From Porodaedalea pini (taxonomy: Eukaryota; Basidiomycota; Agaricomycetes; Hymenochaetales; Hymenochaetaceae), in NCBI GenBank assembly GCA_002794775.1, contig NBAY01000002.1:620001-684000 (forward strand): a stretch of 64,000 nucleotides of DNA, given 5' to 3'. A program made the translations under genes and the position numbers. This document shows, piece after piece, positions 1-64,000 of this stretch. Positions within the stretch are counted from its first letter, which is position 1. Each line of letters begins with the position of its first letter. Below the pieces are notes generated by a model. The model was not told where the DNA came from, ran no database searches, and saw only the letters and a list, made by a program, of their open reading frames with translations.

Positions 1-1301
1 TCCTGACTTCCTCCTCTGAGCTTTATACCTAGCTTCTTGATTTTCGGAGTCCCCAAGGTCTCCATCAGGAGCCGAATTAGAGTAAACGCGGACTCGTCTA
101 TTTCAAAAGGGAGGTCCAGTGCCGTCAGAGCGAGTAGTATGCACCTCAGTGCGCGGTCAGCGACTACGGTCTCGTCAAACCAGAAGCCACCTAATGCCAA
201 CTTCAGTTTTTCTAGGTGGTGGAGAATGCCTAGAAAATCCAGCAAATGGTCTACAGTGTCATAGCTCCCAGCCCCTGAATAGTCAGGGCCTGCGAAAGAC
301 TCTGTCAAGGTGATTTCACAGTACACAAGCGAGGATGCCAAAAACCGATGAGGAATCATATTTGAGATGACGAGGCGAGTCAGATTGGGCATGTCCCAGG
401 ATGTGTAGAAGTCAACGTCGTCGTAGCTCGAATCTAGATATTCTCCGCACAAGGTCAACGAGCGCGACGCGCGCAGTTCCAGATTGCGTCTTGTGTCACG
501 AAGCATCTCCACTCGTTCCTGAGGATAGGTACCACTTGGTGAGTAGATGTAAATTGATCCCCAATGCTGCGCATGAGAGAGGAGAGTATTTTGTGATTCA
601 GCCTCATTGACCACCACTTCCAAACCAGAAGCTGGGTGCTTGACAGCTAAAAGGAGGCAAAGGTATAGTACAGGCCCTTTTCTCCGTGACAGGTTTTCAT
701 CTGGCGTATCCTTCGTCTGCAACGGTGCCACAAAGCCCCATAGCATTGATGTGCTCAATGCAAGCGAACGAAAGCGGCGGTTGACACAAATGAGTGTGTT
801 TGCAAAATGGTTTAAATTATGAGGAGCGCTAGGATAGTTGCATTTGATCTCCTCGAATGTCGTGTCAGGCTCAAACGCAAGCTCAAAGATGCGTATAAGA
901 ATTTCATCGGGTAAAGAATCCAATTCTCGCGCCCTGAGGCGCCAATCCAGGGAGTCTTGAATGTGCTTCCTTCCGCTATCAATGCATTCCTTTACCAAGA
1001 TCATCTCCCTCTCCGAGTCCTTCAATACTCCAAGCATCACTCGGATATTTCCTGTTATCTCTGCGTCTGAAGCAGATCCTAAATTGGGGAACAGATAAAA
1101 GGGATGAACGGTCTTTCCGTCATTTCGAGCATGCACAAAAGGAAGTACCAGAGCTTACCCATCTTCTTTCCAGACATCATCGTCGCAACGGACAGGCCCG
1201 TCAGACGGTGCTGAATTCCTACTTGTCAAGAATGATAGGACGGATAGCAGTGGTTGATAGTCGAGGTGGCTATCCGAGTCCTTGGTGTACCAGTGAGCCA
1301 T
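1..1301 (-). CDS. F-box protein, paralogue A (3' end beyond the window)
   Basis: Two-exon gene of the local F-box family. Exon 1 (1301-1159) starts with MAHWYTKDS and carries the family signature LLSVLSFL, ending at a GG|GTAAGC donor. Exon 2 stays open from about 1128 to the window edge without a stop. It contains the F-box core LDSLPDEILIRIFELAFE (about 910-840) and then a leucine-rich tail with family landmarks (FYTSWDMPNLTRLVI). Known role of such proteins: substrate receptors of SCF ubiquitin ligases; the substrate here is unknown. Oddity: with the phase used by the paralogues (GG|N), the likely acceptor near 1112 leads to a stop after about 11 codons, and the long frame is one base off. 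Either a 1-nt lesion lies near 1095 or splicing differs. The long open frame argues for recent or no loss of function. Confidence 0.7.
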
Positions 1302-2027
1302 GGAACCCTCCCATGTATTCTATAGGCAAGTCTCCAGCGAAAATATCACGGACACTTTCATAGGGATATGTATTCAGATTGTTTGGACAGCTGGCTGATA
1401 AGAGGTGTGTTGTGGGTGTCCCGTGACTATCGTTGACTGTATTTGTTCTTGTTGATGTGCTATTCTTGCTCCGATTTTTGACTTTCATGACGTAACAATA
1501 TGTATAACAGCTGAGCTCCCTTCATTCAACAAAACATAGCAGCCTAAAGTGAGGAGAACTAACAGAGACAATATATGGACGAACAAGTGAGAATCGCAGA
1601 AAGTCAAAGAAAAACATATTCTTGCCTGCGTCGTGATGCAAGGGGCTGAAGGATATGTCCGTATGTATCTGCGTATAAGAAAAAGACTGAACAGAATCAT
1701 TAACAACTTCATGAGAGTATAGCTTTCTTCCTTTCATCTTTCTTTGTCTTTCCCCTGACACCAAAATCGATCCAGAAGTCGCCGCAAGGCATTATGAAGC
1801 TATGCACCCCTCAATTCCTGCTCTGCCATACAAACAATGGACACGCGTTAGCATCGTACAAATGGTTCATGATTCAAAGATTAGACTCAGAGCGTCGCAC
1901 GCCACTTGAGTCTAGTCGACTTGCACAATAGCACGTCAACGTGTTCTGGGTCAATATTTTGTTAGTGCGAATAAGCAAGGTCTTCAGAAATGTCTTGCCT
2001 AGTACTTCGGAAAGCCTATAAGAGTCG
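1302..2027. other. Intergenic, upstream of F-box paralogue A
   Basis: No supported gene. AT-rich stretch between the start of paralogue A and the 3' end of the next, broken paralogue. Short open frames here have no family signature and no consistent composition. I see no tRNA, repeat or TIR. Confidence 0.5.
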
Positions 2028-2766
2028 TCACACTCGCACATCCTCTGGCAACGTCTCCTCAAAATGCACCGTGCACTCGCTGAAGCTCGGACGTCCGACG
2101 ATTTCCAGCTTTTCGAAAAATAATATGTTTTCAAACCAGGTGGATCTGTTCAATGCATGGAGGGCCTTGAGTGCATTGCAACCCTCAGAACGAACAATCT
2201 GAGAATTTGGCCTCTCGTAAAACTCCTCTTGACAGCTCCGACCCCCTGCTTTTACTGTCAGATGCTCGATCTGTGGCAGGTGCCTCAGAATAGCATCGAG
2301 GGAATCGACGGTGTCTGGTCTGTAGTAATGTTTTGTTTCGCGAAGGCAAAAGGACAGCTCCTTCAGAGAGATATACTCCTGCGCTCTAAACGGGAGATAG
2401 TCTCGTGAAAGGACGCTTGGAAGGACCCCGTGATTCTCTTCCATGAACGTGACGCAAATTTTCTGAATGTTTGGAGTGTGCAAGATCCGCATCATCAGTT
2501 GCACCGAATGGCACTGGTTGCGTTAGTCGCTTCAAACTCCAGAGTCGTCAAAGTAGACAAAGTGCATTCCAATTCAGAGTCAGCGAGGTCCGTCCCAAAA
2601 TGAAAGCCACTCAAGTCCATCCTTAGGTTCTCCAGGTGGCGAAGAGAGCCCCAAAACTTGATCAAGCAATCGACACGGTCGTGTGTTCCGTCCGGTGCAC
2701 GGATCGTGTTTCCTGTGAATACATTGTAAGGATGATGCCACACCGGACGAGCGAGCATCCAAAGGA
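2028..2766 (-). pseudogene. F-box paralogue B/C, 3' half, cut off by a transposon
   Basis: C-terminal half of the same gene whose 5' half lies at 5989-6924; the two are separated by the TIR element 2767-5988. The minus-strand sequence resumes with CTCG-rich sequence matching the paralogues just after their conserved PxxGxGxSLV region. It continues through LRHLENLRM, LTTLEFE, MRILHTPNIQK, RAQEYISLKEL and GRPSFSECTVHFE, and stops at 2028. At least two frame lesions are present: one near 2715-2730, after IILT, and one near 2495-2505, where the LTTLEFE frame ends and the HTPNIQK frame begins. The order and spacing agree with paralogue E at 25,900-26,640. The product is not expected to be functional. 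Confidence 0.85.
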
Positions 2767-3029
2767 TCATCAGGAAAAACCTCCTGGCCGGAATCCCTGG
2801 AATCCCTGGAATCAGCTGGAATATTTGAGCAATTCCAGCCAATTCGGAGGTATTCCGATTCCGCACGATTCCTAAGCATCGTTCCAGATTTGAGTAATTT
2901 GACTAGTTTCCGATACCTTTCTACACATTTTTATTCACATTCTTACTGCATTCCAAACTTTTCAATCATTTTCTTACGGATTCTTGTGGCAATTGAGTGT
3001 ATTTAAACAAATTCTAAACTAAAAGGATG

Positions 3030-4800
3030 TCACGGCCGGTCGTCGGAATGAAGCCTTTCACAATCATCATGTACAGACCACCAGCAAACTTCTTCTCAGA
3101 CTTGATGCCCAGGATGACGGGTACGGCAAGCAGCTCCTTTTGTACATGCGACGACGTAAGGCGCACCGTGGCATCGGTCTTGAGTTCCACAAAATCTACC
3201 TTGTGAAGCTTGGTCTCGCCGGTTTTGAGAGCACGCAAGTATGAAGCAATGTCAGCACGACATCGTCCCATTGTCACGACGCGCAGGCAAGACATGTACC
3301 TTGCCTTCGCGTGCTCGAACATCTCCTGTTGGATAGTCTTGAGAAGTGCAGGTATGGCAGTCTCCTTCAAGCCTGCATCACGTCGCACAGAAAGTGTTTG
3401 CTTCTTCTGGATATTAACCGGACCGAGTTCAAGACAAAGTGGAACACCTGGACAAAAAGCCATTTGTAAGACCACAGGTAAACCAAGAAATAAGGAATAA
3501 TTGAATTTTCGCGCCTTCTGTTTCCAGTCGTTGAACTTGTAGCCAGGAGTGTAGCCGTCCCGTACATCCACCTTCGCGCTTTCCTGAGCGTCTTCGCGAG
3601 CTCCTCACAGCGGTCGTATAACTCCTGCTTATAAGTGCGCATGGTAATACCGCAGGGCACAATGAGCGATGCGTGATGGGAGAACAAGACCCTGGTTGTC
3701 GCCGCGAATCATGACCATGATTCCGAGCATGCGTGTGCTAAGGCTCCATGTGTTCTGCCACAGAATAATTTGCCACCATTCGAACTCGTGCCCTGCAGAT
3801 CGTCCAGGTCTGATATCACGACGTTGAGCATCTCTGGCCATGAGAAGTCTTGGCCAAGGCAATGCGACGTCGCAGCTTGGATGCCACGGCCGGTCATCGT
3901 GTAAAGACCACCGGCAAACTTCTCCTTGTCCGACTTGATGCCTGTGATGACGAGTACGGTAAGCAGCACCTCGTACACGCGACGATGTAAATTGAGAATT
4001 TCCCGTACTTCAGTAGAGATACATGGCCGTTTCTGTAGTCGGACAGATTGCTATGGGTTCCTCAAGCTCGGAGCTCCCTCTGAAGACGCATGTCATACCG
4101 ACCTTAATCAGCGCCTATAATATTTGTCAGCACAAAGTGAGGGATTACAGAACAATCAACGCAAGTTCGTATACCAACCCGGGAAGTCGACCCTTTCTTC
4201 ATGCCAATAGCAATCTTCACCATGCCGTCAATTCTCCCTTCCTCTTTCGTTGCCTCTTCCTGGGCGGCAATTGCAGACGTGCGCACAGCAGGCACCACAG
4301 CCTTAGCCTTGAGTTCCATGAAATCTACCTCGTGGAGCTTGGTCTCCCCATTTCGAGACACGCCAGTATGAAGCAATGTTGGTTCCAGGGAGGAAGACAG
4401 TAAAATCAGAGGCGAGCACATGTACGGTGAAGAGGGAAGTCGATGATGTGAGTGATGCATCAAGGACCGTGACAACCTTTGGGAATGTGTTTGTGTCAAG
4501 TGCTAATGGTGAAACTGGACGAACTTTAACAATGCGTGTGGACAGATAAAGAGACTGGGCTCATGGGAGTCCTTGTCCAACACAAAAAAGTATTTTAGCA
4601 GGTCTGGCGATGCATGCAATGACGACAACAGGAACTGTTGCGGCAGACTTTACGGTCTTCGGCTTGAAGACGAGCATTCTAATAAGTTGAAGGTCAGAAG
4701 TCGGACGGCATGTTGCCTGCAGCAGTGAGTGCATCCCACCAGGTGGTCGGCGAGGCTACCACTTTGTGTGTGATGGTTGCGGTGGATGTGATCGAGGGTT
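3030..4800 (-). pseudogene. Rearranged prolyl-tRNA synthetase pseudogene inside the TIR element
   Basis: Read on the minus strand in several frames, the order follows a fungal cytosolic ProRS. First is a YbaK-type editing domain (LVFKPKTVKSA near 4670; VVTVLDASLTSSTS near 4460; GETKLHEVDF near 4340), then EEGRIDGMVKIAIGMKKG (near 4230). There is a gap where class II motifs 1 and 2 should be. Then KEKFAGG and TSHCLGQDFS (3830-3950), WQNTWSLSTR and HGDN-like RGDNQGLVLP (3680-3770), VPCGIT (near 3650), PGYKFNDW (near 3540), and GVPLCLELGP plus SVRRDAG (3360-3445). A second, shorter copy follows directly: ADIASYLRALKTGETKLHKVDF joined to LLAVPVILGIKSEKKFAGG (3070-3255). A sequence like an unspliced 66-nt intron interrupts FNDW and GVPL, pointing to capture from genomic DNA. 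Stops and frame changes exclude function. Confidence 0.82.
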
Positions 4801-4944
4801 TTTTCAGATGTTCTGTAAGGACGTTGGCACCAGACATATTGGAGTGGCAGCAGATGTGAAGACTATGTGTGGCGTGTCGTGTCAAAACCAACATACATGT
4901 GATCAAGTTCCCACACCTCTTCTGTGGACTTAGCAGTTTTTGTC

Positions 4945-5605
4945 ACCTGAAGTGCCTCCAAATACAAAATACATCATATCTCACTCAATTCTTCACAAAA
5001 ACTCTTCAAAAAAGTTGCTAAATTTATGTTTCAATGGTTTCTAAAATTTATGTGAGCTTAGAGGACAGAAGGTGGAATATTGAGGCTGCAGTAGTGAGAA
5101 TGGATGTTTTTCTAGAAAACCTCCTTCCCTGATTTTTTCCTGAGCTCAATTTTGAAGCTAATGACATGAAACTTGTTGGAGAATGGTATCTATATTGTAT
5201 ATTAAATTATAGATGGCTTATAACAATGCAGGCAATTTTTTGACAGCTGTCTGAGTCAAGCAAATTTGGATGAGTCTGAGAGTTTTAGCACAACAGTCAA
5301 ACAGGACAAGAGGAAACATTCACTCTAGTTCATCCCTCATAGCATCAACAGTATAATATATAGACCATTCTTCTACAAGTTTCATGTCATTAGCTTCAAA
5401 ATTGAGCTCAGGAAAAATCAGGGAAGGAGTTTTTTCTAGAAAAACACCCATTCTTACTACTGCAGCCTCAATATTCCACCTTCTGTCTACTAAGCTCACA
5501 AACATTTAGAAGTTGTTGAGAAATAAATTTGGCCACATTTTTGAAATGATTCTGTGAAGAATTGATGGAGATATGGATTTTACAAGTTTTTGAGGTGCTG
5601 AAATG
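4945..5605. repeat. Large inverted repeat within the TIR element
   Basis: Arms of about 250 bp face each other around a spacer of about 145 bp. The best-conserved parts are 5052-5190 and 5360-5499. For example, GACAGAAGGTGGAATATTGA at 5063-5082 returns in reverse complement at 5468-5487. Similarity fades outward toward 4945 and 5605. The pair would fold into a long hairpin as RNA or cruciform DNA. It contains no recognisable coding sequence. Confidence 0.8.
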
Positions 5606-5988
5606 CTCAAATTTTGTGATCTTCACATGTCTCAAGACTTATGAAAAACACTGTAACCTGCAGATAGTTCATGGGTCCCAGTATAGGTCCAAGAAGCCAA
5701 TCTAGCACCTGTACCTGTGTCAAGCCATGGCAGAATCTAATGAATTCCACAATCAGTTTTTTATTCTACAAAATTCCATAGAATCTATGAGGTGTATCAT
5801 TTTTCTATCCATATTCTGAATTTCAAGCTGCCAATTCTGTTCAATTCCAAAACTTGGACAATTTTCCATGAAATTCTACAAGTTTTCTAATTTTTGGACT
5901 GCATTCTCATGACATTCCAAAGATTCTACAATTTTCTACAATTCTAATAACTTTCTAAGGGTTTCTGAGCAGGAGGTTTTTCCTGATG

Positions 5989-6924
5989 ATGGAACAGGGT
6001 TCATACCTTCGATGGTTAGGCAAGCCAGATTAGGCATGACCCAGGTCGAGTAGAATTCAACATCTTTTCTGCCTTTACACAATGCTTTTAAGGTTAACGA
6101 GCGCAGCACGGGCAACTCCAACCTGCACTGTGTCTCGTACAGCAACTGGGAACATTCCCGATGATGGTATTCCCAATTTTTGCCGATGTAAAGGGATTCC
6201 CACCGTCTAGTATGAGAGAGGAACGCAACTATGTGCTCGAGGTTGTCAATGTGCCTTTTTTCCGGTTCGACACGACCCGACGAAGCTAAGAGATAAACGT
6301 GTAGTCCAGTAGCTTTGCTCCGTAGGAAATTCGAGCTTCGAGCCGCCTTTGTCTGTGCCGATGTCACCACACTCCATAACGACGGCGTTCTCAGTGCGAT
6401 CAAGTGAAAATGGTGATTGACACGAGCAAGTGTGTTCCCGAGCTGGTTCGGGTCAGCTTTCGCCACTCCTGTGACACGATCTATGCTTTTCTCAAATGCA
6501 GCACCGTGATCAAAGGCGAGTTCAAATATGTGCATGATAATTTCGTCGGGCAAAGAGTCCAAACTGCGGTCTCTGGAGCGTGTCTCCAGCTGTTTCTGCA
6601 GATTTCTGGCGCCGCTCTCGATCTGCTTTTGCATCAAGGCCAGGCCTGTCTCCGCGTTCCGTAAGATATCAAGCATGGCTTGTAGTTGTCCGGGGACATC
6701 TTCCTCAGGGTCTGAGTCGGGAAATAGATGTCGTTTAAAGGATCTGCGCACGACATTGAGTCATTCTGTATGTCACAGAGCTAGAGCATAACGACATCTC
6801 ACCCATCTGGTGTCCAAATATTGCCCTCGTCACTGCAAGAAAGCTTGTCAGCAGACCTTCCTGCCAAGAACGATATGACGGCCAGCATGGATTGGTGATC
6901 AAATGGAAGGTGTGGTCGATTCAT
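5989..6924 (-). pseudogene. F-box paralogue B/C, 5' half, cut off by a transposon
   Basis: Exon 1 is 6924-6803 (MNRPHLPFDHQSMLAVISFL..WTPDG, 122 nt) with donor GG|GTGAG. The intron is 6802-6744, and exon 2 starts at 6743 after GCGCAG. Exon 2 encodes a leucine/glutamine-rich helix (RNAETGLALMQKQIESG), the F-box LDSLPDEIIMHIFELAFDHG (about residues 95-115), and the start of the leucine-rich tail up to LTIEGMNPVPS. At that point the TIR element begins. The start is chosen because paralogues E and F share exactly this exon 1 (start, 122-nt length, donor). Without the insertion this would have been a gene of about 500 codons. As it stands it would give a truncated protein of about 290 residues ending in element sequence. 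Confidence 0.85.
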
Positions 6925-7384
6925 GTTTGTATTTCTTACTGCACGCAGGCGATGCGCTATCTGAGAAGACGTTCCGACCAGTCTGGCAGCAGTGCTCTGG
7001 CAGTTTCTGAGACCTAAACTTGCGCTTGCCAGTACCAAGCAAAAGAAAACTGCAACAAGGTCTCAAGCACACGAATCTGCAGCGCTCGCGAAAAGGTGGC
7101 CAGGAGCGGACTAGCGTGAAGGCCATTAAAACTTTATAAATGTGACTTGATAAAGTGATGGAGGTCACTAGTATAGACTGTGAAGTTGCACGCGTCTCGG
7201 CTACTTACGCGTCGTCTTTGTTTGTCTTTATTGACACTCGTTCACAACCCCTCAAGAGTCGGGATCCTTTTCATGTACGAAGAGTATATTATGACATATA
7301 GGGCTGACTACTCAAACAGTTTTATGGTATTCTCTACGACTAAAAAAAACTTGAAAATTACGCTCAAAGCAAATTATCAGTTCT
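6925..7384. promoter_or_regulatory. Upstream region of F-box paralogue B/C
   Basis: Gene-free, 460 bp. On the minus strand it holds the leader of paralogue B/C. The part near 7190-7240 (TTTGTCTTTATTGACACTCG) resembles the upstream sequence of paralogue D (near 9150-9185) and, in opposite orientation, those of E and F (near 24,725-24,760 and 27,055-27,100). The duplicated unit therefore included the promoter. No core promoter element can be fixed by eye. Confidence 0.45.
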
Positions 7385-8902
7385 TCACTCTGAAGTTCTC
7401 ATCAGCTCACGGAAGGCATTCAAAGCATTCCTGCCCCCAGAACGGACAACGCGGGTATTCGAACTTTCGCAGCATTTCGTTTGCGAGCCGCGAGTCTCTG
7501 CCTCTATCACAAAATGCTTTGACCTGAGGCAAGCGTCTAAGAAGGGCACCAAGATCACGGAAATTGTCTGGGCCGGAAAAAGCATCCGACACCGAGATAC
7601 ACGAAGAACAGCTCCTTCAGAGACGTGTACTCCGCTCTGGCAGCCAGCCAGCCGTTTGGAAAGAACCGAAAGGGCCTCTGGCGTTCTTCCATGCACGTAA
7701 CGTAACACAAAGTTCCTGAAATGTTTGGAGTACGTAAGGCTCGCATCATCACCCGCAATGAAAGAAAAAGCCTGGACACGCCTCGCGGTTCAAATTCCAG
7801 CATCGTCAAAGCAGGCAGGTGTGCACTTCAACGGCGAGTCAGGGAGAAACGCCTCAGCGAAATAGTAGCAAGTGAAGACCCATTTTCAATCTCTCCAGGA
7901 GAGGAAGAGTGCCCGAAAACGTGGACAAGCGATCGGGATGGTCGGCCATCAACCCCCTCCTAAAGTACATGTCTGCATAGTCCCGTGTAAGGACGATCTC
8001 ACACTGGACAAGCCAGGATCCGAAGCATGGAACCGGAGTCATGTCTTCGACGGTCAGGAAAGTCAGATTAGGCACAACCCAGGACGGGTAGAAGTCGGCG
8101 CAATCAGCTTTCACTCTGCCTCCAAACACCGTCTGTAATTGTAGCGAGCGTAACGCGGGCAAGTCCAGTTTGTGCTACGTATCGTACAGTAATTTCGAGC
8201 ATTTCGGATATCTGTATTCCCATCCGTTATGGATGTAGAGAGATACTTAACGTAGAACATAATCAACACGCCCTTCGCTGCATCCTGAAGGACCTAAGAG
8301 ACAAATACGTAGTCCAGTCGCTTTGATCCTCGCGAGGTGCGTGTTTCGGGCCTCCTCCGTTTGCCCCGATGACACTGTACTCCACAACACCAGTGTCCCC
8401 AATGCGACCGAGCGAAACCGACGACGAACACGAAACAAGTGTATTCACAAGATCGTTTGGGTCAAGCCAAGCCTCCGTCATTCCTGAAGAAATGATCCAT
8501 GCTTTTCTCAAATAGCAGCACCATGATCGAAAGCGACATTCACAGATTATGCATGATGAACCTCATCCGGCAAAGCGTTCAGGGTTTTCAAAGTCCCGGC
8601 CCTGTATCTCTAGATGCTTCACACCACTCTCAATCTCTGTTTCTTTATCGGTGCGGGGCCCGCCTCCGCATTCCTCAAGAGGAGACATCCAGCACACAGC
8701 TCGCATGTGTCCGGGAATGTCTTCCGCAGGAACAGAGTCATCCAGTACATCACGAAGCGTGAAAGCACCGACGACTCACCCGTCTGGCGCCCAAGCATCG
8801 TCCTCATCACCGAAGAAAAGGCTTTCGAACCGACAGATTCATCAAGAACAACACGACGCACTGCATAGACCGGCGATCAAACGAAAGATCGGGTTGGTCC
8901 GG
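7385..8902 (-). pseudogene. F-box paralogue D, decayed
   Basis: Full-length but broken copy of the family. Exon 1 (8902-8780) keeps DQPDLSFDRRSM but has CCG where ATG is expected. It carries an extra base (123 instead of 122 nt) that shifts the frame before the conserved DEDDAWAPDG end. Its GG|GTGAGT donor is intact. The following F-box region (about 8600-8500) has several stops and indels. Downstream landmarks survive in different frames: LRIC-LLGPSG near 8290, NLTFLTVEDMTPVPCFGSWLVQCEI near 8000-8070, LTMLEFEPRG near 7800, MRALRTPNISG near 7740, EYTSLKELFF near 7620, and FEYPRCPFWGQE near 7450. It is useful as the empty-site reference for the transposon insertion in the neighbouring copy. 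Confidence 0.85.
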
Positions 8903-9785
8903 TGGTCCATGGCACGGTTGCGTCCCTCCGTCGGGAGTGCGGCGCCGATGCGCTATCTTAGTATCTAGGAAAAGCGTTCCAGCCAGCAGTGCAGACGATA
9001 GAAACGTTGTAAAGAGGCCTAGGGTTTGTGCGTGCGAAGCTCCAGTACTAGTATTCACGAATGACAGTCAAGTGTAGACGAAAGGGGAGCAATCGGATTC
9101 GGAAGGGAAAGCGGTAGAAAGCCACGGAATGCACGTGCCTTGTCTACTGACGCGACGCTTTTATTTGGCTTTATTGACGTGCTCGTGAAATATTTTCTTT
9201 GCTTTACCTCGATCCTCAAGAAGTCTCAAGGATTGATATCGTCCCCAAACAACAGGCAGACCTCAATTACGGTCCGTAATGTTGGACTTGAAACAGTTCG
9301 AAGTCAGAACAAGACCGAACTATCTACAGCATCTCATGGACTATAAGTCGCCTCTGGCGTTTATCACGAATGTACACTGTACATTGCGTCCGTGTCAAAT
9401 CTACAAGTCAAATCCTGGGATCAGCGGACTCTGCAGCCGAACCAGAAGTAGAATACGATCCATAGCTTTCACAACATCGCAAAGACCGAGAGCTGAGTCC
9501 AAGATGTATCATTAGTATGTACGAGAACGAGCGAAAACCCAAAGAGGTCGCGATAGGCTGAAGTACATGAATAGCCCACATAATAGCAGCCAGAGTCAGG
9601 TCTACAACTATAAGCAATAACGGATTCAGTTCGTCCGTGCAGCAACAAAAAAAAGCTAGCAAAACACAACAAAGCAAAAAACACTAGGTCCATCACATGC
9701 ATGTACGTATGTGCGCACGCAAGTCAGCGGCGCATACATAGTCCAGTCCATTGTCCAAGAGTCTCGAATCATACCCAGCCTCAAT
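8903..9785. other. Intergenic between F-box paralogue D and the acyltransferase-like gene
   Basis: No supported gene. The left part is the former promoter of paralogue D, including the family-conserved stretch at 9148-9180 (GACGCGACGCTTTTATTTGG). The right part is presumably 3' flank of the minus-strand gene ending at 9786. Open frames here are short and show no family signature. Confidence 0.5.
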
Positions 9786-11753
9786 TCAATCAATCAAAAA
9801 CTCATCCACACCACGCAGAACCTCGCCCCACCAGCGCTGCACCACGTCCTCCGCAAAGCCCTCTTCATCAAACCCAAGGCTCAACCACAGCCGCCCGGCA
9901 AAGGTGTACCCAAACAGCAATGCCGCGCCGCAACGCTGGCGCGAGCCCGTTGTGAGCGTATGCAGGACCAGAGAAGGGTAAGCCGCGTGTGCATACATCC
10001 CGTCGAGGTTCCCCAGCATAGAGAGCCCGACTAGTGCAGTGGAAGGTGCAGGCGGGAGCATCCATGGCTTTTTCGACGACGAGGCGTCCGGAGGCGAGGG
10101 CTGGGAAGCAGAGGGAGGCGCAGTGGTAGGAGGGGTCCAGATCCCCGCATCCTTTTCGTCGTCCTCCCGCGCCCACTTACGCGCGCGTTCCCCGCGTGCA
10201 CGAGCCATCTCGTGCGTGCGGCTCACGAGCAACGGGTGTTTGGCTGCCTGCGAGATTTGCTTCTTCGCCGCGCGGGCACGGTGCCAGAATGTCCTTCGTA
10301 AGGCTTCGCCTGACGAAGAAGGGAGGAAAGAGGGGAGAACGACGTTAAGGTATCCGATAGCGGTGAACCAGTACGAGCGGTCAGCGGTGGCTGAAGTGAG
10401 TAGATACGGTCGGACGTTGAGCGCCGTGTACATCATCAACGGATGTTCGCCACCCTGCTGGCTTGCCTCTTCCTGAGCCTTGATACGGCTCCATGCAACA
10501 GCGCTGAGAGAGAATATGGCATTGGCGATTGACACGCCGTTCTCCTTGCACCTCTTTAGAACGGCCTTGGTCTTTTTCGCGTCGAGCGCGATGGTCGGGA
10601 CGACCGTGTGCCTGATTGCGCCCTTTTTACGGGGGAACGCATGTCCGCCCTGAGCAGAGAAGAACTATACGTCAGAACAAGGATTCTGCTTATTAAAAGA
10701 TAAGGTACTTACGATGCTCTTTGTCTCGCTGTTCTTGAAATCAACCTTCGCAGCCGCGTTCTTGAAGTGGCCTCCGATCCGAGGTAGAGCTTCCTCCAGA
10801 GAAGGCGGGAGCACGTTAGCGCTCGTAGCTTGCTTCCCCGCACCCCATCGTGCCTCCCACTCTCGCTCGAGCATCTCTTCAATCTGCTCAGCCGACTTCT
10901 CGCGTCCCCCTTCGTCCTTCCCAGCAATCAGCCGGAAGAACTCATTGGCGAAGGTGTGCAGCGCCATGCCGTCTCCAAGGAAATGTGCTGCGCAGATAAG
11001 GAGATCGAACTCCTGCACTTCGTCTGCGGAGAAGGACGGGAAGGCCTCCGCGCGGTCATCCAGCGGGCCGGGCGTCGCAGCGGGTGTCGGCAGCGAGGAT
11101 GTCCTCTCTACAGGAACGTTTCCCAAAATAAGGTACGACAAGCGCTCATTGCTGAGCGTGCGCGGGCCATTCAGGTAGGCGCCGATGAGAGTGTCCTTTG
11201 TCTCCGCCTTGAACTCAAGCGCAGCGTCCGCCTGTGCCAGTGCCTCTGCGACTGAACGCGGCGGTGCGTACGCGAAGCGCGCGGAGGTGTATTCCCAGGG
11301 CTCCATGTGTACCTGTGCGGCGAGTGGTGGGTGGACGAGGCGCATATATGCCCAGGCGGCGCGCACGCGACTTGGAGCAAGGAGCGTGGCGGGGGCGCGG
11401 AAGCCGAGGTGGAGGTACCTGGCGCAACAAATTGGTTAGTTTTAAGGAAGAGATAAAAGGAGGAAGGGGAGATAAACGCACATGTCGTTGACGCCGTCTG
11501 CGCGTGAGGGGAGATAGTAGGACAGCTCTGTGTCGCCCATGCTGCGCTCGAAGACGAGCGTGGACTGCGTGGGCACGCGGGGCCTGTCTGCTGCTTGCTC
11601 GAGGCGTGACTTGAACTCGAGCCCGCCCTCGCGCTCGTCATCGGACAGCGGTGGCGTTGGGGGCAGCACGTATCCCTTGCTCGAGCTTGCCGTCTTCCTC
11701 TCGACGGCAGAGGCGGCATGCACGGCGAGCGGGAGGGGCGTGACAGATGCCAT
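9786..11753 (-). CDS. CoA-dependent acyltransferase-like protein (condensation/BAHD fold)
   Basis: Three exons: 11753-11482, 11418-10713 and 10664-9786, giving 618 residues in frame; an acceptor 15 nt further in (exon from 10649) is also possible. Introns are 63 and 48 nt. The active-site motif HxxxDG is present as HFLGDG in AAHFLGDGMALHTFANEFF (exon 2). The last exon has GGHAFPRK early (if spliced at either acceptor), a hydrophobic LLTSATADRSYWFTAIGYLN stretch and GYTFAGRLWLSLGFDEEGF near the C-terminus. The late DFGWG motif of plant BAHD enzymes is not seen. Fungal members acetylate alcohols or sesquiterpenoid alcohols, but the substrate cannot be read here. No terpene cyclase, P450 or PKS/NRPS lies nearby, so a cluster role is not supported. 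Start chosen: first ATG, MASVTPLPLA. Confidence 0.8.
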
Positions 11754-14440
11754 GTCCGTGCTAGTCTGGAGGTCGACGGGGAGAGGAGGGGAGGAATGTG
11801 GCGAGGGCTATTAGCGGAGGGGACATCAGACTCGGAGCAATGGTTTCTTTTAGAGAGGGAATGCTAGTCAGTGTGTGCTACGGACAGCGCGTCGCCGGCT
11901 CAGTATTGCCGATTCGGGGATGTCCTCGGCTGCTTCCCCCTTCGGCCGGACCACTGCCGCAGTCGATCTCTCTTTCTCCTTTGTCTCTTCTATTTTTACT
12001 CGCTGTGGCGCAGATTGCTCACCCCGCCCCACCAAGATCTCTCCTAACAACGCCGGTTCTCTCCGGATGAGAATCAGACAGAAGCAAGATTCCGGTGATC
12101 ATCGAGATGCGTTCTGCGCGATAAATACGCCGCAAGCAAGAATAACATGGACCCCCCCCTGACCGAAGCAAGCCTAGACGCACAAACCGCGAGGCGCCAG
12201 CTTCTCATTCGGCTTTCCCTGCCCGCATTTCACGCGGTTTGCAGACATGCATGCATTCAGTCATGTATACAGATCGCCCTGGCTGTCTCCGCTTCGTGCG
12301 CCGGCAGAGCGCGCCCGCCCTCCTCCGGCGTACCGCGCTAAGAATACATACACCCGTATCGCTCGGCCGACACCCCTTCCATACCTGACCCATGGCGGCG
12401 ATGCACTCACCGGGTCCCCTTATCGTCATGCATGCCCTAGACCAGACTACGCGCCGGCTCGTAAACAGAGCACGCGCGTGCATGCCCGCCCTGATCTACA
12501 CGCAAAATGAAATGACATGCCTTCAACCGGCACGTGCTTTGCGTCAGAACCGCCACCGCCGCTGTCGAGATGCTCGCTTCATCAGCCACACTCTTCAATT
12601 TATTTTCTAATTCAGGACCTCAGTCTGACATGCGCAAGCGTCTCGTTCCCTGCTCATGTCTACGTACTCGACTCGACGCTTTGATCCAGATGCCTCTGCA
12701 GCCGCCGCAACCGTAGGCGAACAGGCACAGTTTATCCATTCCACTGCTCTTCCGAGTCCTCTTCATTAACACCCCATATGACAATACAAAACTCTAATCC
12801 TTCTCAGATGCAGAATGAACCTTGTTTCTCTTCCTCATCCGCAAATGTCTCGAATTCAGAAGGAGAAATGAAAGCAGGCTCCTCTACCCGAAGACGAAAC
12901 CGAAAAGCGAATATTACCTTTCCTCCATCCCCATCGCCAGCGGCTCGCCGGACTGTCCGCGTTTCTGAGAGAAGGGTGCCGTTCCCGTGGTTATCGTGAT
13001 GTTTGAGGCAGATGCAGATGCTTTCTCCCTCAACCATCAATATTATTCGAACCTGCGATATTAAATGGGTGTGCGCATGCTCGGAGAAGGCGCGATCGCG
13101 AATAACATTAATATTAACATTATTAATGTGAATGCGCAAAAAAAAAAGGACCGGGAGAAGGGTCTTGTGTATTTGGATCTGGACCCGGTCAATCACTCGT
13201 GTTACATACGACCAGCCTCCTCCGCCTTTCCGCCCCTCCCCCTAGGCCTCTCCTCCCGAGATCGTTCCGTTCTCGCGACATTTCCCCGCCGCGCACGCTG
13301 TTTTACGAAGGCTTCACTGAATTCGCAGGCACGCAACCAGAGATACGATGTTGTCTATCAATATTAATGGCGTCCCGTTCTGCCCGTTCGTTCTTTTGCC
13401 GTGCATCCACGGCTGTCGTCCGGCACGTATCCGCATCAGCATCAACATCAGCATCAACGTACACACGAATTATCAGTACTAGTCCAAAATCCCAGTCACT
13501 GAATTCGAAGCCGGTCTGCCTTCCACCTTCGTCTGAATAATATCAATATTAATGGGTGCGGATGTGGTTACTAGTACTGTCCCCTTCAAGCATGCCGAAC
13601 CTTCTTGCCCCTTCCCATGGCCAACGCGCGGATCAGCCCCCGTGGAATCTCAACCGCAATCCCCAGCTTCAAACCAAACCTCATGTTCATCAAGTCGCAG
13701 CGGCCTCTCGCCCGTCGGGGCACGGCTAGGTGCGCAAATCACTCATGATCATAGTACCCCCGCGCTGATCACACATCACTTACATCAAAATAACAGCCGC
13801 CGTCGGAGGAAGATCGCTGTTCGCGTGGTTACGAAATACGCGAAGTAAATCATGTTCAACTTTAATACTTATTTGTTTCCGGGTCGAAACCCGCATCTGG
13901 CATTTGATTGCGACTAGACGAACAGCCCTGATACGCGTTTGACAGACTCGGAGGAACGTCGTGAACTGATGACTCGGAGATTCTTTCCCATCTGGGGAAA
14001 GAAACAACACAAACGCTGTATGCCTTATCAGTTATCTCCAGCGACCCTAGGGTTCTAGCCGTCTATTCAACTCGAAGCTTTTCTCCAAGTACTACGCAGC
14101 GTGAACGTGCAGCACACCTCATGGCCCGTCTCCACAAATATTAATGTCAAGCCGCAGTACTAGTTCTTTTTGATACTTTGATAACAACACCGCTCACTTG
14201 TCCTCTCTATTCAGGGTTGCGACGGAAGATAGCGTGAAATGCGTCCGTAACGGTCGCTAGTACCAGCACCCGCTCAGGTCCCGCGACTCGCTGATGCTGA
14301 TCCACCCACTAGTACTAGTACTGCATATTATCCACCTTGCTTTCCATCCAACATTCAATTCAAATTCAAATTCAAGTTGCATACTCCAGAGAGGAACCTA
14401 CAAATAAATACAATATATCACCGAATAAACGCCCCCCGCG
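11754..14440. other. Gene-poor region with palindromic motif clusters
   Basis: No convincing coding sequence in 2.7 kb. Open frames are low-complexity, and GC and AT stretches alternate. From 13.1 kb rightwards two motifs recur: CAATATTAATG-like (13107, 13359, 13544, 14136) and ACTAGTACT-like (13475, 13570, 14155, 14308). A third, CCTAGGCCT, occurs at 13241. 11754-12100 is presumably the promoter of the acyltransferase-like gene, since its start is at 11753 on the minus strand. Confidence 0.5.
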
Positions 14441-14825
14441 GCGCGCTATAAGCAGGTGTCTCCCCTCTCCAGGCCTCTCTTCCTCTTCCTCTTCTTCCTA
14501 CTCCGAATCACGCCGTGCATCTTCTCGTGGAAGTGCTTCAGGCATAATCACAGACCCTTCAAGATGAGTGAGTACTGAATGTATGGATGCATGTGCGGGC
14601 TGATTGATCGGGATAGCGGCATGATTGGATGGGATTGGATGGGTTATCTTCTGCGAGGTACGGATGCACAATGGCACATGTCGTACTCATACATTGATAC
14701 AACATCATTGTAACACCCCCCCCCCTTTAGGCTTTCGAAGAGGATAAACTCGCTAATTCAAATTTCTGTCGATAGACTCTCGTTTATCCTTCCCCTATCA
14801 TTCCAGTAAGCAGTAAGTAACCATC
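14441..14825 (+). promoter_or_regulatory. Possible promoter and start of a short or non-coding transcript
   Basis: GCGCTATAAGCAG (TATA-like) at 14438-14450 is followed by a CT-rich tract (14460-14505), the usual layout ahead of strongly expressed fungal genes. It ends in ATGA|GTGAGTACTG at 14563-14575, where a good donor follows the ATG at once. AG acceptors at about 14730 and 14775 would give only very short peptides. I cannot identify a product. It could be a small gene, a non-coding RNA or chance. Confidence 0.2.
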
Positions 14826-16603
14826 TGCCAAACTTGAACGGCTGTTGCTAGATTTTGAAATCGCCCGATTTTCAAAGACGTGCTGAAATGTCAATATTAA
14901 CGTGGTGTAGTAGGTGTCATGATCACGCCACTAGTACTGACGCTGACTCGAGACTCGGGGTTTGCCTTGGGGCGCTTTTTCTATTCTGTGTAACTGGCAA
15001 GACTGCTACAGTATATATGCTGCTGGTGCTAGCTTTCAATATTAATGTTTCGATGCGCCGCCTAATCTTCCTTTGTTCAATACTGTTTGACCCCCCCCCT
15101 CCTTCCTGGTCCTAGGCCTGCTTCCGACTCTGGTCACCGAGCTCGCTGAGTCAGAGCTTTGGTCCCGGCTTCTCCGCAACTGAATACACATCCAAAGTCT
15201 TAGGAGGTTCCTCCCGGTGCCGCGTCCGATACGAAGCCCGAATAGTCCATGCGTCAGTAGAAATTCAACCCCTAGGCCTCTCCCCCCTCTCCCCCTCCGC
15301 ACTTCGAGATCGATCGTCGTACCCGCGAGTTGTGGAGTTCTGAGTTCTTAGTTCCAAGGCCGCATCCGCCGAAGCCAACATACTTGTAGGTGACTTGGAA
15401 GCGCCCCAGGTACTCCTTCCCATCCCATCCCATCCCCGCTCTGCTGCTCAAGCTCAAGCTCAAGATCTAGCTCTGCTTCTCTCCCGCTCGCTCGGCGCTC
15501 TCCCGTCAGTGCTCGGGGACCGTATAGCGCGACTCGGAGTCGGAATAGCGACATATCCAAATATTAATCCCGCGATCGTATTGAGCCTTGGGTTCGATTC
15601 TGCATGACTGCGCGTTTCCGTTTCCGAATCCCCTTGTACTTATCTTGCAATCTTAATATGTATATATGCATATGTATGTACGTACGTCCGCACACTCGTA
15701 CTCGCATCGGCTGCGCCCTAAGCCTGAGCTATGTATACTATCTCACCAAATATACGTATCCAGCCCAACTCGATTCAATGGGGTGATACATGCGCACGGA
15801 ACGAGCTGCAGCCTGAATCTACGCGCTATCTGCGGATAACATGCACACGTTCAACTTGAACTACAGAACCAGACAATAAATAGGCCGGTGTAGGCGGAGA
15901 CGAATGTTGTAGATCTGCAGTGATATCATGTTTAATTCAGCTCGAAAGGGTTTCCTTTCCGTCTATTCTTTTTATCCACGTTTTCTGAGCTTTAGAGTCC
16001 GTATTAATATTCCCCAAATCGGAAGACTCAGACTCAGAGCGATGAGTACCGTTTGATTCAGGTACTATATCCACGACGTATCGACGCGCCGAATCAATTT
16101 GCATATGAAACATAATATAGATGCAAACGCAGATGGGTAGATGTGCAATATAATGAAGATGTAGACGTAATTGTAGACATAGTCGTATGTACGTATGGAC
16201 TCTACTGATAACAACGTAAGACAGTTTGGATAACAACAACGGGTTCAAGACGGATGCGGATTTATATGGACATGGAAGATGAGGATAGGTGAGTGAAGTG
16301 CCGTACGTAGACATCGTTAGCAGTAACACAAAAAAACAGACGAAGACAACAGGTTATAAGATGAAAGGGGATCGGGAAGATCAAAAAGACAAAATAAATA
16401 ACGAGCGAAAAGCCAAGAGAGAGAGAGAGAGCGAGTCCGAGTCTTGAGTCCGAGTCTGCATCTGCGTCGAAAGAAAAGAAAAGAGGAAAAAAAATTCTGA
16501 GTTCTAGGTCACTTCTGCTTCAACTTTGCGTTGGTCGTCGTCGCGTCGTCACCGCTGAGCTTCAGGGATAGAGTTTGAACTGAGAGTTCCCTCAGCCAGT
16601 TAC
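14826..16603. other. Gene-poor region, second part of the motif-rich stretch
   Basis: No supported gene. The motif series continues: AATATTAA-type at 14892, 15038, 15558 and 16002; ACTAGTACTG at 14930; CCTAGGCCT at 15111 and 15271. A GA microsatellite lies near 16,420 (GAGAGAGAGAGAG). The right end is probably 3' flank of the transporter gene that stops at 16604. Confidence 0.5.
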
Positions 16604-19071
16604 TCAATCCCCTCCCCTCCCATGCTTCTCCGCATCGAACAGCACCTCCTCGTCGCTCTCGCTCTCATTCTCCGTGACCGTCTCCAGTCGCCCGCGCCCC
16701 CATTTTGCCTGTCCCTCCAGATCACGCTCCTTCATGCTTATTGCCTCCCCGGATGACCCAGCAGTGGCACCGGAAGAGGACAATGAGCGCTGAAGCCCCT
16801 CGATGTGCTTTGCCCACGTGTAGAACATCGTCCCAAGGAGGATGACGATGATCGAAGTCGCGCGGTTTCTGTAGATCCAAGATGTCAGTCAAGTTATTGG
16901 TCGCGAGCGAATCAATGGAAAAGAAATGTAGAGAGGGAAAAGTAATTTGAAAGAAGAAATTTGAAAATCCCCTCGGCTTGCCGTCAGAAAGCAAAGTCTC
17001 CAACGAGGCCTCCGGAGCAAACAATATTTGAAAATAAAAATACCGCCGCCCAACGCTACGACGACGCACGAGATGAAGAGGAATCTGCGGCCGTCGTTTT
17101 CCACCGACTGAATCGCACGCCGCGCACGCTATCCTCAGGCGGGAAGTGGCGTCCGCTGCGTCCGACGCACGCTCGTGTTCGGGTGAGAGAAGAAGTAAGC
17201 GCTGCCATGCACGGAAGCACGGCAGGAGTAAAGCAGTAAAGCAAAACGAAAGGAAAAGAAAGACAGATAGAAGAAAAGAAACAAAATGGAAATGGACGTA
17301 CACGTTGAGCAGATCACCGAAGAGCCACACGCCGAGGAGCGTCTGCAACACGGAGCGCGCGGCCTGTAGAATCCGAGCGAGAAGAGTAAAAATACGTCAG
17401 CATGTGGTCTCAAGAACCAGAAGCAGTAACCGAGAAGTAAGAAGACCCAAAAGGTAAAAAAGAAACGGCGCGAAGTTAAGAGAAGTGAGAAGAAAGGGCA
17501 GCAAGCACCTCAATCCAGCTCCCGCACGTAACTCCGGCGAAGAGGAAGGTGATGGTGAGATAAACCGAGATCAAATGGGAGAAAAGGCGGGCCTCGTTTT
17601 CGATGTTCTCAAAGTCAAAGATCGAAACTCAGGACGAGAATAGCGCAGAAGCTGAATGGGTGGGAGACCACGCGTAAGACGGCGGTTGGCGGTTGGCAGT
17701 GTGCGCCAAAGCGCGACAACGAGGCGCACAACCCCCGCCGTGTGAGGATCAGGGTGTGATCGTCGCACCCGGCCCGCGCCATGGACGGAATCGGGATAAG
17801 ATAGGGCGAGATGAGATGGAAGGATAAGAATAGTGCATGATGGTGGCGGCTGTGCGTAATGAGCGCATATGCGACCGGCTACATGCGAACCGGGACGGAG
17901 TTTGAAAATGTTTGGGATATGGACTTATGGGGAGTAGTACTAGTTAGCGCATCGCGCGCACGCCGGCGCCCGCACGCCCCCCGAAAAGAAATGCATACCA
18001 AGTCGGAAAGAGAGACTCACACTGGAGAACATATGTGTGACCGGGCTGGTAACCTTAATGCTCAACAATCCGGCAACGCAGAGCAAGAATCCAAACACGC
18101 CGGTGACGAGGCTTCCCCATACGAACACGCTCGCATTCCACTCTCCGCCCGCACTCGAGCTCGCGCCCATTGCAAGCTCCAGCACCTTAAAGAACTCGCC
18201 CTTCAACAGCACGAAGGGAAAGAGGAAGAGCGCCGAGCCGAGGTTCGTCCAGTATGCGAGCTGGATCGTCGAACCGCCGCAGTGCGGGAGAGAGGACTTG
18301 ATGAGCACACTGTGGAACGCAATGAAGAGCGCACTGAGGAGGCCATAAATGAGTGATAGGAGACCCGGGGCGGCATGATCCCCGTGCCGCAAAGCTGGGT
18401 TGGCGACACTCGGCGCGGCAGGTGTGAGTGAGAAAGACAGCGAAGAGAGTGAGGTCGGGGAGACGCCGAGAAGGAAGCCAATGGTCACGACTCCGGCTGC
18501 GGCGAGCACGCGTGCAGTGGGCTGCGATCGTGTGCTGATCGACGAGACGAGGATCGTCAGAGGCAGCTGCATGCCACGAGCAATCTGTACACTCAAATGA
18601 ATACATTTCGGCAAAGAAACAATGTGGCACACACCTGGAAGAAGCTCGCCTCGACATCGCGCAGGCACAGTGTGTTGAATATGAGCCCAATAATGTTGAC
18701 GAGAACAACTGGTGCGAGCTTCTTTGCCGTTTCCAGTTCGAGACGGGGGATCTCTATTTTGTGGGAGAGGGCTGCGGAGGCATGCAGCAGGCCGACGGCA
18801 ATGAGGAGCTGGATGAGGAGAAAGAGGAGCGGGAGCTCAGGCGAGCTGTTTAATACCGCCTTGTTGCTGTGTTCCGTTGTGTTAGCTGTATACGATAGAA
18901 TACAAGCTGAGACGCATACACAAAGACCATCTATGAGGGGATGGTCAGTTAGCTCGGTAGAACACGGAGAGCAGTCAGACGTACGACGAGTGCGGCGGTC
19001 ATGTAGAACGAGACGACACCCGCGACCTGGGCAGTCGAGGCCTGCTGCTGCTGCTGGCTAGGCGCGACCAT
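16604..19071 (-). CDS. Nucleotide-sugar transporter, GDP-fucose transporter-like (SLC35C/TPT family)
   Basis: Six exons: 19071-18985, 18930-18920 (only 11 nt), 18866-18635, 18584-18021, 17363-17302 and 16868-16604. Together they give 406 residues in frame. The protein is a chain of hydrophobic segments: VAGVVSFYMTAAL, LPLLFLLIQLLIAVGL, LAPVVLVNIIGLIFN, MQLPLTILVSSIST, ALFIAFHSVLIKS, FLFPFVLL and FGFLLCVAGLLS. The family landmark VTSPVTHMFSSAARSVLQTLLGV then leads to SIIVILLGTMFYTWAK. SPVxHM..A.R..LQ..LG is typical of SLC35C-type GDP-sugar carriers of Golgi or ER. The acidic C-terminal tail (NESESDEEVLFD) would face the cytosol. Introns 4 and 5 are unusually long (657 and 433 nt). The gene is divergent from an O-fucosyltransferase-like gene. 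GDP-mannose or another sugar as substrate is possible. Confidence 0.83.
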
Positions 19072-19459
19072 CGTTGTCGCTGTTGAGGAAAGAGAGAGGA
19101 TCGGAGAGAGGGAGAAAGTGAGGGAGGGACAACTCGAACGTCAAGGACGTGCTACACGTACCGTATTTGAAGCGTCGGTGTAAATGTCCGCGTCCGGCAA
19201 GCAGAATCAGGTGAGAATCAGGAATCAAGGGGCCGAGCCGTTAGCCGGACGAGAGCCGCAGACGCCGGACCCCAAGGAGAAACGAAACTCAAATAAGAAA
19301 TTGAAATAAAAATAATAAAAGAAAAGGAATCGAAGAAGAAGGCCTCTGACAGGGCAACAGCGCTAAATGCATATACCCAAATCGGGCTTCACCTATAATC
19401 CACCGCCTCATCCTAGGCCTCCCGTCTCCTTGTGCTGGTGTTCAGTCCCGCTTCTTCCT
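19072..19459. promoter_or_regulatory. Divergent promoter of transporter and O-fucosyltransferase-like genes
   Basis: 388 bp between two opposite starts. It contains CCTAGGCCT at 19412-19420, the same word seen three times in the upstream motif-rich region (13241, 15111, 15271), close to the likely start of the plus-strand gene. An A-rich stretch at 19295-19335 lies mid-way. Shared control is inferred from spacing only. Confidence 0.4.
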
Positions 19460-21319
19460 ATGGCCCACTCTCCCTCCTCCAGCTCCAGCTCAGCACCCCT
19501 CCTCGCCCGCTCTCCCTCGCCACACGACGACGTCGACCTTGAGAAGAACATTGATCATGACAACGAGCACGAGGACGACGAGGACGACCTCGAGACACTC
19601 AGCATTAGTCCCGGCCTACAGACCCCGCCCCCACCCTACCTTGAGAAAAAACTCGCGTCATGCTCGACGCTCGTCAACGTCTTCAATGCATGCCATAACG
19701 CGCCGCCCGCGCGTGCTTGCTATAGCCGGTATTCTCACGTTCCTCGTTGCATTTGCCATCTTCGCCGTCGTACATGTGTCCGGCGGTGAGGATACAGTGC
19801 GGAGGGTGCCCGAGGTCGACGTGTCGGACAATGTCGACGCAGAGGGAGACGAGAAGACAAGCCTGTATTCTGCACAAGTGCTAGGTGCACCGACGGAGAG
19901 CTTCAGAGGTGAGCCACTGATATTTCGTCACTGTATGCGAGCTAACGTCTCGATCGCACCTTTCCCAGGCAACCTTCGCGACGACACGCAGTACATCACC
20001 TCCTGGATCAACGCTGGTTGGAGTACGCACCCCTTCTTTTTATCTATACCCGCTTACTTACTCGCTCGCAGCAAACGACTTCATGACCTACATCAACCTC
20101 CTCTACCTTGCCCTCCTCACAAACCGCACCGCCGTCATCCCACCCTTTGCACCCTCGCACGTTGGATCCGCTGCTGGCTTCGTACCTGTCGGCGAGGTCT
20201 TTGACCTCCCACGGCTCTCCTCCGCCATGTCCGTCCCTATCATCGAGTGGTCCGACATCAAGATCCCAGGGTCAGGGCACATCGACGAGCTCGGTTGCTG
20301 GACTATCTGGGCAACCGCCGCACCCGAAGGCACCGAGCGTAAGCCGCGGTACAACGCACTCGAGCCGCACCTCGAACTCGATGTCTCCTACACACCGGTC
20401 CCCGCCAATACCATTATGCTCGCTCGCCCCCAACATGCCAACGACCCACACACGCGCTTCTCCTCGCTCGCCGCGCTCACGTTCCCGGATGGCCGGGCGC
20501 GCGCACACCTCCCGGTATCTGCACCCTTCCCCGCGCCCGCGAGCGGGCAGACAAGTCTGCCTGATGAGCAGATGTCATGCTTCGACTTCCCGTACTACGT
20601 CGGCGCGGACGCCACGTTTGAGTTCAATTACGACTGGAGCCCCGCATGGCGCTTCGCCGGCACGCACGCGCACTGGACGCCACGCATCGAGGGGCTTGCA
20701 CTTGAGCAGATCCGCCAAACGTTCGGCACGGAAGAAGACGAGGAGATCCCGCTGTTCATCTCGATGCATGTACGGCACGGCGACTTTGGGCGGTACTGCC
20801 AGACTGAGGAGGATGGCGAAGGGTGCTTTGCCCCACTTAGCGCGTTCGCACGCCGGGTCGACGAGGTACGCGCGGAGCTGAGAGAGCGGAAGGGCATCGA
20901 AGTTGAGAGGGTGCTCGTGACGAGCGACGAGCGCGACCCAGCGTGGTGGGCTGCTGTGCGGGACATGGGCTGGGAATGGGTCGACCATGCGGAGCTCAAG
21001 ACGGAGGAGCGCTTCGGGAAGTGGTATGTGTCATTTTCTTCCGTCTTCTTTTCACATCACCGCCCTACCTCTTATATTTCATTCAATTCCGCCTCGTTTT
21101 ACCCTGTTGACCTCAATCCCTTCGTTCAGGTACCCAGTCCTACTCGACGCAGTCGTGCAATCTCTCGGCGCCGGGTTCGTCGGCACGGACCGCAGCACGA
21201 TGTCGCTCATCGCGCAGCGGCGTGTCGAGGACTGGAGCGGCGGTGCCACGCGCGAGGTAAAGTGGGGCGTGGAGGGCGCGGACTCGCATAAGCGTGCGCT
21301 GTACGACTCGACTTTCTGA
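19460..21319 (+). CDS. O-fucosyltransferase-like glycosyltransferase, type II membrane protein
   Basis: Exons: first exon to 19908, then 19969-20022, 20072-21023 and 21130-21319, with introns of 60, 49 and 106 nt. The transmembrane anchor VLAIAGILTFLVAFAIFAVV (about 19,715-19,775) follows a basic ITRRPR. The luminal part has INAGWTNDFMTYINLLYLAL, the donor-binding HxRxxD motif as HVRHGDFGRY (about 20,765-20,795), and the C-terminal block FVGTDRSTMSLIAQRRV. This is the layout of GDP-fucose O-fucosyltransferase superfamily enzymes. Oddity: the acidic N-terminal tail (MAHSPSSSS..DHDNEHEDDEDD) is in a different frame from the anchor, and the switch lies near 19,680-19,720. Translation could start at the second ATG (19686, MHAITRRPR), leaving the tail frame as an upstream ORF, or one base is off. 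The GDP-sugar transporter-like neighbour supports a Golgi role. Confidence 0.8.
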
Positions 21320-22081
21320 ACTTCCCGACGAGTGGAAAGAAGTGAAGCGATCTCTGAGGTGGGATATGAGAAAGAGAGAAAAGAGAGGAGAGAGGAGGAA
21401 GGAGATGGAATCATGACACAGTTGACGGACTGCTTTGCGAGCTAACCGTATCGGACGTGGAAGCGGCCATCGTACTTCTCATTCTTCGACTCGGCGCTAG
21501 CGAAATACGAAGGGAGAAGACGTCGAGGGCGAAATTCGCTGTTCGTTTCGAACGTTTTATATTTTTATATTGCGGGGGCGACCATATACGAGACTGCTCA
21601 CACGGTCATCGGCCTGCATCCTCTCCAGGCTCCCTCGCTCACCCACGCTACTAGCACTACGCACGTTCACCCATTTGCTTACTTATCGCATCGTACATCG
21701 TACATATTGCACTGCTTTGCATGGACTCTACTTGGTATAATTACAGCGTCCTCGTCTCATTTTGTATGGACTCTGTCTGCATCTTGGACTTTCTGGTAGC
21801 TAAATAAAAGATGAAGTGACCTTTTTTGCGAAATTGTCCTTGCCTGCCTGCCTGTCTGTTTGTCTTATCTATCTGCCATTTTTCTATGGATTTTAGGGAT
21901 TTTTTCTGAATTTTTGGGAAGAGATGTGTCTTACATGAGATTGAGGCGCTGTAGTCTCGAAGAAGCACCGCACTGCCATGTGAGGTTCTCAGGCGGCACA
22001 GCGCATCGCTAACTACTTTGCATCCTCGGCGCTCTATTCCTCCTTTCAACTACTAACTACTTTGTCGCCGACATCGCCACG
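21320..22081. other. Intergenic between O-fucosyltransferase-like gene and PalI
   Basis: No supported gene. The purine-rich 3' flank of the glycosyltransferase (21350-21400) is followed by AT-rich sequence. The leader of PalI directly precedes 22082. Direct repeats of the tetranucleotides TGCC/TGTC occur at 21840-21870. Confidence 0.5.
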
Positions 22082-24081
22082 ATGCCAGGCCTCCGACCAG
22101 CAACGCCGGGCTTTGTTGTGACGCTCATTGCAACCGTTCTGCTTGCCGTCGTCTCCTTCAACGTCCCTCTCCTCAAGTCCGTCTATTTCATCCAGGCGTC
22201 TCTCACCGTCGACAACGTCAACGGCACCATCTCCCTCGGCACTCTAGGTTATTGCATAAATCTATCTTCCAATGGAACAACCTGCTCGCACCCCAGCGTC
22301 GGGTATGCATTTGACCCAAACGCGCTGCTCGGCGACAACGTGAAGTTCGCCCAGATCCCGACCGTCGTCGTCAAGTGGATCACCTACGCGCTCTTCCTAC
22401 ACGTCATTGCGCTCTGCGGCGCAGCCATCTCCGCGCTCTTCGGGCTGCTCGCGCACGTGCGCGAGATGAGCATGACGTGCTGCTCGACGTGCATCAGCGG
22501 GTTCGCGGCGGTCATCACGCTCGTCGCGTTCATCTTCGACGTCGTGCTTTTCTTCGTCGTCAAGGAGCGCGTGAAGAGCATTAATGGGACGGCGACCTTC
22601 GGCAGCGCCGTGTGGCTCACGCTCGCTGCGTGGATCCTGCTGTTCTTCAGCGGCTGCGTGTACGCGTGCGGGCGCTGCTGCGTGCGGCGCCGCCCGCGCG
22701 GGCCCGACGGGCGCATGGACGACTCGTGGATGAGCCGCTTTGCGGGTAATGGCAATGGTTCGAATGATCATGCGGAGCAGATGCGTCTGGACGCGGTCAA
22801 GGCGGAAGCGGACCGCAAGGCGCGCCAGAAGAACGAGGTCGGCCTCCCCGCATTCCCCGAGCATGCAGATGTCGTGCGTCCGCTGAAGAATCTCGAAGAC
22901 GACTCTGACGAGGAGGGAGCGTTGCCGTACCGCGATCATGCTGCAGTGGGCACCGGTGTGGCGGGCGTCGGTGCGGGTATGGCGGGTCCGAGACGTCAAG
23001 GCAGCGCAAGCACTACGGGCCAGACATATAGGGGCGGGTATGCGCAAGCTCCGCCTGGAACCCGCGCAGTCGATGAATATTACTCGCCATCATCTCCAAC
23101 ACGATCGAACGCCGGTGCCAATACCGGCTACCCGCCAAACAGACAATACTCCGCAAGCTCGAGTGTGCCTCAGTCTATGTATAAGTCGACGGCGCCTGCT
23201 GCAACGGCTGCGGCAGCTGCTGCTGCAGGTAGCGCGGCGGGATACCTTGCTGCTGGACAGAGCGGGCATGCGCAGTATCCAAGCAGTGCAACGTACGGAC
23301 ATGCGAACGGCGGGACTACGTGTATGTTGATTCTCTTCCTCGTCTTCTCAGCAACTTCGTTGCTAATACATATTTTAATACTGTAGACCACACCGCTGCT
23401 TCCTCCCAACACCAGCAATATCCCTCCGCATACTCGCAGTACGACCCCTATTCCCAGTCTCAGCCGCAGCAATCCGCATTCAACGCCGAGTCGTACAACC
23501 AGACCGCTGCGATTCCCGGTGCTTACGGGAGCAGCGCGACGCCCCCGCCCCGCCAGCCCTCACAGCCCTACGCCGACCCCTATTACTCCAACTCCACTGC
23601 GCAGCAGACTCAGGGACAGAGCCAGGCGGCTGCTTACGGCGACTACTCCAACTACAACACAGCCTACGGGAGCAATGACCCATACAGCTCGAACAACTAT
23701 GGCTATGCAGCTGCGGGGAACTCGCACCAGCCGCAGCAGCTGGACCGCAGCTACACGCTTGGCGGCGGCGGGTACGGCGGGAACGTCGTCCCCGACCCTT
23801 CTGGGTCCGCTTCGCCGTATGGCGCGCCCGTGCTCACGAGTTCGCCGCCGCCGATGCCGTCGGCGGACGTGTCGAATATCAATACTGGCGTCGGCGCGGT
23901 GATGGGTCCACGCAGTCCGCAGGGCGCGTCGTCTTATGGTGCTCAACAGGCACAACCACAAGCACTGGCGCACGAGGGCTCGTATGAGGATAGTCCACCG
24001 GGGTATGATGCGAATGCGGCCCCGTCGGTGCATGTAGCGGAGTGGGGGTCGAAGGGCGGGATGCATAACATTTCGCGGTGA
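22082..24081 (+). CDS. palI: PalI/Rim9-type pH-response regulator (SUR7/PalI family)
   Basis: Two exons, 22082-23321 and 23387-24081 (65-nt intron), giving 644 residues. The N-terminal half has four membrane segments: FVVTLIATVLLAVVSFNVPL, ITYALFLHVIALCGAAISAL, FAAVITLVAFIFDVVLFFVV and AVWLTLAAWILLFFSGCVYA. A loop of about 80 residues follows the first segment, with LGYCINLSSNGTTCS (the G-x-C-...-C of the family). A cluster CGRCCVRRRPR follows the fourth. The C-terminal half is a long disordered Gln/Ser/Tyr/Ala-rich tail (QHQQYPSAYSQYDPYSQS) ending in GSKGGMHNISR. Family knowledge: PalI/Rim9 assists the plasma-membrane sensor PalH/Rim21 in the alkaline-pH (Rim101/PacC) pathway. The basidiomycete tail is much longer than in yeast Rim9, and its role is unknown. 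Confidence 0.88.
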
Positions 24082-24989
24082 CCTTCCATAGCTTTTATGA
24101 ATGGCAGGAAAAACAAAGAAAACCAATGAAAGATAGAATTCATTTTGTTTCCCTTCTTTCACGACCATGACGATGACCACCGCATACCCTATCTTGTTCT
24201 CGTTTTGTCCAGTCTCCTGTTCACATGCCTGTGACTTTTTTTTTGCTTTACTCTTTACTTTGTAATTTATCAGCTACGCTGGGCCCTTTGTAACGGCTTT
24301 GCTATCCAGGACATTTTCCCCTCCGATCTTCGTATTTTCAAATGTCATTATTCTGTCTTCTGCAAATATGGAATGGGATGTATACTAGGTGGAAGGAAAC
24401 AAAATGCTGCGTGCTTGATTTTGGACCGTAGGTGCAGGTTCAAGCTACAATCTACTTGCTACCTTTTCAATATTCGCAAATGTTATAGGGCTGGGAAGGA
24501 GGGAGAAGAGAGCTGCTGGTAAACTATGGCCCTTTCTGAGGCGGTCCACCGCAGAAGAGCTCACCATGCATCTGTCTAGTCCTACAATTTCACCATAGAG
24601 GAGAAAGGTAGACAGTTTACAGTGGCAAAAACTCATCGCTTGTGCGAAATGCTTGTATATCTGTCGTTTAAGGGATATATTCTTGAGGACCAAGACAAAA
24701 TAGTAAAGCTGCAGAAATCCTTTTTGTGAGCACGTCAACAAAGCCAAATAAAAGCGTCGCGTCGTAAAACGATCACACGTCTGCCTGTGAAAGACCTTTG
24801 ACTTAGTCTAGACTTAACTGCCATTTCGCGAAACGCTGGAGGTTCGCACGCACAATCTCTCATTGCAACCTTTCCATTGCCAACTAGTACAGGCTGTAAA
24901 CTCGATCAGAGGCTCCGAGCACTGTTGGTCGGAACTTTTTTTTTTTTTTCAGATAGCGACACGTCTCAGTCGCAGCGAACGGTACAAAC
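24082..24989. other. Intergenic: PalI 3' flank and upstream region of F-box paralogue E
   Basis: No gene. 24,082-24,400 is the 3' flank of palI. 24,720-24,985 resembles the upstream sequences of the other F-box copies (GCCAAATAAAAGCGTCGCG at about 24,733, matching 27,062 and the complement at 9,150), including the leader TGTAAACTCGATCAGAG. A T14 tract lies at 24,936-24,949. Confidence 0.5.
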
Positions 24990-26672
24990 ATGCAACAATC
25001 CAACCTCCCGTTTGACCATCATTCCATGCTGTCCATCGTGTCGCTCTTGGCGGAAAGGTCCGTTCACGAACCAACCTGCAGGAACGAGTGCGACTTTTGG
25101 ACACCCGACGGGTAAGTCGTCCGTGCTCTTTTCTCTTTTGCAACATGCAAAAAAAATGACTCAATATCATGTGCAGCCTCTTCATGCGCCATTTGTTACC
25201 AGACTCCGATCCTGCGGAAGATACACCCAGACGCCTGCGAGCTATGCTTGACGTCTTGAGGAATGCGGAGACAGGCCTCGCCTCGGTGCAGAAACAGATT
25301 GAGAACGACGTCAAGAATCTGCAGAAACAACTGGAGATGCACTGGAAAGCCCGCGGCCTGGACTCTTTGCCCGACGAAATTCTCATGCATATCTTTGAAA
25401 TCGCTTTTGATCATGTGCTGCATTCGAGGAAAGCATAGATTATGGTACAGGAGTGGCAGAGGCTGACCCAAATAGCCTCGGGAGTACACTTGTTCGTGTC
25501 AATCGTCGGTTTCGCTCGATCGCACTGAGGACACCATTGTTGTGGAGTATAGTGTCATCGGGGCAAACAGAGGAGACCGAAACATGAATCTTGCAAGGAG
25601 CAAAGCGACTGGACTACGTGTTTATCTCTTAGCCTGCCCACAACCTGTCGAGCGCAACGAAACGTGTGTTGATAGCACCGAACACATAACTACGCTCCTT
25701 TCTCATGTTCTGCGTTGGGAAATCCTTCGCATTGGTACCGAATGGCAAGACGATTATCCGGAATGCTGGAAATTACTGTATGAGGTGCAGCGCAAACTGG
25801 ATTTGCCCGCGTTACGCTCGTTATATTTGAATTGGTTGTCTGGAGACAAAAGTAACGATGATTGCTCCGACTTCTACTCGTCCTGGGTTATGCCTAATCT
25901 GACTTTCCTGACCATCGAAGACATGATTCCAGCTCCAGGCCTCGGATCCTCGCTTGTCCAGTTTGAGATCATCCTTACAAATTGGTATGCAGAAATGGGG
26001 GTACAGACCGGCTATTTCGATCGCTTGATCACGTCTTTGGGCACTCTTGTCTGCCTGGAGAGATTGAAAATGGTCTGCGGTGGCTGCTGTTTCGATGAGG
26101 AGAACTTTGTTGACCTGGCGCTGAAGTGCGCATTGTCTTCTTTGACAATGCTGGAATTCGAAATGCAAGAAGCAGCAAGATGTTCCTTGCAGACGATGAT
26201 GCGAGTCATGCATACTCCGAACATTCAGAAACTTTGCGTTACGTTCACAGAAAGGCTTACGTTCACGGAAAGGCATCACGGGGTCTGTCGGTTCCTCACA
26301 CACAGCTACCTCCCGGCCAGAGCGGAGGAGTACATATCTTTGACAGAGCTGCTCTTCGTCCATTTCGGTCGAGAACACCTTCCAGGTTCGGACACTATCC
26401 ATGACCTTGGTGCTCTTCTTAGGCGCCTGCCTCAGGTCGAGCGTTTGGCGATAAAGGCAGAGGCCCGCAACTCGCAAAAGAAATGCTGCGAAAGTCCGAA
26501 CACTCGCGTTGTCCGTTCTGAGGGTAGCAATGCTTCAAATGCCCTCCATGCGTTGATGAGATCCTCCTCGCTGGGAAATATAAAACTACTCGAAATTGCC
26601 GGACGTCCACGTTTTAGCGAGTGCACGGCGCATTTCAAATGTCATTACTTGCCCACATTGGCAGAATTTTGA
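24990..26672 (+). pseudogene. F-box paralogue E, two frame lesions
   Basis: Best-preserved complete copy. Exon 1 is 24990-25111 (MQQSNLPFDHHSMLSIVSLL, 122 nt), the intron 25112-25176 (65 nt), and exon 2 starts at 25177 (LFMRHLLPDSDPAED). A helical NAETGLASVQKQIE region precedes the F-box LDSLPDEILMHIFEIAFDH (to about 25,414). There one G is missing relative to the other copies (GATCATGTGCT for GATCATGGTGCT), and the frame stops at 25,438. The expected protein continues in another frame (VRVNRRFRSIALRTPLLWSIV), shifts again near 25,560, and then stays open as 376 residues to 26,672. That last part has NLTFLTIEDM, LSSLTMLEFE, MHTPNIQKLCVTF, LLRRLPQVERL and RPRFSECTAHF. If the two indels were sequencing errors the gene would be intact at about 550 codons. 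As given it is broken. Confidence 0.8.
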
Positions 26673-27312
26673 ATAAGAACGCGCCAACGCTCCATTGGTC
26701 TAGCAACTGGACTTTGAAGAGGTCAACCATGTGTATATCTAGCTAGCCTTCTAATCATGATGCGCTCGTAATTGGTGCTATTGCGAGTCCGTCGGTACTC
26801 CGTGGCGGGTCCAGATCGTGACTCTACGAGAGCGGTCTGAACTATCAACATCGTTGCGTGGCGCGCATTACTTATGAGGTGAAGAGTACCTATGCAGACT
26901 CGCAGGATGTGAACAATAGCGAAAAAGTGTAATGCGATAGGCTAGTCGGTTTTAAACATTTAGAAGAAAGCTCTATTTCTTGAATGAGAACTACAAGGTC
27001 GTTCCTTAGAACATAGCATATTGTGTATCTACCAATTATTGCGAATCCAGTGAGCACAACGAAGCCAAATAGAAGCATCGCGTCAGTAAACAAGGCGTTC
27101 GCATTTTGTGGCTTTCTACCACCTGCTCTTCCGATGGACATTCACAAGCTCCTTTTCGGCTACAATTGACTATCATTCATGAACACTGGAGCTCCGCATG
27201 CACAAATCTGCTTTACAACCTTTCCATCGTCTGTAGACTCGATTAGAGCACTGCCGGCCGGAATGCTGGAACGTTTTTCCTGTTAGCGCGTCGCCCCAAC
27301 GGAGGACGCATC
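26673..27312. other. Intergenic, upstream region of F-box paralogue F
   Basis: No gene. The right half (27,050-27,300) repeats the family upstream sequence (GAAGCCAAATAGAAGCATCGCG near 27,060; CTGTAGACTCGATTAGAGCA near 27,230), matching the region before paralogue E. This shows that E and F are tandem copies including promoters. Confidence 0.5.
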
Positions 27313-27792
27313 ATGAACCAACCCAATCTTTTGTTTGATCGTCAGTCCATTCTATCAGTCGTATCGCTCTTGGCGGAAAGGCCTATTAACAAACCTGCCT
27401 GCGCTGACGAGGGCGATGTTTGGGCGCAAGACGGATGAGTAGCCAATGTTTTCATGGTTTGCAACGTACAGAGTGATTCAATGTCGTGTATAGTCCATTC
27501 ATGCGCCAATTGTTACCAGACTCCGAGCCTGCGGAAGACGTGCTCGAACATCTGCGAGCTATGCTTGGTGTCTTGAAGAATGCGGAGGCGGGCCTGGCTT
27601 CGATCCAGAAATAGATTAAGAGCGGTGTGAAGGACCTACGTAGAGATACGATTGGGACTCGAAGACTGAGCTCTTTGCCCGACGAGGTTATCATGCACAT
27701 CTTTGAACTTGCCTTTGATTACGGTGCTGCACTTGAAGAAAACATAGGCAGGAGTGGCAGTGGCTGACCCAAATACCCTCAGGAGCACAGTG
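27313..27792 (+). pseudogene. F-box paralogue F, 5' fragment
   Basis: Exon 1 starts MNQPNLLFDRQSILSVVSLL and is 122 nt long as in the other copies, but the donor is mutated: GACGG|ATGAGT where the others have GG|GTGAGT or GG|GTAAGT. Exon 2 opens with PFMRQLLPDSEPAED (about 27,495) and has an in-frame TAG in the QKQIE helix (QK*, near 27,610). It continues through LSSLPDEVIMHIFELAFDYGAA (about 27,665-27,735) with further damage. Similarity ends near 27,792, after which unrelated AT-rich sequence follows. The 3' half is missing. Confidence 0.85.
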
Positions 27793-27978
27793 CTGAGCAG
27801 CCTGTGCTCATTGTGCTTCATCTGCCTTCAAAAATGTCAAATTTTACTGCAAGCTGGTCTTAGTTGAGTATCTCTGGGTAGTATGACATGGCCATTCATG
27901 GGTGTCATCACTGTGTTTATATAATTGTCAACAAAGGCAGTGAAGAGCACAGCAGACAATGATGTACATATATGTTCT

Positions 27979-28176
27979 TGGTTTATTGACATCTCTGCAG
28001 TCCTCACCCAACACTGTAACTCCTTTGCACCAGGTGTGATGATACTGTGTGTGATGATACTGTGTGACATCACATCCCATAGCATCATCACACCTGGTGC
28101 AAAGGAGTTACAGTATTGGGTGATGTGTGTTTTCTGGGATCACTAGTGGGAGGACTGCAGAGACATCAATAAACCA
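27979..28176. repeat. Imperfect inverted repeat (foldback)
   Basis: The left arm 27979-28043 (GGTTTATTGACATCTCTGCA .. CACCAGGTGTGATGAT) pairs with the right arm 28083-28176. The right arm carries an insertion of about 29 nt at 28,121-28,150. The spacer of about 40 bp contains a tandem duplication of GTGATGATACTGTGT. The repeat lies just beyond the point where F-box paralogue F is truncated and may be part of a small foldback element. No coding content. Confidence 0.75.
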
Positions 28177-28289
28177 ACAGCAGCAGAGAATACTTACTGG
28201 ACCTTTCCAGGTGATTTGAAAAGACCAATGATATTAGTATCACTTTGCTGGAGCAGATCATAGAGCACTACTTGGCACAGGCTAATGCT

Positions 28290-29290
28290 GCACCTGTTTT
28301 GCCTGCTCTTGCGTGACCACGTGCCCCGCTTCCTGCTTTCCTCAACACACGGCGGCAGAGCCCACCGCCTTTGGAAGTACCTATGATGAAGGTTACTGCG
28401 GCAGAGCCGGCGCGGCCGCGCCTGGCGTGCACGGGTCGCATTCGTTTCCCAACGCGCTCCCCCTCTCCACCAACTTCCAAGCCGCTCTCGCCAGCGGGCC
28501 TACCCTCTCGGAGCCCCTGCCAGTGCACGCATGCACTCCCGTCTGCACCCATGTCGCCGCTTTCGCCGTCACCGCCATCGCTGCAGATCACGATAACGCA
28601 CGTACCGCGCATGGAGTCGACGAGCCCCGTGCAGCTCACTGAGGTGAATCTACATGCGCTCAACTCACGTGCCTTGACCGCACGTGATATGCTCAGCGCG
28701 ATCCAGAGGCGCACGGGTTTCGTGTGGGAGGATGTGTACCCCGCCCGTGTCTGTTGGGCGGGCAAGCGTTGGGGAGAAGTGGGAAGGGACGTGGAGTGCG
28801 GAGGACGAGAAGCACCGGAGGAGACATAGCGCGCCTGCGGATCTACCAAAGGCAGGGCGCGCTGGATTCATGCATCCCGTGTTGGCGGTCCCTGGCGGCT
28901 TCTAGTCTAACCCTTCGCTCGCCGTCGCAACGCAAGTTGTACTTGTACCGCGCGTCTCGTCGTTCAGCTCATTTGGATCGAGGGCTACTGGCAGAGGGAC
29001 CATTTAACTTTATTGAGGATGAAATGGACATCATCGCTTTCTTGGTTGGCTCGGTTTTCACATCGTCCTTGTTCGCTCTCGTTCTTTGCGTTCGTGCAAA
29101 GGGCCTATACGGCGTGCAGGGGATACTTACAATGTTTCTGCCCTTGCTCGCTTCTACTCTCGTTGTCCGTCTATGTCGTTTCGATGCGCCGCGTTGTTGT
29201 CGCATTGGGCTGGCCCATTGTTATCCTTATCTGCGTTACACCTTACACCTTACACCTCACTTACACTGGCATATATAGTCCAGGAAAGGA
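28290..29290. other. GC-rich island of unknown nature
   Basis: 28,300-28,900 is markedly GC-rich between AT-rich flanks. The longest plus frame (28371-28829) has a plausible stretch around QLTEVNLHALNSRALTARDM..RRTGFVWEDVYPA but no domain I recognise. A second plus frame (28979-29278) encodes a hydrophobic run MDIIAFLVGSVFTSSLFALVL without family landmarks. It could be a remnant of a gene, a captured fragment or an orphan small gene. No splice model is convincing. Confidence 0.3.
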
Positions 29291-29430
29291 AGGCTAATAA
29301 TCATCTACATCACAGCCTTCGATTCTCTTCAGTCAAAAACTCTGGCAACATATATTTAAGAGCATGAAGGCTTTAAACCCATAGAAGACAGCAGAAAAAA
29401 AATCCAACTCTGGATGCCCAGATCATCATG

Positions 29431-31656
29431 TTAGAGTTTCACCAATACCGGCTGCCAATTTACCTGCTCAACCTACGTCCCGTCCACGAGCACATCAGCC
29501 AGAAAGCTCGATAAGGAGCAGGTGATGAAATTCTCACCATCTCGGGGACGAGCTCGCTGACTTTTGTCGCGCCAAGTAGACGCATCCCAAGTACGATCTC
29601 CGTCTCGAGCATACGGATAAGGCGTTCGACGCCTTCCTCTCCGTATGCCTTTGAAAGTGAATTGGAAAACATGAAAAGCATGTCAAAAAACGTTTTAATA
29701 GCACATAGACTGAGTGAGGAGAGGAAAGGACGTACACTCTGTGCGTAGAGAAATGGACGACCCATACCGACGGCCTTTGCACCGAGACAGAGCGCCTTCA
29801 AGACATCTACAGACCGGTCAGACAAAACACTCAGAGTCCGTCGGAGTTACTAACCTGTTCCGCGACGTACACCGCCGTCCATATAGACTTTAACGGTGAA
29901 TGTCAGTAAACGCGCCAGGGATGATCATGACGAAGGAGGACCACCAATCACGTACCTTCCAACTTGGAGAACACATCTGGCCTTTGTTTCCGGAGTCGAT
30001 ATAGTACTTCGATGGAAGGTATGGAACTGTGATCAGATGGGCAATAACGTTAGTTAGAGTCATGCTATCACTTGTTTGAGAACGTACTAATCGAGTTGAC
30101 GACCTGTATAGAATCTAGTGATACCATGGTTGCTAGATGGTTTATGTGCTCACCTCCGTGATTCGATATCAATATTCCATCAACGCCTGCTTCAGCGGCG
30201 AGCACTGCATCCTCAACGCACTGTATACCTTTGATCACAATAGGGAGCTTCGTCACACTTCTCAACCACGGGATAGTCTGCAGACCCCAAGTTAAACTGC
30301 CAGCTCTAACATAAACAAGATCGAGACGAATACGCACCGTCTCCCAAGACATATCCCGATCAAAGCTATCCAGCACCGCCCCCGTCGCCCCCTCGCCCTT
30401 CTCATCCACCTCGGGCTCTTGAGGCAGATCCGGGCCCGCCTCCGCCGCCTTCCGTGCCATCCTTTCCGCCTCCCTCTCCTGTTCCGCAAGCACAAATGGC
30501 GCGTGGATGTTTAGCTCACGGTTCCCCAAAACAGGTGCATCCACCGTCAGGAAGATCGCATTATACCCGAGCCTTTCCACCTCCCGCACACGATCCGGAG
30601 AGCGTATGCCCCTGAGCTTGTAGAGCTGGAAGAATAAAGGTTGATCGTCGTGTATGCGCGCTTCAGCGATCTGAGCGTAGGAGAGGGAAGCGTACGAGGA
30701 GACCATTTGGATGATACCGGTCCGCCCGCAGCCGCGCGTTATGTTCGCTTCGCCGGCAGGATGTCCTAGTTTCGCTAGACCGGCGGCGGAGACAAAGATG
30801 GGAATGGAGGAGTGGAATCCCAGTATTGAAGTTGAGGGATCGCATATGGATATCGGGCGCAGGACACGCGCGTGGAAGAAGAGGCGGGAGAATGCACGGA
30901 TGTTCTCTTTGTCGGCTGTTGGAGCAGGAATCAGCAGTGAAACTGTCGGACGTCTCATGAGTGAACACACTTACTGATTCCATCATCACCTGCAGACGAG
31001 TAAAACACCCATGCCTTATACGATAGCACTTTCTTCGCGACCGCCTCCATCTCCAGCGTGTTCAGCACTCTACTTAACGGCGGCTTTTCCTTCAGCGCCT
31101 TCTCGACGCCCAACTCGTCCTGCGTCTTCTTCCGTTCCTTATTTGCCTTGCTAATGGCCTGCGATGCAGCCACATCGAGCGCCCCGAGGTGCTTTTCCGG
31201 GGATAGGTTCTTCGTGAGTGCATCAGGAGGATGGATTGGCTCGTACACTTCTGTTGCGTCCTTGCCTGCATATTTGAGGATGACCTTCGCTCCGCCGGGG
31301 TGTTCCTAATAGTCTCGCCAATGTTACTCGTATGTTATCTGAAGTAAAGCTATCTACTCACGGAGAGGAAGTCCGTAACGTCGTAGACTTTATTCTGGAT
31401 AATAACCCAACATGACCTACAATCCTTGATGACGACTACGACTCAATAAAGAGGTACATGTCACGACTTACTTGGAAGAACTGTGCTGCGCGACCTCTTC
31501 GAGCGTGAACGCCATCTCGCTCGTGCTCGTACTCGTCGTGTGTGAAGAACGAGTGTTATCTGACCCATAGTTAGAACAGAGAGCGTGCGGCTGCAGGAAG
31601 TATTCCCGGCAAATCGGACCACGATAGAGCGTGGAAGCGAGTCCAGTTCCCATCAT
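29431..31656 (-). CDS. CYB2: Flavocytochrome b2, L-lactate dehydrogenase (cytochrome)
   Basis: Eleven exons: 31656-31472, 31416-31362, 31305-30975, 30915-30338, 30277-30154, 30103-30088 (16 nt), 30026-29956, 29887-29855, 29806-29736, 29648-29538 and 29472-29431. They sum to 538 residues in frame. The N-terminal cytochrome b5 domain is [36 protein letters not shown], with a second heme-ligand region IHPPDAL. The FMN-binding alpha-hydroxy-acid oxidase barrel follows: [46 protein letters not shown] (catalytic His) and [31 protein letters not shown]. The C-terminus ends [16 protein letters not shown]. Family role: oxidation of L-lactate to pyruvate in the mitochondrial intermembrane space, passing electrons to cytochrome c. 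The first ATG adds about 47 residues before MAFTLEEV; an internal start at 31515 is an alternative. Divergent to Rsc9 over 274 bp. Confidence 0.92.
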
Positions 31657-31930
31657 GATGCTACGCTAGAGTCGTGCATTTCCTATTGAACACCAACTAC
31701 AACAGTAAACTCGTTGTATTGAAACATCAACTCAAGCTTATAATGCTAATAAGTGCTTGTTCATATATCATCGTAAAGCAGAAAAACATTGTAGTGATCA
31801 ATTGTAGCCAGATCGTCGTCGACTACAGTTGTTTTGCATGGGATGTCAATAAGAACAAACAAAGACAACGCGTCGGCGAAGCATTGGCGCCCCTCGAACT
31901 ACAGTCCTAAACTCGAGCTACTACGACGCA

Positions 31931-34126
31931 ATGAGTGGATACACTCGTGGAGGGGTGCAAATGGCCTATAAAACCGTACCAGTCCAACTACCAACAACAA
32001 ACACTGGTAACTATGCGTCAACGTCTCAACACTATCAAGGCCATGCGACTGGATATGCCAGCGGACAGCAGGGGGCAGGCTATGGCAGCGGATATGCACA
32101 GCGTATGCCGCAGACATTAAGGGATGACTATGAACGTGAGTCGCCCTTCTCATAGCTTATTCTTCAGCTGGACTTCGCTTGCAGGGTGGTACACGGAAGC
32201 AACGCCGACGAACCGCATGCTCCTCTCTTTACGTTCCGGACTCGACTCGGAGGTCGCGTGGGCACTTGAACGCCTCTGTCGACTCAGTTGCAACGATCAG
32301 TTTACTCTTTCATCCATTCCAGGACTCGTTGATGTACTCTTCGAATGGCCAGAATGGTTTTTAAAGGAGTATGGGCGTGGTTCATCAGCTCAAGGTAGCT
32401 CAAAAGGAAAAAATCGAGTCTCAGCAGCCGCAACACTCTTTGCACCATCATCTTCCGAGGAACGCCAACGCCGGTACGCCCTCGAATCTCTCTTCATCTT
32501 TCGTAATGCGGCAGTAGGAAGTCAAAATGCATCAGAACTGTCTGCGCACTCAAAAACAAGGCCCTTAATCGTCCGCGCGCTGGATGAACTCGATCTGGAG
32601 ATAGACGACAACACACAGTTTGCGTTATATGCTCTCGAACTATTACATTGCCTGGCAGGGACCTACGTACTTCCTTCTGTGAAAAGCAGTACCAATGCCA
32701 TGAATCCGGTACCTGCATTGGAACGGCTTGCTGGAGAGTCCAGCAACAGAACCATAATCATAGGTTCTTTGTCTGCACTCACATCACTCTTCAGCATACC
32801 ACAAAATGCTTCGCACAGCACTGAGTCCTCTCCAGCGCTGACGGCGTGTATTCGTTATCTTCCCCTGTACCAGGATCCAGCGCTTGTAGATGCTTGCCTT
32901 AACTTTTTCTACGCGCATCTGTCGTACCCGCCCATGACGAAGGCCTTTCTTCTACACCCGGACATGCCTAATGTGCTCAAAGCACTCGTGGGTTACATCA
33001 TTTCTCAGCAGGATAAGGAAACAGCAACACTCGATATTACCGCACCTAGTCATTCAGTTCCGGCAGTAAAAGTCAAGTCTGTCATAGAGGACCTCTCGGA
33101 AGAGGAGCTACAAAGAATTGGTGTTCTACCGGAGCCTGAACGGTGTTTCGAGTGGTGAGACCTACCCGATATGTCCTCCGTTGCTGATCTGACTATCTAC
33201 ATAGGTTGCGTACCGCTATCAAAGTCAGCCCCAACGAAGAGCTCACGCAGGTCGAGTTTTGGAATGCGTACAAAGACTATTTCACACCATTCCAGGATCG
33301 CCACCCGTTGCTACCTGCATCGGACGTCATCAAGAATGCCAGCGTGGTTTATCCGTCGGCCCAAGCCATGGTTCTCCAGGCTCCCGCCCAAAAGTTCATT
33401 ATCCGCGGAATAAGTAAACGTACAAAGCTGATCGTCATCGAGCGTAATCTTTGCCTCTGGGATCGTTCGCAGTGCCAGTCTGGACCCTTTGAGACGCCCG
33501 ACGACCTTCGTACTCACATCCAAACACACCTTGACGCCCTCCACACGGAAAGTGGCGCAGATGTTGCTGACTTTTCATGCAAATGGGCAACTTGCCAGCA
33601 CTCAGCACCCTCGCTTGTTGCACTCGTACCTCACGTGTGGACGCACATAGCGCTCAAGACGAGCACCACCTCACCGCCGAGCGACCCTGCAGAGCTCCCG
33701 CAAATTACGCTTGCGTCTGCCACGGAGCCATACCCAATACCTGACGCGACGCAGCGCCAGCCGCCGCCTGAGCCACAAACGGTCATCGCTTACCCTTCGC
33801 CCTCGCACGACCCGCCTGCAGGTGCGCTTACTGCACTCCTTATCCTGCGTACTCTATTCCGCGCGTCCTTTGCTTCATCTGAGGCCGCGCCGCGGGTCGA
33901 TGCGGATCATTTTGGATTCCCTGGCGTTGTCGAGGAAGCGGAAGAACAAGAAATCGCTGCTGCCACTAGCGGCGACCAGATCGAGTTAGAAAAAGAGGGA
34001 GAACGAAGGGGTCGGCGTGCTTTCCTTGGAGTACGACGTCTAATGGAGGGCGTGCATATTCGGGATCCTGCGCTGATGTCATGGATATATGAGATGGTCG
34101 ATGCGGGGGCGAGTGGCACGCAATAA
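31931..34126 (+). CDS. rsc9: RSC complex subunit Rsc9-like chromatin remodelling factor
   Basis: Three exons, 31931-32135, 32185-33154 and 33205-34126, giving 698 residues; both introns are about 50 nt. The N-terminus is Gly/Gln/Tyr-rich (YASGQQGAGYGSGY). The next 330 residues form an armadillo-like helical region (NRMLLSLRSGLDSEVAWALERLCRLS, FTLSSIPGLVDVLFEWPEWF). An RFX-like stretch follows (EFWNAYKDYFTPF). C2H2-like zinc positions come next: LCLWDRSQC..DDLRTHIQTHL and FSCKWATCQH..LVPHVWTH. The C-terminus ends in a conserved helix (GRRAFLGVRRLMEGVHIRDPALMSWIYEMVD). This architecture is that of fungal Rsc9, related to animal ARID2/BAF200, a subunit of SWI/SNF-type RSC acting on nucleosomes. 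Identification rests on architecture, so a general ARID2-like label is also fair. Confidence 0.75.
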
Positions 34127-34295
34127 CTTGAATAAGCTTCATTTAACGAGTTAAAATGTGGGGCTACTTCATTCCTGTTTCTTCGGGCCCAATGATCTGT
34201 CGTCCTTGCTATGCATACTTGATTCTAGCAGACATACATGCAGTAAGTGGTATATAATATATTACCTATCACGCAATCGTGCATCTCGTTTCAAA

Positions 34296-36308
34296 TCATG
34301 ATTCTCCTCGCACCCAACGCGCTCCTCGTACGTCGTCGTCCGGGTATATCCTCATCAACCCCTTGCTCATAATGAAGCGGCCTCGACCTTTACTAGTCCC
34401 GACGTTCAGTTCTTGAATTTCGGCGTCCTCAAAAAATTGGCCAAGTATCGGGTTTTGAAGAAAACTATTGAGATCTCGCGCCGAACACGTTATAGGGGTT
34501 ACAGCCGTAAGAGGAAAGTCTACAAGGACCAAAATCATTGCTGTCAGAGAAGTGAAATTCTTCCGAGGAACGCAAGCTTACCCTTAACAAAATGGTGACA
34601 GTAAGCAATGGTCGAACAGAGGATTTGCGCGTCTTTTTTCTGGAGATGAAGTCATTATTTATATCAGGCATTCAAACTATGCTTGTGCAAGAGGGCGTAC
34701 CTTCCATCCGATAATGCAACGCAGCACCGAGTTCTCAGTAACAACAATTTGTCCGACAAATAAGTTGTCGAAATCTCCCTGCGACGCGATAGGCAAATTC
34801 TCTTCCAAAATAATGGCAGTACTTCGGTCATCGTTATCTTCATAATATCTGTTGACGTTGGTCCGTCTCACTGAAGAGTACGGTAATTGTTTATCGTGGA
34901 TGACGAGCTCTAAATCCAAAGGGAAGAATTTCGATCCAATCACCGACGCGATGCATTCACCAGCATCATCTTCTGGTATGGAATCCGTGAGTGCTGACAA
35001 GCAGAACGACAAGTACCGCGCCTGAAGAGACATGTAGAAAGTGTCGTCTTGGTATGGATCATTAGGCATTATTCTGGTTGTTTCCTGAACTCCCGCTACG
35101 CCGATATTACGCGCCGCACGAGCAAGAAGCTGGGTTGTCATCGTCATTTGGCGAGTCAAACCGAATATATCCTTGATTTCTTCGTAATTTATTATCGCGA
35201 GGATTGAGTCCGGCTCCATTTGCGTAACATCCACGACAGTGTCGCGGACAAGGGCTGTCACACAATTGGGGGTATTCAAGGCGGAGGCTTCCAGTCCAAG
35301 ACGTTTGGCAATGGCGACGAAGATGACAACCAAAGAAATCGGCAGAGAGCGACGAGAGGATGTCATAAAAACATGGGGCAGGCTATTACGGAAATCGTAA
35401 AACTCGTTCGCTAATGCGTGTGAGCGTTCTTTCTTAAACAAACAGTTTCAACGAGTGAAGGAACACTTACGAGATGCTTTTCCGAAGCCTTGCGAACGCA
35501 TGTATGCACATATTGCATTGCACAATCTTGTAGTCTCAAAACCTTCTGTTCCCAGAACATATGGGATCCCTTCGCCCTCAAGATATCTTCTGCATCCGTC
35601 GGCTTCCCTGTTGATATGGTCCATGATCTGATATATATGAGCGAGATAGCTGGGCCGACCGCTGAAAGATCTCGGTTAACTGCTTACCTCGTCTGAAAGG
35701 ACTCCATGGAAAGAGGACAAGGATGCAAACGCTTCCTCAAATGAGAGAGGATTAGTCTCTTCGCCCGAGAGAACTCGATTCAAACTGATCCAGCGATCAA
35801 TAGCATTTCTTCTGGCAACAATTTTTAGAAGCTCAGACGCCCAGTACTTCCGAGCTAAGTTTGTGAGCGGAGAACCCTCTTTCACCTTCTCGATGTCTTC
35901 TTCTTTCTGAAAAAGGGCCGGAACAGGGCGAGTTGATTCTTCGGATAAGGCGTCCCAAACATCTAGTCCGAGGCTTACTATACGCCTTGCATGCTCAATC
36001 CGCGTTTCGGACGAGCTAGCTTCGATTATCCGCAGATTCTCGAGAGCTCCATGGTCCAATCGTCGGCGCTCCTGGTACATCCGCCTCCAGTCCTTTCCAA
36101 GCCTACTACGTCTTTCTGCCTCCTTTTCACACTCTGCGTGAGTATAATGGTGCATGTAGTGGAGCTTCCAGAGAATAGGTTCCAGGGACGCGACCCGCAG
36201 CGTGCTGTTTCCTGTCATGCTACATCGCGCGAGCGCACGCACACCTGCCTCAGTAGACGGGAGTTCATTGAGAATTCTGATGCAGATCTCCGTAGGGAGC
36301 AAGTCCAT
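34296..36308 (-). CDS. FBXO21-like F-box protein with SirB1/transglutaminase-like and YccV-like regions
   Basis: Five exons: 36308-35688, 35627-35471, 35410-34701, 34639-34582 and 34519-34296, giving 589 residues in frame. The F-box is at the N-terminus (MDLLPTEICIRILNELPSTEAGVRALARCS). A charged helical part follows (GKDWRRMYQERRRLD; LARKYWASELLKIVARR). Next is a SirB1-like block (IMDHINREADGCRRYLEGEG, PNEFYDFRNSLPHVFMTSSRRSLPISLVVIFVAIAKRLGL). The C-terminus has a YccV/hemimethylated-DNA-binding-like start (FDNLFVGQIVVTENSVLRCIIGWK) and ends GRGRFIMSKGLMRIYPDDD. This order matches FBXO21-type SCF receptors. It is unrelated to the local F-box family of paralogues A-F. The fourth exon is only 58 nt. 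Convergent with Rsc9, 169 bp apart. Confidence 0.8.
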
Positions 36309-36660
36309 TGACAGTATGTATGTAGGATAGGAGAGAGATGTGATAGCAAGAGCCAAGGAGCTCGCGGGAAAAGGAGCGCCCGTCTGAAGTGAGCGCCCGA
36401 TTTGGAAAGACAATCAAAAGTTTAATACAAGTTCAGCCCAGAGCAAATCTAATTATATACGTAAACTTGAAGCATATAAATTAATATATGTAGCTCATGA
36501 TCATATGCAGAGAATATTACTGCAAATATGTATGAAATAAAAGGACGCGGAAATGAGAATACTCAGAATGATATGGTTGATTAGTTTTCACAAGCAGGTC
36601 CATCTCTTGTACTGTCTCGTATTCTAAGGTATCTATGATCAGCTTCCGAGTCGTATTTCA
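36309..36660. other. Intergenic, 352 bp
   Basis: Upstream of the FBXO21-like gene and downstream of the next minus-strand gene. It is AT-rich, with ATATAAATTAATATATG near 36,475-36,490. No gene seen. Confidence 0.5.
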
Positions 36661-39047
36661 GCTAATGTTCGGCGCGTTCATCACAATGTCGCCATCTTTT
36701 GCCGTCCCGCTGGACTGAGGCAGAGATACGTCCTCCTTCTGCTCCCATTTCCATACAGGATGAAGCCTAGCTGCATTAACTCGCACGTCCTTCACAGGGT
36801 TTGCGCTAACTGCGAATAGACATCAGCTTTGACTTACAATCACAGACGAGCTCGAGACTCACCTTCGGATTGATTTCCCACAAGAGGAGCCTCTTTTGAA
36901 TCTCCGCCTACATCCGTGGCTTCGACCGAAGATACGCGTGCATGTTTGTATTTGAACGACAAATCATCCGTTCGCAGCGTGGAAGACGGATGTGATGAGT
37001 CCATGGGCAGGACAAAGACTTTCGGCGGAAATGGTTTGCATTCGTCCATATAGTTGCCATCATGCTCGTCGCCTTCTCTCTGCCGCCGTCTCGTGCTCGA
37101 AGGGCTTGTTCGTAGTGGGTTCGACGCAGTTCGGATGGGCGGCAAGACCATGGACTCCGGCGAGTCGCGGCCAGACGCCGACGATGCCGTTCCCGTTTGA
37201 ACCCATGCGCGCGTCCGTTCTCGCCACACAGGGCTACGAGCCAAGTCATCTGAGAAGCTTGAGCTAGTGTGGCGCTCCTTGCTTCGAGATCTACGACGAT
37301 GGGACATCTCGGAAATCGCTTCTGGATAGGCGATCGTGGTAGCGCTTTTGGTGAACGTCAGCGAGCTCAGAGGTGGAAGAGAACGTTCATCGAAGTAGCC
37401 ATGAGCTCGAGATATAGAACCCAGCGGAATAGGCTTGAAGGCACTCATAGACTTGCTCGGTAGCGCAGCTTTTAATTCTGGAGAGGAAGCAGCTGAATTG
37501 CTACCAAGGTCCGAGACTACACCAATTTCTCCGAAGATTCGTGCTCTGCTCGTTTGATTTCTAGAAAGAGAAGCCTCCTCCTGACTAGAGCGTGGACCTG
37601 GAATAGCGGCGCGGTCGTAAATCCGAGTATGTCTATCCGACACGCCTCTTCGGTGCATTTCGGGTCTCGAATATGCGTGTTTGCGCGAAGATGAATGCTG
37701 AAGAGTGTGAAAAGAACCGGAGTCACTCGGCTCAATACGACGAGACTTTCCCTTATCCAGTATGCGCTGAAATCCAGGAAGGGCTTCTGGTGCAGGCAGA
37801 AGGGCCGTTCTGCGAAAGGCATCATCAGAATGACGCAGCGGACGAGTTGAGTCTTCCCAAGTACGTTGAAGAGCGAAGGAAGACACTGCATGCGGACTCT
37901 GGTCATATCTCTCATATTCCACTCCAAACGGAGAATGGGCAGGTCCGTATGCTTCTTGTTCTCCAAGGCGGGGCGATGGGCCATTCGGACTCTGGGTTTG
38001 AGTCCTCGATGGCTTGCGAATACATAAACGAGGTGATGACTCAGGTCCGTCGCTATCTAGCGCTCTAGAGGCGTTGGACTGTGCGTGCGTGTACGAGAAT
38101 GTATCGTGCGACTCAGCGAATGGCTGGTCGTAAGTAGGCCCTATGTCTGCAGTCGTGCGTTGATTAGGCCGAGAGGTATGTGTTGGTACATAATATCCCA
38201 CTGCGGATAACTCTCTTGAAGCAAGCTGGTCCGTCCATGATCTCATGCGTTCTCTACCTGGTGATTGATCATACGACTCTGCCAACGGTGCATACGATAA
38301 GCCACGAGCTTGAACCAGAGAATGATCGAGTTTCTGTACTGTCGGTGCGCCAGATGCCGATGATAGCCCAAATGGTTCAGAATTTTCTACTGGCTTAGCA
38401 ACGCGAAAGGCTGCGACACGTCCGGTGAACTTTGATTCCTATGCAAGGACATGTGTAAATTATGCAACTAGAGTTCCCGTAGAACATATACATACAGCAG
38501 ACATCGCGCTGGCACCATTTACAGCATTCGTGTTCTTGCAACCCATTTTATGTTTATTCCAGTTCGCGGCGTAGTATCTTCCAGTTGCGTTCAGTCGAAT
38601 AGGCCGATGGCATCCTGCACAGGTGACGGTGTGGGGTCCGACATCGTACGCATCTGGATCTTCTTCTAGGCGCCTGCGACGTTCGTCCTCAGCAGACCAC
38701 GTGCGTCTCGGTTGCAGTGGCATGCACAATTCGGCAAGAGGGGGGAATCTGCGAGGAACAGGTGGTAGATTGGAGAGATTATCTTGAAGACTAAAAGTTT
38801 CCAGGAGGGGTATCTCGTCAGATTCAAATGGACTTCACTAGGAAAGATCAGGCAGAAAGATCACTTACATTGATGGAGGCATACACTGCTCCAGATGAGT
38901 CTGGTTTAACCGGCGGATGCTTTGGATCTTCTGGTTGGGAGGAAGGGGGATGACTTCCTTGCAGTGCGAACAATTGTATACATCCTCGCCTTCAGTATTG
39001 GCACGAGCTATAATATCACCAGATGGGGTCGAAACAGTTCCGGGCAT
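36661..39047 (-). CDS. Unknown protein with two C2HC zinc-like modules and a long disordered tail
   Basis: Not recognised as a named family. The start at 39047 gives MPGTVSTPSGD. Exon 1 (to 38869) carries CSHCKEVIPLPP..RLNQTHLEQC, pattern C-x2-C-xn-H-x3-C. Exon 2 (about 38830-38505) carries CAGCHRPIRLNAT..ANWNKHKMGC with the same pattern. After a further intron, exon 3 (about 38436-36860) encodes some 520 residues rich in Ser, Arg, Pro and Asp (SHRRRSRSKERHTSSSFSDD). A last exon (about 36810-36661) ends DGDIVMNAPNIS. The two modules probably bind zinc and could contact nucleic acid or protein. The tail suggests a nuclear, phosphorylated protein. The intron between exons 1 and 2 is uncertain: the in-frame acceptor would make it only 36 nt. 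Confidence 0.6.
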
Positions 39048-40014
39048 GGGTTGGTCGAGGAGTTGGCGGACGAAATACAAGATACGACGGCTCCTGTCGA
39101 AGCAGAGAAGAAAGGAGCGCTTCTTGTTCCCGAGATCGCAGCTTTGTAAGTTTGTGCACAAAACAAGCGATTCGCGTTTAAGTAGTGATTTATGGTCCGT
39201 TTTATCCCCTGGACTTCTTCGGTATCCCGAGCCAACCCATCGGTGGCATCTGAGAAAGGCTAGCTGACTTTTAATTTTTGCTCGGCGATCGTTCTCTGTG
39301 TCCTAATTTATGGCTCGTTAACGGAGGTCTACGCGGCTAGCTAGTCCACATGCAAAACGCGAGTCGGAACCAGTTGCACCTATAAGAATGGTCTTTCAGT
39401 AAAGCGCCCAAGTATGAACGACTGTCGCTTCTGTTGAAGGGAAACACAGGCAAAAGAAGACAAAAGAACTCTCTAGTCCGGACTTTTCGCGTCGTGATTC
39501 CCTAAATGATCGGAAAAAGTCCTATGTACTCGGAGAGTCGCTATCTCAGACCGGATATGGGCAGAAGGATGATATCGGCAGGAACACGGTTCGCGCATAC
39601 CAAAAGTGTCTGGTAACCTTCCGCCCGCAGTAGACCGAGCGGAGGCCGGCCTTCGGCGGTCACCCATAAGCAGGTATGCAGGGCTGGGACTCCAACAGAA
39701 ATAGCGCAAGAGTACATATGTAGTCAACCGAGTTTTGGGCGGAGAGTTTAGGATACTTTCTTTTCTTGAAGTCGCGGGGACCGAATAAGCGTTCAGGAGA
39801 ATACAAATTTGCGATGGGATGTTAGAATAGGCAAAGGCAAAGTCCTAGCGGCGGGCATCTCATGAGGGAAAAGCTTTCCCGGAAGGTCGGAGACATTGAA
39901 AAGGTATACTCCAGCAGAAAATGTAGTAGTCCATTCAATCACGTGATCTTTCAAAAACCAAATTTCGATTCGATCGTGTTTGTCAGTGCAAATCACTTGT
40001 CCGCAACGTCGACC
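39048..40014. other. Divergent intergenic region before MPP-alpha
   Basis: 967 bp between opposite starts. Nothing coding is convincing; the longest frame (39473-39727, minus) has no signature. The part at 39,600-39,690 has hairpin potential (GAGGCCGGCCTTC) but fits no tRNA, 5S or snRNA I can recognise. The MPP-alpha leader directly precedes 40015. Confidence 0.45.
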
Positions 40015-41758
40015 ATGCGTAAAGCCGTCTCCTCTACTGCGCGCCGGGCCGCCTTACGCACTCGCTCGCTGCATAGTCAAGCCAGCTCGAACGCACCCTC
40101 AGTTCAAATCACGACACTCTCGAACAAAATACGGGTAGCAACAGAGGCGGTGCCTGGCCACTTTGCTGGAGTTGGCCTATACGTCGACGCTGGTTCTCGT
40201 TATGAGACACCAGAAAATTCGGGCGTGAGCCACTTCCTTGACAGAATGGCGTTTAAGGTAAGCTCCGTGAAAATTTCAGTGATGGTATCTTCTCATTTGC
40301 GCACAGAGCACGCGAGCACGCTCTGATCTCGAAATGTCTTCTGCAATTCATACCCTCGGCGGCCAAATTCAATGTTCTTCTTCACGCGAGGCAATGATGT
40401 ATCAATCCTCCCACTTCCAAAGCGCGACGCCTCTCGCTCTTTCGGTCATCGCCGACACCGTGCTTAACCCCGCTTTCCTACCCGAGGAGATTGAGGGCCA
40501 GCGGGACGCAACACAATATGAAATTCGTGAAATCAGCGCTAAGCCTGAGCTTATCCTCCCTGAAGTATTGCATCAAGTGGCTTACGGAGGAGAAGGATTG
40601 GGCAATCCGCTTCTGTGTCCAGAAGAACGCATTGATTTAATTAACGCGGATACTTTGCGAGAATTTATGGCAAAATGGTACAGGCCTGACCGCATAGTCA
40701 TCGCCGGAGCAGGGATGCCACACGAGGAGCTGGTTGAACAAACAGACAAGTTCTTCTCTTCGCTAAAGGGTGAGAGTGTTCCTGTCCTTCAACCCCAGCC
40801 TTCACAACAGCAACTCCCGGCTTCCCGCCAGAACCATCCTCCTTCACATCTTTTCCAAAGCCCCTCCTCTCCCTCATTATACAAATCTTTCACCCGAGCG
40901 GCGTCGTATCTTTATCCTCAATCCGTATCAACAGCTTCAGGTCAAGTCCCACCGCCACCGACATCAAATTACAAAGGCGGCCATTATTTCATCCATCAGC
41001 CAGAGACCGAATTCAACCATATCTATTTAGCATGGGAGGGACCGGGCATTTGTTCGCCTGACATATACGCCTTAGCAACAATGCAGATGCTCCTCGGAGG
41101 TGGCGGCTCATTCTCTGCGGGCGGCCCGGGCAAGGGCATGTACTCGCGCCTGTACACACATATCCTCAATCATCATCCGCAGATTGACCATTGCGAGGCG
41201 TATCACCACATATACACGGATTCATCTCTTATAGGCCTATTTGCGAGTTTCGTTCCCGTCTCCTCGCCGCGTCAGGGCGCTACACCTGCGCAAATTATGC
41301 CTCACCTCGTGCACCAGATCAGCTTGCTTTTACACGTGCCAATAGGCCAAGCGGAGCTGAATAAGGCGAAGAACCAGCTGAAAAGCAGCCTTGTTATGGC
41401 ATTGGAAAGCCGTGCGGTGGAAGTAGAAGATTTGGGTCGACAGGTGATGCGATTCCGTTTGTCTTTGCCCCATGAGATCGATTTTTTTTTTGCTAACGTC
41501 TTCCTCCCCTTAATGTATCTTTATATCCGCTCCTGGCCGACTTTTTTTCCGAAACAGATTCTAGTGCACAACCGCAAAGTCCCCGTGTCCGAAATGTGCG
41601 ACCGCATCGACGAGATCACGCCGGACGACATTCGGCGAATCGCACATCGCGTGTTCGGCACAGATGCAGCGAAGCCCGCCACAGTCGTTGCCATGGGGAA
41701 GGATGATGTCGGTGACTGGCGGGGAGTGTTGAGGAAGTACGGCGTCGGGGGTGCGTAA
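40015..41758 (+). CDS. MAS2: Mitochondrial processing peptidase alpha subunit
   Basis: Three exons, 40015-40257, 40307-41443 and 41558-41758, giving 526 residues. The 114-nt second intron has no in-frame stop and is a multiple of three, but its removal restores the family sequence EDLGRQ-ILVHNRKVPVSEMC. The N-terminus is a basic presequence (MRKAVSSTARRAALRTRSLH). Then come the M16 peptidase fold (VGLYVDAGSRYETPENSGVSHFLDRMAFK), lacking the HxxEH zinc site as expected for alpha. The glycine-rich substrate loop GGGGSFSAGGPGKGMYSRLY is followed by DSSLIGLFASF. The protein acts in the matrix with MPP-beta to remove presequences; the loop binds substrate. A Pro/Ser-rich linker (SSPSLYKSFTRAASYLYP) sits between the halves. 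Confidence 0.93.
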
Positions 41759-42311
41759 AGCGAAGTGCTGTGTAGTCGCGTTCGCCGAGTTGCATTTGGT
41801 CCCCATTTGATTTGTTTTTTCGGACGGCATGGGCTTCGCGGTCTCCATCTCGCAGTTAGCGTATTGTCGGATGAATGACATTATGTTTTGCGCAATGTAT
41901 TTTACTCACATACTTTACATTCAGTTTATTTCCATTCCCCCTCCGTCAATCAAGGTTGTGGGTCCTTATTTGGACATGAGTCGATTTTAATCGTATATAG
42001 AAGCGCATGTCGATCCGCCTGCTTGACAATGACACTTAGTTGCTGACTCTTCCGAGACCCGACCGGGATGACTGTGCCACCTGGACATGGTGTCGCGCTC
42101 CTGAAGCTGCCTTGCACTCGTACTACCCGTCTTCGCGCATATTCTGCAGCTTCGAGCTGGCATAGTGGCTCAGACTTATTCCTGGCTGCACTCAGGGTGC
42201 TCGGAAGTTAGCAGGGAGCGCTGGGATTCCATACAAAGCGCGTACGACTTCTAGTGATAGAATTTTTTCTCGCTGTCTACATCTAAGGGAAGGCCCGCAT
42301 AGAAGTCGGTG
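41759..42311. other. Intergenic between MPP-alpha and ceramidase genes
   Basis: 553 bp: 3' flank of MPP-alpha, then the leader of the ceramidase gene. No open frame with a signature, no repeats. Confidence 0.5.
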
Positions 42312-43626
42312 ATGAGTTTGCCTGTTAGCGATGCGTACAATTTCAGCCGCCCCGGCGCTTGGGGCGCCGTAACTTCGACGCTAGATTTTTGCGAGGTGAG
42401 TTCAATTACAGAACCATTCACCTGCTTTCCTCGGAGAAGGAAAAAGGTCTCACTAATTTCGTTTACTCATCTTTGACTTGAAAGGCAAACTACCAATTCT
42501 CGGACTACATAGCCGAGATGGCGAACACACTCTCGAATTTTGTGACGGTGGCAATTGCTTTGCACGGCGCTCGGACGATGAGAATCCAGGGGTTCCCTGC
42601 GCGTTATCTCTTCGGTTTCCTGGTCCGCTTCATGTGCTGCCTATTTACTTTCTTCTACTCACTTTTTATCATGATCAGTCACTGGCTGTGATTGGTATTG
42701 GCAGTTTCGCGTTTCATGCAACTCTGCTTCACACCGCGCAGCTATCGGACGAGCTTCCGATGGTCTACACGGCCTCGTGCTCTTTCTTTATCCTCTGCGA
42801 TACCTCCCCGGGCTTTGAAATTTGGGGCAACAAGAAGTCACGACAGCTACTATTCGCCGTCGTGTTGTTCGATATTTTATTCACTTATTCTTAGTGAGTA
42901 GCAAGTTATACGAGATTCACATGGCCAGGATAATGATTGAAATGTGCTTTGCAGCTGGCTGTACCGCAATCCGATCTATCATCAGGTTGTCTTCGCGTCT
43001 ATCATGCTTGCGACTACTGTGCGCGGCTCTTGGCTTCTTCGGTCCGCCAAGGTGTCAAACAGGCTTGGACCGAACGTCAGAAAGACAGTATCACGTCTGT
43101 ATGCTTCTGGCGTGGTGACCTTTGTCCTCGGATTCGCCATCTGGAACCTTGATAACATATTCTGTGATGCATTGTCGAAGTGGAAAGCAACCGTAGGGTG
43201 GCCCGAAGCATTTGTGCTTGAAGGTAAGGTTTGCGCGAAATCACTGGTGTCACGCTTCTGTGATACTGGAAAACTGATTTTTTCTTCAAAGGGCACGCCT
43301 GGTGGCATTTCCTGACAGTATGTATCGGTTTACGACTAGTCATTTTGTGGAGTACTTATTAGCGTCGGCAGGCTGCTGGGGCCTACTTCATGTGGATTGC
43401 TACCAACTGCAAGTATCCGCGTTTGAAACTGTTTTCGGTATATGGATCGCTTACTCCAAATTCATACAGATCTGTGATTAAATGGCATCTTTCCATAGCT
43501 TTATAGCAATCTGCTGATGTTTTATTTAGGACTCTTTGTCTCAAGGATGAGCCGAGAAAGTACACCGTTGTGTACGACATGGGGTATATTCCACGCGTCA
43601 GCAGGGTACCCAAGACGAAAGAATGA
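42312..43626 (+). CDS. Alkaline ceramidase
   Basis: Seven exons: 42312-42395, 42485-42622, 42679-42893, 42955-43223, 43292-43317 (26 nt), 43372-43412 (41 nt) and 43530-43626. They give 289 residues, the usual length of the family (yeast YPC1/YDC1, human ACER3). Landmarks in order: GAWGAVTSTLDFCEANYQFSDYIAEMANTLSN, IGIGSFAFHATLLHTAQLSDELPM (catalytic Ser-His-Asp surroundings), WLYRNPIYHQ, AIWNLDNIFCDAL and GHAWWHFLTAAGAYF (paired zinc-site histidines). Seven hydrophobic segments fit an ER or Golgi membrane enzyme that hydrolyses (phyto)ceramide to a sphingoid base and fatty acid. The start at MSLPVSDAYNFSRPG is the only in-frame ATG before the conserved GxWG. Donor 2 is a weak GTCCGC. Confidence 0.9.
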
Positions 43627-43845
43627 TGTTCGGTTAATAACTTGCTGCTTAGAGGGTTAAAAAAGGACGAAAGTGTAATAAGGGGCTTCTATTCTACTCA
43701 TGTATAGTTCTCTACTTCAAATGAATTTCGAGGTGAAGTCAAAAGAGCCAAAAGGGATTGACACGAGTGAATTATGTAATTGCGCGAGTTTCTCCCAGCG
43801 CGACTTGGACTCGCTTTGCACACTTGTTAACGACTTTCGACGGCA

Positions 43846-44965
43846 ATGCGACTGCTCCCCCTACAGTCTGCTAAGGCGGTTAACAGCAGAAAAGCTTGCT
43901 TGCTACTGGTCACTACTTCGCAGAGAGCTTTGTCAGGCTCCTCCATATGTCTCGAGGAGGTCAAGCCTGTGACTGAACCCGAGCCTGAACCTCAGAAAGG
44001 TGTACCGCTCGCCTTCAATCTCAGCGGTATTAGTATATCTAAACCAGGTGTGTTTCATTCCCTCAGACTACGAACGTTAATCGACTTATGTATTATAAAC
44101 GCCATTAAGTGCAGCGCCTTACGTTGGCGCAGCGTCTCGCAGCTCGGCATGCGGAGCAGGCAAAGGCTGCAGCAAGCGCTAGTTCAGACGCATCTTCCGA
44201 GAAAACACTTCAGGCGAAAGACAACAACTCGACTACATCACCGAGACAGGGAACTCGAAACCAAGGACATGCAGTTTCTGCATCGCGGAGGACGCAGGAG
44301 GAGCGGGGTGGTTCAGGAAGGCCGCCGTCCCAGAACGGCCACAGGAATACGTCGCAAGGAGGTCAGAGGAATACATTTCAGAATGGCCAGAGGCAGCCTT
44401 TCCAAGCAGGCCAAAGGGAAGGAGGTTACCGTCCCGCCGGCCGAGGTCAAGGCCAAGGTGGCTCTGCGAATGCGTCGTCTCGGAAGAAGGGGCCGCTCGC
44501 TCGAGAAAAGGAGCAGCACCAAACAACGCTTATGCGTCGACGCGTGAGGCTGATCCAGAGTTGAACGATTATCCCTCTGAGGGCTCAAACAAGCCGCCGC
44601 CTCGAAAGTACGACGACGAGGGCTTGCTGAAGCTCAAGGGTGTGCACTCGCAGCTCAACCCAACTGTTCGCCCGATTCTTCCGAAGTTTGCGACCCAACC
44701 CATTCCATCCACAAGCGCGTTTTCAGCTGCAAAGAAGGCGCCGGTCACGGGTACGCTTCGGATTCTGTCCTATCTCGAACGCGCTGCGCCAAAGCCCGCT
44801 GCCGAGCCGACTCACAACGTGCTGGGTGTTATCGACAACGCAGATCTCGCATTGAGCCGTGTGAGGGATCTAGAGGTGCGCCACCGTCGAGATGCTCTGG
44901 ATATCGTGCAGAAGATGGCCAGTCCAACTTCAGGCACCGGAAAAAAGCCTGCTGTGCGCGCTTGA
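43846..44965 (+). CDS. Unknown protein, putative mitochondrial, Arg/Gly-rich middle
   Basis: Exon 1 (43846-44047) begins MRLLPLQSAKAVNSRKACLL, basic and hydroxylated like a mitochondrial presequence, and ends SISKP|. The second exon (from about 44107) continues VQRLTLAQRLAARHAEQAKAA, then a low-complexity Gln/Gly/Arg repeat (GGQRNTFQNGQRQPFQAGQR). A frame change near 44,460-44,520 is resolved if a 59-nt GT-AG intron (donor near 44,458) is removed, giving GQAPNNAYASTREADPELNDYPSEG. The C-terminal part (LKLKGVHSQLNPTVRPILPKF; LSRVRDLEVRHRRDALDIVQKM) looks structured. I do not recognise the family. Without that intron the frame would be broken. Confidence 0.5.
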
Positions 44966-45325
44966 ACTAATTACGGCGTTGGACAGTCACTTTAATATGC
45001 TAGACTGTCCATCATGTCTACTCAGTTAATCCATTTACTATTTTCTGCCCATTTGTGCTCAGAGTCCTCGGAATGTCAATGAAAGGAGTATGATGGTATT
45101 GACATTAGCCGAGCGTAAGCCATTGCATCACTATGCAAAGGGTAGACTGCGAGAATAAAAAAGCATTAAGAATAAAAGCACACTATCCTGAATACAAAGC
45201 GAGGTCGAGATATGCCATGGGGCCGGCGGAGAGTACAGCAGATGCGAGGACAACAATGGATGACTTTCGCGACTGCACTCCAGCAGAGCGGACGACTCAA
45301 AATAGTCTGAATGTAGACTCGTCAA
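44966..45325. other. Convergent intergenic region, 360 bp
   Basis: Two 3' flanks meet here. AT-rich, no gene, no repeat noted. Confidence 0.5.
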
Positions 45326-47962
45326 TTACTGACGGTCTGCGCCAAGATAGCCAGTCGCACTGATACTATCAGGAAACGTGCCATGCTGCGCTTCCCCGTG
45401 TGCCATTCCAGCGACAAAAGATGGAGGGTCACCATCGCTCTCTCCGTCAGAATCGTTTTCGGCTATTCTCTCCGTTAGTGCTTCACGGATCATCCAGTTT
45501 GGTAGCTCAAATTCCTCCTCCTCCTTCCCTTCGAAGCATGGTACTTCGACTCCAAACGCTTTAACAGAACGCCCTGTCTTGCGACCCGGCTCCTCGTTGT
45601 GTCTCGATGCAGCCAAGAGGCCGCCTAGTGGCTTCAGTTTCTTCCGGGTTCCGACGGGAACAGGTATATCGTAGCTCTGCATAGATACTATCGATAAAGA
45701 CGTCGACGAGGATAATTCGGGAGGTAAAGAAGCCGAAGGCTCGCGGCGAGCATATGGCGTCGACTGCCGTCTCCGCCTCTTGTTCACGGGTTCCAAAGCA
45801 GTCGGAACGAGGAATGTATGGTGTGCTTCCGTGGTAAGGGAGTGAGGTGTAGACACAGGCTCCCATGGCGGCGTAACGGGCTCGTCAGCCGTTGGTGTGT
45901 CGTAAAGATCGGTCTGCTCAGAGATACCGAAGTCTCCGGCCTGGTCCGGCTGTTCGAGTTGTCGCAACTGCGCAAATGGTACAGACCGTTCCTCCGAGGA
46001 AAGCGATGAAGGAACTCTGCTTGTTTTGACGTACGGCTCTAGATGCGCGATGGGTACGGACGCTTCCGATTCAAAGAGTTCAGATGGAGCTTCCTCTGGC
46101 TGGGGTGTCGTGGAGATCACGGGCCTTGCTTGAGCACTGTGTTCAGTTTGTTCAGGTGCTGTGGTGGCAGGGGTGTAATACTGAGTGTCTGTAATACGGT
46201 CGAGAGGCTCACTGGCTCGATCGATGTCTTGGTCGTGAGAAGGTGCCATATCGTCGACAGAGGCATGGAAAGACTTTTTCTTCTTGCGTGAAGGCTCTTG
46301 TTCCGGAGGTGATATATATGGAATCACATTGAACAGTTGATTCGTTTGAGTCACATTAGCATACCGCTGCCTCGTGTTGTTTGGAGCTGCAGCGGATGCT
46401 TCCTGAACTCTCGAAATAGGGACCATTCCTTCGTTATTCAAGGCCAGAGCTATGCCATTGCTTTCCAAGTGATCTGCGAAAATAATTGGTTTGTATTGCT
46501 TGTAGATATATGGAGTGCGTGATTTGAGAGTGCGAAAGCATCGGGAACGGTGACCACTGGGATTTGCCCTTGCCAGATCGCTTGGGCAAGTAAATGGTGT
46601 GGAGATCCTGTCCGTGGACCAGCTCTAGACCTTGTCTGGCGTGAAGACATCGAATGAGAAGCAGTGACTGTGATGGAGTTTTCCAGTGGCTCGACCTCAG
46701 GAAGTGCAGGTGGTGATTCATCGATTACGGGTGCCCCTCTTTGCCTGCGTAATGGCTCCCCCGCAGCTGTCGGAGGTGGAGTTAACTGCGCCGTAGCTTG
46801 ATATTTTAATTTCAGCTTTGGTGGTTTCGACCTATTGGAAGCGACGCTTGCAGCACCATCCTGGTCAGGTCCGACAGATATGCTATCTGCATCCTCATCG
46901 GGGATGCTTGGTTCGACAGACGCGCTACTTGGGCGCGTAACAAGCCTCGCCTCGGCAGGTCGTCTCTCTGGAGGCAAGAGTGTACGGTAGCGCTCTTCCA
47001 GGGAAATGGCGACGTCTAGCATCAACTTGCGCCGGCGCTCCGCCTCGTGAAGAGATGCTGCGCTACCAATACCAGCTTCTGTGCCATCTGGTAAGTCAGG
47101 ACCCATAGCAGTCTCAACGCTCCCGAAAATGTCATCTGGAAGTGCGAGGAATGCGTTGTAGTCCATAGTCCGCAGCTGATCTATTCGTTCTTTGAGCTTG
47201 TAGTGCTCATGTTGCAATTTTTCTTTCTCGCGCAGTCGCTGGCGCTTCTCTATCATCTCGTGCTTTCGGTGCCGCTTCTCATATGCTGCATCCGATAACC
47301 CATAGAATTCCTAGACAAAATGACTCAGACAGGCCACAAATAATGAGCGGGGCGACTGACCACTTCACCAGATCTAGCACGCAGTCTCCCCCCAACCATT
47401 TCCTCTTCCATCTGGATGAACTCGGGCACCTGAATATTTTGCTGATTCTTATACGCTTTGATGACCTCCGGGCGTTCAAAATATCGCTCATTTGCGAGCT
47501 GGTTGAGACCAATCTCGCTCGTTGATGTAGATGGAACTTTGCTTGAGTCCGTTGTGAGAACGAACACTGTTCGTGCCGGTATGAGTGGGTCGTTTTCACC
47601 TGAACATCGCACAGGTAGAGTGAGTGACCTGCGCTCAGCTACTCCTCTTCCACCACCGAGCACAAATAGCACGTACCTTTGCGCTTCAGCATATCTAATA
47701 TGTTTACATCTATATCATTCGTCCCGACGAGCGAGCCGACACCGCCGCGCCGCACGCGCGACGGCAGAACACGCTTGTGGTTGAGACGCGTTTGCATGCT
47801 CCCCGCTGAGGGCGCCAAGCTGCAGTCGTCTGTTTCGTCATCTGGTACAGTTGAATCTGCGCTTGGGGTCAACGCGGAGAGTGGGCTGGGTGTTGCAGCT
47901 GCGTTCCGTACAGGCCGCTTGCCCAGAGCCTTGCTTGAAGGTCCTGTTGGTTGGTGAACCAT
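45326..47962 (-). CDS. Unknown nuclear-type protein with a PEHE-like helical segment
   Basis: Exons 47962-47677 and 47599-47361, then a third from 47310. The three join in frame. The protein starts MVHQPTGPSSKALGKRPVRN and has RVLPSRVRRGGVGSLVG, NILDMLKRKGENDPLIPARTVFVLTTDSS and VEFYGLSDAAYEKRHRKHEMIEKRQRLREKEKL. It continues with a coiled stretch (YKLKERIDQLRTMDYNAFLAL). The FYxLSDxxYExRHxKxExxEK part resembles the PEHE segment of MSL1/KANSL1-type acetyltransferase scaffolds; this is a resemblance, not an identification. The rest is disordered. The reading frame changes near 46,450-46,620, where an intron into the last 380-codon frame is likely (donor not fixed). The C-terminus has FELPNWMIREALTERIAENDSD. 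Two adjacent genes cannot be excluded. Confidence 0.6.
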
Positions 47963-48400
47963 AGCTATATTAACCAGAACGCAATCATCAAGCTGAGCAT
48001 CTATACGAATGCAGAAAAACGCGTCGTACGGGTCGTGAGGCTGTCGGTTTTTATTTTTCAGTGCAATGTTGACGTGCGGTAAATGGTCGAAACGTTGTCT
48101 CAGCCACGTAATTTTTCCTTTTCTTTCCTGGTAGTGCACTTTAGAGGCACGAACACCTAGAGGAAATCCAAGCAGATAGTCGTTGTGCTAGTAGATATCG
48201 CAGTTGAAAGAAAAAAGGAGGTGCGGGCCGCCGCCGATGTCGACGAGCAGCATCTCCCGACGCGTTCGCGAGGTGCCGAAATTTCACAAAGGGTCGCTTC
48301 CAGCTAGGAATGACTACAAAAATCTTAAATTCTCAATTCTTTCAAGTTATCCACATAACGACATAGTGCTAGTCAGACAAAATGCGAGGATGAAAGTAAG
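47963..48400. other. Intergenic between NAF1 3' end and the PEHE-like gene
   Basis: 438 bp: promoter side of the minus-strand gene starting at 47962 and 3' flank of NAF1. No supported gene. Confidence 0.45.
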
Positions 48401-50456
48401 CTAAGGGTGATACTCCTCAGAGTCGGATTTCGTCTGTACAACATATTCATTCGCCGTGTTTGATTGAGCGTTCCCTCCGGGAGCATTCTGTGGCTGGTTA
48501 TTGACCACCCATGCATCGTTAGGGGTGTGAGTCGTATAAGGACTTGCTACAGGAGAGTTAGATGCGACGTATGGGCTGTACTGCTGTCCCTGCGTGAAAT
48601 TCATGTTGATGCCAAAAAGCGAGGCAAAGCGCGGATTGATATGTGGCTGAATATGTGACTGTTGCTGGTCATAATGCATTTGCTGAACGCCGTACGTCTG
48701 CTGTGATGTATTGCCAAACTGCCCATATGCTGCATCTTGTTGCTGCCAATAGCCATACGCAGACGTGGAAGTCGATGATGGAGACAGTGGAACTTGTTGG
48801 GCAGCGAACGTCGATCCATCCGCAAACTGACCGGTTGCCCGAGCGATGGCCATCGAGGTAGGAGAAAGCGAGCGCGGGCCGTTCGAGCCGGAGCCACTGT
48901 CTCTGCTGAAGCTCGAATGACGGTCTCGTCGTTCCGTCGATGTACCAGCAAACGACCCGTCCCCACTTGACCGCCTGCGATCTCCTCCGCCAAGTCCACC
49001 CCGACCGCAATGTTCGCGCCCACGTCCACGACCTCTTCCTCTTTCTCGCCCGCGTCCACGGCCACGGCCTCGCCCACGCGAGTTCTCGTAAATGAAATTT
49101 CGTGGAGCTCTTGGTGGATCTAGTCTATCTTCCCTAGATAGCACTGAGGTATTATCTGCAGTCGCTGCGGATGGTTCATCTTGGTAAGGATCATCATACG
49201 GGAGAGGAGCTGGTCGAGAGGGTCCAGGTACTGCATCCATGTCGTACGGTCCGTACTCGTCGTATGGAGATGTTCCGTAGAAAGAGCCTTCATTGAGCTC
49301 GTGGTCGTGCATTTGAGAAGGGGTTGGGGTTGAAAATCGTGAGGATGATACAGAAGACTCGTGATTCCCTTCTCGTCTATTAACGAACCAGTATTGTCAG
49401 TGAAAGACGTAGATGAAGGTAGTTGAGATGTACGGACTTTCGTTTTCGTTGCTGTTTGAAGACCGCTTCTGCCTCGTCATCGGAGAATTCCATTTCATCC
49501 TCGTTGACTTCTTCATCGTGAACGTTAGACGCGTCACTGCCCTTGACCTTCTTGAGCTGACTTGGAAAGACGAAGTGACTGCGACGCGGCACATGAAATA
49601 CTTCACGGGAGATGGTCACCAGTTCCTTATCGACTGATGCGGCCGAAGGAAATTTGACCTGGTAAAGAGGCTGGTGAGTTGGGCCAAAAGTTTCATGGAT
49701 CTGCACAGATATGGGTGAGTCTCCGGCGGTAATTTACAGTTTATCTCTGGAGATATGACTCACATAGCCAAGTACTTTCCTGTTCTCAAAAACAAGCAAG
49801 CTTTCTGAGTCCAGCGCACGCTCAGATGCTTTGTTCTCGACTTGTGAGGCTAGGCCCTTGACCACGACAATGTTCTCAATAACGCTCATGATTTCCCCGA
49901 CTTTCTCCAGCGGCTCCTGAGCATCGATCTCAGCAATGTCAGGTATGACAATGGAAGATTCTAGTAGTTCATTTTTAGTCCGCAGTGTTGAGCCAGCTGG
50001 TTGGCGGACGCCTCCTTCGTCCTCCTCATCTTCAAAATCGTCGTTAGTTTGCCTCCCATGGATTCCGAGAGGTTTTTCTGCGACAGAGTCTGAGTCTGAA
50101 TCCGCGTCTGAGTCCTCTGACTCAGAGGAAGAAGGAGATGGTGAACGAAGTCTGAAAACGAGATACGAATAAACCGTCAAAACCTTCAAGCCGGTATTTT
50201 AAACCTACTCAACGTCGCCACCCTCCCCGGTTGCATCGGGTCCTGTAAGCAGGCTCTCAACGACATCTACTTCCTCGCTGTCGGTGTCGCTATTTGCAGA
50301 TGCGCAGTTCGAGTCAGTGGGCTCAGAGAGTTCTTGAGACGCCTTTGCGTCTTCTCCAGAACGAGCGTTGGGATCTGAAGGACCGGGAGCAGGCTCGGAA
50401 ACTAGATCGTGGATGAGGAGCAGGTCTTGTGCAATAGCAGGTGGGACCTTGAACAT
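48401..50456 (-). CDS. NAF1: H/ACA snoRNP assembly factor NAF1
   Basis: Four exons, 50456-50209, 50151-49764, 49700-49438 and 49376-48401, giving 624 residues in frame. The acidic N-terminal region (SDTDSEEVDVVESL; SESEDSDADSDSDS) is followed by the Gar1-like core: VGEIMSVIENIVVVKG, SLLVFENRKVLGYIHETFGPTHQPLYQVKF. Next are HVPRRSHFVFPSQLKKVKGSDASN, acidic DEMEFSDDEAEA and basic QQRKRK. The C-terminus has an RG-repeat block (about 49,020-49,085) and a Gln/Tyr/Asn-rich tail. Family role: NAF1 binds dyskerin/Cbf5 during H/ACA RNP biogenesis in the nucleoplasm and is replaced by Gar1 in mature particles. The RG repeats are a Gar1-like trait at the expected side. Donor 3 is the weak GTCCGT. Confidence 0.9.
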
Positions 50457-50618
50457 GATGGGAAGAGAGAGAGAAAAACTAGGGTATGAAGAGGCTCGGA
50501 AATGAAAGTTTCATGAAAGCAAGCAAGGAAGATAAAAGTGACCAAGACGCGTCGATCTGCAAAGACAAAAAAAAAACGCGTCGTTTGAAAGCTGACTGTG
50601 ACGTCCACCATTGACAAG
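50457..50618. promoter_or_regulatory. Divergent promoter NAF1 / mitochondrial EF-Ts
   Basis: Only 162 bp separate the two start codons, so both core promoters must lie here. An A10 tract (near 50,568-50,577) flanked by ACGCGTCG words (50,548 and 50,576) may exclude nucleosomes. Shared regulation is inferred from spacing. Confidence 0.5.
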
Positions 50619-51810
50619 ATGCTCAACATGCAGCTCAGACAGTTCGCTTCGTCGTCGAGCAGCCGCTGCGCATCTTCCCGGCTGTGTTCCCGACTGTACT
50701 CAACCTCCGAGCCAATCAAGGCGTCCTTGAAGCTCGTTGCAGAGCTCAGAAAACGCACTGAGATTTCGATTTCGAAAGCGAGCGAGGCTCTTGTGGCCGC
50801 GAACAATGACCTCGATGCAGCACTAGAATGGGTACGGAAGGATCTAGCAGTCTCTGGCGCGAAGAAGGCGGAGAAGGTTGGCGGTAGGGAGACGAAAGAA
50901 GGCCTTATAGCCGTCTCTTTGCTTGCCCCTGGCTACGGACACGGAACCGGGGGAGTCCGAGCAGCTATGATCGAGCTCAACTGCGAGACAGACTTTGTCG
51001 GCAGAAACGAGCTCTTCGGAAAACTGGTATCGGACATTGCACACTCAACCGCGTTCCACGCAGAGGAGCCCTCCGACTTCCAGGAGAACCCAACACTACT
51101 ACGACCATACTCCGTAGACGCTCTGCTCGACGCACCGTTTATCCAAAAAGACCCTTCCTCGCAGTCGTTGGCAGCACCGTCGTCCACCATTAGCTCCGCT
51201 ATCCGCGATACCATTTCCAAAGTTGGCGAGAACATTTCTCTCCGACGCGCAGTGAGCGTTGTGCTTCCGCCAGCTCCTGACGCCGTGCAGGCAGGCGTGC
51301 GGGTCGCTTCCTACGTACACGGCTCGACCACAGACCCATCTTTTGGACGCATGGGCACTCTCGCGCTCACGTACCTAAAGTCTCCCAAGCTCAAGAAGAT
51401 ATTCGAAGACGAGGCGTTCCGTGCTGACCTTGCTAAGCTCGAACGCGGTCTCGCGCGTCAAATTGTCGGGTTTGACACGCGGTCCATACGACTGGTCAGC
51501 AAGAGTCCGGAGACGGCGCTGTATGAGCAACCATTCGTTCTCTTCCCCGGCGAGTTCGCCGGGCAGCCTGTCAAAACCGTCCTTCAAGCGTGGGCAGAAC
51601 AGAAGGGACTGTTTGACAATTCGGCTCCTGACGAATATCAAGGCATCGCTGTGAGTGAGTTTGCCAGATGGTCAGTGGGCCAGGATGAGTCCTCGGAGCG
51701 TGTAGTTTCCAGTGAGTGTGCCATTTCTTACGACATGTACCATATGGAATTGATACATGTTTATAGCCCTGGCGGATGAAATGGCCGCGATTGACTCGCA
51801 ATCAAGTTGA
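50619..51810 (+). CDS. TSF1: Mitochondrial translation elongation factor EF-Ts
   Basis: Two exons, 50619-51711 and 51767-51810 (55-nt intron), giving 378 residues. The presequence is MLNMQLRQFASSSSSRCASSRLCSRLYST. Then comes the UBA-like N-terminal domain of EF-Ts (LKLVAELRKRTEISISKASEALVAANNDLDAALEWVRKD). The core signature AMIELNCETDFVGRNELF and the second half (FEDEAFRADLAKLERGLARQIVGFDTRSIRL, EQPFVLFPGEFAGQPVKTVLQ) follow. The C-terminus VVSTLADEMAAIDSQSS is created by the last intron. Role: nucleotide exchange on mitochondrial EF-Tu. The ATG at 50619 is chosen as the first in-frame ATG. Confidence 0.92.
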
Positions 51811-53652
51811 GAACTCAAACATTTAGTGCTTGGGTTACTATCTATGCCATATACAACACCGCTCATCTAATGGCATGGAATTTGGGAAACAGGGAGTAGA
51901 TTCCCGTCTTGAATTCCTGGAACTCATTTTGAAAAATAGTAGAAAACATAGGGAGTTATTCCATTCGCTTCCTAATGTCTTACGAAACTGCGTTCGTCAA
52001 CTGCTCGCTGAATTAGTTTCTAAGACTTATGTATTCTGAGTCTGAGCTGCGTTGTACCTGCGAGTGTTAACTTCAGTATCAGAAGCGTGTCCTACCAGGG
52101 CGGGTTTAGTGAGACTAGTCCTCGATCTCATATTCGTGGCATTCCATGCCTTCCGACCTCAACAGTTGCGTCTCCGAGTCTTCAGAGGTAGAGAACGTAC
52201 TTCACAAGTCGGAAGGCAGTACTTACTAAAGATGCCAAAACCGGGGCTAATCGTGTTCTCCGTCCTTCCTCGATTTCATCGGAAACGAAGCTCAATCCAA
52301 GAACTTCTAGACTCAATACGGAATACTCAGGGATAGTGACAGGTACGTCATGCCTCAAGATTATGCACGAAGAGTATTTGCCGCATCGAGTCGTCGTATC
52401 ATTCGAATAGTGACGTGAAGGACCAGATCTCAAAGAATGCGTCGCCACACATAACGCTCAGGTTTTTACTGGCTTGACCAACTCCCTAGCTCTGAATTCG
52501 CTTCCACTCCCCAAGAGCCAGTGCGTCAGATGCTACGTGACTTCTTTTGTACCTCCCAGACCTTGTACTGGGATGAATCGATGAGCCTCATGGGCGAACT
52601 CAGAGGGGCCATAGCAAGCGTATTCAGCTTGTCGCATGTCTCTGGGTCCAATGACAAGACGATTCGAATGTGAGATGCTCAGAATGGCGCCACCGTGCTA
52701 CCGGTGGACAATGCCTTCCATAGTAAGTTAAAATCCTTCGAGCCAATGCTGTTTGCAGAACGACAGGTTTTAATAAATGCGTCGTCAAAGCGTGTCTGGG
52801 TCCATGAGCCAGTAGATAGAAGTGCCAGTACTAATGAGATGGATCACCAGGAATAGCTATGCAAAGCGAAGAAATTGATGATAGACTCGAAGATGAATTG
52901 TACTGAGATGGTAGTTCAGACATGATATTGATTTTGTTTGATGAGTTTAAATACTCCAAGATAAATAACGAAGAAGACAGAAGCCAGAAAGATTAAAATT
53001 TTTGGGTTTCGGTCCCGAGTCAAAATCATACCAACGACCCAAGCAGACAATTTCTTGCCCGTTAGTCAACATTTTCATGATTTCCAACTCAGGAATCAAA
53101 CCCCCCGCCAACGACCCAAGCAGTCAACAGTCACATCCCATAGTAGCCTGCACGTTAACCGTCAGTCAACATTGACACATTTTCAAAGTTTGGCTTTTTT
53201 TGGCTCTATATGCTATTCTTTTGCCACGCCAAATCTGAAGGTGCACCACCTTCTCCCAAGATTCCATAAACAACCTGCCGAACTAAGCTCTCTTCACATT
53301 ACTCTTAGTCCTGCGCTTTTGATTGAATAACGTCTGCTTAGGTTCCTCAAAACCCGACACTTGTGAGTGCCTGCGGCCATGTGAGGCTCGAGCTGCTGCA
53401 AGTCCCGTCTGAGTAGTGTTTATGCCCATGAGCAAGCGCAAAGCTGAATCGGCTGGGATTTTTCGGCGGCTCGAGAATGTCTAATTCTTATGGAGATCAC
53501 ATGATCGTCGTTTTATAATCTGCTATCTACTGCTAACAGACGCCCAACCGCTACGGGAAAGAACAGAGAAAAACAAATCGACGTAGTGCACGAGAACTTG
53601 GAGGGATGAATGTAACGAGGTCTGTACTTAAAGGAGAAGATATAGGAAATAG
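51811..53652. other. Gene-free stretch before the LINE
   Basis: 1.84 kb with no supported gene. Around 53,030-53,190 an imperfect duplication is visible (CCAACGACCCAAGCAG at about 53,034 and 53,109; GTCAACATT..CATTTTCA-type words at about 53,063 and 53,166). The right part, from about 53,350, may belong to the 3' untranslated region of the LINE. I could not find a clear poly(A) end or target duplication. Confidence 0.45.
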
Positions 53653-56600
53653 CTAGAGGTCAAATGATGGTGGTAATTCAGATAAAATAGGCATACTGTC
53701 AGGAGGTCGACGATACGAAAAGTAAGCAAATTTTAGGAGTAAAAGAAAGTTATTTGGACGGAACCATTCAGTAAACGTTAATGGAAGAGATCGTTGATGA
53801 AAAAGGCCTTTCCGAATGAGGGAGAAGAAAGGACAACAATTAAGAATATGGCGGACATCATGTTTGGTGCACGAGGGGTCTGGGCACCGGGGTTCGAGGT
53901 TTCGATTATGCAGGTCGAGCACGTTCAACATTAAGTTGGCAGCACGGGAAAGAACTGTACGATGTATCTTTTTCCTAGGGGAAAGCTTCAGGAACGGACG
54001 AAAGGATCGTGTTGGGTTTAGGATGAATGAGGACGGTTCGATAATTGAACGATGTCCCCGAAGGTTGACAATATCTCTTTTCCAATCTCGAAGAAGGTCG
54101 AGATGTACTTGAGCATTCAGATTGGGTAGGGAATCTGGAATCGTCTCGCGATTAGGTTTGGTAGCGGCGTCTTTTGCGAGCTTGTCGGCTTTGGAGTTGC
54201 CCAGTACTCCTCTGTGGGATGGGAGCCACTGGATAGTGATGTGTGAGGCCTCGTGATGGAGGGCGAGAAATATGCCACAAAGACGGCGGAAAGTTGTGAT
54301 GAATTCCGCATGTCGAGTATCGTTAGAGAAAATGAGCTCGACGCAGTTGAGTGAGTCCGTAACGCAATGAATGTGTATGGGGGTGAAGCATTTCGCCAAT
54401 AGGAGGGAGATACGATGTATAGCTGCGATGAGCGCTTCCTGCTCCTCAAACAAGATGTTTGAGCGAGAGTGCGCTGCTGAAGAAAAGACAGCGAGTTCTT
54501 TGTGATCGTGCATGATGACGAATCCATGGCCACCGGTGATAGAGCCATCGGCATGAGGGATGATGGAGCCATCTGTGAAAATGAAGTACTGGTAAGGGGG
54601 AGGGTGTAAAAAGAAAGAATTGAAATCATGAATGGCGCGATTGCGTTGAGCTAAGGAAGGTATAGGAGTCATAATAAGACGTGAATGAATCTGGGTAAAG
54701 GTAGGAAAGGGCGTGGATTTCGGAACTTGGACGTCAGGGAGAAGGGATGACAGTAAATATTGTTTCGGAATGGGTTTGTGTTTTGAGTATGAAAAGTATG
54801 ATAATAAGAAACGTTGGGAAAGGGAACGTATGAAAAGAGGAAGTGGTGGACATGATAAGAACGATTCTGCCACCAATGTTTTGATGTTTTTATGGAATAT
54901 TAAGTCAAAGAAGCATTTTTGAGTTGGCTGAAGAATGGTAGAAACGAGGAGGGAATCAGGGAATAAGACAGCACCATAGGTGGCGACCAAACGAATCAAA
55001 CCAAAATATAAAAGTCTGGCATACTGGAAATATGCGCTGTTTGCGCGATGGAACAAAAAGGAGCGTTGGTGGATGGTAGAAAGGGCCTTGTTCGCCCGGG
55101 CTATGAAATGAAGTTTGGGTGAGAGGTCATAAGAGAAAATCACACCTAACCATGTGAGATGAAGCAAAGGGGAAATTACGCGATTGTTGGGTAATGACAA
55201 TACTGCATCAGATGAAGATGGAGAGCCCTGTAAAAAGGAACGGAAAGAAATGGCCGCTGCGCGGCTTTCCGGAAGAATGTGAAGGAGTTCGATGGCATCA
55301 GGGTCTATGGAAAGACCGAGACGTTGAAATTGTAAGGATAGAAATGTGAACTGATTGCGAAGACGTGTAAGGTTGGTACGAATACTAAGGGATCGAGAAA
55401 AGAGAAGATGGTTGTCCATGTACGCGAGTAGAGGACGATGAGGGCCGAAACGAGAGTTATAAGCAGAAATGACATCTGAGGCGACGAAAACCGAAATAAG
55501 AGGGGATAATGGAGACCCTTGAGGAACGCCTCTATTGGGTTTAATGAAAGGGGCAGAAAAGAAATCATTGAAACAGAAAGAAATTGGTTGGTCCCTGAGC
55601 CAACATGAAAGGACGCGAATGATGTTTGGGTGAACGTTGGAAGCAATGAGTTTATGAAGAAGGCGATTGTGAGAAATGTTATCAAAGAAACCTTGAATGT
55701 CCACTGTAAGGACAGAAGTGATGAGGTAGCGATGTCGACGAAAAAGACGACCGGAATTATCGCCAGAGTTGACGATGTAGGGTTGAGATAAAATAGTAGA
55801 AAGGAGTTCATAGCAAGCCGTAAGAGAAGAGTGATGTTTCCTGCACCCATGCTGGGCGTCAGGGAGGAAATTGTTAGTTTCGAAGAAAGGTTGCAAAAAA
55901 TTGAAAAGAATGCGTTCGAAAAGCTTGCCGATCGTATCGACCAGGGTAATGGGACGATAGGCCCAAGGAACTGAAAAATCAGCACGCTTGGGCTTAGGAA
56001 TGAATGTAACAAGGGATGTTTTAAAGGATAATGGGAAATGGCCGAGCCGAAGGCAAAGGGAAAAAAGGTCAACGAAGAATGAACCGCGATGTTCCATGAG
56101 TAAAGCAAGGTGTTTGTACGAGATGTGGTTGTTACCAGGGCTCGTTTCTTGGTCAATGCCATTGAGCGCATCTTGGATATCGCTCATCGTCAGGGGTGCA
56201 AAGTCACGGAGGGCTGGGAGTGGGATGACATCTGGTTTGGACGATAACGGGGGAAAGAAAGTTTCGCAAAAAAGAGACGCTTTATCGTCTTCCGAAAGGG
56301 TGAACGAGCCGTTAGCCATCCGCAATGCCCCGATAGGGGAGCGACGGCGAGCTGTACCCAGATATTGGTTATGCCAGATGGATCGGGTATCGGATTGCTG
56401 GAGGCGGGTGCCAAAAAAGGCATTTTTGGTGCATGTAATCTCGATGTAGAGGCACTGACGCATTTCAGGGTTGGGGTTTCGACAGTGTTTGTGATACAAT
56501 TTTGAACATGCTTTGGACCACCAGGAATTGGGGCCGAAATATGAACACGGCTTTTGTTTGCTAAGGAAAATGGTGGCAAAGTTGGAAAAGGAGGTCTGAA

Positions 56601-57522
56601 ACGAAAACAGGAGGTCATCCAGCGCCTCAGGTGTGTGAATGTCTGATAATGAAAAGGCAAAGGTATTAGAGTCGCAGAATTCTGCAACAAAAGCAGGCAG
56701 ATCTCGAGATCGAATAGAACGAAGGGCTGGTTTTGTGGCGGAGGGGATTAAGTCCAATTGGAAAGAAAAAAGGAGCGGTCTGTGATCAGACGAAATATCC
56801 AAAGAATCTATTGAAACAGAGACATGGTCTAAAAGGTAAGGAGCGAAGTCTTCTGAAGCGAGGATGAGGTCAATGATTGTTTTAGAATTGTTAGAACGAT
56901 TGAAATAGGTGTGTTGACCCGGGGGGTTACAAACAGTTAGGCCGCTATCGTTGATCCAGTCAACGAGGGCTGTTGACCTCCAGAATTCGTTCGACTGGGC
57001 TGGAAAAGACCACAGGTCGCAATGTCTGTTAAAGTCCCCAACGAAAATGTTAGAAGGGAATCGACATGAAGGAAAGGGATTTTCGAATTCATGAAGGCTG
57101 GGAGAATTGTAAACGTTCCAGAGAAGGAGAGGGGATGCGTCGTCCTGCGAAATGGAGATGACGCAAATATTAGGGGAAGGGGGGTCGGAGTCAAATAACG
57201 AGATGCGGTGTATGATCCGCGGGTGTACCAGGGTGCAACAGCGCAGCTTGGCTGAAGGGGAAGGCCGGAAAATTGTATAAGGATGGGAATTGTGAATTTG
57301 GAAGACGCGTGAACCCGAAGGGGATGTTTTAGAAGGGATTGTGGATAAAATAGTGGGGATTTCCTGAAAACAAATGATATCAGGCGTATAATTAGTAGAT
57401 GAAAAGGAGCGTAGGAGATAGTCGAAGGTTGGTTCTGAATTGTGGACATTAAGAGAAAAAACAGAAATCGTGTCAGTCATGCGAATTAAAAGGGGGACTT
57501 GTAGTTGCGGCGAGCTGGACAC
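53653..57522 (-). CDS. LINE ORF2: endonuclease, reverse transcriptase, RNase H
   Basis: Single uninterrupted frame of 1289 residues. The endonuclease motifs are present: SLNVHNSE (N), CFQEIP (E), VGDFNRHCDLW and SSDHRPLLF (about residues 20-245). The reverse transcriptase has LVTFIPKPKR, AYRPITLVDTIGKLFERIL, motif A TVDIQGFFDNISH and PNRGVPQGSPLSPL. Motif C reads AYMDNHLLFS, so the second aspartate of YxDD is Asn (codon at 55411-55413). RNase H residues are kept: FTDGS, EEQEAL, VTDSLN and NSKADKLAKDA. A terminal finger-like CPDPSCTKHDVRHILNC follows. The start overlaps ORF1 by 37 nt, which suggests coupled translation. The frame is coding-intact, but catalytic competence is doubtful because of YMDN. 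Confidence 0.9.
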   Translation of the reverse strand: MSSSPQLQVPLLIRMTDTISVFSLNVHNSEPTFDYLLRSFSSTNYTPDIICFQEIPTILSTIPSKTSPSGSRVFQIHNSHPYTIFRPSPSAKLRCCTLVHPRIIHRISLFDSDPPSPNICVISISQDDASPLLLWNVYNSPSLHEFENPFPSCRFPSNIFVGDFNRHCDLWSFPAQSNEFWRSTALVDWINDSGLTVCNPPGQHTYFNRSNNSKTIIDLILASEDFAPYLLDHVSVSIDSLDISSDHRPLLFSFQLDLIPSATKPALRSIRSRDLPAFVAEFCDSNTFAFSLSDIHTPEALDDLLFSFQTSFSNFATIFLSKQKPCSYFGPNSWWSKACSKLYHKHCRNPNPEMRQCLYIEITCTKNAFFGTRLQQSDTRSIWHNQYLGTARRRSPIGALRMANGSFTLSEDDKASLFCETFFPPLSSKPDVIPLPALRDFAPLTMSDIQDALNGIDQETSPGNNHISYKHLALLMEHRGSFFVDLFSLCLRLGHFPLSFKTSLVTFIPKPKRADFSVPWAYRPITLVDTIGKLFERILFNFLQPFFETNNFLPDAQHGCRKHHSSLTACYELLSTILSQPYIVNSGDNSGRLFRRHRYLITSVLTVDIQGFFDNISHNRLLHKLIASNVHPNIIRVLSCWLRDQPISFCFNDFFSAPFIKPNRGVPQGSPLSPLISVFVASDVISAYNSRFGPHRPLLAYMDNHLLFSRSLSIRTNLTRLRNQFTFLSLQFQRLGLSIDPDAIELLHILPESRAAAISFRSFLQGSPSSSDAVLSLPNNRVISPLLHLTWLGVIFSYDLSPKLHFIARANKALSTIHQRSFLFHRANSAYFQYARLLYFGLIRLVATYGAVLFPDSLLVSTILQPTQKCFFDLIFHKNIKTLVAESFLSCPPLPLFIRSLSQRFLLSYFSYSKHKPIPKQYLLSSLLPDVQVPKSTPFPTFTQIHSRLIMTPIPSLAQRNRAIHDFNSFFLHPPPYQYFIFTDGSIIPHADGSITGGHGFVIMHDHKELAVFSSAAHSRSNILFEEQEALIAAIHRISLLLAKCFTPIHIHCVTDSLNCVELIFSNDTRHAEFITTFRRLCGIFLALHHEASHITIQWLPSHRGVLGNSKADKLAKDAATKPNRETIPDSLPNLNAQVHLDLLRDWKRDIVNLRGHRSIIEPSSFILNPTRSFRPFLKLSPRKKIHRTVLSRAANLMLNVLDLHNRNLEPRCPDPSCTKHDVRHILNCCPFFSLIRKGLFHQRSLPLTFTEWFRPNNFLLLLKFAYFSYRRPPDSMPILSELPPSFDL

Positions 57523-58547
57523 TCCGATGACCTAGTGCTGTGGTTGCCCTGGCAGTTAATGCACCGGGCAAAGTGATCGCAGTGGAGGTTATTAGACGCT
57601 GTGCATGGAGCGCATTTCGTGACATGTACGGCGGTTCGATGTGGTTCAGAACAGATCGCGCAGTGCGCTACTGACTGACATTTCAATGCGGCGTGTCCTA
57701 GGTGATGGCAGTTATCGCACTGGTTGATGGTGGGGCGGGCTTTCATCTCCTTGAGGTGGCAGATGACACCAAAGACTGGAACAGATCTGTTGTTATGGAG
57801 GAAGAAATGATTGAAACAAAGACGAGAATCGTCCTTGAGGATAACGGAAACATTACAGTAGTCTCGTTGATTGAGACGTTCAATAGAGGACATGAACCGG
57901 GGCGGGAACATGAACTCGTAACCTTCGAATTGGGGTAGGGCGGAGATTTCGTCATGTAAGTCCTTCTCAGAATAAATGAGGTTGGTGTCCTTATCAAAGA
58001 CAGGAACGCCGGGGATGACCATCTTGAATTGGGGTGAAGGAGTGAATGCTCTCGCGCCTGAGATGTTGATGATGCAATTGAGTTGAATGACTAGAGCACT
58101 GTATTGGGTGTCAAAATCCAAACGAATGTTAGTGAACGCAATTAAGAGATTGCTATTAGACGTGTATTCCACGTTGAGAATAACGAGATGTTTGAAGAGC
58201 GGGTTGCCTTTAAGGCCCGCACATACTGTGTTCTTTACCGAGAGAGTAGAAGGACGGACGGCGAGGTCGCCTGGAAGTGCGAAAAAGATGCGACGAACAT
58301 TATGAACGTGCGTATTCACCGATCCGTCAGATCGGTTGATTGGGACGGTTTGAGACTTCCCCTTGGGGGTTCTGCTCCGTGGTTCGAGTAACCTTGGTAA
58401 GAACCGTTTTAGGTTTCTTTTGGGCTGCTTTGGCGTACGACACTGTGGTGAAGCCTTCCTAGTCGACTCCAACTGATTCAACCGCTGGATGGTAGATTGT
58501 AGTCTGTGATCTGCGAGGAGCATTATGTGCTGAGTGAGCGTAACCAT
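57486..58547 (-). CDS. LINE ORF1, main frame with zinc knuckles
   Basis: 353 codons. The N-terminal part is basic (PKQPKRNLKRFLPRLLEPRSR). The middle resembles the RNA-binding region of LINE ORF1 proteins. The C-terminal part has knuckle-like clusters: CDNCHHLGHAALKC, CAICSEPHRTAVHVTKC and CINCQGNHSTRSSEC. The likely role is nucleic-acid binding in the ribonucleoprotein particle. The reported ATG may not be the native start, since an upstream frame at 58575-58889 looks like the beginning of the same protein. Confidence 0.75.
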   Translation of the reverse strand: MVTLTQHIMLLADHRLQSTIQRLNQLESTRKASPQCRTPKQPKRNLKRFLPRLLEPRSRTPKGKSQTVPINRSDGSVNTHVHNVRRIFFALPGDLAVRPSTLSVKNTVCAGLKGNPLFKHLVILNVEYTSNSNLLIAFTNIRLDFDTQYSALVIQLNCIINISGARAFTPSPQFKMVIPGVPVFDKDTNLIYSEKDLHDEISALPQFEGYEFMFPPRFMSSIERLNQRDYCNVSVILKDDSRLCFNHFFLHNNRSVPVFGVICHLKEMKARPTINQCDNCHHLGHAALKCQSVAHCAICSEPHRTAVHVTKCAPCTASNNLHCDHFARCINCQGNHSTRSSECPARRNYKSPF

Positions 58548-58574
58548 CCAGTGCGATGATGGTACCCTCCGTAG

Positions 58575-58889
58575 TCATACGATAGCCAGAACCCGGAATG
58601 CGGGTTTTAGCGATGGCAGCTGCATATTCTGATTTTCCATTTTTCGGGGTCTGGACGTGCTGTTTAGCAATAGGGCCTGGGGGGGGAACTTAGGATCGTG
58701 TACGAAACGAACTCCAATTGGGTCAGGTAGGATTTTAGTCTGTTTATTAATGTTAGTGTTAACAGGGGCTGAGCGCTGAACTGAAGAAACCGGGACGTCG
58801 GAAAGCTGTTTTTCGATTGTGTTAGTTTTTTCGGAGATAGAAGCAACAACGGCGGAAAGGTGCTGAATGGACCTGGACATAGAGTGCAT
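58575..58889 (-). pseudogene. LINE ORF1, probable N-terminal part out of frame
   Basis: 104-codon frame starting MHSMSRSIQHLSAVVASISEKTNT, with a heptad-like coiled segment (SISEKTNTIEKQLSD). It is followed by an open stretch that ends in a stop near 58,460 before joining the main ORF1 frame. This suggests a frame lesion between 58,575 and 58,460, or a separate small ORF. Confidence 0.45.
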
Positions 58890-58968
58890 AGTGTCAGTAA
58901 TTTCCTGATCGCGAATGGTTTGGCTGTTAACATAAATATTTTCAAAGACGTGTTTGAAAGACGGTGAG

Positions 58969-59381
58969 TGTTAGAACCTGAACTTTCACCTTTTCTTTAT
59001 TTTCCCTTTTACCATTTCCTTTATTATATTCACCCTTTTCATTATATTTACCCATCTTACACAATCATTCCCACAACACCTTCATTCGTTCCATTCCGAC
59101 CCCTTATGTAATATTAGATAATATAGTCTCACGGTCGTCGCTATATAAGGTCTCAGGAATCGCATGAACTCCTTGTTCTGCTTTTCCTCTTACCTCTGCG
59201 ACGACCTAGGTGAGACTCGTCCCCCTTGTATTAGTTTAGTCTTGTATTAATCCTCTTACCTCCGCGACGACCTAGCCTGAGTACAGCGTGTCCCGAGTCC
59301 CCACTCGAGTATAGCACGTCCCAGACGACAGTCAGCCGAGACCTGCCCAGTCCGAGCCGTCTCCCGGACTCCCGCCTAACA
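58969..59381 (+). repeat. 5' LTR of the Ty3/gypsy element
   Basis: 413 bp bounded by TGTTAG and CTAACA, a 6-bp inverted pair. A TATA box TATATAAG lies at 59142-59149. A CT-rich part follows, and the phrase TTACCTCTGCGACGACCTAG appears twice with one change (about 59190 and 59257). The primer-binding site should start right after 59381 (TAAAAGCAGAACCCCACC), but I cannot assign the tRNA. The 3' LTR is outside the window, so LTR identity cannot be judged. Confidence 0.8.
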
Positions 59382-60164
59382 TAAAAGCAGAACCCCACCC
59401 AGGCTCATCCCCAGCGTACGTCGTCGCTGTCGACTTGCCTTCACTCGGTCTAGAGGAGTGCTCCCCTCGACGGACTTGACATGTAAACCCCCTAAACGAC
59501 AACCCTCAACCCTGCCCGGACGTTTCCGGACGTTCGTGTATTAAGTAATCCGACTTTCCCCGACCTTTACCGCATTTGGATGCCTACTCGACCTTGGAGG
59601 ACCTGACGCCCTAATCGGGAAACCCTCTCCCACTCTGGCCCTCCGTCTTTCTCTTTGGTGGAGCACGCACCTGACGTGGACGTGGGTAACCAGACGAGTA
59701 CAAACTTCGACAACAATCTTGTTTGTGATCTCACTCGGATCCTACCGCCTCGTCATCAACTTCGCTGACGAACCCGCTCAACGTTGGCGTAACCCCGGTA
59801 TCAACGCACACCCGATCCCTGTTCCTCCTCCATCGTCAACATAGATCTCGACGAGGAACAACGTCGTGCTCTCCCGCCTCGGTCCTGGTACAACGAGGAA
59901 CGCCGCTCCTGGTTCACGGTTACTCAAACAGGCGTTGAATACGTTATCTGGTGGCGTCCAGAGAAAGGACTCTGGTATTCGACGCTTGAAGGAGGAAGAA
60001 GATTAAAGTGGGCTCCTGCGCCGATAGATCAGACAACCCCGATTTCACCATCGCTTTCGACGTCAACCATTCTCCCACCGATCCCAGGACCGTATAGAGA
60101 AGCGCGACGAGATTCATCACCACCAACCCCCCCTGAGCGACAAACGGACACGCCTAGAACAACA
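59382..60164 (+). other. Leader of the Ty3/gypsy element with an open gag extension
   Basis: Untranslated leader up to about 59790. From 59793 to the gag ATG at 60165 the gag frame is open without an ATG and reads like protein (SWYNEERRSWFTVTQTGVEY, GLWYSTLEGGRRLKW, then a Pro/Ser-rich PISPSLSTSTILPPIPGPY). The true gag start was therefore probably further upstream and is lost or shifted in this copy, or the element uses a non-AUG start. Confidence 0.5.
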
Positions 60165-61238
60165 ATGTCGACGGGAGGCTTCAGCACACAACAGCTGGAG
60201 CAAATCGCGGCGATCGTAGCAGGCGCCTTCGCTCACCAAGCCGCAAACACTCCAGCGGGCCCTAGTGCCACTGCTGTACCGAACATCGACGTCGCCCGAC
60301 CACGTGAATTCACTGGTGGCGACGATTACCTCGACTTCAGACGTGAAGTCCTTCTTTTCGTATCCGCAAATCCAAATCGATACCCTACGTCAGAGAGTAA
60401 GATTTATGTAGCTCTCTCCTACCTGAAGGGTGGTAATGCGGCAACGTGGGCGCAGAACTACGTCGAGGAGTCGACAACGTCGGGAATCGTCACCTTCACC
60501 GACAGCTGGGAAAGATTCCAGGAACGACTCGACGCCTCGTTTGACGACCCGAATCGCAAGGAGAAAGCGCTGAAGGATTTCTGAGATAAGGTTCAGAAGG
60601 ACCTAACCGCGGACGAGTTCTTCCAGAAGTTCGACGTGATCATTAAGCGTGCCGAGCTGAAAGACGACAGCGTCATCTGTGATCGCCTCAAGCGAGCGAT
60701 GAACATCGAGGTGGTCCGTGGAGTGCTAAGGTCGACGCCAGTCCCAACGAAATACGAGGATTGGAAGAACAAGGCGATCGAAATAGACCGCGGCGAACAG
60801 CAGATTCGCACTATACAACGAGGACGCGCCTTTCTTCCCCCTCCTCGCCTACCACAACAAGCACCCCCAGCTCGCCGTCAGGTAGCGGCCCCTCACGTCG
60901 ATAGACGCGACGCGACCGGCGTCACCTTCGGAGGCGCTGGTCAGCCGATGGACGTCTCAATGAACGAGGCACAACGACGATGCGCGTGCTGGATCTGTGG
61001 CGGTCTGGGTCACTTCAAGGACAAGTGCCCGCAAGCGAAACCGATCATCCAGCGCATGCTGGAACTGATGGCGCCAGGCGAACGTCGTGTCCTCGCCGAC
61101 GAACTCGGAGCGATGAAGGAGTCGGCCTTCGAGGAAGTCGTAGACACTCGGAGGTCGACTGTGGAGGACTATGTGGAAGAAGAAGACAATGACGAAGAGG
61201 TCGTCGACTCGCAGGGTTTTGCGAGTGGTCAGGCGTAG
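60165..61238 (+). pseudogene. Gag of the Ty3/gypsy element, one premature TGA
   Basis: Frame from MSTGGFSTQQ to the TAG at 61236-61238, interrupted only by TGA at 60582-60584 after EKALKDF. The same frame continues with DKVQKDLTADEFFQKF. The stop could come from CGA by one C-to-T transition. Capsid-like features: ARPREFTGGDDYLDFRREV and YLKGGNAATWAQNYVEE. The nucleocapsid knuckle is CWICGGLGHFKDKC (C-x2-C-x4-H-x4-C, about 60,983-61,030). The acidic C-terminal end (YVEEEDNDEEVVD) precedes the frameshift site. Confidence 0.85.
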
Positions 61239-61256
61239 CCATCGGGGCGACTGACC
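61214..61256 (+). promoter_or_regulatory. Predicted -1 ribosomal frameshift signal between gag and pol
   Basis: Slippery heptamer G GGT TTT at 61214-61220, in the gag reading phase (X XXY YYZ). A 6-nt spacer (61221-61226) follows, then a perfect 6-bp stem GGTCAG/CTGACC (61227-61232 with 61251-61256), extendable by a wobble pair and by two inner pairs (61234-61235 with 61248-61249). The gag stop TAG (61236-61238) lies in the loop. Pol is in the -1 frame and open from the heptamer onward, so the arrangement meets the standard rules. Function is predicted, not shown. Confidence 0.7.
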
Positions 61257-64000
61257 GAGAAGAACAAGGGACTTCGAATCAGGATTCATTAAAATATAAC
61301 CAACCGTCTGTACAACACGTAGATGCAAACGACGTCGATGGTTTTCCTGAGTATGAAGTCCCCACCGGTGTGAAAGGAAGTGAAGAGTACGAGCAGCTGT
61401 TCATGAGAGGAACTGGCGGACGCCAGCTGGACCTTCTCCTGAACGTCGGACACAGCGTGGAAGGTGAAGTGAGGGAGGTAGACGCACACGTGCTCGTAGA
61501 TTCGGGATGTACGGGATCATGCATTGACGTAAGGTTTGTCGAACGATACGGGCTGGAGACGAAGCGTTATATCCGACCCCTTGCGGTACTCAATGCTGAC
61601 GGCACGCACAACGAAGCCGGGTTAATCGAGGAGTACGTTGACATTGAACTTACAATCGGTCACCATAAGGAACAGATTATCCTGGCGGTAACCTCACTGG
61701 CGTCGTCTAACATCTTCCTGGGGTACGACTGGCTTCGACGGCACAACCCGGAGGTCGACTGGAAGACGGGTACGCTCGAATTTACTCGCTGCCCGAGCGA
61801 ATGTGCGATCAAAGAGGAGCCTGTAGAGGACCTAGGCAAGGTGAAGGAGGTGGTAGAACAGATGAGGAGGGTGAGTGAGATGCGAATGGACAAGGCGTCC
61901 TGGCCCGCATACCTCAACGACTACGCCGACGTTTTCAGCGAAAAGGGTTTTGAGAAGCTGCCGGAACACCGACCCTGGGACCATGTCATCGACTTGAAGC
62001 CTGACTTCAAACCGAGCGACTGTAAGATCTACCCGCTCACGCCAACTGAGCAGCAGTCACTCAAGGACTTCCTTGATGAAAATCTAAAGTCGGGTCGCAT
62101 TCGACGGTCGATATCGCCCATGGCATCACCCTTCTTCTTCATTAAGAAGGCTGACAAATCGCTACGCCCGATCCAGGATTACCGTAAGCTCAATGACGGT
62201 ACGATCAAGAACAAGTATCCCCTCCCTCTCATCGACGAACTCGTCGACAAGGTCAAGAAAGCGAAGTACATCACTAAGCTTGACCTTCGCTGGGGATACT
62301 ATAATATCCGGATCCGCGAGGGTGACAAGTGGAAGGCGGCTTTCCGCACGAACATGGGCCTCTTCGAACCAACGGTGATGTTCTTTGGTCTTTGCAACGC
62401 ACCGGCCACCTTCCAAGCTTTTGTCAACCACATCTTCAAGGAACTGATCTACGCGAACTTGATCATTGTATACCTCGACGACATACTGATCCTCTCAGAA
62501 ACCATTGAGGAGCACATCGACACGTCGAGGCGCGTACTTCAGATCCTCCGGGAAAACGGCCTGTACTTGAAGCCGGAGAAGTGCGAATTCGATGCCAAGG
62601 TCGTTAAGTATCTCGGTCACATCATCGGCAACGGCGAGATCAAGGCTGACCCGGCAAAGACGGAGGCGATTGCGAACTGGCCGGTCCCACGAAACCTCAA
62701 GGAGCTACAACAGTTCCTCGGCATGGGAAACTGGCTGAGACGGTTTATTAAGGACTACAGCAAGGTGGTCCGGCCGTTGACGTCATTAACGGGCAAGAAG
62801 GACTGGGTATGGGAGACCGAACAGCAGGAAGCGTTTGAGGAGCTGAGACGACGTCTCTGCTCACCTCCAGTCCTAGCCATCGCCAACGACGAGGGCCCTT
62901 TCCGCGTAGAAGCGGACTCGTCAAACTTTGCGCTCGGCGGTGTGTTGTTGCAGAAGCAGGAAGGGAAGTGGAGGGTGATTGCCTACAGGTCAGAAGCGCT
63001 CGAACCGGCGGAACGAAACTACGAGATCTACGACAAAGAGATGCTCACGATCGTTTCGGCGCTCAAGGAATGGCGACAATATCTCCTCGGCGCTCGCCAC
63101 AAGATCGAAATCTGGTCCGACCATGCCAACCTCACCTACTTCAGGTCGGCGCAGAAGCTGAGCTATCGTCAAGCTCGCTGGCGGACCGAACTTGAAGAAT
63201 TCGACTTCCACCTCGAACACAAGTCGGGGAAGACGATGGGCAAGGCCGACCTACTATCGCGTATGGCGGGCTACGATCAGGGCAAGGATGACAATGACGG
63301 TGTCATTTTCATCAAAGAGAAGTGGCTGAACCGTGGGGTGGTCAGAACGTCGCGTGATGAAGTGTTGGACAGAGTGAGGGAAGCGCAGAGGACGCAGGAC
63401 GAGTCGGAGAGGCCGACGGGCATGACAGAGGTTGACGGATGGTGGCGGATGAAAGGCAAGGTGTATGTGCCGTCAACATTGAAGGAGGCCATGTTGCGGG
63501 AGTATCACGACTCGGCGCTAGCTGGTCATCCGGGAGCGTCGAAGACGGTAGAGCTCGTCTGTCGCGATTTCTGGTGGGCGTCGATTTTCTCCGACGTCCG
63601 AGCATACGTCCGAGGATGCGACCATTGTCAACGGACGAAGGCCTTAAGAACGTCAAGGTCGAGGCCACTTCATCCAAACGCAGTCCCCGAAGGTCCCTGG
63701 GAAATTGTTACGGTTGACCTAATCGGAGAGCTCCCAGACTCCAAGGGACACAACGCGATCTGCGTCTTCGTGGACAGATTCTCGAAGCAAATGCACGCGA
63801 TCCCGACGACGACGAAGTTGTCAGCAGAAGGCATGGCTCAGTTGTACCGCGACCATGTCTTCCGCCTCCACGGACTACCGAAGAAGATCATCCATGACCG
63901 AGGCACGCAATTTGATGCGTCGATGATGAAGGAGCTGTACAAACTCCTGCACATCGAAGGCAACCCATCGACAGCGTACCATCCACAGACGGATGGTCAA
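61220..64000 (+). CDS. Pol of the Ty3/gypsy element: protease, RT, RNase H, integrase (3' end beyond window)
   Basis: In the -1 frame relative to gag and open for 2.8 kb to the window end. The aspartic protease active site is VLVDSGCTGSCI (about 61,490). The RT has SPFFFIKKADKSLRPIQDYRKLN, KLDLRWGYYNIRI (motif A), GLCNAPATFQ and IVYLDDILI (intact YxDD, about 62,470). RNase H has RVEADSSNFALGGVL, YEIYDKEML and EIWSDHANL. The integrase has the H-H-C-C finger (HDSALAGHPGASKT..CDHCQRTK) and catalytic TVDLIGEL and HDRGTQFDA; the third acidic residue would follow YHPQTDGQ, outside. No stops were seen, so the enzyme part looks functional. Confidence 0.93.

Follow-up and report, generated by a model that had tools for sequence, protein, structure and literature searches.

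The window (the whole stretch of 64,000 nucleotides that was analysed) contains an F-box gene interrupted by 3.2 kb of DNA in which pieces of a prolyl-tRNA synthetase (ProRS) gene are found. This raises the question of how parts of a tRNA synthetase gene came to lie inside another gene, and whether a mobile element brought them there. The sequence-only reading of this locus had proposed a non-autonomous transposon of the Pack type, with host gene fragments between terminal inverted repeats (TIRs). We analyzed the ends, the relatives and the cargo of the inserted DNA, and consider it, with a probability of roughly 0.92, to be a non-autonomous DNA transposon of Pack type that belongs with PlavakaB in the CACTA-like CMC group.

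Structure of the window element

The whole element spans 3,221 bp (2768..5988). Its left TIR of 19 bp (2768..2786, plus strand) and right TIR of 19 bp (5970..5988, minus strand) share the sequence CATCAGGAAAAACCTCCTG with 0 mismatches, and a search of the 64-kb window at up to 3 mismatches found two matches, both of them the element ends, so that the perfect TIRs reported earlier are the sole such pair in this region. Two matches were seen in 0 of 100 shuffles of the window. The element is flanked by AT on the left (2766..2767) and on the right (5989..5990), in agreement with the 2-bp target-site duplication (TSD) that had been claimed; sister copies described below show other dinucleotides, and the duplication is thus not specific to AT. 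The interrupted gene lies on the minus strand. Its 5' half (5991..6760) was recognized by an F-box-like domain (Pfam match in 5993-6760, 1.9e-5) and by alignment to paralogues, and the same alignment placed the other half at about 1900-2767. Two paralogues are present in the window, A at 7685-8581 (plus strand) and B at 24983-26635 (minus strand). When the two halves were joined at a single AT, the junction aligned without a gap to both A and B, with scores of 270.5 and 277.5, respectively. The scores were lower for both paralogues if the AT was removed (261.5 and 272.0) or kept twice (265.5 and 273.0). The earlier statement that the halves of the host gene are colinear with two paralogues was therefore borne out.

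Inside the element, the ProRS pieces were on the minus strand, in several frames and rearranged. The ProRS profile TIGR00408 matched at 8.6e-7 and two separate frames matched solved ProRS chains (9.3e-17 and 2e-11), as expected from the earlier assignment to a tRNA synthetase gene; the Pfam anticodon-binding match alone was weak (0.015, under its cut-off). The stretch at 3017..3604, which includes a 196-aa stop-free frame, corresponds to the anticodon-binding region, which has an intron-like break, and then to part of the catalytic region in a second copy. Since the anticodon-binding part was matched first and the earlier catalytic part after it, the order of ProRS is scrambled here. A catalytic-region piece in another frame (3712..4050; C2:623712-624017) gave the match of 2e-11 to solved chains. 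Further upstream in the gene are a piece at 4019..4111, read by eye as ProRS, and two pieces in different frames at 4320..4467, which by eye are a putative ProRS N-terminal part and which were colinear with the cargo of longer elements when aligned to L064 and L067. For the L067 frame that was read by eye as MA3/ProRS N-terminus, nothing was found in solved structures, and nothing in Pfam above cut-off. Also, the ProRS frame is interrupted between NDWK and GVPL by 73 nt ending in AG. This stretch was present in 15 of 20 elements (pattern search) and looks like a retained intron; its start at the pattern-defined cut is not GT.

Two other features of the interior are shared with relatives. A 189-bp stretch (4455..4643) occurs in the 3.2-, 3.9- and 9.5-kb copies that were compared; its first 37 bp were the part matched in the 5.35-kb copies L064 and L067, and no match was found in the 4.5-kb copies. 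Near the right end the element contains a large inverted repeat (4975..5575), each arm measuring about 225 bp, that is common to the full elements and to right-end loci among the matches listed and may give hairpin RNA. The longest stop-free frame within the element is the one of 196 aa. The transposase search covered the Plavaka family PF18759 alone, which had 64 matches in the genome and 0 in 14 control genomes. None of the 64 fell in the window element, which is therefore not an autonomous PlavakaB element; the earlier claim that no transposase frame is present agrees with both results. Elsewhere in the window, long frames of 1,289 and 353 aa were noticed at 53653-58547 (minus strand), a region of strong GC skew.

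A family with transposase-bearing partners

The genome that contains the window (G000, 53.3 Mb in 201 contigs) was searched for relatives. The 17-bp TIR core occurred 261 times (129 + 132) at up to 1 mismatch, and the same pattern read backwards gave 0 + 0 in the same 53.3 Mb; many other loci thus carry these ends. Among the best 40 of 77 candidates for the left 200 bp, 34 were at least 93% identical and six were 78-87% identical, and all of the best 40 of 96 candidates for the right 200 bp were at least 96% identical. We compared 20 elements end to end, including that of the window, and found the same TIRs around different interiors of 3.2 to 13.6 kb: 3.2 kb (eight, with the window copy), 3.9 kb (one), 4.5 kb (four), 5.35 kb (three), 6.7 kb (two), 9.5 kb (one) and 13.6 kb (one). 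Among these 20, the nearest copies to the window element were L061 and L062 (98.8% and 98.9% identical, respectively, over full length), and the remaining five 3.2-kb copies were 93.9-96.4% identical to it. The longer form probably preceded the 3.2-kb form. The 2-bp flanks were identical on both sides in 17 of the 20 elements (P 3e-18 against a flat 1/16) and did not match in L062, L069 and L080. The dinucleotides varied from element to element, which ruled out an AT-specific target duplication.

The 9.5- and 13.6-kb copies were considered as autonomous elements and rejected, because their extra DNA is a Gypsy-type LTR retrotransposon, together with a nested element in the 13.6-kb copy. These retrotransposons lie inside L063 and L075/L076. 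A further insert of about 0.65 kb in L078 has inverted ends (ACTAGAGTTGGAG) and is MITE-like by eye. The 6.7-kb copies contain an extra 2,124 bp that starts with CATCACGAAAAC, ends with its complement and is flanked by AT on both sides; the sequence of the insertion site is uninterrupted in the window copy. This nested element (L074 637-2760; also in L077 and L075/L076) is present in the 13.6-kb copy as well, where it is split by a further insert. It carries an HMG-box match (1.3e-6). As this match sits in an element that is nested and has TIRs and an AT/AT duplication of its own, the HMG-box piece was rejected as a capture into the ProRS/eIF4G family. A search of the genome with the nested element gave 41 matches from the best 40 of 141 candidates, 26 of which, the query's own included, run exactly from 1 to 2124. 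Judged by its ends and duplication, the nested HMG-box family appears to be again PlavakaB-like.

To relate ends to contents, the first 100 of the 261 TIR places, all of them exact, were combined into 43 adjacent inward-facing pairs, with 14 ends left unpaired, and the pairs were compared with the start positions of the 64 Plavaka rows, the best 150 of 268 ProRS candidates and the best 132 of 158 eIF4G candidates. We found that 40 of the 43 pairs had scored ProRS and/or eIF4G matches inside and no Plavaka match; one of these 40 spans 52 kb and probably joins two unrelated ends. If ProRS sequence had simply been copied by segmental duplication and had come to lie between inverted repeats by chance, this would be in line with the abundance of ProRS pieces in the genome, including places distant from the listed TIRs. 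However, the enclosure of ProRS or eIF4G matches by 40 of 43 inward pairs, the matching flanks in 17 of 20 elements and the gap-free paralogue alignment across the insertion point all stand against it, and we regard it as extremely improbable.

The other three of the 43 pairs enclosed Plavaka transposase (PF18759) and neither scored ProRS nor eIF4G. They are located on C3 (25.2 kb) and C7 (13.5 kb), where the listed Plavaka stretches have no stop, and on C6 (20.6 kb), where there is one stop. Two additional Plavaka pairs, likewise with neither cargo, were C36:371139-382885 (no stop in the listed stretches) and C40:359393-371546 (three stops). The autonomous relatives sought after the sequence-only reading were thus represented by five pairs in which this 17-bp TIR core encloses a Plavaka transposase. 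Our comparison of their ends with those of the window family covered about 130 bp at the left end and 20-30 bp at the right, and within that extent the ends are shared, as would be the case for a non-autonomous derivative. For example, the left subterminal stretch 2768..2900 is common to the C36 and C3 elements (87% over 133 bp), and C6 and C40 differ at their right ends by 1 mismatch from the right-end 30-mer pattern of the family, which has two degenerate positions. The C7 element has AA/AA flanks and the 17-bp TIR core of the window family; its right end aligned with that of the window element in the TIR, and weakly in the remainder.

In the available text of PMC12730594, PlavakaB is described with termini 5'-CATCA..TGATG-3' and TSDs of 2 or 3 bp. 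The same termini are present in the window family, and the TSD length agrees (2 bp in 17 of 20 elements, AT/AT in the window, AA/AA for C7). The element could instead derive from another group with short TSDs, such as Harbinger/ISL2EU-like elements or EnSpm, and according to the same portion of PMC12730594, Harbinger-related elements may show TSDs of 0, 2 or 3 bp. That origin is very unlikely in our view, given the combination of CATCA..TGATG termini with 2-bp TSDs found in the PlavakaB description (PMC12730594, available text) and the Plavaka transposase, the family covered by our search, within five pairs having these TIRs.

Captured ProRS and eIF4G sequences

In the 4.5- and 5.35-kb forms, and in the forms built on them, a long eIF4G piece lies beside ProRS; no match to it was found in the 3.2-kb form, including the window copy. 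The MIF4G domain of this piece scored 2.5e-38 in L064, and its best match among solved structures was the p150 subunit of initiation factor 4F (2vso). Among 1,083 related proteins, none of the best 120 exceeded 77% identity to it; Laccaria amethystina and Phellopilus nigrolimitatus were among the sources of the best relatives, which points to a mushroom-forming fungus as the host. By pattern search, all 10 eIF4G-bearing copies among the 20 elements retained two introns (51 and 52 nt, GT..AG), and at the place of the first one, models from other fungi (P0001, P0043, P0014) leave the exon, as judged by eye. The retention of eIF4G introns in the cargo argues for capture from DNA. For ProRS, the corresponding feature is the intron-like stretch. 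A likely donor of the ProRS cargo is the probable host ProRS gene on C57, judging from its similarity: among the best 58 of 455 candidates, C57 gave the best ProRS match in the genome (387.7 bits); it also gave the best match to the ProRS C-terminal domain (86.4 bits) and was 78% identical to a 102-residue stretch of the cargo.

Some Plavaka elements carry working genes (TET/JBP), and the present elements might similarly carry eIF4G-like or ProRS-like accessory genes that function under selection. Open frames of 345-378 aa in many eIF4G-like copies, the still strong MIF4G match (2.5e-38) and pN/pS below 1 in most comparisons could be read in this way. We compared 28 non-independent pairs of 8 copies with nucleotide identities of 97.0-99.7%. 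Two pairs had no synonymous change, and pN/pS in the other 26 ranged from 0.18 to 1.56, being below 1 in 21 and between 0.52 and 1.56 in 23. In addition, the codon following SSRM was TAG in all 10 eIF4G-bearing copies, an in-frame stop after MIF4G. Strong purifying selection on the cargo was not supported by the mostly high pN/pS (0.52-1.56) and the shared TAG, and there may be weak constraint, the changes being few. Recent spread can account for the open frames, since the 8 copies are nearly identical and pN/pS is mostly 0.52-1.56; the pattern fits that of a broken piece that has spread recently. Considering also that ProRS is scrambled in the window copy, we find a working cargo improbable. 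Because of the shared in-frame stop and pN/pS values mostly within 0.5-1.5, the eIF4G cargo is probably debris.

Many ProRS and eIF4G pieces are distant from any TIR among the matches listed, which suggests that the cargo may have had older carriers. Diverged sequences with both eIF4G and ProRS were seen at C24:32335-35512, C71:18207-21981, C135:3345-7119 and C31:103154-106331; they are 77-84% identical over residues 1-236 of the MIF4G query, with a TAG inside each, and no exact TIR was found around those on C24 and C31 among the matches listed. The four loci could represent carriers of this cargo that are older than the present family or differ from it. Other eIF4G-like pieces (71-76% over about residues 1-115) were found on C38, C42, C48, C54, C77, C106, C143 and C171, in stop-free open frames of 306-432 aa, and are candidates for transposon cargo or host genes.

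Returning to the Pack-type PlavakaB reading, the following course of events may be proposed. Parts of two host genes, for ProRS and eIF4G, would have been taken up as DNA into an ancestral element, probably when the gap left by an excision was faultily repaired, and later internal deletion and rearrangement would have given the 3.2-kb form of the window. A Plavaka transposase encoded elsewhere in the genome would bind the common ends and cut and paste the element, with the cargo as a passive, decaying passenger.

Known systems and wider meaning

The Pack-MULEs and Pack-TIR elements of plants have TIRs and a TSD, carry captured pieces of host genes, occur in many copies and are mobilised in trans. 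MULEs produce TSDs of 8-11 bp and have their own kind of transposase, and Helitrons, which move by a rolling-circle route, have neither TIR nor TSD. The window family resembles plant Pack-MULEs in its TIRs, TSD, captured gene pieces and many copies; unlike them, it has a TSD of 2 bp, outside the range of 8-11 bp, and is linked to Plavaka. Host-gene fragments lie between its TIRs with no Plavaka transposase, and introns in 10 of 10 eIF4G-bearing copies indicate DNA-level capture. With the sister copies, the ProRS/eIF4G interiors and the Plavaka partners that have the same ends, the Pack-type part of the sequence-only reading stood; it had included neither the PlavakaB superfamily, eIF4G, the free choice of 2-bp targets nor the signs of cargo decay.

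Pack-TIR elements are mentioned in the accessible parts of PMC6710886 and PMC10799480. The closest published case, as far as the available text of PMC12730594 goes, is PlavakaB itself, with the same termini, 2-bp TSDs and a carried gene other than transposase (TET/JBP). The window element differs from it in having no transposase and in carrying ProRS fragments, with intron-containing and stop-containing eIF4G in sister copies, instead of TET/JBP. According to the accessible part of PMC6710886, hAT elements of Dothideomycetes captured histone H3 without introns, from a transcript or retrocopy; they have an 8-bp TSD, occur in hundreds of mostly truncated copies and contain a transposase domain in 277 of 471. 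Both cases involve a fungal DNA transposon that amplifies part of a housekeeping gene, whereas the present family is PlavakaB, with a 2-bp TSD, retained introns and no transposase in the element. Pleurotus ostreatus Helitrons with captured genes (PMC4289320, available text) are likewise a basidiomycete transposon family with gene capture, unlike the present one, which has TIRs and a TSD. Besides, transduplication has been reported in Pyrenophora (accessible part of PMC3538342), and for Marasmius oreades, Plavaka TIR motifs and non-autonomous families are described, with gene capture not mentioned in the available portions of PMC8290104 and PMC9674265. In titles and abstract openings of the open-licence literature, we found no description of gene-fragment capture by Plavaka, the nearest being the TET/JBP paper.

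In plants, TIR transposons that capture genes are known to contribute to gene shuffling, and fungi offer precedents in the hAT elements and, from the parts of the sources available, in the whole genes of TET/JBP carriers. The present case is of interest for the superfamily involved and for the strength of its evidence; the principle is not new. Young copies are present by the dozen, together with transposase partners, pieces of two captured genes and a likely intact ProRS donor, so that one could retrace how the capture proceeded. There is also a warning for annotation, in that gene models named 'ProRS' or 'eIF4G' in genomes of this kind may belong to the cargo of transposons. At least two candidate Pack-type families are present in this genome, the ProRS/eIF4G family and the nested HMG-box one. 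We tentatively suggest, at somewhat less than even odds, that in mushroom-forming fungi Plavaka transposases recurrently give rise to families of the Pack type that shuffle genes, which would make these families a possible counterpart of the plant Pack-MULEs.
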